This document shows, in pieces, positions 1 to 64,000 of a DNA stretch of 64,000 nucleotides. This DNA is from Halopseudomonas pelagia (GTDB lineage Bacteria > Pseudomonadota > Gammaproteobacteria > Pseudomonadales > Pseudomonadaceae). The notes below the pieces were generated by a model. That model saw nothing but the letters and a program-made list of their open reading frames with translations, was not told the origin of the DNA and did no database searches. Position 1 is the stretch's first letter; every line of letters starts with the position of its first letter. The stretch covers positions 620,001-684,000 of the forward strand of contig NZ_CP033116.1 of NCBI RefSeq assembly GCF_009497895.1. Direction: 5' to 3'. The translations under genes and the position numbers were made by a program.

Positions 1-1254
1 CTAAACAAGAAGATCGGTGCGATGGATGTGCTCGAAATCCAGGAACTGATCGAGCAAGAGAAAACCCGTCTCGCGGCTGTTCGCAATCAGATTCAGCGCG
101 CCGAGCAGGACAAAGCCAGCCTTGAGCAACGCTCTTCTGACCTTCAGGCGCAGATTCTCGTGTGGGAGGAGACGCTGCTCCTTGAAAGCTTCGCGCTCTA
201 TGAGCCGAAGTTCAAGCTCAATGCCAGCACTGAATACAAATCGCGACTGGACAAAGTGCGTGAGCGCCAGAAGGCGATGATCAAGAACGGCGAAGCCTCT
301 ACCGGCAATATGGCTTGGTCCGTCAACGGCAGCAACGCTCAAGGGCGCAAGCTCGTTAACGACATGATCAAGCTGGTTATCCGGTCGTTCAACAACGAGG
401 CTGACTACTGCGTGGACAATGTTAAGTTCAATAACATAGAGCTTGGCGAGAAACGTATTCTCAAATCCTTTGAGGCGTGCAACCGCCTCGGCAAGGTTAT
501 GAGCGTCGAGCTATCGCGCCAATATTTGAAGCTCAAGCTTGATGAGCTGCACCTTGCCCATGAGTTTCAACTCAAGAAGCAGGAAGAAAAGGAAGAGGCG
601 AAGCGGGCCCGCGAAGAGCTACGCGAGCAACAGAAGCTTGAGCAAGAGATCCGCGCCGCTCGGGAAAAAATCGCCAAGGAGCGTAAGCACTTCGATACTG
701 CGTTGCGAGATCTCCTGGCACGCCTGGAGAGAGTTCAGACCGAAGAGGAGCGAGTTGCTCTTACGTCAAAGCTAGCTGAGATTGAGGCAGGCCGAGCGGA
801 GCTTGAAGGAGAGGAGAAGCTCATTGACTATCGCGAGCAAAACGCGAAGGCCGGTTATGTCTATGTCATATCGAATGTTGGGGCATTCGGGAAGGACGTC
901 TACAAGATCGGTATGACTCGCCGGCTGGAGCCAATGGACCGCATCTCGGAGTTGGGTGATGCTTCGGTGCCGTTTTGGTTTGACGTACATGCGATGGTTT
1001 TCTCTGACAACGCTCCCACGCTTGAAGCGAAGCTGCACGAACGCTTTGCCGCAGGTCGCCTTAATAAAGTGAACGGGCGCAAGGAGTTTTTTCGTGCAGA
1101 CATTGCTGAGATCGAGTCGGTAATTAGGGAAAACTACGACGCTGTTGTCGAGGTCACCCACGAAGCGCCAGCTGAGCAGTATCGTGAAAGCCTCCGCATG
1201 GCGATGCCTGCGGAAACTATTCAGCAATCAGAAAGGACAGCGGCAGCAAGCTAG
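1..1254 (+). CDS. DUF4041 / T5orf172 (GIY-YIG-type) domain protein, 5' end probably outside window
   Basis: Numbered from the first in-frame ATG at 22, the frame gives 410 residues, but it is open to the window edge. The residues before that ATG (LNKKIGA) look like family sequence, so the true start is probably upstream. Residues 1-50 and 180-270 are Glu/Lys/Arg-rich coiled coil. Between them, LYEPKF near 59-64 opens a DUF4041-like region. The C-terminus is a T5orf172/MUG113 module of the GIY-YIG nuclease superfamily: YVYVI at about 279-283, YKIG at 294-297, and the conserved ending LHERFAAGRLN...RKEFFRAD at about 338-360. Such proteins are common in phages and mobile regions. DNA binding or cleavage is inferred from the family and no target is known. 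G+C is clearly higher than in the cassette that follows. Confidence 0.8.
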   Translation, partial: LNKKIGAMDVLEIQELIEQEKTRLAAVRNQIQRAEQDKASLEQRSSDLQAQILVWEETLLLESFALYEPKFKLNASTEYKSRLDKVRERQKAMIKNGEASTGNMAWSVNGSNAQGRKLVNDMIKLVIRSFNNEADYCVDNVKFNNIELGEKRILKSFEACNRLGKVMSVELSRQYLKLKLDELHLAHEFQLKKQEEKEEAKRAREELREQQKLEQEIRAAREKIAKERKHFDTALRDLLARLERVQTEEERVALTSKLAEIEAGRAELEGEEKLIDYREQNAKAGYVYVISNVGAFGKDVYKIGMTRRLEPMDRISELGDASVPFWFDVHAMVFSDNAPTLEAKLHERFAAGRLNKVNGRKEFFRADIAEIESVIRENYDAVVEVTHEAPAEQYRESLRMAMPAETIQQSERTAAAS

Positions 1255-1375
1255 AATCCTCGGGAAATGAGCTTCAGGTCTCTAGCGCTTGTCATACTGC
1301 CATGGTCCAGAGCCTAGGAATTTATTTCAGACTCCAGTATCTTATCTAAACACCAAAAACTGTAACGAGTAACGT

Positions 1376-1381
1376 TATAAT
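1376..1381 (+). promoter_or_regulatory. candidate -10 box (TATAAT) for the ATPase/STAS/PIN cassette
   Basis: A perfect TATAAT lies in an AT-rich gap 119 bases before the chosen ATG of the next gene, just after the direct repeat GTAACGA-GTAACG. I see no good -35 hexamer at 16-18 bases spacing, so this is tentative. Confidence 0.35.
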
Positions 1382-1500
1382 TATTGTACAAGGGTGGGCC
1401 ACAGGGGCTTCGGGCTGGCCTTGACGTTGAACTTTTGGATGGTCTGGCTTCTCGAAGTATTGACAAATTCGGTTGTGTAGTTCCACGACAGGGCGGCAGC

Positions 1501-2448
1501 ATGGAAAAGCAACGCTTAAAAATAAATTTACCGCCAATTCGAGACGACGCATCCGGCTATAAATATTTGAGCAAATTATCTGACCAATTAATCTCAAATC
1601 CGCAGCACTTTTATACCTTTGACTTCTCTAAATGTTCCACTATGAGCCATAATGGTTTGGCGGTGATAGGAGGGGTATGTAATTATCTTAAGCGACACGA
1701 ATTGCAAACTCCCTTTTTTAGTATGTTTTCTGATAAGAAGATTGGATTCAGTCTTGATGGAATGAGTCCTAGACTTCAGTCGCGGCTCCAGGAACTTGGA
1801 TTTTGGAATTATGTACAGCCGGACCATGGTGTCGTTGGTGGTAATGATTATATCGGGTATCGAGAGCACGAAGAAGTGCTTAAAGACTTTGAGATAATTA
1901 ATCATTTGCAAGATAGCTGGTTAACAAACGAAAAACTTTCGCTTAGCACTAGCCTTAAGAACGAAATCGTCAGTAGTATTTATGAAATTTTTGTGAATGC
2001 TTATGGTCATGGGCTAAAAGAAAACTTAAACAATCAGAGCGTAATATCTTGTGGCTATTATGAGGCGAAAGAGAAGCGCTTATCATTGTCCGTGCTTGAT
2101 TTTGGTGGGGGTGTAGTTCGGTCTGTGCAAAAGTGCTTTCCTAATGTAGCAAAAGAAGAAGCGTTTCGTTGGGCATTGGAAGTAGGTAATTCGACAAGGA
2201 CTGATAGTCCCGCTGACATACCACGGGGTTTAGGCTTCGGTTTGCTCAAAGACTTTATTCTAGTAAATGGTGGCGTGCTGAGGGTATGCAGTGACGGCTA
2301 TATGGCCACAGTGTCGGACAACGGTTCATATGTTACACAAAGCATGCCGGGTCATTTCTTTGGTACGCTAGTTAGCATAACTGTTAATTGTGACGGTAAG
2401 CATTATAAGTTGAGGTCAGAAGTTGCTAGTGCCCCATCTTACTTTTAA
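1501..2448 (+). CDS. GHKL-type ATPase with STAS-like N-terminal half; anti-sigma-kinase-like
   Basis: The protein has 315 residues. The C-terminal half carries the marks of a histidine-kinase-like ATPase fold: an N box EIFVNAYGHG at 162-171 (E162, N166), a G1 box LDFGGG at 199-204, a G2 box RGLGFGL at 242-248, and a final strand FGTLVSI at 288-293. There is no H box, HAMP or membrane segment, so this is not a classical sensor kinase. The N-terminal part (FDFSKCSTMSHNGLAVIGG, about 40-58) resembles a STAS-type fold, which I infer from pattern only. The frame is open upstream to a TTG at 1384, but that stretch looks non-coding, and the ATG at 1501 follows an AGGG-type ribosome site. It lies 12 bases before the STAS-like gene and is plainly AT-rich. 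The function is unknown. An RsbW/SpoIIAB-like partner-switching role is a hypothesis. Confidence 0.75.
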   Translation: MEKQRLKINLPPIRDDASGYKYLSKLSDQLISNPQHFYTFDFSKCSTMSHNGLAVIGGVCNYLKRHELQTPFFSMFSDKKIGFSLDGMSPRLQSRLQELGFWNYVQPDHGVVGGNDYIGYREHEEVLKDFEIINHLQDSWLTNEKLSLSTSLKNEIVSSIYEIFVNAYGHGLKENLNNQSVISCGYYEAKEKRLSLSVLDFGGGVVRSVQKCFPNVAKEEAFRWALEVGNSTRTDSPADIPRGLGFGLLKDFILVNGGVLRVCSDGYMATVSDNGSYVTQSMPGHFFGTLVSITVNCDGKHYKLRSEVASAPSYF

Positions 2449-2460
2449 GGAGACAAGCAC

Positions 2461-2805
2461 ATGGTTACTATAAACGTAAAAGAAATGGTAGGTGCTAATG
2501 CCATTTCAATGAATTCTGGACAAAAAATTAAAAGCGAGATAAACAAGTTGTGGGAAAAAGAGGACACGATTAGTGTGAATTTCGAAGGGATAGACGTTTT
2601 CGCGTCTCCTTTTTTTAATGCAAGTATTGGAGCTTTGTTGAAAGATAAAACTATTGAGCAGCTCCAAGGTAAATTGAAATTTATAAATATTTCGGATCAT
2701 GGGCGCAGGCTTCTGAATTTGGTTATACAGAATGCAATTAAATTCTATTCAGATAGCTCAGATAATACAAAAAATGGTCTCGACCAAGCTCATAAGGATA
2801 TGTGA
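2461..2805 (+). CDS. STAS-like domain protein (DUF4325 type)
   Basis: The protein has 114 residues and sits behind a strong AAGGAG ribosome site. The centre, ISVNFEGIDVFASPFFNAS at about 37-55, has the DUF4325 pattern: a hydrophobic strand, an acidic/Gly turn, then a Ser/Pro-Phe-Phe segment. This matches the loop region of anti-anti-sigma STAS proteins that is phosphorylated by a GHKL kinase, so S49 would be the candidate site. That mapping is inference. Its place directly behind a GHKL ATPase fits a kinase/substrate pair. The stop TGA at 2803-2805 shares its A with the next ATG, implying translational coupling. The first 60 coding bases are 33% G+C by count, against 68% in a 60-base stretch of pilT counted the same way. 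Confidence 0.75.
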   Translation: MVTINVKEMVGANAISMNSGQKIKSEINKLWEKEDTISVNFEGIDVFASPFFNASIGALLKDKTIEQLQGKLKFINISDHGRRLLNLVIQNAIKFYSDSSDNTKNGLDQAHKDM

Positions 2806-3365
2806 TGTTGCGCGACATTAAAAATGTGTCTCCCGGGAAAGGGGAGTTGTTTTTTGTTGACACGAATGTCTGGTATTGGATGACTTACTTCGCATCAAAA
2901 TCCTTCGTTCCCAAAGGGCCGAAGCAGTATCAAATAGAAAATTATCCGAACTTCATTGAGCAGGCAGTCAATAACAAAGCGGTTTTATATTATTCGCCAC
3001 TTATGCTCATTGAGCTCACCAGTCTTATCGAGCGTGCTGAGTTTGAAATTTTTAAGGCGTTTAAGAATGATCAAAACTTTTCTTTCAAGCGTTTTCGAAA
3101 TGACCAGCATCAACGTAAAGTCGTGATTGATGAGCTGCATTTAGCTTGGGAACAGGTGAGGCAGCTGGCGATAGAGCTTCCTGCCAAAATTGGTGATGAT
3201 TTGGAGTGTAAAGTCCTAGATTATCTAAGAAATTTTAATATAGATGGATACGATAGTCTTTATTACTATTTTATGAAGCAAAATAATATAGTTAATATTA
3301 TTACAGATGATAAAGATTTCCGCGGTCTTGATGGAATAGAGCTTTACAGCTGTTTTGAGAGATAA
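2805..3365 (+). CDS. PIN-domain protein, probable ribonuclease
   Basis: The protein has 186 residues from the ATG at 2805. A GTG one codon upstream is possible. PIN hallmarks appear in order: FFVDTNVW at 16-23 with the first acidic residue D19, an acidic residue in LMLIELTSLIERAEFE at about 66-81, DGYDSLYYY near 147-155, and ITDDKDF near 165-171. The spacing of the four acidic positions agrees with a metal-dependent PIN nuclease. It is the third gene of the AT-rich cassette and overlaps the STAS-like gene by one base. No small antitoxin-like gene adjoins it, so it is not an ordinary VapBC pair. Control by the two upstream proteins is inference. Its RNA target is unknown. Confidence 0.75.
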   Translation: MLRDIKNVSPGKGELFFVDTNVWYWMTYFASKSFVPKGPKQYQIENYPNFIEQAVNNKAVLYYSPLMLIELTSLIERAEFEIFKAFKNDQNFSFKRFRNDQHQRKVVIDELHLAWEQVRQLAIELPAKIGDDLECKVLDYLRNFNIDGYDSLYYYFMKQNNIVNIITDDKDFRGLDGIELYSCFER

Positions 3366-3382
3366 AAGGAACCTGTTTGTAG

Positions 3383-3877
3383 TTAGAGTCTTGCTCTAAG
3401 CTTTGGTGGTAAGGCCTTAATAGTGAAGGACTGCTGATGCACCTCCAGATACACGCAATTAACTGTTGCCCATTCCAGCATTACTGCACAGATCCAAAAG
3501 AGCAATATTGATGCTAGTAGAAGTAGCATCTCTATAGCCGAATTGGAGCTTTCCCATATCCATACTGCTAAGGTTACCGCGGTCATCACCGCGAGGGTCG
3601 TAATGCACACTGAACGGCACGCTTCAACTGGAGAACGTAGGAACTTGATAGCTTTGCTGTCAGAAGGCCAGCCGAAAATAGACTAATGCAGAAGCAACAG
3701 ATGGCTGAGCCAAGTAGAATGGCAAGTGTACATAGCGACACCCTCAGAGATTATGCGCATCAGTATTTCAGAGAGCTGTGGAGCTGGAAAGAACGTGGCT
3801 ATAGTGCCGATGACAAATGAAAAAATAGCAAAAAATGGAAATATCGACAGGTCATGGAGTATGTGAGATTTGACTAT
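3383..3877 (-). pseudogene. remnant of a polytopic membrane protein
   Basis: Read leftward, one frame runs from 3877 to 3383 interrupted only by TAG at 3685-3683. It has strongly hydrophobic stretches at both ends (SIFPFFAIFSFVIGTIATFF near the start, AIEMLLLLASILLFWICAVM near the end). Over 3742-3630 a different frame gives another membrane-like run, LAILLGSAICCFCISLF, before it stops. Frameshift damage is therefore as likely as a single nonsense mutation. No credible start codon or ribosome site is present. I do not recognise the family. The opposite strand of 3366-4150 holds no convincing gene, and 3878-4149 shows nothing I can name. Confidence 0.45.
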
Positions 3878-4149
3878 TTAAGTTGTCTTAGAAAGTCTGG
3901 CATTAACAGTCGTCTCTTTAGGAATGCGGTTAAATTTTCGGACACCAGAGCAGGTGTTTGGGAAAAAAGCCATTGTAAGCTTCTGGGAGTATCAGAACCT
4001 GTAAAAAGGGATCTGTTTATTAGTTGTAAATGGCGGTACTGACCAAAAGCGGCTGCACCAATCTCTCCAAAACCATCACCCTTTTTTTAACACCATCCAC
4101 CCCAACAATACCCCCACATACGCATTCATAACACAGCTGGTCCCCGTGA

Positions 4150-4172
4150 CCGGTCAGTTCTAAACTGGTCGG
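4150..4172. promoter_or_regulatory. imperfect palindrome, probable operator of the enoyl-CoA hydratase gene
   Basis: A 23-base dyad with half sites CCG-N2-CAGTT and AACTG-N2-CGG lies 25 bases before the ATG at 4198. All outer and inner half-site bases pair, apart from the two N2 positions and a 3-base centre. Size and form suit a TetR-family dimer, but no regulator gene is adjacent, so the binding protein is unknown. Confidence 0.5.
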
Positions 4173-4197
4173 CATCTGATCAACAGGGAGCACCCTC

Positions 4198-5058
4198 ATG
4201 TCTTACGAAACACTCGATTACCAGATCAAGGACGGCATCCTTACCCTGACACTGAACCGCCCCGACCGTATGAACGCCTTTAACGCTGCCATGTGCCGCG
4301 AACTGATCGCGGCTTTTGACGCGGCTGATGCCGATGACAAGGTGCGCGTGATCATCATGACCGGTGCCGGCAAGGCGTTTTGTGCGGGTGCGGATCTTGA
4401 GAAGGGCGGCGATACCTTTAACCGGCACAAGCGTCAGAGTGAGCCTGAGGGTGACACGCTGCGCGATGGGGGCGGTACCGTTTCTCTGCGGATCTATGAA
4501 TGCACCAAGCCGGTGATTGGTGCCTTTAACGGCGCGGCGGTGGGTGTAGGCGCGACCATGACGTTGCCGATGGATATTCGTATGGCGTCGACCAAGGCGC
4601 GGTTCGGGTTTGTGTTTGCGCGTCGTGGTATCACTATGGAAGCCTGCTCCAGCTGGTTCCTGCCGCGTCTGGTCGGGCCTATGCAGGCTGCGGAGTGGGT
4701 GTATACCGGTCGTGTGTTTGATGCTGAGGAAGCGTTAAAGGGCGGGTTGATTCGCAGTATTCATGAGCCGGACGAGTTGCTGCCGGCGGCTTATGCGTTG
4801 GCGCGTGAAATTGCTGACAACACTTCTGGCATGTCTGCGCTGCTTAACCGTCAGTTGTTGTGGCGCATGATGGCGGCGGATCATCCGATGGAAGCGCACA
4901 AGGTCGATTCGCGGGCGATTGCCTTTATGGGCGAGTCGGCGGATGCCCAGGAGGGTGTGCAGTCCTTCCTGGAAAAGCGTCCGCCGCAGTTCAAGCTCAG
5001 CCCAAGCAAGGATCGCCCGGCGTTCTATCCCTGGTGGGATGAGCGGCCCTTCAAGTAA
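4198..5058 (+). CDS. enoyl-CoA hydratase/isomerase (crotonase) family protein
   Basis: The protein has 286 residues and a GGGAG ribosome site. It shows crotonase features: LTLNRPDRMNAFN at about 16-28; an oxyanion-hole loop GAGKAFCAGADL at about 56-67; a second oxyanion segment FNGAAVGVGA near 111-120; and GITMEACSSWFLPRLVG around 146-162, with a Glu where active hydratases carry an acid residue. The C-terminus, rich in Pro and aromatics (FYPWWDERPF), is typical of a subgroup annotated as enoyl-CoA hydratases. It probably hydrates 2-enoyl-CoA in fatty acid or related acyl-CoA degradation, but the exact substrate cannot be read. It stands alone behind a palindromic operator, and glyoxalase I follows after about 110 bases with further palindromes. 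Confidence 0.88.
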   Translation: MSYETLDYQIKDGILTLTLNRPDRMNAFNAAMCRELIAAFDAADADDKVRVIIMTGAGKAFCAGADLEKGGDTFNRHKRQSEPEGDTLRDGGGTVSLRIYECTKPVIGAFNGAAVGVGATMTLPMDIRMASTKARFGFVFARRGITMEACSSWFLPRLVGPMQAAEWVYTGRVFDAEEALKGGLIRSIHEPDELLPAAYALAREIADNTSGMSALLNRQLLWRMMAADHPMEAHKVDSRAIAFMGESADAQEGVQSFLEKRPPQFKLSPSKDRPAFYPWWDERPFK

Positions 5059-5071
5059 TTCCCCTTCCGCT

Positions 5072-5091
5072 GTGCAAACAATCGTTTGCAC
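5072..5091 (+). terminator. perfect 8-bp stem-loop after the hydratase gene
   Basis: GTGCAAAC, a 4-base loop AATC and GTTTGCAC form a perfect hairpin 13 bases past the stop codon. No T tract follows, so termination is uncertain. It could equally be a regulatory dyad of the downstream gene. Confidence 0.35.
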
Positions 5092-5105
5092 TTGCGCGCT
5101 TCGAG

Positions 5106-5150
5106 CAGGTCAATGTGAATGTTACTCTTGTAACCCTTTCCATTGACCTG
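5106..5150. promoter_or_regulatory. nested inverted repeats ahead of glyoxalase I
   Basis: Outer arms CAGGTCAATG (5106-5115) and CATTGACCTG (5141-5150) are perfectly complementary. Inside them, GTTAC-TCTT-GTAAC (5121-5134) forms a second dyad. The right outer arm ends 4 bases before the GGGAG ribosome site of the gene at 5167. It may be an operator pair or a leader hairpin. The regulator is not identifiable. Confidence 0.45.
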
Positions 5151-5166
5151 CCCGGGAGCTATTACC

Positions 5167-5709
5167 ATGAGTCGCCATTTTGAATCCGCTGTCGGACTCT
5201 GCGAGAACCGCGATCCGGCTACCGAAGGTTTTGTATTCAACCAGACCATGCTGCGCATCAAGTCGCCGGAAGCGACGCTGGATTTCTATACCCGCATCAT
5301 GGGCATGACGCTGGTGAAGAAGCTGGATTTTGAAGAGATGAAGTTCAGCCTCTATTTCCTCGCTGCTATCGATACCCATGAGCTGGTGGACTGGTCGCAC
5401 GATAATCGCGAGCGCCTGGTGCAGACTTTTGGCCGCCCGGCGATGCTGGAGTTGACGCATAACTGGGGCACGGAAGACGATGCCGATTTCAGTTACCACA
5501 ACGGCAATGACGAGCCCAAGGGCTTTGGGCATATCGGCTTCGCCGTGCCGGATCTGGAGGCGGCCTGCGCGCGATTTGAGGAGCTGGGAGTCAGCTTCGT
5601 CAAACGCCCGCAGGATGGCAAGATGAAGAATATTGCCTTTATCCGCGATCCGGATGGTTACTGGATCGAGCTGTTCACGCCGGGCGATCTGCCTGACGTG
5701 CTGGGCTGA
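5167..5709 (+). CDS. gloA: lactoylglutathione lyase (glyoxalase I), long zinc-type form
   Basis: The protein has 180 residues, starting at ATG 5167 behind GGGAG. It converts the methylglyoxal-glutathione hemithioacetal to S-lactoylglutathione in the cytosol. Four metal-ligand positions of the eukaryote-like class are visible: Q in VFNQTMLRIK (about 26), E in LELTHNWG (about 92), H in GFGHIGFAV (about 118), and E in DGYWIELF (about 164). The length exceeds the roughly 130-residue nickel-type GloA and matches the long Pseudomonas form with an N-terminal extension. The preceding nested palindromes may control it. The window also carries gshA and gshB, which make its cofactor, but they are not linked to it. 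Confidence 0.93.
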   Translation: MSRHFESAVGLCENRDPATEGFVFNQTMLRIKSPEATLDFYTRIMGMTLVKKLDFEEMKFSLYFLAAIDTHELVDWSHDNRERLVQTFGRPAMLELTHNWGTEDDADFSYHNGNDEPKGFGHIGFAVPDLEAACARFEELGVSFVKRPQDGKMKNIAFIRDPDGYWIELFTPGDLPDVLG

Positions 5710-5712
5710 TCT

Positions 5713-6144
5713 TCAGACCAGCAACTTCTCCAGTGCTGCGCGCGGCCCTTCGGGGATCGCGCAGGAGCGGTTGCTGGCGCGTTCAACAAATACATGCACG
5801 AAGCGACCTGCGGCGCAGGCTTCTTCGACACCTGCCTTGAACACCGCCAATTCATAATGCACGGAGCTGTTGCCGAGCTTGGCGACGCGCACGCCAATTT
5901 CGATGGCTTCAGGAAAAGCGATGGGGGCGAAGTAGTCGCAGCCGGAGCTCACGACGAAGGCGATCTGTTCGCCCTGATGAATATCCAGCCCGCCCTGTTC
6001 GATCAGCCAACTGTTTACCGCGCTGTCGAAGTAGTTGTAATACACCACGTTGTTTACATGCCCGTACACGTCATTGTCGTGCCAGCGGGTGGTGATGGGG
6101 TGCAGGTGGGGGTAGTCGCTGCGTGTTTGTTTAGTTGTCATCAT
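5713..6144 (-). CDS. acyl-CoA thioesterase, 4HBT/YbgC-type hotdog protein
   Basis: The protein has 143 residues from ATG 6144. A further in-frame ATG lies at 6177, but the sequence before 6144 is not family-like. The segment RWHDNDVYGHVNN is the 4-hydroxybenzoyl-CoA thioesterase signature with its catalytic Asp, followed by YYNYFD. This single-domain hotdog enzyme probably hydrolyses acyl-CoA thioesters. The physiological substrate is not readable. It converges on gloA with only 3 bases between the stop codons. Upstream lies the inverted-repeat element at 6208-6370. Confidence 0.88.
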   Translation of the reverse strand: MMTTKQTRSDYPHLHPITTRWHDNDVYGHVNNVVYYNYFDSAVNSWLIEQGGLDIHQGEQIAFVVSSGCDYFAPIAFPEAIEIGVRVAKLGNSSVHYELAVFKAGVEEACAAGRFVHVFVERASNRSCAIPEGPRAALEKLLV

Positions 6145-6207
6145 TTTCTCGATATGCACGATGCGCGAAATAGGCATTGGGAGATTGCGGATTATTAGGG
6201 TGCGCGT

Positions 6208-6370
6208 GTGCTGCCTTGACTGCCCCCGGTCGCAGACACGCTACAAGCACATCCATGTGGGCTCGGCGATGCTGATCCGACCGCCACGGATGGCGGAAGT
6301 GTCGAAAATGCAGGAGCGTTTTTCGACCAGGGCGTCGACGGTCTGCAACCGGGGGCAGTCAAGACAGCAG
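6208..6370. repeat. MITE-like element with 30-bp imperfect terminal inverted repeats
   Basis: Positions 6208-6237 and the reverse complement of 6341-6370 agree at 27 of 30 bases, with the core CTTGACTGCCCCCGGT near identical. The roughly 103 bases between hold smaller dyads: CACAT-CC-ATGTG at 6248-6259 and CCGCCA-CGGA-TGGCGG at 6281-6296. No gene is inside. The design suggests a non-autonomous mobile or REP-like intergenic repeat. I cannot show a target-site duplication. Confidence 0.6.
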
Positions 6371-6404
6371 CCTAGCGACTAGTGTCGGCCGCGTTTCTAT
6401 CTGA

Positions 6405-7565
6405 TCAGTACACTTTGCGATAAATCGCCAGCGCATCCGCCTCAGTCAATTCCCGTGGGTTATTAACAAGCAGGCGTTGTTGCAGCATCGCGTCCTTGGC
6501 CAGTTGCGGTAGCATGTCTTCCGGCACACCAGCGTCACGCAAGCGTGTCGGCAGTTTGCAGCGCGGGCTCAGGTCTGACAGTTCCGCGACCAGTTGCTCG
6601 GTCAGGCTGGCAGCGTTGCCGGCTTTGAGGTTCTTGACCAGTAGCGGTGCGAGTTCGGCATACAGGTGCTCGGCGGCGGAGGCGTTGAATTCGATTACTG
6701 CGGGCAAAACCAGCGCATTGGACAGGCCATGGGGAATATGGAAATGCCCGCCCAGCGGATAGGCCAGGGCGTGTACGGCCGCGACCGGGGCGTTGGCGAA
6801 GGCCTGGCCGGCCAGCAGGGCGCCGAGCAGCATGCCCTGGCGCGCTTCGCGGTTGCTGCCGTTGTGCACGGCTTCATCGAGGTTGGCGGCGAGCAGACGC
6901 AGGGCTTCGCGGGCGAGCATGTCCGATAGCGGATTCTTTTTGACCTTGCTGGTGTAGGCCTCGATGGCGTGCACCATGGCATCAATACCGGTGGCGGCGG
7001 TGACGGCTGGGGGCAGGCCGAGGGTCAGGTCGGCGTCCAGCAGGGCCATGTCTGGCAGCAGGATCGGCGAGACCACGCCCATCTTGGTGGTTTCACCGGT
7101 GGTGATGATGGATATCTGCGTGACTTCCGAGCCGGTGCCGGCGGTGGTGGGCACCTGAATCAGCGGCAAGCGCTGGCCCTTGGCATTGCCAACGCCGTAG
7201 ATATCAGCCAGCTGTTGTTGGCAGCCGGGGTGGGCGAGAAAGGCGACCAGCTTGGCCACGTCCATGGAGCTGCCGCCGCCGAAACCGACGACCAGATCAG
7301 CCTGCATGGCACGGCCCTGTTCTACTGCGGCCATCACCACTGATTCTGGCGGATCTGCCTGTACGTCATCAAAAATTTCTACAGCCATGCCGATTTTGGC
7401 AAAGCCGGGGAGGATGTCGTTGAGCATGCCCAGTTTGGTGATGCCCGGATCGGTCACGATCATCACACGATTGGCACCGCGCTCCTTGCAGAGTTCGGCC
7501 AGGCGGATGGCCGAACCGGACTCGCAAAGAATCTGGGCGGTGGTGGCAAACAGAAAGGGAGACAT
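6405..7565 (-). CDS. iron-containing alcohol dehydrogenase
   Basis: The protein has 386 residues from ATG 7565, which follows a GAGGTG ribosome site. The frame is open further upstream, but that part is repeat-like and not conserved. It has a nucleotide-binding GGGSSMDVAK near residue 93, GTGSEVTQ near 140, and metal-ligand histidines in DAMVHAIEAYTS and in YPLGGHFHIPHG. It belongs to the group III (Fe-dependent) alcohol dehydrogenases that oxidise primary alcohols with NAD(P)+. Substrate preference cannot be deduced. It stands alone between two intergenic repeat elements. Confidence 0.92.
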   Translation of the reverse strand: MSPFLFATTAQILCESGSAIRLAELCKERGANRVMIVTDPGITKLGMLNDILPGFAKIGMAVEIFDDVQADPPESVVMAAVEQGRAMQADLVVGFGGGSSMDVAKLVAFLAHPGCQQQLADIYGVGNAKGQRLPLIQVPTTAGTGSEVTQISIITTGETTKMGVVSPILLPDMALLDADLTLGLPPAVTAATGIDAMVHAIEAYTSKVKKNPLSDMLAREALRLLAANLDEAVHNGSNREARQGMLLGALLAGQAFANAPVAAVHALAYPLGGHFHIPHGLSNALVLPAVIEFNASAAEHLYAELAPLLVKNLKAGNAASLTEQLVAELSDLSPRCKLPTRLRDAGVPEDMLPQLAKDAMLQQRLLVNNPRELTEADALAIYRKVY

Positions 7566-7636
7566 GGGCACCTCTATAAATGAGACAGTTTGCGATACTG
7601 TATGGGGGTGGAGGCCAAGCTGCAAGTTTCAAGCTA

Positions 7637-7764
7637 CAAGCGGCAAGCTTGATTCAAAAGCCAAACCCTTCGCGGCGGGGCCGCCGCTCCCACCAGCGAG
7701 GTTTGGGCGCTCCCTCCCGGTAGGAGCGGCGGCCCCGCCGCGAACAGGGTTAGCTTGCCGCTTG
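7637..7764. repeat. large palindromic REP/BIME-like element
   Basis: Two perfect inverted arms of 22 bases (7669-7690 and 7723-7744), starting TTCGCGGCGGGGCC, enclose 32 bases. Outside them is a second perfect 13-base pair of arms, CAAGCGGCAAGCT (7637-7649 and 7752-7764). The AAGCTT-rich flanks resemble the heptamer repeats at 8907-8985 and 43921-44064. It lies between the starts/ends of two leftward genes and could act as a terminator of the hemW-side or stabilise a transcript end. Confidence 0.75.
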
Positions 7765-7780
7765 AAGCTTGGGGCTGCTT

Positions 7781-8992
7781 TTAAAGAAACATTTCCAGCA
7801 GATCATTGAGAAACAGCCGACCGCGCTCGGTGGGGCGCAGCTGTTGGTCCCAGGGTTCGAGCAGACCTTTGCGCACGGCTTCATTGAGCTGTGGCGCGAT
7901 CGCTTCAAGCGACTGGCCAGTACGTGCCAGGTAATAAGCGGTAGGCACGCCGTCGCTGAGGCGCAGGGCGTTCATCAGGAAGTCGAAGGGCAGGTCTGCG
8001 GCGGCGATGACTTTGCGGCCGGCGCAATAGTCCTTGGCGGCGTCCAGATAATCTCTGGGCAGACGTGTTTTCCAGTAGCGTTCGACGCGGCCATCGGGGT
8101 GGGTCAGCTTGCCGTGCGCGCCGGCGCCGATGCCGAGAAAGTCGCCGTATTGCCAGTAATTCAGGTTGTGCCGCGCCTGTCGGCCTGGCTGCGCATAGGC
8201 GGAAATTTCGTATTGTGCCAGCCCGGCTTCAGCCAGCCTGGCCTGACCGGCTTCCTGAATGGCCCACAGGGTGTCTTCCACCGGCAGAATCGGCGGCTTG
8301 CTGTAAAACACAGTGTTGGGTTCCAGCGTCAGCTGATACCAGGACAGATGCTCCGGGCCCAGGTCGATGGCCTGGTTGATGTCGGCTAGCGCGTCGTCCA
8401 GGGATTGATCCGGCAGGCCGTGCATCAGGTCCAGATTCAGATTGTCGAACCCGGCCTTGCGCGCCATGGCCACGGCGGCTAGGGCTTCCTTGTCGTCGTG
8501 GATACGGCCCAGCGCTTTCAGGTGTTTGGCGTTGAAGCTCTGGATGCCGATCGACAGGCGATTGATGCCTGCTGCGCGGTAACCGGCAAACTTGACCTGC
8601 TCGAAGGTACCGGGGTTGGCTTCCAGGGTGATTTCGATATCAGTGGCGAAGTTGAGGCGGTTAGCCATGGCATCCAGCAGGCGACCGAGGCTTTCTGCGG
8701 AAAACAGGCTGGGCGTGCCGCCACCAAAGAAGATCGAGGTCAGTTCGCGGCCCTGCGCGTTAGGCAGATCCAGTTCCAGATCGGCAATCAACGCGTCGAT
8801 ATACTCGGCTTCAGGCAAGCCCTGTTCACTGACGTGCGAGTTGAAGTCGCAATAAGGGCATTTGCGTACGCACCAGGGGATGTGGATGTAGGCCGCCAGG
8901 GGCGGCAGCTTGAAGCTTGAAGCTTGAAGCTTGAAGCGTTCCGTGTGAGTTTGAGCTTCCAGCTTTCGGCTTCCAGCTTCCAGCTCGCTCAC
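7781..8992 (-). CDS. hemW: HemW, radical SAM heme chaperone
   Basis: The radical SAM motif CVRKCPYC (CxxxCxxC) follows AAYIHIPW, and FFGGGTPS comes later. HemW proteins resemble coproporphyrinogen dehydrogenase HemN but bind and deliver heme to respiratory enzymes. The start is unusual. The only in-frame start near the conserved region is the GTG at 8992, which overlaps the rdgB stop in a GTGA. That gives 403 residues, with about 33 residues before AAYIHIPW. This leader is encoded by heptamer repeats (AGCTTCC and AGCTTGA types) and is rich in Leu, Lys, Ala and Ser. An undetected non-standard start nearer the conserved domain cannot be excluded. It is the last gene of the leftward yggS-to-hemW series. 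Confidence 0.9.
8907..8985. repeat. tandem heptamer repeats inside the 5' end of hemW
   Basis: Four full AGCTTGA units and a partial one occupy 8907-8936. Four AGCTTCC-type units (two with changes) and a partial one occupy 8954-8985. They lie within the translated 5' end of hemW rather than between genes. Confidence 0.8.
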
Positions 8993-9597
8993 GCCAACCC
9001 CAACCGCACGCGCAATTGCGCCATGGCCTTGCCCCGATGACTCAAGCGATTCTTCTCTGCCGGGCTGAGTTCGGCGCTGGAGCAGTTGGCTTCGGGCACC
9101 CAGAACAAGGGATCGTAGCCGAAACCGTGCTCGCCACGGGCTGAATGCAGAATACTGCCGTGCCACACGCCTTCACAGATGATCGGCGTCGGGTCTTCGG
9201 CGTGCATCATCAGCACCAGCGCGGAAATAAAGCGTGCGCCGCGTTGTTCGGGTGGTAACCCTTCGAGCGCTTGCAGGAGCTTGGCATTGTTGGCTGCGTC
9301 GCCGCCGGTACCGGCATAGCGTGCGGAATAGATGCCGGGTGCGCCGGCCAGGGCGTCCACGGCGATCCCCGAGTCGTCCGCCAGTGCGGGCAAGCCCGAG
9401 GCTCGGCAGGCGTGGCGGGCCTTGATGATGGCGTTCTCGACAAAGCTGAGCCCGTCTTCGACGGCTTCTTCGGCTACAAACTGGCTTTGGGGCAACACGG
9501 TGACCTGTTCGCCAAGCATGGCTTGCAGCTCCTTGAGCTTGCCGGCGTTGCCGCTGGCCAGAACTAGCTGCTGGAAGGGTAGGCGTGCATCACTCAT
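8989..9597 (-). CDS. rdgB: dITP/XTP pyrophosphatase
   Basis: The protein has 202 residues, starting [20 protein letters not shown]. The [10 protein letters not shown] segment is the substrate/phosphate-binding motif of the HAM1/RdgB family, and [13 protein letters not shown] contains the metal-binding acidic residues. GARFISAL and FGYDPLFW further support the family. It removes non-canonical purine triphosphates (ITP, dITP, XTP) from the pool. The start overlaps the end of the DUF4426 gene by 8 bases, and the stop overlaps the GTG of hemW by 4, so translation of the three is probably coupled. Confidence 0.95.
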
Positions 9598-10030
9598 CGG
9601 GGAAGAACTCCTGCTGGAAGCGCAGGGTTTGCGTGGTGCCGCCGGTGCTGGGGCGGACTTCCACTTCAAAGCGCAACAATCCGCGCTGGGTAGAGGTGTA
9701 ATTGGCAACGAAGTAGATCGAGTCATCTTCTTGCAGGCGGATAAACTGCAGTGGGGATTTCTGCCCCAGCAGGCTAGTTACACTGCCGGTCAGCAGTGCA
9801 TCGACTGCGACCGGGCCATCGGCGGTTTGGCGCTGCACGGCGATGTTGACCACGCCATGGTTGGGGCCACGGGTCAGGCCGGTGGTGGAGGCAATATCCG
9901 GCTGCAGATAGCTGCTGTTGAAGGTGTTGTAGTACACCAGCATGTCGCCAAAACGCTGTGGGCTGGTTTGCTGGGCGTGAGCCAGAGCAGGCAGTAACAG
10001 CAGGCTCAAAAGCAAAGCGCGGAACATCAT
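9590..10030 (-). CDS. DUF4426 family periplasmic protein
   Basis: The protein has 146 residues with an AGGAG ribosome site before two adjacent ATGs (the first at 10030). An N-terminal signal peptide, [19 protein letters not shown], ends in a type I cleavage motif. The mature part is a small beta-rich domain ([29 protein letters not shown]) matching DUF4426. Its function is unknown. It sits between metW and rdgB, as in P. aeruginosa as I remember it, and overlaps rdgB by 8 bases. Confidence 0.85.
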
Positions 10031-10055
10031 GAATCTCCTATAAAGGCCAAAGGGC

Positions 10056-10652
10056 CTAGCGGGTAACCCGATAAATGGCGATCTCGCCCAACAGGTTCGG
10101 CCACAGGCCGCTGAGCACACCGCTGCGATGGGTCTGATCAACCACCAGGCGGTCAAGGATGCGAATCGAGCGTTCGCGACACAGCGCTTCGAAATCCTTG
10201 AAGGTGCAGAAGTGAATGTTGGGCGTGTTGTACCAAGTGTAGGGCATGAACTCGCTCACGGGCATGCGACCCTTTGTACCCAGATATAAACGGCAGCGCC
10301 AATGGGCGAAGTTGGGGAAGGTCAGGATCGCTTCGCGGCCGATGCGCAGCATCTCTTCCAGCACCTGATCGGGGTAGTGCACGGCCTGCAGCGCCTGAGT
10401 CATCAACACGCTGTCGAAGGTATTGTCGCCAAAATTGCTCAGGCCGGTGTCCAGGTTCTGTTCGATCACGTTGACGCCGTTGTCGATACAGGCGTTGATC
10501 TTCTCCGGGTCGATTTCCAGACCGTAGCCGGTGACCTTGCGCTGCTCGGACAGGTAGCGCAGCAGTTCGCCGTCGCCACAGCCCAGATCGAGCAGGCGGC
10601 TGCCGGGCTTGATCCACTCCTGAATGATTTCCAGATCCGCGCGCATAGTCAT
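10056..10652 (-). CDS. metW: MetW, methionine biosynthesis partner protein
   Basis: The protein has 198 residues with a SAM-dependent methyltransferase-like fold: [15 protein letters not shown] near 20-34, GLEID near 44, and [19 protein letters not shown] near 113. MetW proteins accompany MetX and are required for efficient homoserine acylation in methionine synthesis. Whether this one methylates anything is unclear. The start ATG overlaps the metX stop as ATGA (10649-10652), indicating coupled translation and probably a physical partnership. Confidence 0.95.
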
Positions 10653-11791
10653 GCATCCACCTCGATACGGTTCATGTACGCCTGCAGGGCCTGCACGTAG
10701 CGGGGAATCGGCAGCAGGAAGGCGTCGTGGCCCTGGGCCGCTTCGATTTCCAGGTAGCTGACCTGCTTGCGTGCGGCGAGCAGGGCGTCGACCAGTTCAC
10801 GTGAACGGGCCGGCGAGAAGCGCCAGTCGGTGGTGAAGGACATGACCATGCAGCGCGCCTGAATACCTTCCAGAGCTTTCGCCAGGTTGCCGCCATGGGC
10901 ACCGGCGGGGTCGAAGTAATCCAGCGCCTTGGTCATCAGCAGATAGGTGTTGGCGTCAAAGCGCTCGGAGAACTCCTGACCCTGATAGCGCAGGTAGCTT
11001 TCCACCTGGAACTCGACGCTGGTGAAGTCGTAGTTGAGCACATCGGTACGCAGCTCGCGGCCGAATTTCTCGCCCATGGAATCGTCGGACAGGTAGGTGA
11101 TATGCCCGACCATGCGCGCTAGCATCAGCCCGCGTTTGGGAATCACACCGAAGGCCGCGTAATCGCCGTTGTGGAAATCCGGATCGGTAATGATCGCCTG
11201 GCGTGCCACTTCATTGAAGGCGATGTTCTGCGCCGAGAGTTTCGGCGCGGTGGCAATTGCCAGGCAGTGGCGAATGCGTGCCGGGTAGCTGATCGCCCAT
11301 TGCAGCGCCTGCATGCCGCCGAGGCTGCCACCGACCACAGCGGCCCAGGCGTCGATGCCCAACTGGTCGGCCAACAGCGCCTGGCTGTGTACCCAGTCTT
11401 CCACGGTCAGTACCGGGAAGCTGGCGCCATAGGCTTTGCCGGTGGCCGGGTTGATGCTGGAGGGGCCGGTGGAGCCGTGGCAGCCGCCGAGGTTGTTCAG
11501 GCTGACAACGAAGAAACGGTTGGTGTCGATCGCCTTGCCCGGTCCGATGCAGGCATCCCACCAGCCGGGCTTGCGCTCGTCGGCGCTATGGAAGCCAGCG
11601 GCATGATGGTGACCGGACAGCGCATGGCAGATCAGCAGCGCATTACTGCGGCTGGCATTCAGTTGACCGTAGGTTTCATACACCAGCTCGAACTGTTCCA
11701 GCGACTTGCCGCAGGCGAGTTTCAACGGCTCGTTGAAGCTAAGGCGCTGGGGTGTTACCAGTCCGACGGAGTCGGCAGGGAATGTCGACAT
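10649..11791 (-). CDS. metX: homoserine O-acyltransferase MetX (succinyl-type likely in Pseudomonas)
   Basis: The protein has 380 residues with an alpha/beta-hydrolase acyltransferase fold. The nucleophile elbow GGSLGGMQ has S156, [10 protein letters not shown] precedes the catalytic Asp region, and the catalytic His is in [11 protein letters not shown]. It activates homoserine for sulfhydrylation or cystathionine formation in methionine biosynthesis. Although the family is often named acetyltransferase, Pseudomonas MetX enzymes are reported to use succinyl-CoA. I cannot settle acyl specificity by eye. It is coupled to metW by an ATGA overlap. A 68-base gap to yggU holds a GTTGGC...GCCAAC dyad, and the gene may have its own promoter there. 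Confidence 0.95.
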
Positions 11792-11859
11792 GAATAGGCA
11801 GTTCCTTTGTAGGTTGGCGGTGGCCAGCCAGGGGCGGTGCCAACAATCGAGGCGCCAGT

Positions 11860-12180
11860 CTAAAGAGCGCCATCGCTGGACGCAATATTTCCCGGCGGGG
11901 CTATCTCCAACCCCTCTGGCAACCGCTTGGGCGCCTGGATAAGAACGCGTTTCTGCCGGCTCTGCTGGCCGCTGAGCAGGCTGACCTGCTGCTTGCTGAC
12001 GGCAAATTCGTCAGCCAGAAAGGCCAGCAGCAACAGATTGGCCTTGCCATCAACCGGTGGTGCGCTGATGCGGATTTTCAGCCGCTCGCCGTGCTGCCCG
12101 GCAAAGCCCAGGGTCTTGGCGCTGGGCTGCAGGTGGCAATCCAGAATCAGGTCGGCGCCGCGCCACTGGTAGAAAGGCAT
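11860..12180 (-). CDS. yggU: YggU/DUF167 family protein
   Basis: The protein has 106 residues. The conserved core [21 protein letters not shown] (about 39-59) and the following [15 protein letters not shown] identify the small DUF167 family. Its biochemical function is unknown. It lies 8 bases after yggT in the yggS-proC-yggT-yggU order common in gammaproteobacteria. The last residues ([12 protein letters not shown]) extend past the usual domain end. Confidence 0.9.
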
Positions 12181-12187
12181 CGCCGGC

Positions 12188-12778
12188 TCAGATCGCCAGC
12201 GTCAGCCCGCGCGGCATGCCGGTGGCGGCGGCGATATTGGCGATGATCAGCATGTCGAACAGGCGCAGCGCGATAAAACCAAAGATCGGCGACAGATCCA
12301 GCCCGCCCATCGACGGCAGAATCTTGCGGATCGGCGCTAGTACCGGTTCGCACAGCTGGTGCACCAGCAGCGCGGCGGGGTTGCTGCTGGTCGGCGCGAC
12401 CCAGGACAGAATCACGCTGATGATCAGGGCGAAGAAGAAGATCTTCAGGAACAGCGCGGTCAGCGCGACCATCGACCAGACCAGCAATTGCAGCACGTTC
12501 GGCAGCGCATAGCCCATCAGCTTGATGATCACGGTCATCAGCAGCATCTGCAAGATCAGCGCCAGCACCAGCGAGGCGAAGTCGATACCGCCAAAGCCGG
12601 GAATGATGCGACGCAGCGGCATCAGCAACGGCTTGGTGGCGCGCACGATAAACTGCGATACCGGGTTGTAGAAGTCGGCCTTGACCAGTTGCAGCACAAA
12701 GCGCAGCAACACGATAAGCAGGTACAAACTGCCGAGGGTCTGGACGATATAGATGGCGGCCATATTAAGGCTGTTCAT
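12188..12778 (-). CDS. yggT: YggT family integral membrane protein
   Basis: The protein has 196 residues in two tandem YggT repeats. Each has a membrane segment followed by an amphipathic region and a second segment (first copy about 10-90, second about 100-196). Repeated phrases are IVRATKPLLMPLRRIIPGF and LCEPVLAPIRKILPSM, each followed by a Gly-Gly-hydrophobic stretch. It is an inner-membrane protein of poorly known function, linked in other bacteria to osmotic or division phenotypes. It is cotranscribed with proC (gap 9 bases) and yggU. Confidence 0.93.
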   Translation of the reverse strand: MNSLNMAAIYIVQTLGSLYLLIVLLRFVLQLVKADFYNPVSQFIVRATKPLLMPLRRIIPGFGGIDFASLVLALILQMLLMTVIIKLMGYALPNVLQLLVWSMVALTALFLKIFFFALIISVILSWVAPTSSNPAALLVHQLCEPVLAPIRKILPSMGGLDLSPIFGFIALRLFDMLIIANIAAATGMPRGLTLAI

Positions 12779-12787
12779 GCGGTTTCC

Positions 12788-13606
12788 TCAGGCTAGTTCT
12801 TTGGTCATTTCGGCGGCGCGTGCGGCAGCGGCCTGCATGGCACGCGCGACGATCGCAGGTAGGTCATCGTCGGCAAAGCTGTTGATCGCGCGCTCGGTGG
12901 TGCCGCCGGGCGAGCAGACGCGGCGGCGCAGTTCGGCGGCGTCCACGTCACTGTGCACGGCCATGTCGGCGGCGCCCAGTGCAGTAAACAGCGTCAGGCG
13001 CTCGGCGGTGTCACGCGGCAGCCCAAGCTGCTCGCCAGCGGCGGTCATGGCTTCCATCATGTAGAAGAAGTAGGCCGGGCCGCTGCCGGATACCGCGGTG
13101 ACCGCATCGATCAGCTCTTCGCGCTCCAGCCACAGGCTGATGCCCACGGCGTTGAGGATAGCTTCGGTCTGTTGCTTCTGCGTTTCACTAACCTGGGCAT
13201 TGGCGAACAGGCCGCTGACACCCTGGCGGCGCAGCGATGGCGTGTTGGGCATGCAACGCACGATAGCGGTGCCTTCGCCTAGCCAGTTCTCCAGGCTGGC
13301 GCAGCTGATGCCCGCCGCGATGGAGACAATCAACTGGCCGGCTTTGCGCTGGGCCGGCAGGGCGCGGCAGACTGCCTGCATCACCTGCGGCTTGACCGCC
13401 AGTACCAGCACGTCGCATTCAGCGGCGAGCAGGTCGTTGTCGGTGGTGGTACGAATGCCAAATTGCTTGCCCAGCCGCTCGACCTGCTCGGCGGTGCGAT
13501 CGCTGGCCAGAATCTGGCTGGCCTTGATGTTCTGCTGCAGCATGCCGCCAATCAGGCTGGTAGCCATATTGCCGGCGCCGATGAATCCGATGGTCGGAGT
13601 GCTCAT
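12788..13606 (-). CDS. proC: pyrroline-5-carboxylate reductase
   Basis: The protein has 272 residues. The Rossmann motif GFIGAGNMATSLIGG at 7-21 binds NADPH. LAVKPQVM and CMPNTPSLRRQGVSG are typical, and the C-terminal signature AVSGSGPAYFFYMMEAM through VCSPGGTTERAI is complete. It catalyses the last step of proline synthesis. It follows yggS after 5 bases and precedes yggT. Confidence 0.97.
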   Translation of the reverse strand: MSTPTIGFIGAGNMATSLIGGMLQQNIKASQILASDRTAEQVERLGKQFGIRTTTDNDLLAAECDVLVLAVKPQVMQAVCRALPAQRKAGQLIVSIAAGISCASLENWLGEGTAIVRCMPNTPSLRRQGVSGLFANAQVSETQKQQTEAILNAVGISLWLEREELIDAVTAVSGSGPAYFFYMMEAMTAAGEQLGLPRDTAERLTLFTALGAADMAVHSDVDAAELRRRVCSPGGTTERAINSFADDDLPAIVARAMQAAAARAAEMTKELA

Positions 13607-13611
13607 GGGGT

Positions 13612-14322
13612 TTATCCTTGCGCGGATGGGGGTGGAGTGGGGGTGCGCTCGCCAAACAGCGCGGTACCAATACGTACTTGCGTGGCGCCTTCCTGAACCG
13701 CTTCGGTCAGGTCATCGCTCATGCCCATGGACAGGGTATCCAACGGCAAAGGCAGGGCCTCAAGGGCTTCGCGCAGCGCCTTCAAGGACGCGCGACGGCC
13801 GTCGCTGTCCTGGGCCGGTGCGGGTATGGCCATCAGCCCACGCAGCTTGATGTTGGGCAGTTCGGCGACTTCCGCCGCCAGCGCCGCCAGCTCTTCCGGC
13901 ATGACGCCGGACTTGCTTGGCTCACGGCTGATATTCACCTGTAAACAGATGTTCAGCGGCGGGAGCTCAGCGGGGCGTTGCTCGGACAGGCGGCGGGCTA
14001 TTTTCAGCCGGTCCACGCCATGCACCCAGTCGAAGTGTTCGGCGATGGATTTGGTCTTGTTCGACTGAATGGGACCGATGAAATGCCAGGTCAGCGGCAG
14101 GTCTGCCAACTGCGCTTGTTTATCCAGTGCTTCCTGCAGATAATTTTCGCCCACATGGGTGATGCCGGCAGCCCAGGCGTCACGGATCGCGCTGGCTGGA
14201 CGGGTTTTGCTGACCGCCACCAGCGTCACCTCCTGGGGATTTCGTCCGGCACCGACTGCAGAACGCTGAATACGCTCATGAACGTTTGCAATATTCTCTG
14301 CTATCGTAGACATTACGGACAT
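13612..14322 (-). CDS. yggS: YggS, pyridoxal-phosphate homeostasis protein
   Basis: The protein has 236 residues from ATG 14322, which has an AGGT ribosome-site-like sequence. A second ATG at 14313 (MSTIAENIAN) matches the usual family start and may be used instead. The PLP lysine lies in LVAVSKTRPASAI, and HFIGPIQSNKTK and SMGMSDDLTEAV are family hallmarks. It binds PLP without known catalysis and buffers B6 and amino-acid pools. It is the first gene of the leftward series and is divergent from pilT, with 67 bases between the starts. Confidence 0.95.
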   Translation of the reverse strand: MSVMSTIAENIANVHERIQRSAVGAGRNPQEVTLVAVSKTRPASAIRDAWAAGITHVGENYLQEALDKQAQLADLPLTWHFIGPIQSNKTKSIAEHFDWVHGVDRLKIARRLSEQRPAELPPLNICLQVNISREPSKSGVMPEELAALAAEVAELPNIKLRGLMAIPAPAQDSDGRRASLKALREALEALPLPLDTLSMGMSDDLTEAVQEGATQVRIGTALFGERTPTPPPSAQG

Positions 14323-14389
14323 TAATACCTGCCAATCTAATAAAATCTTCTGGCATTCTACATGCTTGCTGGTTGTTATGGGGAACCCT

Positions 14390-15424
14390 ATGGATATTAC
14401 CGAGCTGTTAGCCTTCAGCGCCAAACAGGGCGCGTCGGACTTGCACCTGTCGGCCGGACTGCCGCCCATGATTCGTGTCGATGGCGACGTACGCCGCATC
14501 AACGTACCGGCCATGGATCACAAAATGGTTCATGGTCTGATCTACGACATCATGAACGACAAGCAGCGCAAGGATTTTGAAGAATTCCTCGAAACCGACT
14601 TCTCCTTTGAAGTGCCCGGTGTGGCGCGCTTCCGGGTTAACGCGTTCAACCAGAATCGTGGCGCCGGTGCGGTATTCCGTACCATCCCCTCGAAGGTCCT
14701 GAGCATGGACGATCTGGGCATGGGCGACGTGTTCAAGAAGATTTCCGATGTGCCGCGTGGTCTGGTGCTGGTCACCGGCCCGACTGGTTCGGGCAAGTCC
14801 ACCACGCTGGCGGCGATGCTCGATTACCTGAACAACACCAAATACCAGCACGTACTGACCATCGAAGACCCGATCGAATTCGTGCATGAATCGAAAAAGT
14901 GTCTGGTCAACCAGCGTGAAGTGCACCGCGATACGCTCGGCTTTGCTGAAGCCCTGCGCTCGGCACTGCGGGAAGACCCGGACATCATCCTGGTCGGTGA
15001 GATGCGTGACCTGGAAACCATCCGCCTGGCACTGACCGCCGCGGAAACCGGTCACCTGGTTTTCGGCACCCTGCACACCACCTCTGCGGCCAAGACCATC
15101 GACCGGGTGGTTGACGTGTTCCCGGCCGAAGAAAAATCCATGGTGCGTTCGATGTTGTCCGAGTCGCTGACGGCGGTGGTCTCGCAAACGCTACTGAAGA
15201 AGATCGGCGGCGGCCGGGTCGCGGCACACGAGATCATGATCGGCACGCCGGCGATCCGTAACCTGATTCGTGAAGACAAGGTTGCGCAGATGTATTCCGC
15301 TATTCAGACCGGTGGCAACATCGGCATGCAGACGCTGGATATGTGCCTCAAGGGCCTGGTTGCCAAGGGCCTGGTTACCAAGGAAAGTGCGCGCGAGAAA
15401 GCCAAGAATACCGACAGTTTCTAA
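14390..15424 (+). CDS. pilT: PilT, type IV pilus retraction ATPase
   Basis: The protein has 344 residues from ATG 14390. An earlier in-frame ATG at 14366 is not family-like. It is a hexameric cytoplasmic motor that depolymerises pilin to retract the pilus for twitching. The N-terminal PAS-like region is LAFSAKQGASDLHLSAG. Walker A is GPTGSGKST at 130-138, the Asp box/Walker B region is DPDIILVGEMRDLETI, the His box is GHLVFGTLHTTSA, and the PilT-specific AIRNLIREDK (AIRNLIRE) motif is intact. pilU follows after 63 bases in the same direction. Confidence 0.98.
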   Translation: MDITELLAFSAKQGASDLHLSAGLPPMIRVDGDVRRINVPAMDHKMVHGLIYDIMNDKQRKDFEEFLETDFSFEVPGVARFRVNAFNQNRGAGAVFRTIPSKVLSMDDLGMGDVFKKISDVPRGLVLVTGPTGSGKSTTLAAMLDYLNNTKYQHVLTIEDPIEFVHESKKCLVNQREVHRDTLGFAEALRSALREDPDIILVGEMRDLETIRLALTAAETGHLVFGTLHTTSAAKTIDRVVDVFPAEEKSMVRSMLSESLTAVVSQTLLKKIGGGRVAAHEIMIGTPAIRNLIREDKVAQMYSAIQTGGNIGMQTLDMCLKGLVAKGLVTKESAREKAKNTDSF

Positions 15425-15487
15425 AGCGCGGCCATTACAGCGATGCAGGCATAAATGCCTGCGCCCGGAAGTGAGAAGAGGCACATC

Positions 15488-16627
15488 ATGGAGTTCGAGA
15501 AATTATTGCGGCTGATGGTCGAGAAGGGTGCTTCTGACCTGTTCATCACCGCCGGCGTGGCCCCGAGCATGAAGGTCAACGGCAAGATTTTGCCCGTGAC
15601 CAAGACGCCTCTTTCACCGGAGCAGACGCGCGAAACCGTCCTGGGTGTGATGACCGAATCCCAGCGCCGTGAATTCGCCGAGAAGCGCGAGTGCAACTTC
15701 GCCATCAGTGCGCGCGGTATTGGCCGTTTCCGGGTCAGCTCTTTCTACCAGCGCAACCTGGTGGGCATGGTGCTGCGACGCATTGAAGTGAACATTCCGA
15801 GCATGGAAGATCTGCGCCTGCCGGAGATACTCAAGAAGTTGGCGATGACCAAGCGCGGTCTGGTGATTTTTGTCGGTGCAACCGGTACCGGTAAATCCAC
15901 CTCGCTGGCGTCTATGATCGGTTACCGCAACAAGAACTCCAGCGGTCACATCATCACCATCGAAGACCCGATCGAATTTATCCACCAGCATCAGAACTGC
16001 ATCGTTACCCAGCGCGAGGTCGGCATTGATACCGATTCCTTCGAGATAGCGCTGAAGAACACCCTGCGCCAGGCGCCGGACGTGATTCTGATCGGTGAGG
16101 TGCGGACCAAGGAAACCATGGATCACGCCGTGGCTTTCGCCGAGACTGGCCACCTGTGTCTGGCGACGCTGCACGCCAACAACGCCAACCAGGCGCTGGA
16201 TCGCATTATTCACTTCTTCCCGACGGATATGCATCAGCAGGTGTGGATGGATCTGTCGCTGAATCTCAAGGCGATTGTTGCCCAGCAACTGATTCCGACA
16301 CCGGATGGCAAGGGGCGTCGTGCCGCAATCGAAGTACTGCTCAACACGCCGCTTGCTGCCGACATGATTCGCAAGGGTGAGGTACATGAGCTCAAGCCAT
16401 TGATGGCACGCTCTACCGAGCTCGGCATGCAGACCTTCGACCAGGCGCTTTACCGCCTCTACAGCCAGGGCGAAATCACCTATGAAGATGCGCTGGCGCA
16501 TGCCGACTCGGCCAACGATCTGCGCCTGCTGATCAAACTGGGCTCGGAAACCGACGGCAAGCAGTTGATGATGGGCGGCAAGAACGATTTTGCCCTGGAA
16601 GAGGACGTAGACGATCACCGCCGATAA
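15488..16627 (+). CDS. pilU: PilU, PilT-dependent retraction ATPase
   Basis: The protein has 379 residues with an AGAGG ribosome site. It is a PilT paralogue: Walker A GATGTGKST from residue 130, Walker B region APDVILIGEVRTKETM, and His box GHLCLATLHANNANQ. The acidic C-terminal tail (LEEDVDDHRR) is a PilU trait. It helps PilT retract pili under load and is needed for twitching. A GC-rich hairpin at 16707-16736 separates it from the convergent pyrX. Confidence 0.97.
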   Translation: MEFEKLLRLMVEKGASDLFITAGVAPSMKVNGKILPVTKTPLSPEQTRETVLGVMTESQRREFAEKRECNFAISARGIGRFRVSSFYQRNLVGMVLRRIEVNIPSMEDLRLPEILKKLAMTKRGLVIFVGATGTGKSTSLASMIGYRNKNSSGHIITIEDPIEFIHQHQNCIVTQREVGIDTDSFEIALKNTLRQAPDVILIGEVRTKETMDHAVAFAETGHLCLATLHANNANQALDRIIHFFPTDMHQQVWMDLSLNLKAIVAQQLIPTPDGKGRRAAIEVLLNTPLAADMIRKGEVHELKPLMARSTELGMQTFDQALYRLYSQGEITYEDALAHADSANDLRLLIKLGSETDGKQLMMGGKNDFALEEDVDDHRR

Positions 16628-16706
16628 GCGGGAGATTTGTTGTCAGTACCGCCGCTGATGCGTTTCCGCTAGACGTGACATTCTCGGCGTAGCACCTTCT
16701 CAAATA

Positions 16707-16736
16707 GCCCTCTGGCCGAATGTTCGGCCTGAGGGC
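16707..16736. terminator. hairpin between convergent pilU and pyrX
   Basis: GGCCGAA-TG-TTCGGCC with outer GCCCTC...GAGGGC pairs forms a long stem. Neither side has a strong T tract, so Rho-independent action is plausible but not certain. Confidence 0.5.
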
Positions 16737-16761
16737 CAGCGAATCCCCTTTATGTTGTCGC

Positions 16762-18033
16762 TCAGGCCTGATAAACCAACTTGCCATTGCTGATGGTGTG
16801 CGTGACCTTGCACGGTGCGCCCTTGCCGATAAAGGGGCAGTTGGCGCCCTTGGACAGCCAGTTGTGACCAATCAGGCTGGCGGCCACCGGGTCGAACAGG
16901 GTGATGTCCGCGCGTCCGTGCAGGCTGATGCTGCCTGCTGGCAAATTTAGCGCGGCGGCGGGGCCGCAGGTTAGTCGTGAGAGCAGCGCAGGAAGCTCCA
17001 GCAGGCCGTCGGCCACCAAGGTCAGAGCTAGCGGCAGGAGAATTTCCACGCTGCTGATACCCGGCGCGGAAGCGGCAAAGGGCACACGCTTGGCTTCCTG
17101 CTCGTGGGGCTGATGGTGCGAGGCAATGGCTTGTACCACGCCACTTTGCACCGCCTGGCGCAAGGCATGGCGATCCTGCTTGCTGCGCAGCGGCGGCTGC
17201 ACGTGCAGCAGGCTGGAAAAGCCTTCCAGATCCTCATCGCACAGCAGTAATTGATACATGGCGACGTCAGCGCTGACGCGCAGGCCGCGGGCCTGGGCAT
17301 CAGCGAGCATATCCATCGCCCGGGCACTGGTCAGGCCACTGAAATGTGCCTGCACGCCGGTCTGCTCGACCAGCAGCAGGTCGCGGGCCAGGGCTACCGT
17401 TTCCGCGGTTTCCGGAATACCTACCAGGCCCATCCGTGCAGCAGTGGCGCCTTCGTGGGCGCTGCCGCCCTCGGCAATATCCGGATCCTGGGGCATGAAT
17501 ACCACGGGCAGATCAAAGCCGGCCGCGTATTCCAGTGCGCGGCGCAGAATGCGGTTGCTCTTCATCGACGCCAGGCCCTGGGTAAAGGCCACGCAGCCTA
17601 CATCGCGCAGGGCTACCAGTTCACTCAGGTGCTCGCCATCCAGCCCGCGGGTCAGTGCGCCAAAGGGGAAAACGCGAACCTGACCGGCTTGTTCGGCGCG
17701 GTCCAGAATCAGCTCGGCGACGGCGGGGGTATCCAGCACCGGCAAAGTGTCGGGCAGGCTGCACAGGCTGGTCACACCACCGGCGGCGGCGGCGCGGGTT
17801 TCGCTGTCGATGGTGCCTTTGCGGGTGCGACCGGGCTCACGCAGGCTGACATTCAAGTCCACCAGGCCGGGACTGGCGATCAGTCCGCGAGCGTCGATGC
17901 GTTGATTGGCGCTGAAGCCTTCCGGGGCCTCGCCGATGCCGACGATGTGGCCTGCGGCGATGTGCAGATCGGTGATCTGGTCAAACTGGCTGGCCGGGTC
18001 GATGACCCGGGCGCCTTCAATGGTCAATCGCAT
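16762..18033 (-). CDS. pyrX: PyrX/PyrC', non-catalytic dihydroorotase homologue
   Basis: The protein has 423 residues with an amidohydrolase fold. The metal-binding HxH of true dihydroorotases is lost: the motif reads [10 protein letters not shown], with N61 and S63 in place of the two histidines. In Pseudomonas this inactive homologue is a structural partner of aspartate transcarbamoylase, assembling with PyrB into a dodecamer. An active dihydroorotase must be elsewhere in the genome. Its start overlaps the end of pyrB by 10 bases. It is the last gene of the leftward gshB-pyrX set. Confidence 0.95.
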
Positions 18034-19067
18034 GCTGGGGTTTCCTGACCTGATTTCCTGGCCTGTTCGGCTAACAGGATTTCCTGATTGTGCTGGCGCT
18101 GGGCGTTCTGTCCGGTCATGGCCATGGACATCACGGCCATGCGCACGGCGATGCCGTAGGTGACCTGATTGAGGATCACCGATTGGGCGCCGTCGGCCAC
18201 TTCGGATTCAATCTCCACGCCGCGGTTGATCGGCCCGGGGTGCATGACCAGTGCATCCGGCTTGGCCAGCGCCAGGGTTTCCCGGGTCAGGCCGTAGAGC
18301 CGGTAGTATTCGCCCTCGCTCGGCAGCAAGCCGCTTTGCATGCGCTCCTTCTGCAAACGCAGCATGATCACCACATCCACATCGCGCAGGCCGACGCGCA
18401 GATCGTTGAACACGCGCACGCCGTACTGATCGATGCCGGCCGGCAGCAGCGTCCGCGGGGCGATCACGCGAATGTCCGGACAGCCGAGGGTCTGCAGTGC
18501 CTGCATGTTCGAGCGGGCCACGCGTGAATGCAGAATATCGCCGACAATCGCCACCGACAGCTTGGTGAAATCGCCGCGGTGCCGGCGAATGGTCAGCATG
18601 TCGAGCATCGCCTGGGTCGGGTGCGCGTGGTTGCCGTCACCGGCGTTGATGATCGCCACATCCGGGCACACATGGCCAGCGATGAAATGTGCCGCGCCCG
18701 AGTCGCCGTGGCGGACCACAAACATGTCGGCGGCCATCGCCTCCAGGTTGCGCAGGGTGTCGTAGAGCGTTTCACCCTTGCTGGTCGAGGAGGTTTGAAT
18801 GTTCAGGTTCAGCACGTCGGCCGACAGCCGCTTGGCCGCCAGCTCGAAGGTGGTGCGAGTGCGCGTCGAGTTCTCGAAGAATACGTTGCAGACGGTCTTG
18901 CCGCGCAGCAGCGGGACCTTCTTGACTGCCCGTTCGCCCACTTCAAGAAAGGAGTCGGCAGTGTCCAGCAGCTCGGTGAGCAGCTCGCGGGACAGGCCTT
19001 CGATAGTCAGAAAGTGTCGCAGCTGACCCTGGAAATTGAGTTGCAGATGGCTTGATGGAGTACTCAT
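18024..19067 (-). CDS. pyrB: aspartate carbamoyltransferase catalytic subunit
   Basis: The protein has 347 residues from ATG 19067; the frame is open slightly further. The carbamoyl-phosphate loop [13 protein letters not shown] is intact, [12 protein letters not shown] is the swinging loop of the active site, and HPTQAMLDM and MHPGPINRG complete the family pattern. It makes N-carbamoyl-aspartate, the committed step of pyrimidine synthesis. The length fits the class A Pseudomonas enzyme with an N-terminal extension, which works with PyrX. It lies 7 bases after pyrR and overlaps pyrX. Confidence 0.97.
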
Positions 19068-19074
19068 GGGCCTC

Positions 19075-19587
19075 TCAGTGTTTGGCAACAGGGTTCAGGG
19101 TGAGCTGCAAAGGGTCAGGCCCGGTCAGCTTGACGCGCTGGCCGGCCGGTAACACCAGGCTGCTACCCAGCACATCGGCGCGAATGGGCAGCTGCCGTGC
19201 TTCGATATCCAGCAAGGTCACCAGCGTAACGGAAGCTGGCCGACCATAGTCGAACAGCTCATTCAGCGCGGCGCGAATGGTGCGCCCGGTCATCAGCACA
19301 TCGTCGACCAGAATCAGGTGGCGATCATCTACCGAAAAGGGCAGCTCGGAGGGTTGCACCCCGGGCTGCAGGCCGTTCTGGGCAAAGTCATCGCGGTAGA
19401 AGGCGATGTCCAGCGTGCCCATTGGCGCATCGGGCAGGCATAGCTTGCGCAGCTGCTCCGCGACCCAGACGCCGCCGGTATGAATGCCGACAAAGGCCGG
19501 CTCGCTAATCTGCCGCTGCTTCAGGTAGTCGGTCAGTTCGTCGGCCATGCGTTGCAGCAATGGGCCGACCTCGGGCAAGGCGCTCAT
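19075..19587 (-). CDS. pyrR: PyrR, bifunctional pyrimidine regulator/uracil phosphoribosyltransferase
   Basis: The protein has 170 residues. The PRPP-binding motif [18 protein letters not shown] is near residues 91-108, and [13 protein letters not shown] is typical of the family. In Firmicutes PyrR attenuates pyr mRNA. In Pseudomonas it lies just before pyrB and is thought to take part in pyrimidine control, but I see no obvious PyrR-binding terminator/antiterminator in the 7-base gap. The start overlaps the ruvX stop (19584-19587, ATGA). Confidence 0.95.
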
Positions 19588-20018
19588 GGCGTCTCCTCGG
19601 GTTGTTCGTTGAGCCAGGTTTCCAGCAGCAGCGCCGCAGCCAGGCTGTCTACCGGATTGTCTCGGTAGCTGGCCGGAGTGCGGCCGCTGTCACGCAGGCT
19701 CTGTTTGGCTTCGAAGGTAGAAAGGCGTTCGTCGATGCAGTGGACTGGCAGGTTGAAGCGGCCATGCAGGCGGCGGGAAAATTTCTCCGCGCGGCCGCTC
19801 ATCTCGCTCGCGCTGCCGTCCATGTTCAGCGGCAGGCCGACAACTAATGTATCGGGCTTCCATTCGCTGATCAGGCGGGCGATGTCGTTCCAGTCGGGAA
19901 CGCCATCGCGGGCGCGCAGGACTGCTACGGGTTCGGCGCGGCGGGTCAAGGTCTGCCCTACGGCCACACCAATCTGCTTGGTGCCGTAATCGAAGGCCAT
20001 GGCTCGCTGCAGTGCCAT
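19584..20018 (-). CDS. ruvX: RuvX/YqgF, Holliday junction resolvase-like protein
   Basis: The protein has 144 residues from ATG 20018. The RNase H-like fold shows [15 protein letters not shown], where the Asp is catalytic, [16 protein letters not shown] and [11 protein letters not shown]. YqgF proteins act in pre-16S rRNA 5' end processing and possibly DNA junction resolution. The start is coupled at both ends: its A is the last base of the algH stop, and its TGA overlaps the pyrR ATG. Confidence 0.95.
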
Positions 20019-20587
20019 CAAGCGTGTCCGGCCTGGCTGGTCAGCAGACGCAAATCGATACCCAGACTGCGCGCGGCGGCTAACAGCCGCTCTTCACTGG
20101 GCAGTTCGAACAGAATATGCGGATCGGCCGGACAGCTGAGCCAGACATTTTCAGCCAGTTCCTGATCCAGTTGGCCTGCGTCCCAGCCAGCATAACCCAG
20201 CGCCAGCAATACCTCGGAAGGGCCAATACCGTGCGCCATGTCGAGCAGGATGTCGCGCGAGGTGGTCAGCTGTAACTGTCCCAGATCCATGCTCGCTTCC
20301 CATTGCTCCGGGCCGCGGTGCAGCACGAAACCGCGTTCGGTCTGCACCGGGCCGCCGTTATACACAGGGAAGCTGGCAACCTTGCCGGGCAGGTCGACCG
20401 CCGGTTGCAGTTGTTCGAGAATGTCGGCCAGATGCAGGTCGCTGGGCTGATTGATCACCAGGCCCATGGCGCCGTCCTCGTTGTGATCACATAGGTATAT
20501 CAAGCTATTGACGAAACGCGGGTCTGCCATATGCGGCATGGCTATGAGGAAGTGGTGCTTGAGGTAATTCGGTTTGGTTTGGCTCAT
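20018..20587 (-). CDS. algH: AlgH/YqgE (UPF0301) family protein
   Basis: The protein has 189 residues from ATG 20587 (MSQTKPNYLKHHFLIAMP). Family features are MADPRFVNSLIYLCDHNEDGA, GLVINQPSDL and YNGGPVQTERGFVLH. The family is conserved in gammaproteobacteria. It was named for an effect on alginate in P. aeruginosa, and its molecular role is not settled. It precedes ruvX with a 1-base stop/start overlap and follows tonB after 59 bases. Confidence 0.93.
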   Translation of the reverse strand: MSQTKPNYLKHHFLIAMPHMADPRFVNSLIYLCDHNEDGAMGLVINQPSDLHLADILEQLQPAVDLPGKVASFPVYNGGPVQTERGFVLHRGPEQWEASMDLGQLQLTTSRDILLDMAHGIGPSEVLLALGYAGWDAGQLDQELAENVWLSCPADPHILFELPSEERLLAAARSLGIDLRLLTSQAGHA

Positions 20588-20646
20588 GACCATAGTATTG
20601 GGCTTTGCGCGATAAGCTTCAAGCGCCAAGGGCGGCATGGGGTATG

Positions 20647-21555
20647 TCAGAAACTCGAAACCCGGTTCCCCGGCTCAAAGCGCCAGGTGCGTATGATTTC
20701 CAGCACATCGACGTCCATCAGATCGCCAGTGAAGGGCGCGTAGGGTGCCGCCAGGCGCACGATGCGCAGGGCGGCGTTATCCAGAATGCGGTGTCCGGAG
20801 GACTCCAGCACCTGCACTTCACGCAGCGTGCCGTCGCGATTGATCGACACCAGCAGGCGCAAGCTGCCGTAGATGCTGTTGTCGCGTGCTTCGGCCGGAT
20901 AGTTCTGATTGCCTATACGCTCGACTTTGCGCCGCCAGGCGTCTTTGTAATAAGCACCCTTGTCCTGCATGGTCGACGCAGCGTTGAGGCGGTGCACGCG
21001 CGGGCGGTTGGCGTACTGCTGGCGCTCTTCGGCCAATTGCGCTTCCAGGCTGGCGATTTCCTGGGACAGGCGAGTGACGTCAAAGCGCTGCAGGGTCACG
21101 CTGGTATCTACCGGATCGGGGGTTGGCGGCGCCTTGGCGACGCGGTCCGGCTGCGGCGCGGTGGTGGTGACGACCTGTTGTTCGCGTACTGGCTCGGGTT
21201 CCGGCGCGCTGGCTTCCTGCGGCGGTTCCACCTCATTGACCTCGGTATCCTGGAACACCGCCTCTTCGGTGGTGCTGGGTGCAGCCTTTTCTTCCAGCGT
21301 GCCGCTGCCTTCCTGATTCATCTGAGCCAGGTAGTCAGCTTTTTCCGGCTGTTGTTCGGAAGGTTGGGTAGCGAGCGTGATTTCCAGGGTTTTTGACAGC
21401 TCGCTGGGCGTGGGCAGATCGAAGGTGATACCCAGAATAACCAGGGCGTGCAGCACCGCAGCCAGAAATAGGGTAAAACCCAGGCGATCACGCGCCGTAA
21501 CCACCGGTGGGTCGGGCTGCTTGGCGATTTCCGAGGGTGTCACGGCTTTATTCAT
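20647..21555 (-). CDS. tonB: TonB-family energy transducer (TonB3-like)
   Basis: The protein has 302 residues. There is a cytoplasmic N-terminus, one membrane anchor at about 25-45 (LGFTLFLAAVLHALVILGI), and a Pro/Glu-rich periplasmic spacer at about 60-150. A short coiled coil follows (LSQEIASLEAQLAEERQQY, about 163-181). The C-terminal TonB domain has NYPAEARDNSIYGSLRLLV and the ending TWRFEP. The neighbours gshB, algH and pilG match P. aeruginosa PA0406 (TonB3), which is reported to affect twitching and pilus assembly. That link is from memory of the locus, not from the sequence. No exbBD is adjacent. Confidence 0.92.
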   Translation of the reverse strand: MNKAVTPSEIAKQPDPPVVTARDRLGFTLFLAAVLHALVILGITFDLPTPSELSKTLEITLATQPSEQQPEKADYLAQMNQEGSGTLEEKAAPSTTEEAVFQDTEVNEVEPPQEASAPEPEPVREQQVVTTTAPQPDRVAKAPPTPDPVDTSVTLQRFDVTRLSQEIASLEAQLAEERQQYANRPRVHRLNAASTMQDKGAYYKDAWRRKVERIGNQNYPAEARDNSIYGSLRLLVSINRDGTLREVQVLESSGHRILDNAALRIVRLAAPYAPFTGDLMDVDVLEIIRTWRFEPGNRVSSF

Positions 21556-21620
21556 GCTGTCCGTAGGCTGGCGGCGGCTGACATTTTCCTGCGAAGTCTG
21601 CCGCGCGCGCCGGAAAAAGT

Positions 21621-22583
21621 CTATGCGCCCCTGCGCGCTTTGAGACGTTGGTCAATTGCGTCCATCAACTGCCCGCCAATATCGGTTTGGTAAGCGGCGT
21701 CGATTTCACGGATACAAGTCGGACTGGTGACGTTGATTTCGGTCAGGTAATCGCCGATCACATCCAGGCCGACAAACAGCAGGCCGCGTTCGCGCAGGCT
21801 CGGGCCTACCTGATTGGCGATCCAGCGATCACGCTCGGTCAAGGGGCGTGCTTCGCCACGACCGCCGGCGGCCAGGTTGCCGCGCGTTTCGCCCTGCTGG
21901 GGAATGCGCGCCAGGCAATACGGCAGCGGCTCGCCATCAATCATCAAGATGCGCTTGTCGCCATCCTTGATTTCCGGCAGGTAACGCTGAGCCATGATCT
22001 GCTGCTGACCGAACTGGGTCAGGGTTTCGATGATCACGCTGAGGTTCGGATCGTTCTCCTGGATGCGAAATATCATCGATCCGCCCATTCCATCGAGCGG
22101 TTTGAGAATGACGTCACGGTGTTTTTTCGCAAAAGCGCGCAAAATGTCGGCGCGGCGGGTGACAACATTCTCAGGGGTGCATTGGGGAAACTGGGTAGCA
22201 AACAGCTTTTCATTGCAGTCGCGCAGACTCGCGGGGCGATTGACCACCATTGCACCAGCGCGCTCGGCGGCTTCCAGAATATGCGTGGCGTAGAGAAACT
22301 CGTTATCAAACGGCGGATCCTTGCGCATCAGGATCACGTCCAGATCGGCCAGTGGTGTGTGCTGGTGTTCTTGCAGATCGAACCAGTGCTGTGGATCGGC
22401 ATGCACCTTGAGTTCGCGCATGTGACCCATTGCCTGGCCGTCAGCCAGGTAGAGATCCTGAGGCTCCATATACTGCAGTTCCCAGCCACGCTGCTGGGCG
22501 GCAAGCAACATGGCCAGGGAGCTGTCTTTCTTGTAGGAGATGGCGTGGATGGGATCCATGACAATGCCAAGACGAATGCGCAT
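21621..22583 (-). CDS. gshB: glutathione synthetase
   Basis: The protein has 320 residues with an ATP-grasp fold. The N-terminal MRIRLGIVMDPIHAISYKKDS is characteristic. DVILKPLDGMGGSMIFRI is the ATP-binding P-loop, followed by MAQRYLPEIKDGDKRILMIDGEP and FVGLDVIGDYLTEINVTSPT. It joins gamma-glutamylcysteine and glycine. It heads the leftward gshB-tonB-algH-ruvX-pyrR-pyrB-pyrX set and is divergent from pilG across 295 bases. Confidence 0.97.
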   Translation of the reverse strand: MRIRLGIVMDPIHAISYKKDSSLAMLLAAQQRGWELQYMEPQDLYLADGQAMGHMRELKVHADPQHWFDLQEHQHTPLADLDVILMRKDPPFDNEFLYATHILEAAERAGAMVVNRPASLRDCNEKLFATQFPQCTPENVVTRRADILRAFAKKHRDVILKPLDGMGGSMIFRIQENDPNLSVIIETLTQFGQQQIMAQRYLPEIKDGDKRILMIDGEPLPYCLARIPQQGETRGNLAAGGRGEARPLTERDRWIANQVGPSLRERGLLFVGLDVIGDYLTEINVTSPTCIREIDAAYQTDIGGQLMDAIDQRLKARRGA

Positions 22584-22878
22584 AAGGTGGTTGGTCCGCT
22601 ATAGGTGAGCAACTTGGTTGAGCAATGTGGCTAGCAATATGGCTCAGTTTCGAATGGCTGAGTGTACTCCCAGCCTTGCTCGCGATGAAAGGTTGACTAA
22701 TGTTGACGGATGTCTCATATCTGATGCATTGCAGCAGAAAAGCGTGAAACGGTGCCGCCTCAATAGATTGGCTGCATAAACTATGTTAAAAGTACGCGGA
22801 AAAGGGATTGGCTGGTTGTGCGCTGGCAACAGGCCATTTGCGCTAACCACCCACCATCAATAACAAGGGCTGGTCATA
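22584..22878. other. divergent gshB/pilG intergenic region
   Basis: These 295 bases must carry promoters for both directions. I see an AT-rich patch around 22770-22805 before the AGGG ribosome site of pilG, but no clear -35/-10 pair and no sigma-54 GG-N10-GC match. Confidence 0.4.
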
Positions 22879-23292
22879 ATGGAAGAAAATTTCGAAAGCC
22901 TGAAAGTCATGGTCATTGACGACAGCAAGACCATCCGCCGTACAGCAGAAACCCTGCTGAAAAAGGTCGGATGTACAGTGATCACCGCCGTCGATGGTTT
23001 CGATGCGCTGGCCAAGATCGCTGACCACCACCCCGATATTATCTTTGTTGACATCATGATGCCGCGTCTTGATGGCTATCAGACCTGTGCGCTGATAAAA
23101 AACAACAGCGCCTTCCGGGGTACCCCGGTGATCATGCTGTCCAGCAAGGACGGGCTGTTTGATAAAGCCAAGGGGCGCATTGTTGGTTCAGATCAATACC
23201 TGACCAAACCCTTCAGCAAGGAAGAGCTGCTGGGCGCGATTCGTGCCCATGTTCCACAATCCGATGATTTAGCGGGTGCATCCGGCGCATAA
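22879..23292 (+). CDS. pilG: PilG, CheY-like response regulator of twitching motility
   Basis: The protein has 137 residues and a single receiver domain. The acidic pocket is VIDDSKT (D14, D15), the phospho-acceptor is D58 in IIFVDIMMPRLDG, and the switch Lys is in YLTKPFSKEEL. PilG is a ChpA phosphotransfer target that promotes pilus extension and cAMP production. The extended tail (VPQSDDLAGASGA) is as expected for PilG. It is the first gene of pilGHIJK-chpABC. Confidence 0.97.
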   Translation: MEENFESLKVMVIDDSKTIRRTAETLLKKVGCTVITAVDGFDALAKIADHHPDIIFVDIMMPRLDGYQTCALIKNNSAFRGTPVIMLSSKDGLFDKAKGRIVGSDQYLTKPFSKEELLGAIRAHVPQSDDLAGASGA

Positions 23293-23329
23293 GCCGGTTG
23301 CAGCCTTATTGCCTTACCGGGGGAGTAAA

Positions 23330-23695
23330 ATGGCCCGAATTCTTGTAGTAGATGATTCGCCTACTGAGCTGTACAAGCTGACTGGCATGCTGGAAAAACA
23401 TGGCCACGAAGTACTCAAGGCCGAAAATGGAGCAGATGGGGTGGCATTGGCTCGGCAGGAAAAGCCGGACGCGGTGCTGATGGACATCGTCATGCCTGGC
23501 CTGAACGGTTTTCAGGCAACACGGCAACTGACCAAAGACCCTGAAACGGCGCATATTCCGGTGATTATCGTCACCACCAAAGACCAGGAAACCGATAAGG
23601 TCTGGGGCAAGCGTCAAGGCGCCAAAGACTACCTCACCAAGCCGGTTGAGGAAGATACGCTGATCAAGACATTGAAGTCGGTGCTGGGCGGCTGA
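23330..23695 (+). CDS. pilH: PilH, CheY-like response regulator
   Basis: The protein has 121 residues from ATG 23330, behind GGGGGAGT. The phospho-acceptor is D52 in VLMDIVMPGLNG, and DYLTKPVEEDTL carries the conserved Lys. PilH counteracts PilG in the Pil-Chp pathway and affects pilus retraction. A near-perfect GCGGCTGA/TCAGCCGC dyad covers its stop codon. Confidence 0.97.
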   Translation: MARILVVDDSPTELYKLTGMLEKHGHEVLKAENGADGVALARQEKPDAVLMDIVMPGLNGFQATRQLTKDPETAHIPVIIVTTKDQETDKVWGKRQGAKDYLTKPVEEDTLIKTLKSVLGG

Positions 23696-23741
23696 TTCAG
23701 CCGCTGGCATGTTGCCGCATAACAACCAGAACAGGCACGGC

Positions 23742-24281
23742 ATGGCAGAATCAATTCATCCTTTCGATCTTCTCCAGCAGCTGGCAACGCAATGTCGCCG
23801 TCAGGCCATAGGTCTGCCAGCGCAGGACGTTGTCAGCGAGACATGGAGTGGTGTGGGCTTTCGGCTCGCCGGGCAGCCTATGGTGGCGGCCATGGGCGAA
23901 GTCAGTGAAATCCTGCATGAACCTCGGTATACCGCATTGCCCCGGGTCAAGACCTGGGTACGAGGCGTTGCGAACGTGCGCGGACGCCTGTTACCCATCG
24001 TCGATTTGAGCCGGTTCTTTGATTCCACTAGCAGCAGCCCCCGTAAGCAGCGACGCGTCCTGGTACTGGACCGCGATGATCTGTTTGTGGGCTTGCTGGT
24101 AGATGAGCTGCTGGGAATGCAGCATTTTCCCGTCAGCAGCTTCAGCACCGAATTGCCCGCTATTGAGGAAGGCTTCAGACCTTTCGTGGTGGGAGCCTAT
24201 GTTCAGGAGTCGGTATCGTCACTGGTATTCAATTTCCGGGCGTTGGCACGCGATCAGGCGTTTCTCGACGTGGCGATCTGA
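23742..24281 (+). CDS. pilI: PilI, CheW-like adaptor
   Basis: The protein has 179 residues from ATG 23742 (MAESIHPFDLLQQLATQC) with a weak ribosome site. The CheW domain includes PRVKTWVRGVANVRGRLLPIVDLSRFF and the later strand LLVDELLGMQHF. It couples the PilJ receptor to the ChpA kinase at the cell pole. Confidence 0.95.
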   Translation: MAESIHPFDLLQQLATQCRRQAIGLPAQDVVSETWSGVGFRLAGQPMVAAMGEVSEILHEPRYTALPRVKTWVRGVANVRGRLLPIVDLSRFFDSTSSSPRKQRRVLVLDRDDLFVGLLVDELLGMQHFPVSSFSTELPAIEEGFRPFVVGAYVQESVSSLVFNFRALARDQAFLDVAI

Positions 24282-24367
24282 TTGAGGGAGGGGCGATGGC
24301 CGGAGTGTCGGTGTCGCGACTAAATCACGGGTAACGAGAATAATGTTGTAGGCCAGGTAGGGGCCAG

Positions 24368-26407
24368 ATGATGAAAAAGTTCGATAAACAGATACTGTCC
24401 AACATGCGCGGTAACCGCACGCTCACCGGCCTGTTTGCCGCGCTGATCGTCTCGCTGTTGTTGCTCTTCGTCAACTTCCTGTACCTGAACATTCAGAGTG
24501 CCTACGACACGGAATACATCGGTCACGCCGGTGAGTTGCGGGTACTATCGCAGCAGATCTCCAAGTCTGCCAGTGAGGCGGCTACCGGCACGCCCGAGGC
24601 GTTTGGTCTGTTGCTGGAGGCGCGTAATGACTTCCAGCAGCGCTTCGAATATCTGACCAATGGCCGCGAGGAAACCGGTCTGCCGGCTACGCCGCAGTCA
24701 CTGCAGGATCAGCTGCAGACGGTGCAGGCTAACTGGGACCGGGTGCGCAGCAATGCCGACGAAATTCTTGCCAGCGAAGCCACGGTTCTGTCTCTGAACG
24801 AAGTGGCGCTGACCCTCTCAGATACGATTCCGCAATTGCAGGTCGAGTACGAGGACGTGGTAGATGTGCTGATCTCCAGTAACGCTGCTGCGGATCAGGT
24901 GGCGATTGCCCAGCGTCAGTCGCTGCTTGCCGAACGTATCCTCAACTCGGTAAACCGGGTACTGGCTGGTGATGAGGATGCGGTCATGGCCGCCGACAGT
25001 TTTGGCCGTGATGCCAGCCTGTTTGGTCGTGTACTGCAGGGCATGATTGAAGGCAACCCATCGATTGGGATTGAGCGGGTAACAGACCCGGATGCAATCA
25101 TCCGACTGAACGACATCGCCGATCTGTTCACCTTCGTTTCAGAATCGGTAGACGAGATTCTGTTGACCTCGCCCGAGCTGTATCAGGTGAGTCTGGCCGC
25201 GAGCGAGACCTTCACTGACTCGCAGCTGTTGCTGGATAACGTATCCGCACTCACCGCCGGTTTCGAGGCGCGCAGCGACGCGCGCTGGATCAACACCGTG
25301 CTGGGCTACGTGCTGGCGCTGATCGCGCTGGGTTCGATCTTGCTGATCGGTCTGCAGATGACTCGCGAAACGCGTCTTCGTCTGGCTGAAACCGCCGAGA
25401 AGAACGACAAGAACCAGGCGGCGATTCTGCGACTGCTGGATGAGATTGCCGACCTCGCCGATGGTGATTTGACCGCCCAGGCGACGGTAACCGAAGACTT
25501 CACCGGGGCGATTGCCGACTCGATCAACTTCTCCATCGACCAACTGCGCGCGCTGGTACAGACGATTAACGAAACCGCGCTGCAGGTATCCTCGGCTGCC
25601 CAGGAAACTCAGGGCACGGCGATGCATCTGGCCGAAGCGTCCGAACACCAGGCGCAGGAAATTGCCGGAGCATCGGCAGCTGTGAACGAGATGGCCGTGT
25701 CGATTGACCAGGTATCAGCGAACGCCGCCGAATCCTCTGCGGTAGCAGAGCGCTCGGTAGCCATCGCCAACAAGGGTAACGAGGTGGTGCAGAACACCAT
25801 CACCGGCATGGATACCATTCGCGAGCAGATCCAGGACACCTCCAAGCGGATCAAACGTCTGGGTGAATCGTCTCAGGAGATTGGCGATATCGTCAGTCTG
25901 ATCAACGACATTGCCGACCAAACCAACATTCTGGCTTTGAACGCCGCGATCCAGGCTTCCATGGCCGGTGACGCAGGCCGCGGCTTCGCCGTGGTAGCGG
26001 ACGAAGTACAGCGTCTGGCGGAACGTTCGTCTGCGGCAACCAAGCAGATCGAAGCGCTGGTCAAGACGATTCAGACTGACACCAACGAAGCGGTTATTTC
26101 GATGGAGCAGACGACCTCTGAAGTAGTACGCGGTGCCCGTCTGGCGCAGGACGCCGGTGTCGCACTGGAAGAGATCGAGAAAGTATCGACCAGCCTCGCG
26201 GCCTTGATTCAGAACATCTCCAATGCCGCTCGCCAACAGGCTTCTTCGGCCGGCCATATCTCAAACACCATGAACGTGATCCAGGAGATTACCTCGCAGA
26301 CGTCGGCAGGTACCACGGCGACCGCGCGCAGCATTGGTGAGCTGGCGGTGCAGGCCGAATCCATGCGCCAGTCGGTAGATGGTTTCACCCTGCCGCAGCA
26401 GTACTGA
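24368..26407 (+). CDS. pilJ: PilJ, methyl-accepting chemoreceptor of the Pil-Chp system
   Basis: The protein has 679 residues with an AGGGG ribosome site; the first of two adjacent ATGs was chosen. TM1 is at about 21-41 and TM2 at about 309-330, with a periplasmic part of two PilJ-type helical modules between ([15 protein letters not shown] and [15 protein letters not shown]). HAMP follows, then a methyl-accepting coil with the hairpin tip around 508-555 ([36 protein letters not shown]). The Gln-Ala-Ser-Met at the tip replaces the usual Glu-Ala-Ala-Arg and is a PilJ trait. It senses pilus engagement with a surface and signals to ChpA. Confidence 0.97.
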
Positions 26408-26448
26408 GAAGAGATGTCGGGCAGCCTTGAGGCTGCCCGTAAGCCGGC

Positions 26449-27363
26449 ATGAGCAAGGGACATACTGTGCAGAGAACGCCAAACTGGTCATTGCAGCAAC
26501 TGCCGGAGATGGATGCTGAACAATTCCATCAGTGGCAGGCACTGCTTGAGTCGCGGACGGGTGTCTGCGTCAATGATCAGCGCAAGGTGTTCCTGCAGAC
26601 CAGCCTCTGCGCGCGCATGCGCGAGCTGAACATGGCTGACTATCAGGCCTACTACGAGCATGTCACCCAGGGCCCGACCGGTGCGATCGAATGGTCTGCG
26701 CTGATTGACCGCCTGACCGTACGCGAAACCAGTTTCATGCGGCACCGGCCCTCCTATGATGCGGTGACCCGGCATTTGCAGGCGCAGCTTGCGGGGCGCA
26801 CTCAGGAGCGTCCGCTGCAACTCTGGAGTGTTGGCTGCGCCAGTGGCGAGGAAGCCTATTCGCTGGCGATGGTCAGTGAAGAGGCCATGCAGCTGGCTGC
26901 GAACAAGCAGCCCGGCTACGCCATATGGGCTACCGACATCAGTCTCAAGGCACTGGAACAAGGCCGTGCTGGGCAATATCCTGGCAGCCGACTAGGTGGC
27001 CTGACCGACACGGAAAAGCATCAGTGGCTGCGCGCTGGCGAAAAGGAACCCTTTGAAACGCAGTACCAAATAGTCCCGGCGTTGCGTGATCGAATCTGCT
27101 TTACCAGGCTCAACATCCTGGACATGGCCCAGGCTCCGATTCAGGACCTGGATATCATCTTCTGCCAGAACCTACTTATCTATTTTAGACGTTGGCGTCG
27201 CCGCGATCTGCTGAACCTGCTGGCCAAACGGCTGGCTCCTGGCGGCATGCTGATGATCGGACTGGGTGAAATAGTGGACTGGAACAATCCCCTGCTGGAG
27301 CGGCTGCCCGATGACCGGGTGCAGGCTTACGTGCGGCGGGATACTAATGGACGGCTGGAGTGA
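26449..27363 (+). CDS. pilK: PilK, CheR-type methyltransferase
   Basis: The protein has 304 residues. It has a CheR N-terminal helical domain and a SAM-binding fold with LWSVGCASGEEAYSLAM near 121-137, WATDISLKALE, and DIIFCQNLLIYF. It methylates glutamates of PilJ for adaptation. The stop lies within the chpA ribosome-site region, 2 bases before the chpA ATG at 27366. Confidence 0.95.
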   Translation: MSKGHTVQRTPNWSLQQLPEMDAEQFHQWQALLESRTGVCVNDQRKVFLQTSLCARMRELNMADYQAYYEHVTQGPTGAIEWSALIDRLTVRETSFMRHRPSYDAVTRHLQAQLAGRTQERPLQLWSVGCASGEEAYSLAMVSEEAMQLAANKQPGYAIWATDISLKALEQGRAGQYPGSRLGGLTDTEKHQWLRAGEKEPFETQYQIVPALRDRICFTRLNILDMAQAPIQDLDIIFCQNLLIYFRRWRRRDLLNLLAKRLAPGGMLMIGLGEIVDWNNPLLERLPDDRVQAYVRRDTNGRLE

Positions 27364-27365
27364 AT

Positions 27366-30300
27366 ATGGGTGATCGGCATGATTATGTCGCCCTCGACTG
27401 GGTCAAAGGCGAAATTTCCGAGACGCTGAATCAGGCGCGTCAGGCCCTTGAAGCCTTTGTTGAGAACCCGGGAGACTCGACTCGACTGCGTTTCTGTCTG
27501 ACCTATATCCATCAGGTCCACGGCACGCTGCAGATGGTCGAATTTTACGGCGCAGCCCTGCTTGCAGAGGAAATGGAAAAGCTCGCTCAGGCGTTGATGC
27601 ATGGCAGTGCCAGCCGTGAAGGCGAGGCGCTGGACGTGCTGATGCAAGCGATATTGCAGCTGCCCACTTACCTTGACCGGGTCCAGAGCGGTCGACGCGA
27701 TCTGCCGTTGGTGTTGCTGCCACTGCTCAATGACATGCGCACCGCGCGTGGCGAAAAGCTGCTATCGGAAACCGCGTTGTTCAGCCCGGACGTCGATACC
27801 GGCGAGCCGGTGGACGCCTCCGAGAGGCTGACCAATTTCAGCGATGAACACACTGTATGGCAATTGCGCAAATTGCGTCAGGCCATGCAGATTGCCCAGG
27901 CGGGCATCATCCGTGGCCAGGACGTATCCGGCAATGCGCGGCAGCTGGGCAAGGTCTTCAGTCGCTTGCAGGCGCAATGCCGGGGCTCTGCCCATGCCGA
28001 TTTGTGGGCCGCTTATGCTGGTGTCGTCGAAGGGGTCGAGCACGGCACGATTGAAAATGGCGCGGCCATTCGGCAACTGTTGCGCCAGGCCGACCGCGAG
28101 GTACGGGTGCTGCTGGACCAGGGTCCCGCGGCGCTGGATACACCGCCGGCGCAGGAACTGCTGCGCAACCTGCTGTTTTACGTGGCCAAGAGTCCAGGCG
28201 GCAGCCCGCGCCTGGATGCGCTCAAACAACGTTATCAACTCAAGGCCCTGCTGACCGAAGACGATATCGCCAATCAGGCCACCGGCTCACGCTTGGTTGG
28301 CCCTGATCGCAGCGCGATGCAGTCGGTGGTTGAGGCGTTGGGTGAAGAGCTGATGCAGGTCAAGGATCGTCTGGACCTGTTTGTACGCAGTGATCGCAGC
28401 CAAATGGACGATCTGACTGCGCTGGCACCCAGCATGAAGCAGATAGCCGATACCCTGGCGATGCTCGGGTTGGGGCAGCCTCGTCGCGTATTGCAGGAGC
28501 AGATTCAGCAGGTCGAACAACTGGCCAGCGGGCAGAGCGAAGTCAACGATGCCTCACTGATGGATGTGGCTGGCGCGCTGCTCTACGTGGAAGCCAGTTT
28601 GCAGGGCATTCTGGGTATCGAACGCAATGACGGCGGAAACGCTGCCGGTACCGACATGCAACGCATGGCGGCGGCTCAGGACATGGTTCTGGTGCACCAG
28701 CAGGTCATACAGGAAGCACGCAACGCGCTGGAGCAAACGCGCGAAGCCATCAACGCTTTCATTGCCAGCCAATGGGATCATGCCCAGTTGGAGCCCGTCA
28801 GCGAATTGCTCAATAGCGTGCGCGGCGGCCTGGGTATGCTGCCGTTGGAGCGCGCCGCGGCGACGGTGCGCAGTTGTCGGCAATATATCAACGACCAGCT
28901 GTTAGGCCCCAAAGCGGTGCCGGACTGGGTCGCGCTGGATGCGCTGGCCGATGTGATCACCAGCGTTGATTATTATCTGGAACGCTTGGCAGAAGATGAT
29001 GCCGAGCGCAGTGACAATATTCTCGCCGTGGCGGCGGAGCGCCTGCAAACGCTGGGCTATGACCTCAATGGCGTCATCGGCAGCAGCGCCGCACCGCTGG
29101 CGCCAGAGACGGAGCTTAAAGAAGAAACAGCTTCTCCCGCCCCGACCCCCGAGCCGGACGCCATGACGTTCGAGGACCTGGACGAGGGCCCTGCCGAGAC
29201 GGTATCGGATGCTGCGTTCGTGACTTCGCCCGAAGCGCTAGAGCCACAGCAGGAGCCCGAAGAGTCGCTTCGGCCGGCTGCTGAGGTCGAGTCGTCGATC
29301 GCAGAGCAGGATGATGATGACGACGAGATGGACGCCGAACTGGTGGAAATCTTCGTTGAGGAGGCGGGCGAAGTACTGGACACGCTCAGCGAATTTACCC
29401 CGCTGTGGCAGGCCAATGATGATGACCACAAGGCGCGTGCGGAAGTGCGCCGTGCTTTCCATACCCTCAAGGGCAGTGGGCGTATGGTCAAGGCCGGCAT
29501 TCTCGCCGAGCTGGCCTGGTCGGTAGAGAACATGCTCAACCGGGTGATTGATCGCAGCATCGATCTGTCACCGGCGATTTTCGAGGTGATTAATTCAGTC
29601 CGCGCGGTGATGCCGCGCCTGGTAGAGGATTTTGAACATAATCGTCAGCAGCCTTTACCGGAGGTCGCCCGCTTGGCGGCGCTGGCCGATGCATTGTCCC
29701 AGGGCGAGTCGGGTGAGGATTTGTTGTTCGATGTCCAGATCGAGGCTGAGGGTGCCGCTGACAACGAGCCGCAGATCGACAGCGAGATCGAGGGCGCTGA
29801 CAGCAGCGATCTGATCTGTGAGGAAGTCGATAGCGAGACCGAGGCTGCAGCGGAGGAGCCTGCCGAGCACATCGAGTTCGAAGCTGAACAGGAGCAGGAA
29901 TGGGAAACGGCCGAGCTGGAGCCGCAACAGGAGCTGCCCGCCGAAGAGCCTGCACCCGAGTTGCCAGATACTGAAGATTCGAAGATCGAGCCAGCCGCTG
30001 TCCAGACCACTGAAAGTGGTCTGGACCCGATACTGCTGGAGATCTTTCGCAACGAAACCCAGTCGCATATCGAACAGATCAATGCCTTTCTCGACAGATG
30101 CGCGGAAGCGCTGCCGAGGCCGGTCAGCGATGCATTGCAGCGCGCGTTGCACACGCTCAAGGGTAGTGCGCACATGGCCGGCATCCAGCCCATCGCCGTG
30201 TTGGCGACTCCGCTGGAAAAACTGGCCAAGGATTTCAAGGCCAATCTGATTTCGGTCGACCAGGCGCTGGCCGATCTGTTGGCCGACGCAGTGCAATTGA

Positions 30301-33300
30301 TCGAGGCCGGCGTTGCTCAGCTCGACACCACGCCTGAACAGCCCATCCCCGGTACACCAGAGTTTCTCCAGCAACTCGACAAGGTGCGTGAGCAGGGCAT
30401 GGCGGCTCGTCACAGCGGCCGCGATGAGCTCGAGAGCGGCGCCGCCAGCGTGGGCCTGTTGTCGATTTTCCTTACTGAAGGCATCGATCAACTGATGGAT
30501 GCAGCGGATGTGCTGGAAGCGCGTCAGCGCGGTCAGGATGTCGAGTTGGACAGTCAGGGGCTGCGTCAAAGCTTGCGTGCGCTGGCTGATGTCGCCGGTG
30601 AAGTGGATCTGCCGCCGATCGAAGCCCTGGCTCAATGCCTGGAAGACGTTCATGAGGCACTGGTTGCCGGGCGTGTCGAGCTTGACGAAATGGCTATCAG
30701 CGCGCTTGCCGCCGGACATGAGCGCCTTATCGGCATGATGGATCAGGTCGCTGCGCATCAGCATATTCCGCCTGCGGTGATGGAAATTGGCGCGTTGCGC
30801 GAGCTACTCCCCGCGGCCGCGGCGGCAACTGTGGCGAAGATGATCACGCCCTCGGCAGGTAGCTGGAATCCGCAGGATGCAGTGACCGACGCCGAACTGG
30901 TAGAAATCTTTCTTGAAGAGGCGCAGGAAATCATCGATAGCGCCTCGGCGAGCCTGCAGCAGTGGATCGCTGACCCGGGTAACAGCCTGGCAGTCGAATC
31001 GCTTCAGCGTGACCTGCACACCCTCAAGGGTGGCGCACGCATGGCCGAAATCCCGCCGGTTGGGGATCTCGCTCACGAGCTGGAATTCCTCTACGAAGGG
31101 CTCGCCGACCAGCGCTACCAGCCCAGCGACGGGCTCAACGATCTTCTGCATGCGTGTCACGACAGCCTGGCAGAAATGGTTGAAGGGGTCGTAGCGGGTC
31201 GAATTATCAGCGACGGCTCTGGATTGATCGCCGCGATCAAAGGTTTCCGTGCGCGGCCCGATCTCCCGCCCCAGTTGCCCGGTCAAGCGCCCATTGCCAC
31301 CGCGACAGACGCCGCTGCGGAAGCTGAATTGCATCCAGGTGAGCAGCCGGCCGAGCCGGCGGCTGATCCGCTACTGGCGATGTTCCTCGAGGAGGCGGTC
31401 GAACTCATGGCGCCTTGCCAGGAGTTGCTGCTGCAACGGGAGAACGATCAAAAGGCGGGCGCAGAACTGATTCATCGTGTGCAGACCCTGAAGGGCAGCG
31501 CGCGTATGGCCGGTCAGACCGCACTGGCCGAGCAGGCTCGAGAGCTGGAAGCCGCGTTGCAGATGGAGGGCATGCCCAGCGAAGCCTTGCACGATGGTCT
31601 GCTGGCGCTGATGACGGCGCTGGAAGGATTGTCGGGTGGTGTGGATCTGGGCCCGGCTGACTGGAGCATGCCGGCTCTGCCGGTGGCCAGCCAGCCAGTG
31701 GTGGCTCCTGAACCAGAGCAGACGCAAACCGACTTGGCGCCACGGCAAACGCTGGCCCAGGTCAAGGCGATTCTGCAAAGCGCGATGCAGGCCAGCGAGG
31801 CTGGCGACGACAACCAGAATCGCGTCTCCGGGCAGGAAACCGTCAAGGTCTCCGCCAAATTGCTGGAAGAGCTGGTGAACCTGGCCGGTGAAACCTCGAT
31901 TTTCCGGGGCCGTATCGAACAGCAGGTCAGCGACCTGGGTAACACGCTGCACGATGTGGACGCCACTATCGAGCGGGTCCGTGACCAGTTGCGACGTCTT
32001 GATATGGAAACCCAGGCGCAGATTCTTTCGCGTCACCAGGAAGAGATCGAACAGGGTGGATACGAAGAATTCGACCCCCTGGAAATGGACCGCTATTCAC
32101 AGCTCCAGCAGCTGTCCCGGTCGTTGTTCGAATCGGCGTCTGACTTGCTGGATCTGAAGGAAACCATGGCGGCCAAGAGTCGCGACGCCGAAACCCTGTT
32201 GCTGCAACAGGCTCGGGTTAATACCGAGTTGCAGGAAGGCCTGATGCGCACGCGCATGGTGCCCTTCGATCGCTTGCTGCCACGGATGCGCCGAGTGGTC
32301 AGGCAGGTGGCAGGTGAGTTGGGCAAACAGGTGGTGTTGGACATCGGCAATGCCGAGGGCGAGATGGACCGCAGCGTGCTGGAGCGGATGATCGGACCGC
32401 TGGAGCATATGCTGCGTAACGCCGTCGATCATGGTATCGAGCTACCTGAGGTTCGTGCAGCCAAGGGTAAACAGGAAGAAGGGCGCATCCGTATCGATCT
32501 GCACCGCGAAGGCGGTGAGATTGTGCTGCAATTGGCCGATGACGGCGCCGGCATCAATCTCGATGCGGTCAAGCGCAAGGCGATTGAACGCGGGCTGATG
32601 GACGCCGACGCGGAATTGACCGATCAGGAGATCCTGCAATTTATTCTCGAAGCGGGGTTTTCCACCGCCGACAAGATTACCCAGATCTCCGGGCGTGGTG
32701 TCGGCATGGACGTTGTCAACGCCGAGGTCAAGCAGCTCGGCGGCAGCATGAGTCTGGATACCGAGCCCGGGAAGGGCAGTGTATTCACCATCCGCCTGCC
32801 GTTCACCGTGTCGGTTAACCGCGCATTGATGGTTTATTCCGGCGATGACCTGTACGCGATCCCGCTGAATACCATCGAAGGTATCGTGCGTGTCTCCGGT
32901 TATGAACTGGAGGCTTATTACGCGCCTGACGCGCCGCCGTTCGAATACGCCGGCAAGCGCTATGATCTGCGCTACCTGGGCAATCTGCTGGTCACTGGCC
33001 AGCAGCCACGTTTGAGCGGGCACACGTTGCCGCTGCCGGTAATTCTGGTGCGCGGCGCCGAGCATACGGTGGCGGTGCAGGTTGACGCGCTGGCCGGTTC
33101 GCGCGAGATCGTGGTAAAGGGGCTGGGCAAACAGTTTGCCGTCGTGCCGGGGATCGCTGGCGCGACCATTCTCGGCGACGGACGGGTGGTGGTGATTCTC
33201 GATCTGTTGGCGGTCATTCGTGCTCAGTTGGCATTGCAATCACAACAGCGGCTGGCCGCAGAACGGGCGCATGCGATAACCGAGAAGGAAGACGAGCGCT

Positions 33301-33671
33301 CGACCCTGGTTATGGTGGTGGACGATTCGATCACGGTACGCAAGGTGACCTCGCGGTTGCTGGAGCGTCACGGCATGGAGGTGATTACCGCCAAGGACGG
33401 GATCGAAGCTATTGCGCGGCTGCAGGACGTGCATCCGGACATCATGCTGCTGGACATTGAAATGCCGCGCATGGACGGGTTTGAAGTGGCCACGCTGGTA
33501 CGCCACGACGAACGCCTGGCGGATCTGCCGATCATCATGATTACCTCGCGAACCGGTGAAAAGCACCGCGAGCGCGCCCGTACCATCGGCGTGAATGATT
33601 ATCTGGGCAAGCCCTATCAGGAGGCTCAACTGTTGGAGGCGATAGGCAAACTGGTCAAGGTTCGTGGCTGA
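27366..33671 (+). CDS. chpA: ChpA, hybrid CheA-type kinase with multiple phosphotransfer domains
   Basis: The protein has 2101 residues from ATG 27366, five bases after GGAG. A degenerate N-terminal Hpt-like module (HQVHG, H49) is followed by full phosphotransfer modules with HTLKG motifs at H699, H929 and H1218. A fourth has QTLKG (Q1373), with Gln at the phosphorylation position. Glu/Pro/Ala-rich linkers occupy about 574-655 and 785-888. The kinase core has an N box HMLRNAVDHG (N1685), G1 DDGAGI and G2 GRGVGMD. A CheW-like domain (about 1795-1960) and a C-terminal receiver with D2030 in LLDIEMPRMDG complete it. It phosphorylates PilG and PilH. The P. aeruginosa protein, as I recall, is longer (about 2470) with eight Xpt domains, so this one is shorter. 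Confidence 0.97.
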   Translation: MGDRHDYVALDWVKGEISETLNQARQALEAFVENPGDSTRLRFCLTYIHQVHGTLQMVEFYGAALLAEEMEKLAQALMHGSASREGEALDVLMQAILQLPTYLDRVQSGRRDLPLVLLPLLNDMRTARGEKLLSETALFSPDVDTGEPVDASERLTNFSDEHTVWQLRKLRQAMQIAQAGIIRGQDVSGNARQLGKVFSRLQAQCRGSAHADLWAAYAGVVEGVEHGTIENGAAIRQLLRQADREVRVLLDQGPAALDTPPAQELLRNLLFYVAKSPGGSPRLDALKQRYQLKALLTEDDIANQATGSRLVGPDRSAMQSVVEALGEELMQVKDRLDLFVRSDRSQMDDLTALAPSMKQIADTLAMLGLGQPRRVLQEQIQQVEQLASGQSEVNDASLMDVAGALLYVEASLQGILGIERNDGGNAAGTDMQRMAAAQDMVLVHQQVIQEARNALEQTREAINAFIASQWDHAQLEPVSELLNSVRGGLGMLPLERAAATVRSCRQYINDQLLGPKAVPDWVALDALADVITSVDYYLERLAEDDAERSDNILAVAAERLQTLGYDLNGVIGSSAAPLAPETELKEETASPAPTPEPDAMTFEDLDEGPAETVSDAAFVTSPEALEPQQEPEESLRPAAEVESSIAEQDDDDDEMDAELVEIFVEEAGEVLDTLSEFTPLWQANDDDHKARAEVRRAFHTLKGSGRMVKAGILAELAWSVENMLNRVIDRSIDLSPAIFEVINSVRAVMPRLVEDFEHNRQQPLPEVARLAALADALSQGESGEDLLFDVQIEAEGAADNEPQIDSEIEGADSSDLICEEVDSETEAAAEEPAEHIEFEAEQEQEWETAELEPQQELPAEEPAPELPDTEDSKIEPAAVQTTESGLDPILLEIFRNETQSHIEQINAFLDRCAEALPRPVSDALQRALHTLKGSAHMAGIQPIAVLATPLEKLAKDFKANLISVDQALADLLADAVQLIEAGVAQLDTTPEQPIPGTPEFLQQLDKVREQGMAARHSGRDELESGAASVGLLSIFLTEGIDQLMDAADVLEARQRGQDVELDSQGLRQSLRALADVAGEVDLPPIEALAQCLEDVHEALVAGRVELDEMAISALAAGHERLIGMMDQVAAHQHIPPAVMEIGALRELLPAAAAATVAKMITPSAGSWNPQDAVTDAELVEIFLEEAQEIIDSASASLQQWIADPGNSLAVESLQRDLHTLKGGARMAEIPPVGDLAHELEFLYEGLADQRYQPSDGLNDLLHACHDSLAEMVEGVVAGRIISDGSGLIAAIKGFRARPDLPPQLPGQAPIATATDAAAEAELHPGEQPAEPAADPLLAMFLEEAVELMAPCQELLLQRENDQKAGAELIHRVQTLKGSARMAGQTALAEQARELEAALQMEGMPSEALHDGLLALMTALEGLSGGVDLGPADWSMPALPVASQPVVAPEPEQTQTDLAPRQTLAQVKAILQSAMQASEAGDDNQNRVSGQETVKVSAKLLEELVNLAGETSIFRGRIEQQVSDLGNTLHDVDATIERVRDQLRRLDMETQAQILSRHQEEIEQGGYEEFDPLEMDRYSQLQQLSRSLFESASDLLDLKETMAAKSRDAETLLLQQARVNTELQEGLMRTRMVPFDRLLPRMRRVVRQVAGELGKQVVLDIGNAEGEMDRSVLERMIGPLEHMLRNAVDHGIELPEVRAAKGKQEEGRIRIDLHREGGEIVLQLADDGAGINLDAVKRKAIERGLMDADAELTDQEILQFILEAGFSTADKITQISGRGVGMDVVNAEVKQLGGSMSLDTEPGKGSVFTIRLPFTVSVNRALMVYSGDDLYAIPLNTIEGIVRVSGYELEAYYAPDAPPFEYAGKRYDLRYLGNLLVTGQQPRLSGHTLPLPVILVRGAEHTVAVQVDALAGSREIVVKGLGKQFAVVPGIAGATILGDGRVVVILDLLAVIRAQLALQSQQRLAAERAHAITEKEDERSTLVMVVDDSITVRKVTSRLLERHGMEVITAKDGIEAIARLQDVHPDIMLLDIEMPRMDGFEVATLVRHDERLADLPIIMITSRTGEKHRERARTIGVNDYLGKPYQEAQLLEAIGKLVKVRG

Positions 33672-34647
33672 GGCAACTGCGCCCGCCATCGGCCTGTTAG
33701 CCGGCAATCCGGACAAGCGCCGGTTGTTGACCGAGGTGCTGCAGCACTTTGGCTACCGGGTCAGCTTTTGCGCTGATCCCGGTCAGCTGGATTGTCAGCG
33801 GCTGGCCAGTATCAATACTGACGCCTGGCTGCTTGAGCTGCCGGAGGAGTCGGCGCTGTCAGACTGGCTACTGGAACACAGCGCGGTTCCAGTACTGCTC
33901 GGTGCAGGCGAAATTCCAGCGCCTGACAGTGAAGATTATCCGCGTTGGGAACGCCGCCTTTACAACAAGCTGCTGCCGTTATTGGGTCCTGCGCCCGCGG
34001 GTCAGTTGCCGAGTATGCTGACGGTCAGTGACGCGATCACAGACAGTCAGCCGGTCAGACCTCCCGCACGTTGTGTCTGGTTATTGGGCGCTTCCCTGGG
34101 TGGTCCCGCTGCGGTGAAGATCTTCCTCGATAGCCTGCCGGCGGACCTGCCGGTCGCCTTTATCTACGCACAGCATATCGATGCCGGATTCGAAGAGCGT
34201 TTGCCTGGCATTATTGGCCGCCAGAATGACTGGCGCATTATCAACTGTGTCGCGGGCAGCGGCTTGCATGACGGCGATGTGCTGGTCGCACCGATCAAAC
34301 GCAGCCTGAGCTTTTCTCCGGAAGGTCGGGTGCGCCTCAGTGATACGCCTTGGCCGGGTTTGTATCAGCCGTCAATCGAGACGTTGCTGGACCAGGTGGG
34401 CGACGCGTTCGCTCCGGCCTGCGGGGCGATTATTTTCAGCGGTATGGGCGAAGACGGCGTGCAGGCTTGCCGGCGGCTGCGCCAGCAGGGCGTCGAGGTG
34501 TGGACGCAAGACCCGAACAGCGCAGCCTGCTCGGTGATGCCTGAAGCGGTCATGGCGGCGGGTTTGAGTAGCCGTCAGGGCAACCCGGCAGAGCTGGCGG
34601 AGGCGTTACGGGCCTGGCTGGCGCAGGAGTGGCCGGTAGCGTTGTAA
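33664..34647 (+). CDS. chpB: ChpB, CheB-type protein-glutamate methylesterase
   Basis: The protein has 327 residues from a GTG at 33664 that overlaps the chpA end by 8 bases. The methylesterase triad is visible: S144 in LGASLGGP, H171 in AQHID, and D264 in SGMGEDG. The N-terminal 110 residues resemble a receiver (LLAGNPDKRRLLTEVLQHFGY) but lack the acidic pocket and phospho-acceptor (TDAWLLELPEES), so phosphorylation control is unlikely. It removes methyl groups from PilJ, opposite to PilK. Confidence 0.94.
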   Translation: MAEATAPAIGLLAGNPDKRRLLTEVLQHFGYRVSFCADPGQLDCQRLASINTDAWLLELPEESALSDWLLEHSAVPVLLGAGEIPAPDSEDYPRWERRLYNKLLPLLGPAPAGQLPSMLTVSDAITDSQPVRPPARCVWLLGASLGGPAAVKIFLDSLPADLPVAFIYAQHIDAGFEERLPGIIGRQNDWRIINCVAGSGLHDGDVLVAPIKRSLSFSPEGRVRLSDTPWPGLYQPSIETLLDQVGDAFAPACGAIIFSGMGEDGVQACRRLRQQGVEVWTQDPNSAACSVMPEAVMAAGLSSRQGNPAELAEALRAWLAQEWPVAL

Positions 34648-34679
34648 GCGCCGGTGAAAACCCATCAAGAGGAAAGGCT

Positions 34680-35147
34680 ATGTCAGATGCACTGGAAAGT
34701 CTGAACGGACTGATTGTTCCGCTCGCCGAACAGGGCCTGTTGCTGCCCAACGTCGCGGTAGCCGAACTGGTCAGCTTCCGCATTACCCGTGACGTGCCGG
34801 GTGCGCCAGCCTGGTTTCTCGGCTGGACGCGCTGGCGCGATCAACAGGTACCGCTGGTTGATCCCTATGTATTGCTCGGCCAGGCGCAGGACAATAGCGG
34901 CCGGCAGCCCCGAACGCTGATCATGAATGCGATTGGTGACCGTGAGGGGGTGCATTTTATTGGCATGCGCGTCTGGAGCATCCCGCGCTCGCGCAAGGTG
35001 TTGCGTGGCGAAATCAGTGAAGCTGGCGCGCCGGGCCCTTACGTCAGCCAGCGAGTGCAGCTGGCGGATGAACCGGAACTGTTGATGATTCCGGATCTGC
35101 AGGCGATCGAGTCAGCGTTGGAGCAGGCCGGATTATTGCGTGGTTGA
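34680..35147 (+). CDS. chpC: ChpC, CheW-like protein
   Basis: The protein has 155 residues from ATG 34680, behind AAGAGGAAAGG. The CheW-like fold includes NVAVAELVSFRI, GAPAWFLGWTRWRDQQVPLVDPY and FIGMRVWSIPRSRKVL. It is an accessory adaptor of the Pil-Chp system. It is the last gene of the cluster here. chpD and chpE, which follow it in P. aeruginosa, are absent, and a leftward sensor kinase gene ends 9 bases away. Confidence 0.92.
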   Translation: MSDALESLNGLIVPLAEQGLLLPNVAVAELVSFRITRDVPGAPAWFLGWTRWRDQQVPLVDPYVLLGQAQDNSGRQPRTLIMNAIGDREGVHFIGMRVWSIPRSRKVLRGEISEAGAPGPYVSQRVQLADEPELLMIPDLQAIESALEQAGLLRG

Positions 35148-35155
35148 GCGCCGGC

Positions 35156-36457
35156 TCAGATCGGAAAGCTGAGCCGCGCTTCGGTACCGCCGCCACTGCG
35201 GTTGAGCAGCTGCACTGTCGCCCCATGGGTTTCGGCGATGCGCTTGACGATCGCCAGACCCAGACCGGTGCCCGTAGTGGTTCTGGCCCGGTCGCCACGG
35301 GTAAAGGGCACGAACAGTGATTCACATTCGGTCGGATCGATCCCCGGCCCGCGGTCCAGCACCGCTACCACCAGATAGGGTTGAGCTGCGGCCCGCGTGA
35401 CATAGGTGCAGACCTCGATCCCGCTACCGCCATGATGCAGTGCATTGTCGATCAGATTGCTCATCACCCGTTTGATCGACAGGCGTCTGAGCTTTACCTT
35501 GGGCACCGGCTCCAGGCACAGGCGGACTTTTTCCTCGCCGGTATTCAGCGGTGCGACCACCTCCATGATGATGTCGTTGATGTCCTCCGGCTCAACCGCC
35601 TCAGTACTGCCATCGCGCATAAATGCCATGAACTGGTCGAGAATGGCGTCCATATCCTCAATATCGCGAATCATGCCCTCGGTCAGATCCGGCTCGGCGC
35701 TGGACAGCAGTTCGGTGGATAGACGCATGCGCGTCAGCGGCGTTCGCAGATCGTGGGAGACGCCGGCCAACAGCATCGAGCGATCGCGGTTGGCTTGTTC
35801 GACGTCCTGGGCCATCTGGTTAAAGGCCCGATACACCTCAGCGATTTCCGCCGGACAGTTGGTGTCGAGCAGACGCACACTTTGCCCTCTACCGATACGT
35901 CTGGCTGCTTGTTCTAGCTTTTTCAGGGGCTTGTTCAACTGGCGGACGAATATCCACGCGGCGGCAGTAGACAGAATGCCGATCAACACAAACCACAGCA
36001 CCACCATCCAGATCCGCTGCCCACGTAGCGGGTGCGCATAGAGTGGTACTTTCAGCCAGTTGTCCTGATAAGCCGGCTGGTGCACCCAGATTGACGGCTC
36101 ACCCTGAATGCGCACGCGGACCTCGGTGCGATCCCCAAGCTCGGCGCGTAATTGATTGGTGAATATGCCGGTGTACGGCCAGTGCACTTCGCCGGGCGGT
36201 ACCTGGTAGTGCGGGACCAGCATCATGCCGGTCATTTTTTCGATGTCGGCCCGGGTTTCCGGGCCCGCGGCCCAATAAGAGCCGATCAACATGGCAGTCC
36301 CGTGGCTGTACTGGCGGTCGACCAGCAGATCCTCGTTGCTCATCAGGTAGAACATGGTGAGCAATTTGGAGAACAAGGTGACCAGCAGAACCAGCAGGAT
36401 GGTGCGGGCAAAGAAGCTGCGTGGCAGCAACGGATGCCAGCCAGGGCCGCCCTTCAC
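35156..36457 (-). CDS. envZ: EnvZ/AmgS-type sensor histidine kinase
   Basis: The protein has 433 residues. TM1 is at about 16-39 (FFARTILLVLLVTLFSKLL) and TM2 at about 148-170 (WMVVLWFVLIGILSTAAAWIF), with a periplasmic sensor between. HAMP (LNKPLKKLEQAARRIGRG) follows. The phospho-accepting His is H235 in GVSHDLRTPLTR, the N box is NLIDNALHHGG, and G1/G2 are DRGPGI and GTGLGLAIVKR. It pairs with the OmpR-like gene. The neighbours tex, thioesterase and gshA match the amgRS locus of P. aeruginosa, a cell-envelope/aminoglycoside stress system. Its start overlaps the ompR stop (ATGA). Confidence 0.95.
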   Translation of the reverse strand: MKGGPGWHPLLPRSFFARTILLVLLVTLFSKLLTMFYLMSNEDLLVDRQYSHGTAMLIGSYWAAGPETRADIEKMTGMMLVPHYQVPPGEVHWPYTGIFTNQLRAELGDRTEVRVRIQGEPSIWVHQPAYQDNWLKVPLYAHPLRGQRIWMVVLWFVLIGILSTAAAWIFVRQLNKPLKKLEQAARRIGRGQSVRLLDTNCPAEIAEVYRAFNQMAQDVEQANRDRSMLLAGVSHDLRTPLTRMRLSTELLSSAEPDLTEGMIRDIEDMDAILDQFMAFMRDGSTEAVEPEDINDIIMEVVAPLNTGEEKVRLCLEPVPKVKLRRLSIKRVMSNLIDNALHHGGSGIEVCTYVTRAAAQPYLVVAVLDRGPGIDPTECESLFVPFTRGDRARTTTGTGLGLAIVKRIAETHGATVQLLNRSGGGTEARLSFPI

Positions 36458-37176
36458 GAATGCTTACCATCCGGCACAAATACGTAGCCGACACCCCATA
36501 CCGTCTGAATATACCGGGGTTTGGAGGGATCGGGCTCGAGCATGCGGCGCAGGCGGGAGATCTGTACGTCGATCGAGCGCTCCAGCGCATCCCATTCGCG
36601 TCCGCGCGCCAGTTGCATCAGCTTGTCGCGCGTTAGCGGTTCGCGCGGGTGCTGCACCAGGGCCTTGAGTACCGCGAACTCACCGGTAGTAAGCATGTGC
36701 ACTTCTTCGCCACGGCGCAGTTCACGGGTAGCCAGGCTGAGTACAAACTCGCCAAAGGTCACTTCTTCATCTTCGCCACCGGGTGCCCCGGGTACTTGTG
36801 GCGCCTGACGGCGCAGCACCGCTTTGATCCGTGCTACCAGTTCGCGGGGATTGAAGGGCTTGGGCAAATAGTCATCAGCGCCCTGTTCCAGACCAAGAAT
36901 CCGGCTGGCTTCATCGCCCTTGGCGGTGAGCATGATGATCGGGGTAGTGTTCTCCTGATCACGCAGGCGCTTGCAGGCAGTCAAGCCATCTTCACCGGGT
37001 AACATCAGGTCGAGCACGATCAGGGAATACAGTTCGCGGGCCAGCAGACGGTCCATCTGCTCGGTGTTTTCCACCGCGCGTACCCGGTAACCCTGCTCGG
37101 TCAAAAAGCGCTCGAGCAGTCTGCGCAATCGAACGTCGTCATCAACAATCAGGATCTTTTCGCCTTCGCTGGTCAT
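36454..37176 (-). CDS. ompR: OmpR/AmgR-type response regulator
   Basis: The protein has 240 residues from ATG 37176, preceded by AAGGTGAG. An upstream TTG at 37197 is less likely. The receiver has VDDD at 11-14 and phospho-acceptor D56 in VLDLMLPGEDG, with LPKPFNPREL. The winged-helix effector domain has LTTGEFAVLKALVQHP and RLRRMLEPDPSKPRYIQTVWGVGYVF. It is coupled to the kinase by a 4-base overlap and divergent from tex. Confidence 0.96.
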   Translation of the reverse strand: MTSEGEKILIVDDDVRLRRLLERFLTEQGYRVRAVENTEQMDRLLARELYSLIVLDLMLPGEDGLTACKRLRDQENTTPIIMLTAKGDEASRILGLEQGADDYLPKPFNPRELVARIKAVLRRQAPQVPGAPGGEDEEVTFGEFVLSLATRELRRGEEVHMLTTGEFAVLKALVQHPREPLTRDKLMQLARGREWDALERSIDVQISRLRRMLEPDPSKPRYIQTVWGVGYVFVPDGKHS

Positions 37177-37337
37177 GCGCTTTCTCACCTTGTTCAAGTT
37201 GTAAGCATTGTGGCTGAAGCGGCCTGTTTGGGTGTTCAGGCATTGTTACAAGAGGTTTCTTTTGTACAAGTTTCGCGGCGCTTTGGCCAGAATTCTTCCA
37301 CCCTCGGTGCTGTCACCCCATATCGGGTTTCGTCGGT

Positions 37338-37343
37338 TATACT
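37338..37343 (+). promoter_or_regulatory. candidate -10 (TATACT) for tex
   Basis: TATACT occurs 36 bases before the tex ATG, preceded by GGT. No convincing -35 is visible upstream. Confidence 0.35.
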
Positions 37344-37378
37344 GCCGGGCCTGCCAACTTTGATCTGGATACTTCAGC

Positions 37379-39724
37379 ATGGAATCTATTGCCTCGCGCA
37401 TCGCCAATGAACTGGCGGTTCGCCCGGAACAGGTCGACGCCACTGTCAGACTGCTTGATGAAGGCGCCAGCGTGCCGTTTATTGCCCGTTACCGTAAAGA
37501 GGTTACCGGTAGTCTGGACGATACCCAACTGCGCTATCTCGAAGAGCGCTTGCGCTACCTCCGGGAAATGGAGGACCGACGCCAGGCGATTCTCAACAGC
37601 ATCGCTGATCAGGGCAAGCTGACGGCCGAGCTGGAGCGCGACATCTGCGGGGCTGAAACCAAGACCCGACTGGAAGATCTGTATCTACCGTACAAGACCA
37701 AGCGCCGGACCAAGGGCCAGATTGCTATCGAAGCCGGCCTGGAGCCGTTGGCCGATCTGCTGTTTGGCGACCCGACACTGGATCCCGAGCAGACCGCCGC
37801 CGGTTATGTGGATGCCGACAAGGGCGTTGCCGATACCAAGGCGGCTCTGGATGGCGCCAAATATATTCTGATGGAGCGTTTCAGCGAGCAGGCCAGCCTG
37901 CTGGAAACGCTGCGCCGTGCGCTGCGGGAAGACGGCCGCGTGGTCTCCAAGCTGGTGCCTGGCAAAGAGCAGGACGGCGCCAAGTTTCGCGATTACTTCG
38001 ATTATTCTGAAGCACTGAGCAAGGTCCCCTCGCACCGCGCGCTGGCGATTCTGCGTGGCCGCAACGAAGGCATGCTGAGTATCGCCCTGGAATTGGGTGA
38101 CAGCGATGTGCCTGCCGGTACGCCGCACCCGTGCGAGGGCATGATTGCCCAGGCGTTTGCGATAAAGGACCAGGGCCGCGCAGCGGACAAATGGCTAGCC
38201 GAAGTGGTGCGCTGGACCTGGCGGGTAAAGTTGCTGGGCCACCTGGAAACCGAGCTGCTGGGTGATCTGCGTGAAGGCGCAGAAGACGAAGCGATTCGGG
38301 TATTCGCCAGCAACCTGAAAGATCTGTTGCTATCGGCGCCCGCCGGACCAAGGGTCACGCTGGGGCTGGATCCGGGTTTGCGTACCGGGGTCAAAGTGGT
38401 GGTGGTGGATGCGACCGGCAAGTTGGTCGATCACACGACGATTTTCCCGCATGCGCCGCGTAATCAGTGGAACGAGTCGCTGGCGGTGCTGGCGGCGTTG
38501 AGCAAGAAGCACAGCGTTACCCTGGTCGCGATTGGCAATGGTACGGCTTCGCGGGAAAGCGACAAGCTGGCTGGTGAGTTACTGAAACTCTGCCCGCAGT
38601 TGCCGATGCAGAAGATCATGGTGTCCGAGGCGGGCGCCTCGGTGTACTCGGCATCGGAACTGGCCGCCAAGGAATTTCCCGAGCTGGATGTGACCTTCCG
38701 CGGCGCGGTGTCCATTGCTCGGCGTCTGCAGGATCCGCTGGCCGAGCTGGTGAAGATCGATCCCAAGTCCATTGGCGTAGGCCAGTACCAGCACGACGTG
38801 TCACAGGTGAAGCTGGCACGCAGTCTGGATGCGGTGGTGGAAGATTGCGTGAACGCGGTGGGCGTGGATCTGAACACCGCCTCCGCGCCCTTGTTGACCC
38901 GCGTCTCGGGGCTGAATCCGAGCATCGCACAGAACATCGTCGACTATCGCGATCAGCATGGAGCCTTTGCCAGCCGCCGTGAGCTGCTCAAGGTCAGCCG
39001 TCTGGGTGACAAGACCTTTGAACAGGCCGCAGGTTTCCTCCGGGTAATGAACGGCAGCAATCCGCTGGACGCCTCGGCGGTGCATCCCGAGGCCTATCCG
39101 CTGGTCGAGCGCATTGCCAGTCAGACTGGTCGTGATATCCGGAGTCTGGTCGGCGACTCGACGTTTCTGCGTCAATTGGAACCATCGCAATATACCGACG
39201 AGCACTTTGGTATCCCGACCATCACCGATATCCTCAAGGAGCTGGACAAGCCCGGCCGGGATCCACGACCGGAGTTCAAGGCGGCGACCTTCCAGGAAGG
39301 GGTCGAGAGCATCCGCGATCTCAAACCGGGGATGCAGCTGGAGGGTGTGGTCAGCAACGTGGCCAACTTCGGTGCCTTCGTCGATATTGGCGTGCATCAG
39401 GATGGGCTGGTGCATATCTCCATGCTCTCGCAGCAGTTCGTCAAGGATCCGCGGGAAGTGGTCAAGGCCGGGGATATTGTCCGGGTCAAAGTCATGGAAG
39501 TGGATATTCCGCGGCAGCGCATCAGCCTGACCATGCGGCTGTCGGACGAGCCCGGCGCCGCCGGTGAAAAGGCTGGTCAGTCGTCTGGTCCGCAGGGTGA
39601 GCGCAATCGAAACCAGGGCAAGGGTCAGGGGCGCAATCAGGCTGGCGGGGCTGGTGCGCCAGCGTCGGCCGGTGGTACCTTTGCCAACCTGTTTGCCAAT
39701 GCCAAAGACCTGAAGAAGCGCTGA
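37379..39724 (+). CDS. tex: Tex, S1-domain RNA-binding transcription accessory protein
   Basis: The protein has 781 residues. It has an N-terminal helical Tex domain ([19 protein letters not shown]), a YqgF-like RNase H fold ([18 protein letters not shown]), and helix-hairpin-helix repeats ([27 protein letters not shown] split around 500-525). A C-terminal S1 domain ([20 protein letters not shown], about 648-667) precedes a low-complexity Gln/Gly/Asn tail. Tex binds nucleic acid and modulates transcription and virulence genes. Next genes run in the same direction: the thioesterase starts 2 bases after its stop. Confidence 0.97.
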
Positions 39725-39726
39725 CC

Positions 39727-40128
39727 ATGAGCCAACACCCGAATCTGCAAGAGATCGCGAGGAACCGCATGAGCCCATTCACCAAGATGCTGGGTGTGGA
39801 ATTCAAGTCCATCGAGAAGGGCTTGTGCACCTTGTTGTTGCCCATCCGCGAGGAGCATTTCAACGGGACTGCGCGGGTTCATGGTGGGGTGATCTTCTCG
39901 CTGCTCGATTCGGCCATGGGCGCTGCCGCGTTCAGCGTTCTGGAGCCGCATGAATCCACTGCTACAGTAGAATGCAAGATCAACTACACGCGCGCGGTGA
40001 TTGGCGGCGAACTGGAGTGCTTTGGCAAGGTCGTACATGCTGGTACCCGCACCGTGGTGGTGGACGGGGAGATCTGGCAGGACGGCGCATTGGTGGCCAA
40101 AGCGCTGGGTACCTTTGCGCGGATCTGA
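39727..40128 (+). CDS. PaaI-like hotdog thioesterase
   Basis: The protein has 133 residues. FNGTARVHGGVIFSLLDSAMGAA contains the HGG and catalytic acid of the PaaI/YbdB-type hotdog thioesterase fold, and ATVECKINYTRAV and GELECFGKVVHAG follow. Its acyl-CoA substrate is unknown. It is directly coupled to tex (gap 2 bases) and precedes gshA. Confidence 0.9.
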   Translation: MSQHPNLQEIARNRMSPFTKMLGVEFKSIEKGLCTLLLPIREEHFNGTARVHGGVIFSLLDSAMGAAAFSVLEPHESTATVECKINYTRAVIGGELECFGKVVHAGTRTVVVDGEIWQDGALVAKALGTFARI

Positions 40129-40195
40129 TCCATACTTATTCAAGTTCACGCTGGTGCGCAGTTCGCGGCCAGCCTGACAGCTAGGAGTGGCAACC

Positions 40196-41773
40196 TTGTC
40201 ACCAACGTTTAGCAATACCCTGGAACTGCTGGCTCAACCGACCTACCGCGAGCGGTTAAATGGTTGCCAGCATGGGATAGAGAAAGAAAGCCTGCGGACC
40301 ACGCCAACGGGTGGCCTGGCAAGCACGCCGCACCCGCTGGCGTTGGGCTCGGCGCTGACGCATCCGACCATTACCACCGATTACTCCGAAGCGCTGATCG
40401 AACTGATTACGCCAGTGAGCACCAGCCTGGACACCCTGTTCGAGCATCTGGACGTCACTCACCGCTTCGTCTACAGCCAGCTGGACAATGAGTTGCTCTG
40501 GACCGAGTCCATGCCGTGCAAATTACCGGCGGTGGATGCCGACATTCCGATTGCCTGGTACGGCACCTCGAATATCGGCATGCTCAAGCATGTCTATCGT
40601 CGTGGCCTGGCTATCCGCTACGGCAAGGCCATGCAGTGTATTGCCGGTATTCACTACAACTTCTCCTTGCCGCCACAACTGTGGGCCGTATTGCAGGAGC
40701 AGGCCGGTGATGCGCGCTCGGCCCAGGACTATCAGTCCGAGCGCTATATGGATCTGATCCGTAACTTCCGCCGCTATGCCTGGCTGCTGATGTATCTGTT
40801 TGGTGCCTCGCCGGCGGTCTGCGCAACCTTTCTGCAAGGCCGCGATCACAAGCTGTTGCCGTTGGGTGAGAAAAGTCTGTACCTGCCCTATGCGACCAGT
40901 CTGAGAATGAGCGACCTGGGCTACAACAACAATGCCCAGTCCGGCCTCAACGTCTGTTACAACAGCCTGGACAGCTATATCACCAGCATGCAGGAAGCCA
41001 TCAGCCTGCCCTATGCGCGCTACGACCAGTTGGGGACGCATGATGCCCAGGGTCAGTGGCAGCAACTGAATACCAACCTGCTGCAGATCGAGAACGAGTT
41101 CTACAGTCCGATCCGTCCCAAGCGTGTCACGCGCAGCGGCGAGAAGCCGGTCTACGCACTGGCGTCGCGCGGAGTGGAGTACATCGAAGTGCGGTGTATG
41201 GATATCGACCCCTTTGTGCCGTTGGGCATAGAGCCGACCAGCGCCCGCTTCCTCGACAGCTTCCTGCTCTACTGCGCGCTGCAGGACAGCCCGGCGCTGA
41301 CCGAAGAGGCCTGCACCGAGACCGGTGACAACTTCGCGCTGGCGGTCAAACGCGGGCGCGAGCCTGGTTTGCAGTTGGCCGATGGCGGCCAGCCACGGGA
41401 GCTGAAGGAGTGGGGTCTGGCGTTGCTGGAAGACATCGCCAAGTGCGCGAGCCTGCTGGATAGCAGCCATCAAACCAGCGACTACAGTGCCAGCCTGGCA
41501 CTGCAGCGGGCGAAGCTTGAAGACGCCGCGCTTACTCCTTCCGCGCGGGTTCTAGAGGCGCTGGCCGAGCACGACAACAGTTTTTTCCGCTTCGCTCTGG
41601 CACAGTCACAGGCACATGCTCGCGAATTTATCAGCCGGCCATTGGACGCTGAAACGCTGCGTGCGTGCAAAGCCCAGGCGGATAGCTCGCTGGCAGAGCA
41701 GGCGGCCATTGAAGCAGCGGATGAAGTGGATTTTGACAGTTTCGTCGAGGCCTATCTGAGTCAGCGCGCCTGA
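40196..41773 (+). CDS. gshA: glutamate-cysteine ligase
   Basis: The protein has 525 residues from a TTG at 40196 that stands 8 bases after AGGAG. A GTG at 40187 would overlap that ribosome site and is less likely. HGIEKESLRTT is the ATP/glutamate-binding start of the proteobacterial GCL family. YSEALIELITP, GIHYNFSLP, PYATSLRMSDLGYNN and YIEVRCMDIDPF are further signatures. It performs the first, rate-limiting step of glutathione synthesis. Confidence 0.96.
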   Translation: MSPTFSNTLELLAQPTYRERLNGCQHGIEKESLRTTPTGGLASTPHPLALGSALTHPTITTDYSEALIELITPVSTSLDTLFEHLDVTHRFVYSQLDNELLWTESMPCKLPAVDADIPIAWYGTSNIGMLKHVYRRGLAIRYGKAMQCIAGIHYNFSLPPQLWAVLQEQAGDARSAQDYQSERYMDLIRNFRRYAWLLMYLFGASPAVCATFLQGRDHKLLPLGEKSLYLPYATSLRMSDLGYNNNAQSGLNVCYNSLDSYITSMQEAISLPYARYDQLGTHDAQGQWQQLNTNLLQIENEFYSPIRPKRVTRSGEKPVYALASRGVEYIEVRCMDIDPFVPLGIEPTSARFLDSFLLYCALQDSPALTEEACTETGDNFALAVKRGREPGLQLADGGQPRELKEWGLALLEDIAKCASLLDSSHQTSDYSASLALQRAKLEDAALTPSARVLEALAEHDNSFFRFALAQSQAHAREFISRPLDAETLRACKAQADSSLAEQAAIEAADEVDFDSFVEAYLSQRA

Positions 41774-41803
41774 TATCCAGGCGCGTTGGCTCGGGCAGTG
41801 CGG

Positions 41804-42208
41804 TTACTGTGTCACCAGATTGGTAAACAGCAGGTCGTCCACCAGCGGCTTGCCTTCCTCTTCCTCCAGTACCGCACGCACGGCCTCCAGGGCTTGCTGC
41901 TTGAGCTGCTCCTTGCCTTCCAGCGTCGCCAGCTCTTCAGGAGTCTGGCGCCCGAACAGCGATACCAGAGCATTGCGAATCAGTGGGTCATGATATTGGA
42001 TGCGCTCCACCGCAGTCGGATCATTGGCGCGCAGCGCCACATCGACTTTCATATATTGAATGCGCGGACCGGGACCGATGGTGCCGACAAACGATGGCTT
42101 CATTTCCACATACTGCGGCCCTGCTGGTGCGGCCTCTTCATTGGCTTGGGCCGGCAACGCGACTACAGCGGATAACAGCAGCGCATACAAGGTGGTTCTC
42201 AATCGCAT
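41804..42208 (-). CDS. FliL-like secreted protein
   Basis: The protein has 134 residues from ATG 42208, behind GGGAG. The signal peptide MRLRTTLYALLLSAVVALPAQA is followed by a domain with the FliL pattern: YVEMKPSFVGTIGPGPRIQYMKVDVALRA (split), IRNALVSLFGRQTPEEL, and LEEEEGKPLVDDLLFTNLVTQ. Unlike flagellar FliL it has a cleavable signal in place of a membrane anchor and lies far from flagellar genes. Its role is unknown. It converges on gshA. Confidence 0.8.
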   Translation of the reverse strand: MRLRTTLYALLLSAVVALPAQANEEAAPAGPQYVEMKPSFVGTIGPGPRIQYMKVDVALRANDPTAVERIQYHDPLIRNALVSLFGRQTPEELATLEGKEQLKQQALEAVRAVLEEEEGKPLVDDLLFTNLVTQ

Positions 42209-42416
42209 CAGCTTTGACTCCCTTAACGTTGGCGTCAGGATAGCCGAGCCGGCCCGCGTCGCCAAACTTTCCTGGTAAAGGTGAACGGTGCCCAGGTTCC
42301 CTGTCGCATTCTTATGGGTATCAATCAATTCAAGGCATGGTCATTGACCCGGCGGCCCTGCATGCGACTAGACTGTGTGAAAACCTGATAACCGCCCTGA
42401 TAACAATGGAGTCGTC

Positions 42417-43397
42417 ATGAAAGCCGTATTGTGCAAATCCTTTGGACCGCCGAGCAACCTGGTACTGGAAGAGGCCGCTGATCCGGTCGCCAAAGCCAAT
42501 GAAGTGGTTCTCGACATTCACGCTGCCGGGGTCAACTTCCCTGACACCCTGATCATCGAAGGCAAATATCAGCTCAAGCCGCCATTTCCGTTTTCACCCG
42601 GTGGTGAAGCGGCGGGTGTGATTTCCAGTGTGGGCGAGAAGGTCAAACACCTGAAGCCGGGTGACCGGGTCATGGGCCTGACCGGCTTCGGCAGCTTTGC
42701 CGAGCAGATCGCCATTGACGCGATGCGCGTATTGCCGATGCCCAAGGATATGGACTTCGTCACCGCCGCTGGTTTCAGCATGACCTACGGCACCTCCATG
42801 CACGCGCTCAAGCAGCGCGCCAACATCCAGCCGGGCGAAACCCTGCTGGTCCTCGGTGCTTCCGGTGGCGTGGGTCTGGCCGCCGTGGAAATCGGCAAGG
42901 CCATGGGTGCTCGGGTCATCGCCGCTGCCTCCAGCGCCGAGAAGCTGGAAGTGGCTAAAGCTGCTGGCGCCGATGAGCTGATCAACTACAGCGAAGTGAG
43001 CCTCAAGGATGCGGTCAAGGAACTGACCAAGGGCCAGGGCGCGGATGTGATCTATGATCCGGTCGGTGGTGACCTTTTTGACCAGGCGGTGCGCTCAATC
43101 AACTGGAAGGGTCGTTTGCTGGTAGTAGGCTTTGCCAGCGGCCGCATCCCCGAGTTTCCGGCCAACCTGGCCCTGCTCAAGGGCTCGTCCATTGTCGGGG
43201 TGTTCTGGGGCTCGTTCGCGGCGCGTGAGCCGCAGGCCAACCTGGAAAACTTCCAGCAACTGTTCGCCTGGTTCAGCGAAGGCAAGCTCAAGCCGCTGGT
43301 GTCGCTGACCTACAAGCTAGATCAGTACGAAGACGCGCTTGAAGTGCTGAGCTCGCGCAAGGCCGTGGGCAAGGTCGTGGTTAAAGTCCGCGACTGA
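42417..43397 (+). CDS. NADPH:quinone oxidoreductase, zinc-independent MDR family
   Basis: The protein has 326 residues behind a GGAG site. The N-terminal GroES-like domain has HAAGVNFPDTLIIEGKYQ. The cofactor motif GASGGVGLAAVEIGKAMGA is near 143-161, and YDPVGGDLFDQAVRSINW and VGVFWGSFAAREP are typical of this NADPH-quinone reductase subgroup. No zinc ligands are present. Its start is divergent from the FliL-like gene. Confidence 0.9.
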   Translation: MKAVLCKSFGPPSNLVLEEAADPVAKANEVVLDIHAAGVNFPDTLIIEGKYQLKPPFPFSPGGEAAGVISSVGEKVKHLKPGDRVMGLTGFGSFAEQIAIDAMRVLPMPKDMDFVTAAGFSMTYGTSMHALKQRANIQPGETLLVLGASGGVGLAAVEIGKAMGARVIAAASSAEKLEVAKAAGADELINYSEVSLKDAVKELTKGQGADVIYDPVGGDLFDQAVRSINWKGRLLVVGFASGRIPEFPANLALLKGSSIVGVFWGSFAAREPQANLENFQQLFAWFSEGKLKPLVSLTYKLDQYEDALEVLSSRKAVGKVVVKVRD

Positions 43398-43403
43398 TCT
43401 TGA

Positions 43404-43871
43404 TCAAAGCCCGGCGCCGGCAAAACCTTGCTGGCGCCAGGCTTCGTAGATCAGCACGGCAGCACTGTTGGACAGGTTCAGACTGCGGCTGCCGGGCATC
43501 ATTGGCACGCGCAGCACCTGGTCCTGCGGCAGAGCATCGCGTATCTCGGCAGGCAGCCCCCGGCTTTCCGGCCCGAACAGAAACAAATCCCCCGGCTTGA
43601 ACGCCACCTCACTGAATCCGTGTTTACCTTTGGTGCTCAAGGCAAAAACCCGCTCGGGTTTGACTGCTGCCAGGCAGGCTTGCAGATTGGCGTAGGTCTT
43701 CACCGCAGCAAATTCGTGATAGTCCAGCCCCGCCCTGCGCAAGCGCTTGTCATCCAGCTCAAACCCCAACGGTTCGATCAGATGCAATTGGCAACCGGTG
43801 TTGGCACACAGACGAATGATGTTGCCGGTATTCGGCGGAATCTCAGGTTCGAGCAGGGCGATATGGAACAT
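43404..43871 (-). CDS. trmL: TrmL, tRNA (cytidine/uridine-34 2'-O)-methyltransferase
   Basis: The protein has 155 residues from ATG 43871 ([20 protein letters not shown]). The SPOUT knot motifs [11 protein letters not shown] and [19 protein letters not shown] are intact. It methylates the wobble ribose of certain leucine tRNAs. The frame is open upstream to 44081, but that part consists of the heptamer-repeat region and is not conserved. Confidence 0.95.
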
Positions 43872-43920
43872 GGCGGGCGCTTCGGATGTGGCATAATGGT
43901 CGCGCAGTGTAGGCGCCCGC

Positions 43921-44064
43921 AGCGGCAAGCGGCAAGCTTGAAGCGGCAAGTTGCACTCGTGCAGGAAAGTAATGTTGTCGCAGAAGAAGTGTTTGACGGC
44001 CGCTACCCAAGCCCAAAACTGATTACGCTTCCAGCTTCCAGCTTCCAGCTTCCAGCTTCCAGCT
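43921..44064. repeat. heptamer-repeat region upstream of trmL
   Basis: AGCGGCAAGC-type repeats with a CTTGAAGC unit lie at 43921-43950. Four full AGCTTCC units with partial flanks lie at 44027-44064. They are the same unit types as in the hemW 5' end. Confidence 0.75.
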
Positions 44065-44081
44065 GCTTTTCGATCGCCCAT

Positions 44082-44119
44082 AAAAAAAGGCGACTCTGGC
44101 CTGCCTGAACCAGAGTCAC
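44082..44119 (-). terminator. Rho-independent terminator after ntrC
   Basis: Read leftward, GACTCTGG, a 10-base loop and CCAGAGTC form an 8-bp stem with extra GG/CC pairs, followed directly by seven T. It lies 60 bases past the ntrC stop. Confidence 0.8.
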
Positions 44120-44178
44120 CCCAAATACACCCACTATTACTAAAGCATCAAGCGTGCCAGTTTCGCATGGAGTGTCGC

Positions 44179-45609
44179 TTATTCGCTTTCGTCCTCGTCA
44201 TTGCCGTCAATATTCATCCCCAGTTCCTTGATCTTGCGAGTCAGGGTATTGCGGCCCCAGCCCAGTAACTGCGCGGCATCCCGGCGTCTACCGGCGGTAT
44301 GCTTGAGGGCGGTTTCGATCATGATCCGCTCGAATGCAGGTACCGCGATATCGAGCAGGTTGGACACGCCACGGGCCAGTTCCTGGTCGGCCCAAGTGCG
44401 CAAACTGTGCTCCCAATGCCCATCTGGCGCACTGTCCTGGTGCTGAGTGAGCATTTCCGGAGGCAGGTCTTCGATCAGCACTTCACGGCTTGAGGCCATG
44501 ACGGTGATCCAGCGGCAGGTATTTTCCAGCTGCCGCACGTTACCCGGCCAGGGCAGGTTGCGCAGATAGTCCTGAGTCTGCGGCTTGAGGACCTTGGGTT
44601 CCACCGCAAGCTCCTGCGCGGCGCGCGCAAGGAAGTGCTGCGCCAGCGCGGGAATATCTTCACGGCGCTCGGCCAGCTTGGGAATGTGAATGCGGATTAC
44701 ATTGAGGCGGTGGAACAGATCCTCGCGGAAGCCGCCGGCCTGTACCAGGCCTTCCAGATTCTGGTGGGTGGCAGCGATGATGCGCACGTCTACCTTGATC
44801 GGCGTGTGCCCGCCGACTCGATAGAACTCGCCGTCGGCCAATACGCGCAACAGCCGGGTCTGGGTCTCGGCCGGCATGTCACCGATCTCATCCAGAAACA
44901 GCGTGCCGCCGTCGGCCTGTTCAAAGCGTCCGCGGCGCTGCACGGCGGCGCCGGTGAAGGCACCTTTTTCGTGGCCGAACAATTCGGATTCCATCAGATC
45001 CTTGGGGATCGCCGCCATGTTCAGCGCAATAAACGGATTGCGCGCACGCGGGCTGTGGCGATGCAGGGCATGGGCGACCAGCTCTTTGCCGGTGCCCGAC
45101 TCGCCGTTGATCAGCACCGTGATGTTGGAGTGCGAGAGACGACCGATGGCGCGAAAGACTTCCTGCATGGCCGGGGCTTCGCCGATGATTTCCGGCGTGC
45201 GCGCCTGTGCAGGATCCGGCTCCTGGCCATCCTGCTCGCGGCTATGGGCCAACGCACGGCGCACCAACGCAACGGCTTCATCCACATCGAAAGGCTTGGG
45301 CAGGTATTCGAACGCGCCGCCCTGGTAGGACGCCACTGCGCTGTCCAGATCAGAGTGCGCGGTCATGATGATCACCGGCAGCTTGGGAAACTGCTCGCGA
45401 ATACTCGCCAGCAGCTCCAGGCCGCTGGTCCCGGGCATGCGGATGTCGCTGATCAGGACGTCCGGGTGCTGACGCTGCAGCCGTGCCAGAGCGCTGTCGG
45501 CATTATCGAAGCTGACCGGCTCCATGCCCTCCTGCTGCAATGCCTTTTCCAACACCCAGCGGATGGATCGGTCATCATCAACAATCCAGACATTTTCAGC
45601 TCGGCTCAT
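44179..45609 (-). CDS. ntrC: NtrC, nitrogen-responsive sigma-54 activator
   Basis: The protein has 476 residues from ATG 45609. The receiver carries D55 in LISDIRMPGTSG. The AAA+ domain has Walker A GESGTGKE and the sigma-54 contact loop GAFTGA. A Fis-type HTH lies at the end (RRRDAAQLLGWGRNTLTRKIKELG). It is phosphorylated by NtrB and activates sigma-54 promoters such as that of glnA. It begins 4 bases after the ntrB stop. A strong terminator follows. Confidence 0.97.
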   Translation of the reverse strand: MSRAENVWIVDDDRSIRWVLEKALQQEGMEPVSFDNADSALARLQRQHPDVLISDIRMPGTSGLELLASIREQFPKLPVIIMTAHSDLDSAVASYQGGAFEYLPKPFDVDEAVALVRRALAHSREQDGQEPDPAQARTPEIIGEAPAMQEVFRAIGRLSHSNITVLINGESGTGKELVAHALHRHSPRARNPFIALNMAAIPKDLMESELFGHEKGAFTGAAVQRRGRFEQADGGTLFLDEIGDMPAETQTRLLRVLADGEFYRVGGHTPIKVDVRIIAATHQNLEGLVQAGGFREDLFHRLNVIRIHIPKLAERREDIPALAQHFLARAAQELAVEPKVLKPQTQDYLRNLPWPGNVRQLENTCRWITVMASSREVLIEDLPPEMLTQHQDSAPDGHWEHSLRTWADQELARGVSNLLDIAVPAFERIMIETALKHTAGRRRDAAQLLGWGRNTLTRKIKELGMNIDGNDEDESE

Positions 45610-45613
45610 AGGG

Positions 45614-46693
45614 TTAGTCTCCCGGTATGGGTTCCAGTGGCAGGAACAGGGTAAACACGGTGCGGCCGGAGGTGCTCTCGCATTCAATCAGGCCCTGGTG
45701 CTGGCTGATGATATTTTGCGTGATGGAGAGCCCGAGCCCGGTGCCTTCGGCACGGCCGCTGACCATGGGATAAAAAATACTTTCGACGATCTCGGCGGGA
45801 ATGCCGGGACCGTTGTCGATTACTTCCAACCGGCAAACCAGGCGATGACGTACCTGGCCGATGGTGAACTGGCGTAATGCGCGGGTGCGCAGGGTAATGC
45901 GGCCCTGGCGCAGTGCGCCGCTTTCGGCGATCGCCTGCATGGCGTTACGGACTATATTCAGTAGTGCCTGAATCAACTGTTCGCGGTCGGCCATGATGTC
46001 CGGGATGCTCGGATCGTAATCCCGGCGCAGGGTCAGTTCGCCCTGGGTTTCGGCTTCGATAAGGCTGAACACGCGTTCGGTGATTTCATGGATATTCAGC
46101 GGCTGCAGATTGGGTGGGCGATAGGGCCCAAGCATGCGGTCGACCAGATTACGCAGGCGATCTGCCTCTTCAATAATGACGTCGGTGTAGTCACGCAATG
46201 ATGGCTCCGGTAGCTCACGGGCCAGTAGCTGCGCCGCGCCACGAATGCCGCCCAGCGGGTTCTTGATCTCGTGGGCCAGGCCGCGGACCAGGACCTTGGT
46301 GACTTCCTGTTTGGACAGCTGCGCTTCTTCTTTGGTAATGCGCAGTAGCCGATCGCGCGGGTGCAGCTCCATCAGTAGCCAACTGGTGTTCTGGTTGCCG
46401 ATAGGGGTCACGGAATAATCCACCATCAAGGTCTGGCCGTTGGTCAGATTGAGCTGGGCTTCACGCTTGGTAAAAGGGTTGGCGCTGAGGATGGCTGCTT
46501 CCAGAGGTTGGATTGCCGCCTCGGAGTCATTGAACAGTTCACCAAAATGTTGCCGAGCGACACGTTGGCCGCTGACCGCGAGCAAAATCTCGGCTGCCGG
46601 ATTGATGTAATTCACGCGCAGCTCAGCATCCAGCATGATGACGGCTGTGGTCAGGTTATCGAGAATCTGGCGTAAAAAGCGATCAGTCAGCAT
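45614..46693 (-). CDS. ntrB: NtrB, nitrogen-regulatory sensor kinase
   Basis: The protein has 359 residues from ATG 46693, with GGGAG four bases before it. It is soluble: an N-terminal PAS domain (LDNLTTAVIMLDAELRVNYI split), the phospho-His H141 in GLAHEIKNPLGG, N box NIVRNAMQAI, G1 DNGPGI and G2 GTGLGLSI. It phosphorylates NtrC under nitrogen limitation and is controlled by PII (GlnB/GlnK) in known systems. Confidence 0.97.
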   Translation of the reverse strand: MLTDRFLRQILDNLTTAVIMLDAELRVNYINPAAEILLAVSGQRVARQHFGELFNDSEAAIQPLEAAILSANPFTKREAQLNLTNGQTLMVDYSVTPIGNQNTSWLLMELHPRDRLLRITKEEAQLSKQEVTKVLVRGLAHEIKNPLGGIRGAAQLLARELPEPSLRDYTDVIIEEADRLRNLVDRMLGPYRPPNLQPLNIHEITERVFSLIEAETQGELTLRRDYDPSIPDIMADREQLIQALLNIVRNAMQAIAESGALRQGRITLRTRALRQFTIGQVRHRLVCRLEVIDNGPGIPAEIVESIFYPMVSGRAEGTGLGLSITQNIISQHQGLIECESTSGRTVFTLFLPLEPIPGD

Positions 46694-46722
46694 TACTACT
46701 CCCTCGGGTTGTGCAGACAAAT

Positions 46723-46737
46723 GCAAGAAGCGAACCA
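46723..46737 (-). promoter_or_regulatory. candidate sigma-54 promoter of ntrBC
   Basis: Leftward, TGGTTC-GCTTC-TTGC has the GG-N10-GC spacing and the TGG...TTGC ends of the -24/-12 consensus. It lies 30 bases before the ntrB ATG. Two of the six -24 positions deviate, so it is weaker than the glnA site. Confidence 0.45.
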
Positions 46738-46975
46738 ATACAGGGCGTGGTCTCGATTGATGTGCGTCATATCACGCTTTCGACGACCAATGGCATGCGG
46801 CAGGTGACGTGGAAGGGGCTGCTGCGCGACTGCAAGGCCTGGCAGCAGGGTTTCCAACCTGCTTTTGCATCAGGTGGGTGCCTTGTCCGCCAGACTCAGA
46901 TCAGCGCATGCCAAGCGCGCTCCTGCGCCGAGGCATAAAGGCAGTGCACGGAAAAAGCTGCTCGCTTTCCGAGTA

Positions 46976-46992
46976 TGCACAAAAATGGTGCG
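46976..46992. promoter_or_regulatory. NtrC-type palindrome upstream of ntrBC
   Basis: TGCACAAAAATGGTGCG matches 15 of 17 bases of the enteric NtrC site TGCACCAAAATGGTGCA. It lies about 240 bases upstream of the sigma-54-like promoter. Confidence 0.5.
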
Positions 46993-47032
46993 CGGTGATA
47001 CGCGGCTGTGCGGAGGGCTGCCCTGGCGAAGG

Positions 47033-47677
47033 TCAGTTGCTGCCCGAGCCGCCGCTGTTGCCGCCGCCCGGGTTGGGGTTGCCCGGGCGTGGTGCCTGGT
47101 TGCTGCCGGTGCGACCGGGTTGATTCACTGAAGTGCGTTGGATATGCACGGTAATGGCCGCGGTGCTCTGTACTACATTGCCCCGTGCGTCATACACCAC
47201 TGCAGCCAGGGTATGGCTGCCCCGATCTATGTTGTTCAGATTCAAAGTCTGCGTGGCCTGGCCATTTCCCGCAACGGCTTCTTCGCGCAGTTCGCCATCC
47301 ATCACTACGCGCATGAGATGCCCGCTGGACAGCGGTGGATCGGTATTCACAGTCACGCTCAGCGTGCCCTCGTTACTGCGAATGGCCTCATCATTCGCCG
47401 GGCTGGCGATCTGCAGATCGCGATAGCTGCGGCCCGAGCTCTGCTCATCGTCATTGCCATTACCGGAGGCGTTGTTGCCTTGCGACGCTTGCGGGTTGGA
47501 AGGCGGTTGCACGGTATTGGTGGGCTGCAATTCGATGGTCTTGGCATTGGGGTGCGGCCGGTCACTATAGATAGTGTTGCCATCGGCATCTTTCCAGGTA
47601 TAGATCTGGGCCAGGGCCGAAACGCTCGCCAGGGTGAGCAGCGCGCCTAACGCCAGGGACAGGTAACTACGCGGCAT
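47033..47677 (-). CDS. DUF4124-domain exported protein
   Basis: The protein has 214 residues from ATG 47677, behind AAGGAG. The signal peptide is followed by the DUF4124 motif QIYTWKDADGNTIYSDRPHP (about 23-42), a low-complexity Asn/Gln/Ser linker (about 55-85), an Ig-like beta region (SEGTLSVTV-like, about 105-195) and a Gly/Asn/Pro-rich tail. Function is unknown. A gene of this type between glnA and ntrB is a normal Pseudomonas arrangement. Confidence 0.85.
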   Translation of the reverse strand: MPRSYLSLALGALLTLASVSALAQIYTWKDADGNTIYSDRPHPNAKTIELQPTNTVQPPSNPQASQGNNASGNGNDDEQSSGRSYRDLQIASPANDEAIRSNEGTLSVTVNTDPPLSSGHLMRVVMDGELREEAVAGNGQATQTLNLNNIDRGSHTLAAVVYDARGNVVQSTAAITVHIQRTSVNQPGRTGSNQAPRPGNPNPGGGNSGGSGSN

Positions 47678-47750
47678 GACGTGTAACTCCTTTATAGTCT
47701 GCGTTAAGACTTGCACTCAATTGGATATCTGGCAAGGTCTGACGCACGAG

Positions 47751-47782
47751 TAAAAAAAAGGGCGCCCGAATGGGCGCCCTTT
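47751..47782 (-). terminator. Rho-independent terminator of glnA
   Basis: Leftward, AAAGGGCGCCC, loop ATTC and GGGCGCCC(TTT) form a perfect 11-bp stem, followed by eight T. It ends the glnA transcript 20 bases past its stop. Confidence 0.92.
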
Positions 47783-47802
47783 CTGGTATTACACCGTCTG
47801 TA

Positions 47803-49206
47803 TCAGACGCTGTAATACAGGTCATATTCCAGCGGGTGAACGAAGGTGCGAACCTTGAGTTCTTCGGCGGCTTTCAGTTCGATGTAGGCATCGATCAGCT
47901 CGTCGGTGAACACGCCACCTTTGGTCAGGTACTCGCGGTCGGCGTCCAGGGACTCCAACGCTTCTTTCAAGCTGCCGCAAACCTGAGGAATCTGGCTGGC
48001 CTCTTCGGGCGGCAGATCGTACAGGTTCTTGTCTGCAGCATCGCCAGGGTGAATCTTGTTCTGGACGCCGTCCAGGCCAGCCATCAACAGTGCGGCGAAG
48101 CACAGGTAGGGGTTGGCAGCCGGATCGGGGAAACGAGCCTCGATACGACGGGCTTTCGGGCTGGAAACGTAAGGAATACGGATAGAAGCGGAACGGTTAC
48201 GCGCCGAGTAGGCGAGCATGACCGGCGCTTCGAAGCCGGGTACCAGACGCTTGTAGCTGTTGGTAGACGGGTTGGTAAACGCGTTCAGTGATTTGCCGTG
48301 CTTGATGATGCCGCCGATGAAGAACAGGGCGGTATCGGACAGGCCGGAATAGCCTTCGCCAGCAAAGGTGTTCTTGCCATCTTTGGAGATGGACATGTGC
48401 ACGTGCATGCCGGAGCCGTTATCGCCATACAGAGGCTTGGGCATGAAGGTAGCTGTTTTGCCGAATGCATCAGCAACGTTGTGTACGCAGTACTTCAGCG
48501 TCTGCACTTCGTCCGCCTTGGCAACCAGGGTGTTGAACAGTACGCCAATTTCGTTCTGACCAGCAGTCGCCACTTCGTGGTGATGCACTTCGATGGTCAG
48601 GCCCATTTCTTCCATGGCATTACACATGGCAGTACGGATTTCGTGATCGTGATCGACTGGCGGCACGGGGAAGTAACCACCCTTGACGCCTGGACGGTGA
48701 CCCTTGTTGCCGGTTTCGATGTCGCCATCAGTATTCCAGGAGGCCTGTTCGGAGAAGATCTTGAACATGGAACCGGAAATGTCGGACTTGAACTTCACTT
48801 CATCAAATACGAAGAACTCGGGCTCGGGACCGACGAACACGGTGTCACCAATGCCAGTGGACTTCAGATACTCTTCGGCACGCTTGGCGATACCGCGCGG
48901 GTCGCGCTCGTAGCCCTGCATGGTGGAAGGCTCAATGATGTCGCACACCAGAATCAGCGTAGGTTCTTCGGTGAAGGGGTCGATTACAGCAGTGCTGTCA
49001 TCGGGCATCAGGATCATGTCGGAAGCTTCAATGCCTTTCCAGCCGGCAATCGAGGAGCCGTCAAACATTTTGCCTTCTTCAAAGAAGTCATCTTTGACAT
49101 CACGAGCCGGCATGGTGACGTGCTGCTGCTTGCCTTTGGTATCGGTGAAGCGCAGGTCAACCCACTTCACGTCAAATTCTTTGATCAATTGAATCGCTTT
49201 CGACAT
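47803..49206 (-). CDS. glnA: glutamine synthetase type I
   Basis: The protein has 467 residues. [17 protein letters not shown] is the N-terminal signature, [13 protein letters not shown] contains metal ligands, and [16 protein letters not shown] is the ATP-binding signature. The adenylylation tyrosine is Y396 in NLYDLPPEE. It assimilates ammonium into glutamine and is controlled by GlnE adenylylation. Transcription is likely NtrC/sigma-54-driven: the promoter at 49314-49328 lies about 110 bases upstream and NtrC palindromes lie further up. Confidence 0.98.
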
Positions 49207-49313
49207 GGTTTCCTCCAGAAGGAATCATTTGCCGGGCATCTGGCCCGGCGCTTCTAAATTCGAGCGGTATATACCCGCACAACCGCTTGCATTACCGCTT
49301 GCATTACAAGTGA

Positions 49314-49328
49314 GCAAAAGATGTGCCA
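49314..49328 (-). promoter_or_regulatory. sigma-54 promoter of glnA
   Basis: Leftward, TGGCAC-ATCTT-TTGC is a full match to the -24/-12 consensus TGGCAC-N5-TTGC. The glnA ATG is 108 bases downstream. Confidence 0.85.
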
Positions 49329-49402
49329 TTTCGGAGCATTCGCTGTAAACCGCGCTGTAACGGGATTACAGCGAGTGAGCTGAATCGGTGCAATCTTTAA
49401 GC

Positions 49403-49417
49403 GCACCAAAATGGTGC
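49403..49417. promoter_or_regulatory. NtrC-binding palindrome, site 1
   Basis: GCACC-AAAAT-GGTGC is a perfect dyad and the core of the NtrC consensus. It is about 75-90 bases upstream of the glnA sigma-54 promoter, a normal enhancer distance. Confidence 0.8.
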
Positions 49418-49431
49418 CTTTATATAATCAG

Positions 49432-49448
49432 GCGCCTTATTTTGGTGC
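49432..49448. promoter_or_regulatory. NtrC-binding palindrome, site 2 (weaker)
   Basis: GCGCC-TTATTTT-GGTGC has one deviating base in its left half. Its centre is 30 bases (about three helical turns) from site 1, suiting cooperative binding. Confidence 0.65.
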
Positions 49449-49600
49449 TCTCTGGCCAGCGTATTTCCTGGCCGACATATAATGCGCTTATATGCTGTAC
49501 CTTACATCACTCAGGCGTTTGTTTTCGGCAAATTACCCTCGCAAATAGCGGATTATCGGCTGATGCGTACAAAAAACATACACTGTCACCTCTGGGTCTG

Positions 49601-49606
49601 TATAAT
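49601..49606 (+). promoter_or_regulatory. candidate -10 (TATAAT) for typA
   Basis: A perfect TATAAT stands 56 bases before the typA start. The -35 at proper spacing is poor. Other TATAAT sequences at 49423 and 49478 may also serve this strand. Confidence 0.45.
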
Positions 49607-49662
49607 GCCCACCTCTTTTTTCAGTTAGCTCGACCGCGGTCGGGCAATCCAGGATGTCCATA

Positions 49663-51474
49663 GTGATCGAGAAACTCCGCAACATTGCCATTATTGCCCA
49701 CGTTGACCACGGTAAAACGACTCTGGTTGATAAGCTTCTGCGCCAATCTGGCACCCTCGAGCGGAATGAGCTCGACACCGAACGCCTGATGGACTCCAAC
49801 GATCAGGAAAAAGAGCGCGGCATTACCATTCTTGCCAAGAACACCGCTATCAACTGGAACGATCACCACATCAACATCGTGGACACCCCCGGTCACGCCG
49901 ATTTCGGCGGCGAAGTAGAGCGCGTGATGTCGATGGTTGATTCCGTACTGCTGCTGGTAGATGCGCAGGACGGCCCCATGCCGCAGACTCGCTTCGTGAC
50001 TCAGAAGGCCTTCCAGGCTGGTTTGCGTCCGATCGTTGTGGTCAACAAGGTTGACCGCCCAGGCGCGCGTCCAGATTGGGTTGTGGATCAGATGTTCGAC
50101 CTGTTCGACAACCTGGGCGCCACTGAAGAGCAACTCGATTTCCCGATCGTTTTCGCTTCGGCCATCAATGGCGTTGCCGGCCTCGAGCATGACAATCTGG
50201 CTGACGATCTGACCCCGCTGTTCCAGGCTATTGTCGATAACGTCCCGGCACCTCAGGTTGACCGCGAAGGCCCGTTCCAGATGCAGATCTCCGCTCTGGA
50301 CTACAACAGCTTCCTGGGTGTGATCGGCGTGGGCCGTATCGCCCGTGGCCGCGTCAAGCCGAATACGCCGGTGGTTGCTATCGATGTCGATGGCAAGCGT
50401 CGTAACGGCCGTATCCTCAAACTGATGGGTCACCACGGTCTGCACCGCATTGACGTGGACGAAGCTGCCGCTGGCGACATCGTCTGCATCAGCGGGTTTG
50501 ACGAGCTGTTCATCTCCGACACGCTGTGTGATCCGCAGAATGTTGAAGCGATGACGCCGCTGTCGGTTGACGAGCCCACCGTAAGCATGACCTTCCAGGT
50601 TAATGATTCGCCGTTCTGCGGCCGGGAAGGCAAGTTCGTCACCAGCCGTAACATCAAGGAGCGTCTGGACAAGGAGCTGCTGTACAACGTGGCTCTGCGT
50701 GTGGAAGAAGGCGACAGCGCTGACAAGTTCAAGGTATCCGGTCGTGGTGAGCTGCACCTGTCGGTACTGATCGAAACCATGCGTCGTGAAGGTTTTGAAA
50801 TGGCCGTAGGCCGTCCTGAAGTCATCATCCGTGTGATCGACGGCGAGAAGCAGGAGCCTTTCGAGAACGTCACTATCGACCTGGAAGAGCAGCACCAGGG
50901 CGCAATGATGGAACAGATGGGCCTGCGCAAGGGTGATCTGACCAACATGGTTCCGGATGGCAAGGGTCGCGTACGCCTGGAGTACACCATTCCGGCTCGC
51001 GGTCTGATCGGCTTCCGTAACCAGTTCCTGACCATGACGTCCGGTGCCGGTATCATGACCAGCATCTTCAGCCACTATGGCCCGTTGAAGTCAGGCGAAA
51101 TGAGCGGTCGTCAGAATGGCGTACTGGTCTCTGTTGCTACCGGCAAGGCGCTGACCTATTCGCTGGAAACCCTGCAGGCTCGTGGCAAGCTGTTCCTGGG
51201 CCATGGCGATGAAGTGTACGAGGGCATGTTGGTGGGTATCAACAGCCGTGACAACGACATGGGCGTTAACCCTACCAAGGGTAAGAAGCTGGATAACATG
51301 CGTGCCTCCGGTAAAGATGAAACCATCGCACTGGTACCGCCAATACGCTTCACCCTGGAGCAGGCGCTGGAGTTTATCGAAGACGACGAACTGGCCGAAA
51401 TCACGCCCAAGTCGATCCGTCTGCGCAAGAAGTTGCTCGCCGAAAACGAGCGCAAGCGCGCTGGCAAGAGCTAA
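49663..51474 (+). CDS. typA: TypA/BipA ribosome-associated GTPase
   Basis: The protein has 603 residues from GTG 49663, eight bases after AGGA. An ATG at 49654 would add three residues but overlaps that ribosome site. P-loop [17 protein letters not shown], switch region [27 protein letters not shown] and [12 protein letters not shown] mark the translational GTPase core. EF-G-like domains and the BipA-specific C-terminus ([36 protein letters not shown]) follow. It is a ribosome-binding GTPase important in stress and cold. It is divergent from glnA across 456 bases. Confidence 0.97.
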
Positions 51475-51493
51475 GCTTCAGTTAGCTGACCAA

Positions 51494-51525
51494 ACCCGCC
51501 AGGGGTGACTCTGGCGGGTTTTTTA
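51494..51525 (+). terminator. Rho-independent terminator of typA
   Basis: ACCCGCCAG, an 8-base loop and CTGGCGGGT form a 9-bp stem followed by TTTTTT. It lies 20 bases past the stop. Confidence 0.92.
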
Positions 51526-51638
51526 TTGCGTGGGAGGTAGACTGGGCTCAATGCATCGAGCTATGGCACACGGCACCAAAGCCGATAGGAACGCTATAGT
51601 GCTTACCCGTTCTTCACCCTTTAGCGAGAAGAGACAGG

Positions 51639-52958
51639 ATGAAATTTCAGACCCTGGCGATGGCGCTGTTGCTGAGCGGTAGTGTAGTGGCAGCAGCGAC
51701 GCCGAGCCTTGCGCAGGCAATTGAGCAAGACCCTCACGCGCATGCAGATCAGCAGGTTGCGGCCTGGGCTGAGCTGCGGAGCGCCCCGCGGATTGAGCTG
51801 GGACCACGCCCGCTCTGGCTGGCAGATGGCCTGGAGGAGGGCCCACTGAAGCGGTCGCTGCAAGCCTGCGACACCTCAAATATCCAGCCTTCGACGTTCT
51901 CCATTGGGCACCGCGGCGCGCCATTGCAGTTTCCAGAGCATACTCTGGAGTCCTATGTTGCCGCGGCGCGCATGGGTGCAGGGGTTATTGAGTGTGATGT
52001 GGCCTTTACCCGGGATCGCCAATTGGTTTGCCGGCATGCCCAGGATGACCTGCACACCACGACCAACATCGTCGCCGTGCCAGCGCTGAATGCCAAGTGC
52101 ACCCAGCCCTTTGTTCCAGCCGATCCAGACAGCGGGCGTCCAGCCCAGGCCGAATGCCGCACCAGCGACATCACGCTGGCCGAGTTCAAAACGCTGCAAG
52201 GCAAAATGGATGCCTTTGATCCAACGGCCACCACGCCGCAGGCCTACCTCGGCGGCACCGCCGATTGGCGCACCGACCTGTACGCCGCGCGCGGCACTGT
52301 GCTGAGCCATCGCGAAAGCATTGCCCTGTTCAAACAGCTTGGGGTCAAGTTCGTCCCGGAACTGAAGACGCCGGTGGTGAGTATGCCGTTCGAGGGCGAG
52401 TACACCCAGGAGGACTATGCCCGGCAAATGATTCAGGATTATATCGATGCCGGTGTGGAACCCGCCGATGTGATGCCGCAGTCGTTTCGATTGAGGGATG
52501 TGCTGTTCTGGATTGATCAGTTTCCGGCGTTCGGTCGTCAGGCCGTCTATCTTGATGATCGCGCGCTCACCGATGAGAGCGCCTCGCTGGATTACATGAC
52601 GGACCTGAAAGCCCAGGGCGTTGCGATACTGGCCCCGGCCTTGTGGAAACTGCTCAGTCTGGATGATCAGCAGCGTATCGTCCCCTCTGAGTACGCGCGA
52701 AATGCCAGACGTGCCGGGCTCGATCTGATTGCCTGGTCGGTTGAGCGCAGCGGTCCTCTAGCGCAGGGCGGTGGCTGGTACTACCAAAGCGTCCAGGAGG
52801 CGATCAGCCGGGACAGTGATGTGCTGACCGTGATTGATGTGCTGGCGCAACAGGTGGGGGTGAAGGCGATCTTCGCCGACTGGCCAGCCACTACAAGCTT
52901 CTATGCACACTGCATGAATATGAACCAACCCGACTTAAGGTTGCAGACTGATGATTGA
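51639..52958 (+). CDS. secreted glycerophosphodiester phosphodiesterase
   Basis: The protein has 439 residues. A signal peptide ends near ATPSLAQA (residue 27). The GDPD catalytic pattern is present: [18 protein letters not shown] (His and Arg, then Glu), [22 protein letters not shown] with metal ligands and the second His, and VPELKTPVV. It hydrolyses glycerophosphodiesters in the periplasm, supplying glycerol-3-phosphate and alcohols. The length is above the roughly 350 of typical GlpQ, with inserts around 155-225. It overlaps the DUF924 gene by 8 bases. Confidence 0.9.
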
Positions 52959-53487
52959 TGAGATTAATCGATTCTGGTTTGAAGAGATCAAACCGGCTCA
53001 GTGGTGGAAGGTGAATCTGGGGTTTGATCGGCAGATCGCCGAGCGTTTTGCTGCCGTGCATCGGCAGGGCGAACGCGGGGAGCTGGAAAGCTGGCGGGCA
53101 ACGCCCGAGGGGCGCCTCGCTGAGATCCTGGTGCTGGATCAGTTCTCCCGGAATATCTGGCGCGACACGCCACGTGCCTTCGCCAGCGATGGCATGGCAC
53201 TGGTGCTGGCGCAGGAAGCGGTGCGGCAGGGCGCTGATCAGGAGTTGCCGGTCGAGCGGCGGCGGTTCGTGTACATGCCGTTCATGCACAGTGAGTCGCT
53301 GCCGATCCACGAGATGGCAGTCCAGCTTTTTTCTGCCGAGGGGCTGGAAGACAATCTGAAATTTGAGTGGAAGCACAGGGAGATACTTGAGCGTTTTGGG
53401 CGTTATCCGCATCGCAACGCGGTCTTGGGCAGGCCTTCAAGCCTGGCGGAATTGGCCTTTCTCAAACAGCCGGGTTCGAGTTTTTGA
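52951..53487 (+). CDS. DUF924 family protein
   Basis: The protein has 178 residues. [50 protein letters not shown] and [16 protein letters not shown] are the conserved blocks of this helical, TPR-like family of unknown function. Its ATG lies 8 bases inside the end of the phosphodiesterase gene, so the two are likely cotranslated. Confidence 0.9.
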
Positions 53488-53547
53488 GCGGCGTCTATTT
53501 CCGCGAGCTATGCTGAGCGACAGGCGTTCCGATGCTGGGAGTCCACA

Positions 53548-53973
53548 ATGTTTACCTATATCAGCCTGGGTACCAACGATCTGGAGCGTGCGGTGCGTTT
53601 CTATGATGCAACGCTGGCACCACTCGGGCTGCAGCGCTGTGACCCGCAGGATGAGGATGGCTGGGAAGATATTGCTGGTTGGGGCACCTACGAGGAAGAC
53701 GGACGTCGGGAATTGGCGTTGTGGCTAGGCAAGCCGTTCAATGGCCAGCCTGCCACCTTCGGCAACGGCAACATGGTCGCACTCAAGGCCGATAGTTGGG
53801 AGGCCGTGCGTGCGTTCCACGCCGCAGCACTGGCAGCAGGCGGCACCAGTGAAGGTGAGCCGGGGTTGCGGCCACAGTACAACGCGGACTTTTTCGCGGC
53901 TTATGTGCGGGACCCGGACGGTAATAAGCTGGCCGCCGTGTGCCGTGGATTCACCAGCGAACAGGACGCTTGA
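53548..53973 (+). CDS. VOC (glyoxalase/bleomycin-resistance-like) protein
   Basis: The protein has 141 residues: MFTYISLGTNDLERAVRFYDATLAPLG opens one beta-alpha-beta-beta-beta unit, and YNADFFAAYVRDPDGNKLAAVCRG closes the second. The substrate is unknown. The metal positions expected in active dioxygenases/isomerases are only partly kept. It converges with the FAD oxidoreductase, with 3 bases between the stops. Confidence 0.88.
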   Translation: MFTYISLGTNDLERAVRFYDATLAPLGLQRCDPQDEDGWEDIAGWGTYEEDGRRELALWLGKPFNGQPATFGNGNMVALKADSWEAVRAFHAAALAAGGTSEGEPGLRPQYNADFFAAYVRDPDGNKLAAVCRGFTSEQDA

Positions 53974-53976
53974 GTA

Positions 53977-55596
53977 TCAGGCCTGCCTGTCCGCCAGCAT
54001 TGCCGTGGCCACGGCTTCGGCGATCTTGATCCCGTCTACGCCCGCGGAAAGAATCCCGCCAGCGTAGCCTGCACCTTCGCCCGCAGGATACAAGCCACGG
54101 GTATTGAGACTCTGCAGCGAGATATTATCGCGCTTGATTCGCACTGGGGAGGAGGTACGGGTTTCGATGCCGGTGAGCACCGCATCCTGGCGGTCAAAGC
54201 CGCGAATCTGTTTGCCAAAGGCCGGCAGCGCTTCACGTATGGCCTCAATGGCGTAGGCGGGCAGGGCGGCGGCCAGGTCGCCGAGCAGTACGCCAGGCTG
54301 GTACGAAGGCTGTACCTCACCAAGGCTGCTGGAAGCTTTGGCGCGAATAAAATCACCGACCAGTTGGCCGGGCGCGCAATAGTCGCTGCCGCCCAGTTCA
54401 AAGGCGCGGGACTCAAGCTGCTCCTGCAGTTCCACCCCGGCCAACGGTCCACCGGGGAAGTCCTGCTCAGGGTGGATGCCAACTACGATGCCGGCGTTGG
54501 CATTGCGCTCATTGCGCGAGTACTGGCTCATGCCGTTGGTAACCACGCGCCCTGGCTCTGACGTCGCCGCTACGACCATACCGCCTGGGCACATGCAGAA
54601 ACTGTAGACCGCACGCCCGTTGCTGGCGTGGTGCACCAGCTTATAGTCCGCAGCGCCAAGTTGCGGGTGGCCGGCGTATTTACCCAGCCGTGCGGTGTCG
54701 ATCAGCGATTGCGGATGCTCGATACGAAAGCCGATGGCAAAGGGTTTGGCTTCGACATAAACGCCGCGCTCATGCAGCTTGCGGAAGGTGTCGCGCGCGC
54801 TGTGTCCCAACGCCAGCACCACATAACGACTGCGCAGTTCTTCGCCATCGGCCAGTTGCACGCCTTCAATGCGTCCGTCGTTGATCAGGAAATCGGTTAC
54901 GCGGCTATCAAACCGAACCTCGCCGCCCAGCGCCTTGATCTCCTCGCGCATGCTCGAAACTACACCGGTGAGACGGAAGGTGCCGATATGCGGCTTGCTG
55001 ACGAACATGATTTCCTCAGGCGCGCCAGCGCGGACGAACTCATGCATGACCTTGCGGCCATAGAATTTCGGATCCTTGATCTGACTGTAGAGCTTGCCGT
55101 CGGAAAACAATCCGGCCCCGCCTTCACCGAACTGCACGTTGGACTCGGGCGAGAGTACCTTGTTGCGCCATAGCGCCCAGGTGTCCTTGGTGCGGCTGCG
55201 CACATCCCTGCCACGCTCCAGCACAATCGGCTTGAAACCCATCTGCGCGAGCGTCAATGCGGCAAACAGCCCGCAGGGTCCAAAGCCGATCACCAGCGGC
55301 CGTTCGTTCAGGTCGGTGGGCGCCTGGGCCACTGGGTAGTAAACGGTATCCGGAGCCGGGCGGATATTGTGATCCTTGGCAAAGCGCTTGAGCACCGGAG
55401 CTTCGTTGCTCAGCTCGACGTCGAGAATGTAGACGAAGGTGATCTCGCTGTTCTTCTTGCGCGCGTCATAACTGCGCTTGAACACCGTGAAGCCCAGCAG
55501 TTCGATATCGGCTATTTTCAAGCGCGCAACAATGGCCGGACGTAATGCCTCGACTGGGTGATCGAGCGGCAGTTGCAGTTCATTGATGCGAATCAT
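53977..55596 (-). CDS. NAD(P)/FAD-dependent oxidoreductase, COG2509 type
   Basis: The protein has 539 residues from ATG 55596 (MIRINELQLPLDH). An N-terminal region of about 85 residues is followed by the FAD dinucleotide motif VIGFGPCGLFAALTLAQMG. NVQFGEGGAGLFSDGKLYSQIKD, MCPGGMVVAATSEPGRVVTNG and the C-terminal GLYPAGEGAGYAGGILSAGVDG complete the family pattern. These are annotated as uncharacterised FAD-dependent dehydrogenases; the substrate is unknown. Confidence 0.88.
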   Translation of the reverse strand: MIRINELQLPLDHPVEALRPAIVARLKIADIELLGFTVFKRSYDARKKNSEITFVYILDVELSNEAPVLKRFAKDHNIRPAPDTVYYPVAQAPTDLNERPLVIGFGPCGLFAALTLAQMGFKPIVLERGRDVRSRTKDTWALWRNKVLSPESNVQFGEGGAGLFSDGKLYSQIKDPKFYGRKVMHEFVRAGAPEEIMFVSKPHIGTFRLTGVVSSMREEIKALGGEVRFDSRVTDFLINDGRIEGVQLADGEELRSRYVVLALGHSARDTFRKLHERGVYVEAKPFAIGFRIEHPQSLIDTARLGKYAGHPQLGAADYKLVHHASNGRAVYSFCMCPGGMVVAATSEPGRVVTNGMSQYSRNERNANAGIVVGIHPEQDFPGGPLAGVELQEQLESRAFELGGSDYCAPGQLVGDFIRAKASSSLGEVQPSYQPGVLLGDLAAALPAYAIEAIREALPAFGKQIRGFDRQDAVLTGIETRTSSPVRIKRDNISLQSLNTRGLYPAGEGAGYAGGILSAGVDGIKIAEAVATAMLADRQA

Positions 55597-55898
55597 GCGA
55601 GTGTCCTGGCCGGTGACTCCGGCAGAGGTGGAATACAAAAGAATAGCGGGGCAGGTTTCGGGCGGCCGCAGGCGCAGTAGTTTACCTTCGGCGCACTACG
55701 CTGTCATGCGCACGCGGGGGTAGTGCGAAAGTAAGCGTTGAATAGTTATTGCTGCACTGGCCCATGCATTGTAAGTATGCTTGATCAAAAGCTGGCTGTT
55801 GCTCGCTTTCGATTGGGCGAGACAGGGGAACGCTGACCCACCCGCAAAGTCCTAGTTCACACTATTCAACCATTTTCGTTTGCTTGTGGAGCAATGCC
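55597..55898. other. 302-base divergent intergenic region
   Basis: It contains a perfect 8-bp dyad, CGCACTAC (55692-55699) and GTAGTGCG (55720-55727), around a 20-base loop. I see no coding sequence and no clear promoter boxes. Confidence 0.45.
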
Positions 55899-57275
55899 AT
55901 GACGTTATTCCCAGTCCCTTCTGCGCCTGCTCCAATCCGCTGGGGAATCGCTGCTACCGTGCTGGGCGCTTTGCTCCTGTTGGTGGGTTGTTCCGACGCG
56001 CCTCAGGAAGTCAACGCGGAGGTTGACGCCCAGCCACCGCCTGAAGCGCAAACGTCAGGGGTGGATGCCGATGACGATCGTATGGTGTTGCGTGGTCAGT
56101 TGGTATATCGATCCCGGGTCGCATTGGCGCCTAACAGCCAGGCGTTGATCGAATTGCGCGACGTGTCCGACTCGGCGTCACCGGATGAGGCGATGATTGC
56201 CGAGCAGCGGTTCAGTCTGAATGGCCGCCAGGTACCGCTTGAATTTGCCTTGGAGCTCAGCGCCAGCGATCTATCTGCGGATGGCGATTACCAGCTCAGG
56301 GCGGCGTTAACGGAAGCCGAACGTACTACCTGGATTTCCGAACCGATCAGCGTCAGCCCGCAAGCGGGCATACGCGAACTTGGCCAAGTGACGTTGATGC
56401 CTTACCGTGCTGCCGCGTTCAGCAGCGTGTTGCAATGCGGGCGCCTGCAAGTGAGTGCCGGCTATGAAGGCGACACGCTGGTACTGGATGCGAACGGCGA
56501 AAAGCACATATTGCTCCCGGTAGAGGCAGCGTCAGGTGCGCGCTATGAAGCCGAAGGCGACCCCGATACACGGTTCTGGAGTAAAGGAAACACAGCGGAT
56601 CTAATTATCGATGCGGTGCGCTATCCGCTCTGCGTACCGCCTGGGGAGATCATCGAGCCCTTCGTTGCCAGAGGCAATGAGCCTTTCTGGCGTGTCGACC
56701 TGGAGGCTGGTGCGCTACGCCTGACGCGGCTTGAGGAGGAGTTGATCGAGGCTGCCGAATATACCCAGGCAGTGGAGTCCACCAGTAGCCGCTTGGTAAG
56801 TGCAGTAGCCGGCGATTCGCAGGTCGAGATGCAAGTGAACGAAGCGTTATGCACTGACAGCATGAGCGGCATGCTCTACCCGCAGACAGTTGAACTCAGC
56901 TATGACGATCACAATTACGCCGGCTGTGGCGGTGACCCTCTGCGGCTGATTCAGGGGGTGGAATGGGTGGTCGAAGACATTAACGAAGCGGGTATTATTG
57001 ATCGCTCGCATGTGACGGTGAATTTCGGTCCCGATGGGCTGCTCTATGGTCAGGCGTCCTGCAACAATTACCGTGGCGAATACGCGCTGTCGGGCGAAGG
57101 ACTGACCCTCTCCACGGCGGCTACCACCCGCAAGGCCTGCGCACCGGCATTGATGCAGCAGGAGCAACGAGTGTTGGCCGCGCTCGCTTCGTTACAGCGC
57201 TTTGATTTCACTGAAGATGGCGCCCTGATACTCTACGCAGGTGCCGGGCAACGCCTGACCGCCCGTGCGCCCTGA
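55899..57275 (+). CDS. multidomain outer-membrane lipoprotein (YbaY-, MliC/COG3650- and META-like parts)
   Basis: The protein has 458 residues from ATG 55899, behind GGAG. The lipobox LLVGC gives lipidated C31. After an acidic linker, a YbaY-like beta domain spans about 60-165 (LRGQLVYRSRVALAPNSQ). A Cys-containing MliC-like stretch follows (SVLQCGRLQVSAGYEGDTL, about 174-192), then a COG3650-like part (ARGNEPFWRVDLEAG). A C-terminal META domain follows at about 345-455 (VNFGPDGLLYGQASCNNYRG). META proteins are linked to heat or novobiocin tolerance (HslJ), and MliC to lysozyme inhibition. The combined role is unknown. Confidence 0.82.
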   Translation: MTLFPVPSAPAPIRWGIAATVLGALLLLVGCSDAPQEVNAEVDAQPPPEAQTSGVDADDDRMVLRGQLVYRSRVALAPNSQALIELRDVSDSASPDEAMIAEQRFSLNGRQVPLEFALELSASDLSADGDYQLRAALTEAERTTWISEPISVSPQAGIRELGQVTLMPYRAAAFSSVLQCGRLQVSAGYEGDTLVLDANGEKHILLPVEAASGARYEAEGDPDTRFWSKGNTADLIIDAVRYPLCVPPGEIIEPFVARGNEPFWRVDLEAGALRLTRLEEELIEAAEYTQAVESTSSRLVSAVAGDSQVEMQVNEALCTDSMSGMLYPQTVELSYDDHNYAGCGGDPLRLIQGVEWVVEDINEAGIIDRSHVTVNFGPDGLLYGQASCNNYRGEYALSGEGLTLSTAATTRKACAPALMQQEQRVLAALASLQRFDFTEDGALILYAGAGQRLTARAP

Positions 57276-57316
57276 TAAGCGCCTGTGCGTATAACCATAA
57301 TGAAAAGGATGTATCC

Positions 57317-57898
57317 ATGCTGGCTTTGGTGATTGGTTTGTTGCTGTTTCTCGGGGTGCACTCCACCCGCCTGTTCGCCGCACAGTGGCGGGCCAAGCAG
57401 ATCAGCAAAAGGGGAGTGCTGCCGTACAAGGGTGCCTACGCCATTGCTTCGCTCGTCGGCCTGTTGCTGATCATCTGGGGTTACGGTCAGGCGCGCCTGG
57501 ATCCTACCTGGCTATGGGTATCCCCGGTATGGACCCGGCATCTGGCGGCATTGTTGACGGTGCCTGCCTTCATCCTGCTCGCCGCGACCTATATTCCTGG
57601 CACCCACATCAAGGCTCGCGTGGGCCATCCGATGTTGCTCGGGGTCAAATTCTGGGCCATTGCCCACTTGCTGGCCAACGGCACCTTGGCGGATTTGCTG
57701 TTGTTCGGCAGCTTCCTGGCCTGGGCTGTGGCGCTGTATGTGGTCTCGCGTCGCCGCGACCGGATGGCGGGCGTGACCTATCCAAAAGGCCGGGCGGCTA
57801 TGGATGGAGCGGCAGTGGTCGTGGGCCTGGTCGCTTGGGTGGTCTTCGCCATGTGGCTGCATGGCGCGCTGATCGGCGTTAAACCCTTCGGCGGCTGA
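57317..57898 (+). CDS. NnrU family membrane protein
   Basis: The protein has 193 residues with about five to six hydrophobic segments. LFLGVHSTRLFAAQWR at the start, GHPMLLGVKFWAIAHLLANG in the middle and the C-terminal membrane segment mark the NnrU family, first seen near denitrification genes. No denitrification gene is present here, so that role is not supported. It follows the META lipoprotein after 41 bases. Confidence 0.9.
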   Translation: MLALVIGLLLFLGVHSTRLFAAQWRAKQISKRGVLPYKGAYAIASLVGLLLIIWGYGQARLDPTWLWVSPVWTRHLAALLTVPAFILLAATYIPGTHIKARVGHPMLLGVKFWAIAHLLANGTLADLLLFGSFLAWAVALYVVSRRRDRMAGVTYPKGRAAMDGAAVVVGLVAWVVFAMWLHGALIGVKPFGG

Positions 57899-57935
57899 AT
57901 CCTTCCTTGGCGTAATAGCGATATCACCGGGTGGC

Positions 57936-58379
57936 TTATTCCCAAGTCAACCGGTGCAACTGCCATTCGCCATCTTCTTCCAACCAGTTCAGCTTGACCG
58001 AGTAGACCCGGGCACTATCTGGAATAAAGCGCTCGGCACCACTCAAGCTGACCTGCGCCTGCGTGACGGCCTGCCCGTCGTAGACCGGGTCAATTGCGGT
58101 TTCCTGATTGATTACCAGCACGTTGACCCGCTGGTTCTGCAGAAACATCAGTGCCATCGTACGTCGCGCCCAGTCGCGATCCAGCTCGCCCCTGGCCTGA
58201 AAGTCGCTGTGCAGTACGTCCATTACCCGGTCGGTGGAACGCGCCTCCAGGCCGTCCTGAAGTTCGTCAAGCTTGAGATTCAGGCGCTCGTCGGCGCTTT
58301 GCGACCCGCAGCCCGCAGTCATCAGTGCGATAGTGCCAACAGCCAGCCAACACAAGAGAATGCGACGCACGGGTAGCAT
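57936..58379 (-). CDS. small lipoprotein of unknown function, possibly NTF2-like
   Basis: The protein has 147 residues. The lipobox LMTAGC gives lipidated C24. The mature part has a helix (ADERLNLKLDELQDGLEARS) and a curved-sheet pattern with DVLHSDFQARGELDRDW and the ending EDGEWQLHRLTWE, which resembles nuclear-transport-factor-2-like folds. That assignment is inference. It converges with the NnrU gene and is divergent from pip. Confidence 0.75.
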   Translation of the reverse strand: MLPVRRILLCWLAVGTIALMTAGCGSQSADERLNLKLDELQDGLEARSTDRVMDVLHSDFQARGELDRDWARRTMALMFLQNQRVNVLVINQETAIDPVYDGQAVTQAQVSLSGAERFIPDSARVYSVKLNWLEEDGEWQLHRLTWE

Positions 58380-58463
58380 AGACAGAGTGCCCTTCGGTCA
58401 GTAATGTTGTGCCTATCAGATAGCAGTCGGTTCCGGCTGCCCATCAGGCCAGGAGCGGTCATC

Positions 58464-59435
58464 ATGCAGCTGTTGTACCCGGAGATCAAACCCTTCGCTC
58501 GCCATGAATTGGCCGTGGAAAAGCCTCACGTATTGTATGTGGATGAAAGCGGTCAAGCCGATGGTTTGCCAGTGGTGTTCATTCACGGGGGACCGGGTGC
58601 GGGCTGTGACGGTCTGAGCCGGCGCTTCTTCGACCCTTCGGTCTATCGCATCATCACCTTCGACCAGCGCGGCTCTGGCCGCTCCACACCGCATGCCAGC
58701 CTGGAAAACAACACCACGCAGCATCTGGTGGAGGATCTGGAGGTACTGCGCAAGCATCTGGGGATAGAACAGTGGGTGTTGTTTGGCGGCTCCTGGGGTT
58801 CGACGCTGGCGTTGGCCTATGCGCAGACTCATCCGGACCGAGTAATGGGCATGATTCTGCGCGGCATTTTTCTTTGCCGTGACCAGGATATCCGCTGGTT
58901 CTACCAGGAAGGCGCCAGCCATGTATTTCCTGATTACTGGGAAGATTACCTGGCCCTGATTCCTGAAGATGAGCGGCATGACATGGTCGGCGCCTATTAC
59001 AAACGGCTGACCGGTGACGATGAAATCTGCCGCATGCACGCGGCCAAGGCCTGGTCGATCTGGGAAGGCCGGTGCGCTACATTGCGACCCAGCCCGCAGG
59101 TAGTGGACCGCTTCAGCGATGCCCGACGGGCCTATGCGATTGCGCGGATTGAATGCCATTACTTCGTCAATCACGCGTTTCTCGAAGCTGATCAGTTGCT
59201 CGACAACATGGAGTCCATCGCCCATATCCCCGGCATCATTGTGCACGGCCGGTACGATATGGTCTGCCCGCTGGATAATGCCCACAGCCTGCATCAGAAG
59301 TGGCCCGGCAGTGAGCTGAAAATTATTCGCGACGCGGGGCACGCGGCTTCGGAAACCGGTATCGCTGACGCCTTGGTACGGGCTACCGAAACCCTGTCGC
59401 GACAGCTGCTCAACCTGCCGCCGCTGGTGGAATAG
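58464..59435 (+). CDS. pip: proline iminopeptidase
   Basis: The protein has 323 residues from ATG 58464. FIHGGPGAGCDG is the oxyanion region, the nucleophile is the Ser in FGGSWGSTLALAYA, and IVHGRYDMVCP and DAGHAASE hold the Asp and His. It removes N-terminal proline from peptides in the cytosol. dtd follows after 15 bases, an adjacency also known from P. aeruginosa. Confidence 0.95.
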   Translation: MQLLYPEIKPFARHELAVEKPHVLYVDESGQADGLPVVFIHGGPGAGCDGLSRRFFDPSVYRIITFDQRGSGRSTPHASLENNTTQHLVEDLEVLRKHLGIEQWVLFGGSWGSTLALAYAQTHPDRVMGMILRGIFLCRDQDIRWFYQEGASHVFPDYWEDYLALIPEDERHDMVGAYYKRLTGDDEICRMHAAKAWSIWEGRCATLRPSPQVVDRFSDARRAYAIARIECHYFVNHAFLEADQLLDNMESIAHIPGIIVHGRYDMVCPLDNAHSLHQKWPGSELKIIRDAGHAASETGIADALVRATETLSRQLLNLPPLVE

Positions 59436-59450
59436 GCGAGTAATGCAGCG

Positions 59451-59888
59451 ATGAAAGCGCTGTTACAGCGGGTCACCCAGGCGCGGGTTGAAGTCGGCGG
59501 CGAGGTGGTGGGTAGTATCGATCAGGGCCTGCTGGTGCTGGTCGGTATCGAACCGCAGGATGACCGAGCCACCGCTGACAAACTACTCCAGCGCTTGCTC
59601 AAGTATCGGGTATTCAATGATGTCGATGGGCGGATGAATTGCTCGGTACAGGAGGTGCAGGGCGGTTTGTTGCTGGTATCGCAGTTCACTCTGGCGGCCG
59701 ATACACGCAAAGGCTTGCGTCCCGGCTTCTCAACCGCAGCAGCACCCGCTGCCGCGGAGCAACTCTTCGCTTATCTGCTGGCGCAGGCAAAGGAAATCCA
59801 CGCCCCCACGGCGAGCGGCCGTTTTGGCGCGGATATGCAGGTGCATCTGATCAACGATGGGCCAGTGACCTTTCTGCTTGAGGTTTAG
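59451..59888 (+). CDS. dtd: D-aminoacyl-tRNA deacylase
   Basis: The protein has 145 residues. The catalytic SQFTLAADTRKGLRPGF and the Gly-cis-Pro-type motif LINDGPVTFLLEV identify DTD. It hydrolyses D-amino acids and glycine wrongly attached to tRNA. It is cotranscribed with pip. Confidence 0.97.
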   Translation: MKALLQRVTQARVEVGGEVVGSIDQGLLVLVGIEPQDDRATADKLLQRLLKYRVFNDVDGRMNCSVQEVQGGLLLVSQFTLAADTRKGLRPGFSTAAAPAAAEQLFAYLLAQAKEIHAPTASGRFGADMQVHLINDGPVTFLLEV

Positions 59889-59903
59889 CCCTGTTGAGTG
59901 GTG

Positions 59904-60491
59904 TTAGCGAGTTAACGCCGCTTCGACAAATTCCAGCCGGTCCTGACCAAAGAACATCTCGTCGTTAACAAAGAAGGTCGGCGCGCCAAATACGCCACGG
60001 TCCACTGCTTCTGTGGTAGTGACCTTGAGTTGCTCCTTGACCTGCGGATCGCTGATGCGTTGCAGTACGGCAGTGGGGTCGAAGCCAGCTTTGGCCAGCA
60101 CCTTGCCGACCACTTCCGGCTGGTTCATATCCTGCTCATCCACCCAGATCGCGGTAAATATCGCTTTCAGATAGCGGTCGAAGTCGTCGGTGCCGAGAAA
60201 CGCTGTTGCGCCTCGCATCAACTGTAGCGTGTTGATCGGAAAATACGGGTTGTGGTTGAGCGTGACGCCGTAGCGCTGTGCATAGCGCTGGAAATCCTTG
60301 CGGGTATAGTTGCCCTTGGCTTGCACCGTCGCTGGTGAACTATTACCGGTGGCCTGGAAAACGCCCCCCAGCAACATCGGCCGCCAGATAATCTCAGCAC
60401 CGGTACGACTGGCCAATTCCGGCAGTTGCGTCCAGGCGAGATAGGTCGCAGGGCTACCAAAGTCAAAGAAGAATTCGAGTTTCTTGTTCAT
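59904..60491 (-). CDS. 2-hydroxychromene-2-carboxylate isomerase (DsbA-like, kappa GST type)
   Basis: The protein has 195 residues with a thioredoxin-like fold. FFFDFGSPATYLAW carries the catalytic Ser S13 in place of a CxxC. GVFGAPTFFVNDEMFFGQDRLEFVE is the C-terminal signature. The family isomerises aromatic-degradation intermediates with glutathione, but the true substrate here is unknown, as no aromatic pathway is nearby. It follows the SDR gene after 33 bases and is probably controlled with it. Confidence 0.9.
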   Translation of the reverse strand: MNKKLEFFFDFGSPATYLAWTQLPELASRTGAEIIWRPMLLGGVFQATGNSSPATVQAKGNYTRKDFQRYAQRYGVTLNHNPYFPINTLQLMRGATAFLGTDDFDRYLKAIFTAIWVDEQDMNQPEVVGKVLAKAGFDPTAVLQRISDPQVKEQLKVTTTEAVDRGVFGAPTFFVNDEMFFGQDRLEFVEAALTR

Positions 60492-60524
60492 TATGCCGTC
60501 CTTAATGCCAGATTATTCGGGTGC

Positions 60525-61253
60525 TCAAAAGGTTTCCATCCAGGGCCGCAGGTCCAACTCATGGGTCCAGCTGTCGCGTGGCTGGCAATGCAGCTGCCAA
60601 TATTGTTCGGCGATATGCTCAGGATTGAGAATGCCATCCAGATCCTTCAGCGCATAGCGTTCGGGAAAGGTATCGCGGATAAAGGCGGTATCGATCGCAC
60701 CGTCAATAATGGGATGCGCGACGTGAATGCCCTGGGGGCCGAGCTCGCGCGCCATGCTTTGCGCCAGTGCGCGCAGGGCAAATTTGGCCCCGGCGAACGC
60801 GCTGAAGCCCACGCCACCGCGTAAGGACGCGGTCGCACCGGTGAAGATGATGGTGCCCTTTTGCCGCGGCAACATCGCCTTGGCCGCTTCGCGTCCGGTC
60901 AGAAAACCGGACAGCGCCGCCATTTCCCATACCTTGCGGTAGACGCGCTCAGTGGTTTCAGTGATCGAAAAACGTACGTTAGCGCCAATATTGAATACCA
61001 CTACTTCAATCGGGCCAATATCCCGTTCTATGTGCTCGAACAGCTCGACCATCTGTTCTTCCACCCGGGCGTCACAGCCAAAGGGATGTGCGGTGCCACC
61101 TGCGGCCCGGATCTCATCCACCAGCACGGACAGTTGATCGGCGTTTCGGCGGGTTACACATAGACTAAAGCCTTCACGGGCGAAGCGTTTGGCAATGGCA
61201 CCGCCGGTGGCATCGCCAGCGCCGATCACCACTGCAACAGGGGGTGTGGACAT
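60525..61253 (-). CDS. atypical short-chain dehydrogenase/reductase
   Basis: The protein has 242 residues with a Rossmann fold. The glycine motif reads VIGAGDATGGAIA in place of TGxxxGxG. The active-site YxxxK is FAGAK (F153, K157), so the catalytic Tyr is replaced by Phe. The NxG strand is VVFNIGANV and the Ser position is TGATASLRG. Catalysis by the usual SDR mechanism is doubtful. Homologues with this change exist in a recognisable subgroup. It starts divergently from the HxlR regulator and leads the isomerase gene. Confidence 0.88.
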   Translation of the reverse strand: MSTPPVAVVIGAGDATGGAIAKRFAREGFSLCVTRRNADQLSVLVDEIRAAGGTAHPFGCDARVEEQMVELFEHIERDIGPIEVVVFNIGANVRFSITETTERVYRKVWEMAALSGFLTGREAAKAMLPRQKGTIIFTGATASLRGGVGFSAFAGAKFALRALAQSMARELGPQGIHVAHPIIDGAIDTAFIRDTFPERYALKDLDGILNPEHIAEQYWQLHCQPRDSWTHELDLRPWMETF

Positions 61254-61286
61254 AGTCAGTCCTCTTGGAAAGTTATTGGTGGTTAG

Positions 61287-61307
61287 TTGGTTCTTTTTTG
61301 GAACTAA
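61287..61307. promoter_or_regulatory. HxlR operator candidate 1
   Basis: TT-N-GTTC-N7-GAAC-N-AA is a dyad between the divergent SDR and HxlR genes, 34 bases from the SDR start. Confidence 0.6.
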
Positions 61308-61316
61308 TAGATAATC

Positions 61317-61333
61317 AGTTCCTTTTTAGAACT
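61317..61333. promoter_or_regulatory. HxlR operator candidate 2
   Basis: AGTTC-N7-GAACT is a perfect dyad with the same GTTC-N7-GAAC core, 28 bases after the first. Paired copies suggest cooperative binding and autoregulation by the adjacent regulator. Confidence 0.6.
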
Positions 61334-61375
61334 TGTCAAGTTAGGCTTGCCCCATCGACTACTGAGGGTAGGCTC

Positions 61376-61870
61376 ATGCGGTGGGAAGAGTTGGAGCTGC
61401 AACCTTGTTCGCTGGCGCGAACACTGGCGGTGATTGGCGACAAGTGGACGTTGCTGGTGCTGCGCGATTGTTTTCTCGGTGTGCGTCGCTTCGATGAATT
61501 CGAGAAGCGCCTTGGCATCACTCGGCATCTATTGGCCGGGCGGCTGAAGAAGCTGGTCGAGCATGGCGTATTGGCCAAGGTGGCCTACCAGCAACGCCCG
61601 CTACGCGAAGAATACCGGCTGACGCAAAAGGGTCTGGGCCTGCACCCGACCATTCTGACGTTGGTAAGTTGGGGGGATCGGCATATGGCGGATGAGCGCG
61701 GTGCACCGGTGCTACATGTGCACAAGGGGTGCGGCCAGATCATGAAACCGGTGGTGGTGTGTTCCGAATGCGCAGAGCCGGTGACGGCAAGGGACGTGCG
61801 GGTGCAAGCAGGTACTGGCTGGACAGTGCCAGGGGTGTTACCGCTAGCCGTCAGAGGTGGAACAGACTAG
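61376..61870 (+). CDS. HxlR-family transcriptional regulator
   Basis: The protein has 164 residues from ATG 61376. The frame is open to 61265, but that part covers the operators and is not conserved. The winged-helix core is LARTLAVIGDKWTLLVLRD, RRFDEFEKRLGITRHLLAGRLKKL (split), and REEYRLTQKGLGLHP. After the usual 110-residue HxlR core there is an extra C-terminal region with HKGCG and VVCSECAEPV, that is three cysteines and a His in a metal-site-like arrangement. It probably represses the divergent SDR-isomerase pair. Confidence 0.9.
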   Translation: MRWEELELQPCSLARTLAVIGDKWTLLVLRDCFLGVRRFDEFEKRLGITRHLLAGRLKKLVEHGVLAKVAYQQRPLREEYRLTQKGLGLHPTILTLVSWGDRHMADERGAPVLHVHKGCGQIMKPVVVCSECAEPVTARDVRVQAGTGWTVPGVLPLAVRGGTD

Positions 61871-61901
61871 CGCTGCGCCGGATGACTCCGGCGAAGCGCT
61901 A
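61868..61901. terminator. two-way hairpin between HxlR and carboxylesterase genes
   Basis: TAGCGCT, CGCCGGA, loop TGAC, TCCGGCG and AGCGCTA pair in two 7-bp blocks, beginning at the HxlR stop codon. A second perfect hairpin, CTGGATC-AGA-GATCCAG, at 61906-61922 covers the esterase stop. No long T tract is present on either side. Confidence 0.6.
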
Positions 61902-61910
61902 TTAGCTGGA

Positions 61911-63590
61911 TCAGAGATCCAGTGGCGGGTTTGCCCAGTAGCTGCAACGGTGATAATCAGTGAATTCACTGCTGGCCACCGCCTCGGCGGACGGCACATC
62001 CAGTTGCAGCAGCTCACCGCTGGCAGCCTGGGGCCAGGCTGCGGCGACCCCATCCGCAGTATCCGGGCTGCCGGTGCGGGCAAAAGAGGTCCAGTAGTCG
62101 ACCATCTCAGTTGCGAGTGACTCCAGTTGCTGCTCGTCCCCGGTATGCCGATCGCGCATCAACTGTTCGGGGTAAAGCACGTAAGGAATTTCGCTGGCGT
62201 GGCTGGCACCCATCTCGAACTGTATAACCTGCGGTGGCACCAGTGTGTAAGGCGCGTCCTCATCGCGGAACCAGTACTGGAAGGTGTTCATATCCGCAGC
62301 GGCGAAAGTGGCGGCATGCACGCTGCTGTTGCAGGCAAAGGTGAACTCGGTCCAGATCGCCGACAGGGCCTGGGAAAGCGGGCGATCCGCGTCCTGATAC
62401 AGCGCCAGATAATCAGTGGCGATTTGCTCGCTGTCATAGGGCACCATGCCCTGATACGGTGCGAAGAAGTCGGTTACCCGCTGGCGATAGACGGATTCGC
62501 CAAGGTCTTCCAGCGGCCCGTCACTGAGCTCATCCAGCGCCACAAAAAGCGTGCCCTCATCCTGGTTGCTGCCGATCATCACATCCAGATCGGTGTTGAA
62601 ATCCTGTTCTGCCAACGCTTGCATGATCGATTTCGGCAACAGGTCATCTTCAGAATCTACCGCAGGTATGCCCTGCGAGCCCTGCAATGCCAGCAGATCG
62701 GTCACACTGGCGGAGCGCAGGCAACTGGGGATACTTGCCGGATCGCTACAGCCCAGAGCCGTTGCGATCTGTTGTCCTTGCGCCTGAGCCACTGCCTTGG
62801 GCTGCTGGAAGGGCGCATAGGAGCCGCTCTGGACAATCGCCCGTTGGAACAGATTTTCTGCAGCGGCGCGTGGCGACACAATGTGGCTCATGACGCTATG
62901 TCCGCCAGCCGATTCGCCGAACAGCGTGACGTTGTCAGGGTTGCCGCCGAACTCGGCGATATTCTCTTTTACCCAGCGCAGAGCTTGCTGCTGATCCATC
63001 AAAGCGAAATTGCCGGCGTCGTCTTCCAGCTCTGGATGGGCGAGAAATCCAAGGTTCCCCAGCCGATAGTTCAGGGTCACGACCACCATGTCCTCGGCAA
63101 CCAGTCGGGTCGGATCATATTCGCCGCCGCCATTGCCAAATACGAAGGCGCCACCATGAATCCACACCATCACCGGCAGGCCATCTGCTTCGGCCGGGGC
63201 GTAGACGTTCAGAAACAGGCAGTCCTCATTACCCTGGACTTGTCGAGTGGTGATATTGGTTTGTGGGCACATATTGCCGAATGCATCGCTGAGCTCCAGT
63301 AACGCCTCACGGGGCTCGGCTGCTACCGTGCTGGCGAAACGCAGCTCGCCGACGGGTGGCTGTGCATAGGGGATGCCGCGAAATACCCGCATGCTTTCAG
63401 TCTCGATACCCTGAATATCGCCTTCGGTAGTGGTGATTCGCAAGGGATCCGGGACGGGTTCCGGGGTAGGGCTGGCGCTGGAGCCACCCCCGCCGCCGGA
63501 AAAGCAGCCGCTCAAGGTAGCGAACATCAGCGCGGCGGTGAGCGCGGTGAGGGTGGGGCGCGCCGTGCTGGCGCTAATAGGGTTTTTCAT
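61911..63590 (-). CDS. type B carboxylesterase, probable lipoprotein
   Basis: The protein has 559 residues. The lipobox LSGC gives C29, followed by a Gly/Ser-rich linker and then the carboxylesterase domain from about 50. The nucleophile is S227 in LFGESAGGHSVM. FRGIPYAQPPVGELRF, EDCLFLNVYAP and VMVWIHGGAF are standard. Paired cysteines (NMCPQT..EDCLF and GCSDPASIPSCL) fit an exported protein. It hydrolyses carboxylic esters at the envelope; the substrate is unknown. The Ser and Asp-Glu context is intact, so it is probably active. Confidence 0.92.
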   Translation of the reverse strand: MKNPISASTARPTLTALTAALMFATLSGCFSGGGGGSSASPTPEPVPDPLRITTTEGDIQGIETESMRVFRGIPYAQPPVGELRFASTVAAEPREALLELSDAFGNMCPQTNITTRQVQGNEDCLFLNVYAPAEADGLPVMVWIHGGAFVFGNGGGEYDPTRLVAEDMVVVTLNYRLGNLGFLAHPELEDDAGNFALMDQQQALRWVKENIAEFGGNPDNVTLFGESAGGHSVMSHIVSPRAAAENLFQRAIVQSGSYAPFQQPKAVAQAQGQQIATALGCSDPASIPSCLRSASVTDLLALQGSQGIPAVDSEDDLLPKSIMQALAEQDFNTDLDVMIGSNQDEGTLFVALDELSDGPLEDLGESVYRQRVTDFFAPYQGMVPYDSEQIATDYLALYQDADRPLSQALSAIWTEFTFACNSSVHAATFAAADMNTFQYWFRDEDAPYTLVPPQVIQFEMGASHASEIPYVLYPEQLMRDRHTGDEQQLESLATEMVDYWTSFARTGSPDTADGVAAAWPQAASGELLQLDVPSAEAVASSEFTDYHRCSYWANPPLDL

Positions 63591-63780
63591 TGTTGTTATC
63601 CTTTGCGGTGACTACTTCCGAAATAACAGACGCGAGCTGTGCGTGAGACAAACACGCAAAGCGTCTGCAATAAGGGCAAAGACTAACTTTGATGGACGCA
63701 CTGTGCCATGCGCCCAAACGGGTGATGGTCGAGCTCGGAAAATTGCGATATCGGAGGGAGTAGATGAGGTGCCGGGAGCC

Positions 63781-64000
63781 TTAGAACAAACGTCCTATCA
63801 GCGCGGTAACCGCTGTTTCCACGCGCAGTATGCGCGCGCCAAGCTGCACTGGCTGGAACCCGGCCTCTACCAGTTTATCTACTTCATAGGGAATCCAGCC
63901 GCCCTCCGGGCCAATAGCCAGGGCAGTGGGTTGAGTGACCGCGCGCGGGCAGGCTGGGTAGTCGCCAGGATGAGCGACCAAAGCCAGTCGCTCAGCGATG
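63781..64000 (-). CDS. rsmE: RsmE, 16S rRNA m3U1498 methyltransferase (3' end only)
   Basis: The last 72 residues are present and the frame continues past the window edge (…IAERLALVAHPGD). The SPOUT motif LAIGPEGGWIPYEVD and the ending LGARILRVETAVTALIGRLF are diagnostic. It methylates U1498 of 16S rRNA. In P. aeruginosa, as I remember, it lies shortly after chpE, that is near the chp cluster. Here it is about 29 kb away from chpC. Confidence 0.93.
   Translation of the reverse strand, partial: IAERLALVAHPGDYPACPRAVTQPTALAIGPEGGWIPYEVDKLVEAGFQPVQLGARILRVETAVTALIGRLF

Follow-up and report, generated by a model that had tools for sequence, protein, structure and literature searches.

The AT-rich cassette at positions 1501-3365 of the window, by which we mean the whole 64,000-nucleotide stretch analysed here (bases 620001-684000 of the 4.55-Mb single-contig genome of Halopseudomonas pelagia), is very probably a vapKSC operon that acts as a kinase-released toxin defence. 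This kinase, STAS antitoxin and PIN toxin system was described in June 2026 by Chambers and others (EMBO J 2026; PMC13373217), and this identity makes sense of a cassette in which Pfam names only DUF4325 and PIN. The gene anatomy, the family membership, the conserved active-site and phospho-site residues and the position in a variable spot by a defence gene are direct observations. The mechanism proposed in the initial annotation, in which the ATPase phosphorylates the STAS-like protein and its state gates the PIN RNase, is already published: it is the vapKSC model, and both VapS and VapC match the complex deposited as PDB 9z7o. The idea of a module for stress or phage defence, distinct from VapBC, agrees with that model as well, and the outline of the mechanism was right, with the activating signal, proposed to be single-stranded DNA, missing from it.

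All three genes lie on the forward strand and their frames are open and full length. The first, vapK (1501-2448), encodes a 315 aa protein with a STAS domain (about residues 2-106) and a SpoIIAB-like GHKL kinase domain (about 116-300), vapS (2461-2805) encodes a 114 aa DUF4325/STAS antitoxin with a C-terminal tail, and vapC (2805-3365) encodes a PIN-domain nuclease toxin of 186 aa counted from ATG. The arrangement noted at the outset, three same-strand genes with a 12-base gap and a one-base stop/start overlap, is exact: 12 bases separate the vapK stop from vapS, whose ribosome-binding site AAGGAG (2447-2452, forward strand) overlaps that stop, and vapS and vapC share one base in the sequence TGATG. 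The G+C content is 40.9, 34.5 and 37.6% for vapK, vapS and vapC respectively and 38.9% for the whole operon, compared with 59.6% overall for the window beyond 4198 and a mean of 59.7% (sd 2.1, minimum 53.1%) for 194 operon-sized windows in 4198-64000. The low G+C is real, lying below every other same-sized window, but the figures of 33% against 68% given in the initial annotation came from small samples and exaggerated it. No Rfam family matched in 1-5000. Promoter-like sites showed no excess (5 against 6.4 in shuffled sequences); terminator-like sites numbered 6 against 2.6, but are located inside vapK, vapS and vapC. None of the three proteins was matched by a model of PADLOC-DB 2.0.0 (2023).

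VapC matches the PIN family in Pfam (PF01850, 28.5 bits) and aligns to Escherichia VapC (9z7o_C, E 4e-28), with its D19 falling on residue 28 of that chain, D28 being part of the active site. The active-site residues are D19, E70, D147, D150, D169 and D171, and in an alignment of 63 sequences (the window's own, those of 13 loci and a further 49 proteins, the cut PIN of L004 being excluded) E70 is kept in 62 and the other five in all. K95 and R98 (bases 3087-3098) form a K-x-x-R motif outside the usual PIN acids that is also invariant in 63/63, with perhaps a role in RNA or VapS binding. Escherichia VapC is toxic and its toxicity is gone in a D28A mutant (PMC13373217).

The sole Pfam match of VapS is DUF4325 (PF14213, 47.3 bits), its NCBIfam matches being far under cut-off, and it aligns to Escherichia VapS (9z7o_A, E 9.8e-14) with the motif FASPFFN aligned. 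The putative phospho-acceptor S49 (bases 2605-2607, forward strand) matches Escherichia VapS S48, since it falls on residue 66 of 9z7o_A. That chain, of 134 residues, is 18 longer than the 116-residue protein; from these lengths we infer an 18-residue tag at its front, with which residue 66 would be S48. We take VapS P50 to lie opposite the SpoIIAA phosphoserine S58, with S49 one position earlier, a point that counts somewhat against the reading although it is S49 that aligns with VapS S48. The phospho-site is Ser in 16 of the 17 PIN-type STAS proteins and Thr in the remaining one. Following the motif Phe, VapS has 63 residues (range 53-67, median 64, in the 17 PIN-type proteins), and judged on sequence its C-terminal region appears to match in length the tail that blocks VapC. 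In Escherichia, for which the VapS2-VapC2 crystal structure has been solved, VapS rescues cells from VapC, both the S48E change and removal of the C-terminal region abolish this rescue, and S48E, which mimics phosphorylation, loses VapC binding (PMC13373217).

The kinase was harder to place by sequence. HATPase_c_2 was found at 19.5 bits, under its 27.4-bit cut-off, and a PDB sequence search brought up no VapK, its matches being CheA and unrelated chains with E no better than 0.07. This weak GHKL assignment was settled by a structure model (pLDDT 86) with a STAS-like part at 2-106 and a SpoIIAB-like part at 116-300. A Foldseek list headed by Hsp90s at TM <0.3 was re-ranked; when the model was compared with known structures, one chain of the RsbV/RsbW complex came out nearest to the STAS domain and SpoIIAB nearest to the GHKL domain, the best five of 50 rows being SpoIIAB with an anti-anti-sigma factor or sigma F. 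The catalytic residues are E162, N166, D200-x-G-x-G and R242-G-L-G, and E162, N166, D200, G202, G204, G243, L244 and G245 are invariant in 35 homologues chosen from 120 listed; N166 and D200 are kept in 16/16 PIN-type kinases. Phe is invariant at positions 42 and 101 among the 35, and one of these, if either, may correspond to F54 of the Escherichia VapK. The named relatives of VapK are gammaproteobacterial, for example from Pseudomonas, Photobacterium and Vibrio.

A search of 36 further genomes of the genus gave no VapK, and 7 of 398 genomes drawn from the phylum, its own included, had a match, two of them weak (E 2e-4 and 4e-4). The order kinase, STAS, PIN is kept in 10/10 loci found by the kinase profile (6 in genomes, 4 on viral contigs), the PIN gene of L004 being truncated at a contig end, and also on a Deinococcus plasmid where the kinase is 22.6% identical and the genes are annotated as ATP-binding, STAS-like and PIN. 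Loss of co-occurrence or of the catalytic residues had been named beforehand as what would count against the proposal; the co-occurrence is conserved, PIN D19, D150 and D169 stand in 63/63 and E70 in 62/63 sequences, and N166 and D200 do not vary among the 35 kinases. Wherever the flank of a PIN-type locus is uncut, the kinase gene adjoins the STAS gene; the contig of L120 ends before the kinase. In Aliivibrio sifiae (L005:5995-6969) the vapK frame is apparently split in two, with vapS and vapC open. No match to the window's VapK was found at E 1e-5 in a 50,697-record phage collection, and the operons of L010 and L012 had no match among E. coli genomes.

Such conservation bears on whether the cassette might be an ordinary VapBC-type pair with a passive STAS antitoxin and an unrelated kinase nearby, serving island maintenance and not defence. 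Several of the 50 PIN relatives are named 'type II toxin-antitoxin system VapC family toxin', and an antitoxin action of VapS is itself published (PMC13373217), both of which would suit a simple pair. We nevertheless regard it as very unlikely given the kinase-STAS adjacency in the uncut PIN-type loci, the invariant kinase active site and the phospho-site held in the STAS proteins; the kinase is conserved with STAS and PIN from Deinococcus to Pseudomonas, so a bystander kinase is hardly likely. Beside the PIN gene we found no DNA-binding antitoxin of the VapB type, DUF4325 being all that Pfam matches in VapS. More improbable still is a CapKS-like transcriptional switch placed by chance before a PIN gene. 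The two proteins do fall in the general classes of CapK and CapS respectively, but the kinase starts directly with its STAS domain and not with a helix-turn-helix (HTH), and the STAS protein is 114 aa with DUF4325 alone in Pfam; no HTH in VapK or VapS was matched in Pfam and NCBIfam scans.

The operon occupies a variable spot whose flanks are conserved. Its immediate upstream neighbour, which shares its strand but is outside vapKSC proper, is the T5orf172/DUF4041 gene reported initially (1-1254, forward strand), a 452-aa ORF that begins before the window at L002:17896 and that matches the PADLOC PD-Lambda-1 models at 485.3 and 444 bits. The part of the variable island inside the window spans 1-4094, its homology with the nearest relative G420 (flanks 90-95% identical) breaking off and then resuming. 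Homology with G420 stops at L235:4806, within a first repeat copy, and resumes at L235:10095; a second copy at L235:5571-5710 matches the same G420 place as the first, and because of these 132-base repeat copies there are two possible left edges, both outside the window, at about 290 and about 1,195 bases ahead of its first base. The island absent from G420 accordingly runs from genome base 618805 or 619709 to 624094 (5.3 or 4.4 kb) and holds PD-Lambda-1 and the operon, with other ORFs occupying its place in that genome. Both flanks were matched in G417 (87% and 85%) with different ORFs between them, and the right flank alone in G408 within the 10 kb fetched. The downstream enoyl-CoA-hydratase-like gene is present in 36/37 genomes of the genus, own genome included. 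The direct repeats (L235:4678-5702, genome about 618.7-619.7 kb) are 95% identical and 893 bases apart, and between them lies a 97-aa ORF (L235:5209-5502) which, by eye, we take to be RelE/ParE-toxin-like.

Between vapC and the conserved flank, the stretch 3366-4094 has a G+C of 43.9% and is possibly a decayed gene. The 'broken gene' mentioned in the initial annotation fits this stretch, which has ORFs of only 75 and 62 aa in a list of those of at least 60 aa. The absence of the kinase from the 36 other genus genomes, together with a neighbouring stretch of short ORFs only, might suggest that vapKSC is itself a decayed and inactive remnant, but three full-length open frames with the tested catalytic positions intact make this the least credible of the readings considered. 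What we observe is an intact vapKSC added to a variable spot beside another defence gene.

Of the 289 vapKSC instances in the published survey, 103 (36%) have another immune gene no more than 10 kb away (PMC13373217), and our own loci were examined with PADLOC families at 1e-10. Once the operons' own genes and a number of truncated or overlapping frames had been set aside (65, 61 and 75 ORFs kept from 93, 80 and 89), 70 families matched near 9 PIN-type loci (65 ORFs), 61 near 7 loci of a second, membrane-type family described below (61 ORFs) and 5 near 9 control loci with fused proteins (75 ORFs), these totals being no gene counts because many families match one protein. Ten chosen ORFs of each type were scanned singly. 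Among the PIN-type neighbours two were clear cases, a type IIG enzyme by L004 and type III restriction by L059, and eight gave none; among the membrane-type neighbours there were two clear cases and one generic, comprising a reverse transcriptase by L057, a retron I-B ATPase by L070 and mad3 by L078, and seven gave none. This small sample points to defence neighbourhoods for both types.

By analogy with Escherichia, the VapC of the window would be a growth-stopping RNase kept inactive by VapS, whose C-terminal tail would be positioned at the VapC active site. VapK may sense DNA damage or a sign of phage, probably single-stranded DNA, and would phosphorylate VapS at the serine equivalent to S49; phosphorylated VapS would then release VapC, and the freed toxin would cut RNA so that the infected cell halts growth before the phage multiplies. 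The published operon protected against phage Bas42 by about 2 logs, an effect abolished by VapC D28A, by VapS S48A and by VapK F54A, a residue of the STAS-GHKL interface (PMC13373217). Activation by single-stranded DNA is demonstrated for CapK and proposed for VapK, and even in Escherichia this activation, the step in which VapK itself phosphorylates VapS, and the RNA target are deductions (PMC13373217).

The wider distribution of the antitoxin family was surveyed in two sets, DUF4325 being found in 29/398 phylum genomes and 54/369 class genomes. From the phylum survey 30 of 31 places were fetched, the window's own being excluded, and from the class survey 28 stretches covering 29 of 62 places, picked for short frames with fused proteins deliberately left out. 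The 58 stretches comprise 11 with fused kinase-STAS proteins, 5 of PIN type, 16 with a membrane-type third gene, 25 with other short STAS frames and 1 without STAS. Of the 16 membrane-type stretches, 13 were assigned by profile and 3 by hydropathy only, and since 12 of the 13 profile matches were used to build the two profiles these are no independent test, which is provided by the viral set below. In the 25 others the third gene was not recognised, several being cut or without an adjacent kinase; one of them, L071, whose third gene lacks a hydrophobic segment but looks similar by eye, was counted as membrane-type in the alignment and tree. In L053, L055, L056, L063, L065 and L068 kinase and STAS are fused in a single protein of 334-352 aa and no effector gene was recognised in the vicinity; the gene in L053 adjoins a queuine tRNA-ribosyltransferase gene.

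In a tree of 48 kinases the PIN-type sequences (16 rows) form one clade with support 100/98, and the PIN and membrane labels need one change. This single change makes the two types two old sister lines; frequent effector swapping, which we had also considered, was rejected on the same tree. As a group the membrane-type rows need two changes and include long branches (L070, L128, L075, L060, L078, L114), making that side of the tree less certain.

In this sister family the gene that comes after those for the kinase and the DUF4325 STAS protein encodes a predicted membrane-anchored four-helix protein and not a PIN nuclease. The family is in our view the most interesting part of the analysis and worth following up, the window's operon being a further copy of vapKSC. 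Its third genes fall into two profile groups with a weak mutual match (hhalign probability 91%, E 1e-6). Its kinases keep E162, N166, H170, D200, G202, G243, G245 and G288 in 14/14, and its STAS proteins mostly read SSFLEEAFGG. The membrane-type STAS proteins have 42-55 residues after the motif Phe in 13 genome loci (median 48; three further loci, missed by the motif pattern, were dropped) and 40-66 in 77 viral loci (median 48), about 16 fewer than the PIN-type by medians with overlapping ranges. The difference has p = 6e-10, which is no probability of independent events because the rows are related by descent. The absent piece lies at the end that reaches the VapC active site in VapS, which fits with a tail that evolved together with the PIN partner.

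The trio is common in phage and provirus contigs: scanning IMG/VR with a membrane-type STAS protein gave 217 relatives, of which the best 80 were analysed (L146-L225). Among these 80 the third gene is membrane-type by profile in 75, at a lenient threshold (E 0.01, bits 13-94), by hydropathy in 2 and by neither in 3, and the kinase lies directly upstream in 73, 4 loci being cut before it and 3 lacking it. A 90% likeness cut for near-copy contigs reduced the 77 third genes to 66, 40 of which have an N-terminal hydrophobic stretch of at least 1.6 compared with 27 of 333 other like-sized ORFs; with 26 of the 66 under 1.6, a membrane anchor is not established for all. The PIN-type kinase scans found 4 and 3 viral loci, the 3 being contigs among the 4, counts that give no ratio to the membrane-type ones because the kinase and STAS queries differ in reach.

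The trio is also carried by Marinobacter phage AS1 (L139, AS1_41 to AS1_39), one gene from a Cro/CI gene, and by plasmids of Vibrio, Novosphingobium and Acinetobacter (L140-L142), which are three of the 11 plasmid records from the STAS search; the third gene is an unannotated ORF on the Novosphingobium plasmid and the kinase is only partial on that of Acinetobacter. Other trio loci include L054, L123 and L126. A published table for Francisella phage KIRK places three proteins next to its CI repressor, one of 293 aa that resembles a phage AS1 protein, one with DUF4325 and a TM protein of 125 aa (PMC7924643). In the model of the L126 membrane protein (pLDDT 94.8) the first of four helices is 61 residues long and begins with a hydrophobic part; structure search gave no confident fold match. 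PADLOC-DB gave no convincing model for ten proteins from six membrane-type loci, and PHROGs annotates the kinase and STAS relatives as of unknown function. We found no description of the sister family in the open-licence PMC literature searched, a set without preprints or the supplement of PMC13373217, and the word 'transmembrane' occurs 0 times in PMC13373217.

On balance we lean, by a modest margin, towards the kinase-STAS switch driving a second output here, a membrane protein that is held by STAS, is released on infection or DNA damage and protects the host of a prophage. By analogy with vapKSC, unphosphorylated STAS would hold the membrane protein inactive, and activation of the kinase by infection or DNA damage would free it to cause membrane damage or signalling, by which a prophage would stop its host feeding a rival phage. 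The membrane protein could instead be an upstream sensor for the kinase and not its output, a rival reading suggested by the resemblance of the helical bundle to histidine-kinase sensor domains, a likeness no greater than is common among helical bundles. If the membrane protein is a second output, VapKSC would be the nuclease branch of a wider class of kinase-released effectors, and phosphorylation-released effectors would be a general abortive-defence class with at least two outputs, carried by temperate phages. The published VapSC structure makes the proposal directly testable.

Compared with known systems, the operon of the window is closest to VapKSC of Escherichia sp. E4736 (PMC13373217; PDB 9z7o), with which it shares gene order, domains, the PIN active site, the phospho-serine and the tail, although the sequences are distant and the counterpart of VapK F54 was not located. 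CapK-CapS shares a STAS-GHKL kinase acting on a STAS protein via a conserved serine and is linked to immune operons, but CapK has an N-terminal HTH, CapS is a repressor with a C-terminal winged HTH, and the pair precedes other immune operons and not a PIN gene (PMC13373217). The sister family has the same kinase-STAS order and kinase residues as the window, and the kinases of both share phrog_3364. The likeness to VapBC lies in a PIN toxin held by a small partner, and the difference in a STAS partner in place of the VapB DNA-binding antitoxin and in the added kinase gene. In the partner switching of SpoIIAB-SpoIIAA and RsbW-RsbV the output is a sigma factor. By structure comparison these systems share with VapK of the window the fold of its kinase part (SpoIIAB) and of its STAS part (RsbV, RsbS), the differences being that VapK has a STAS domain of its own and that the predicted output is a nuclease.
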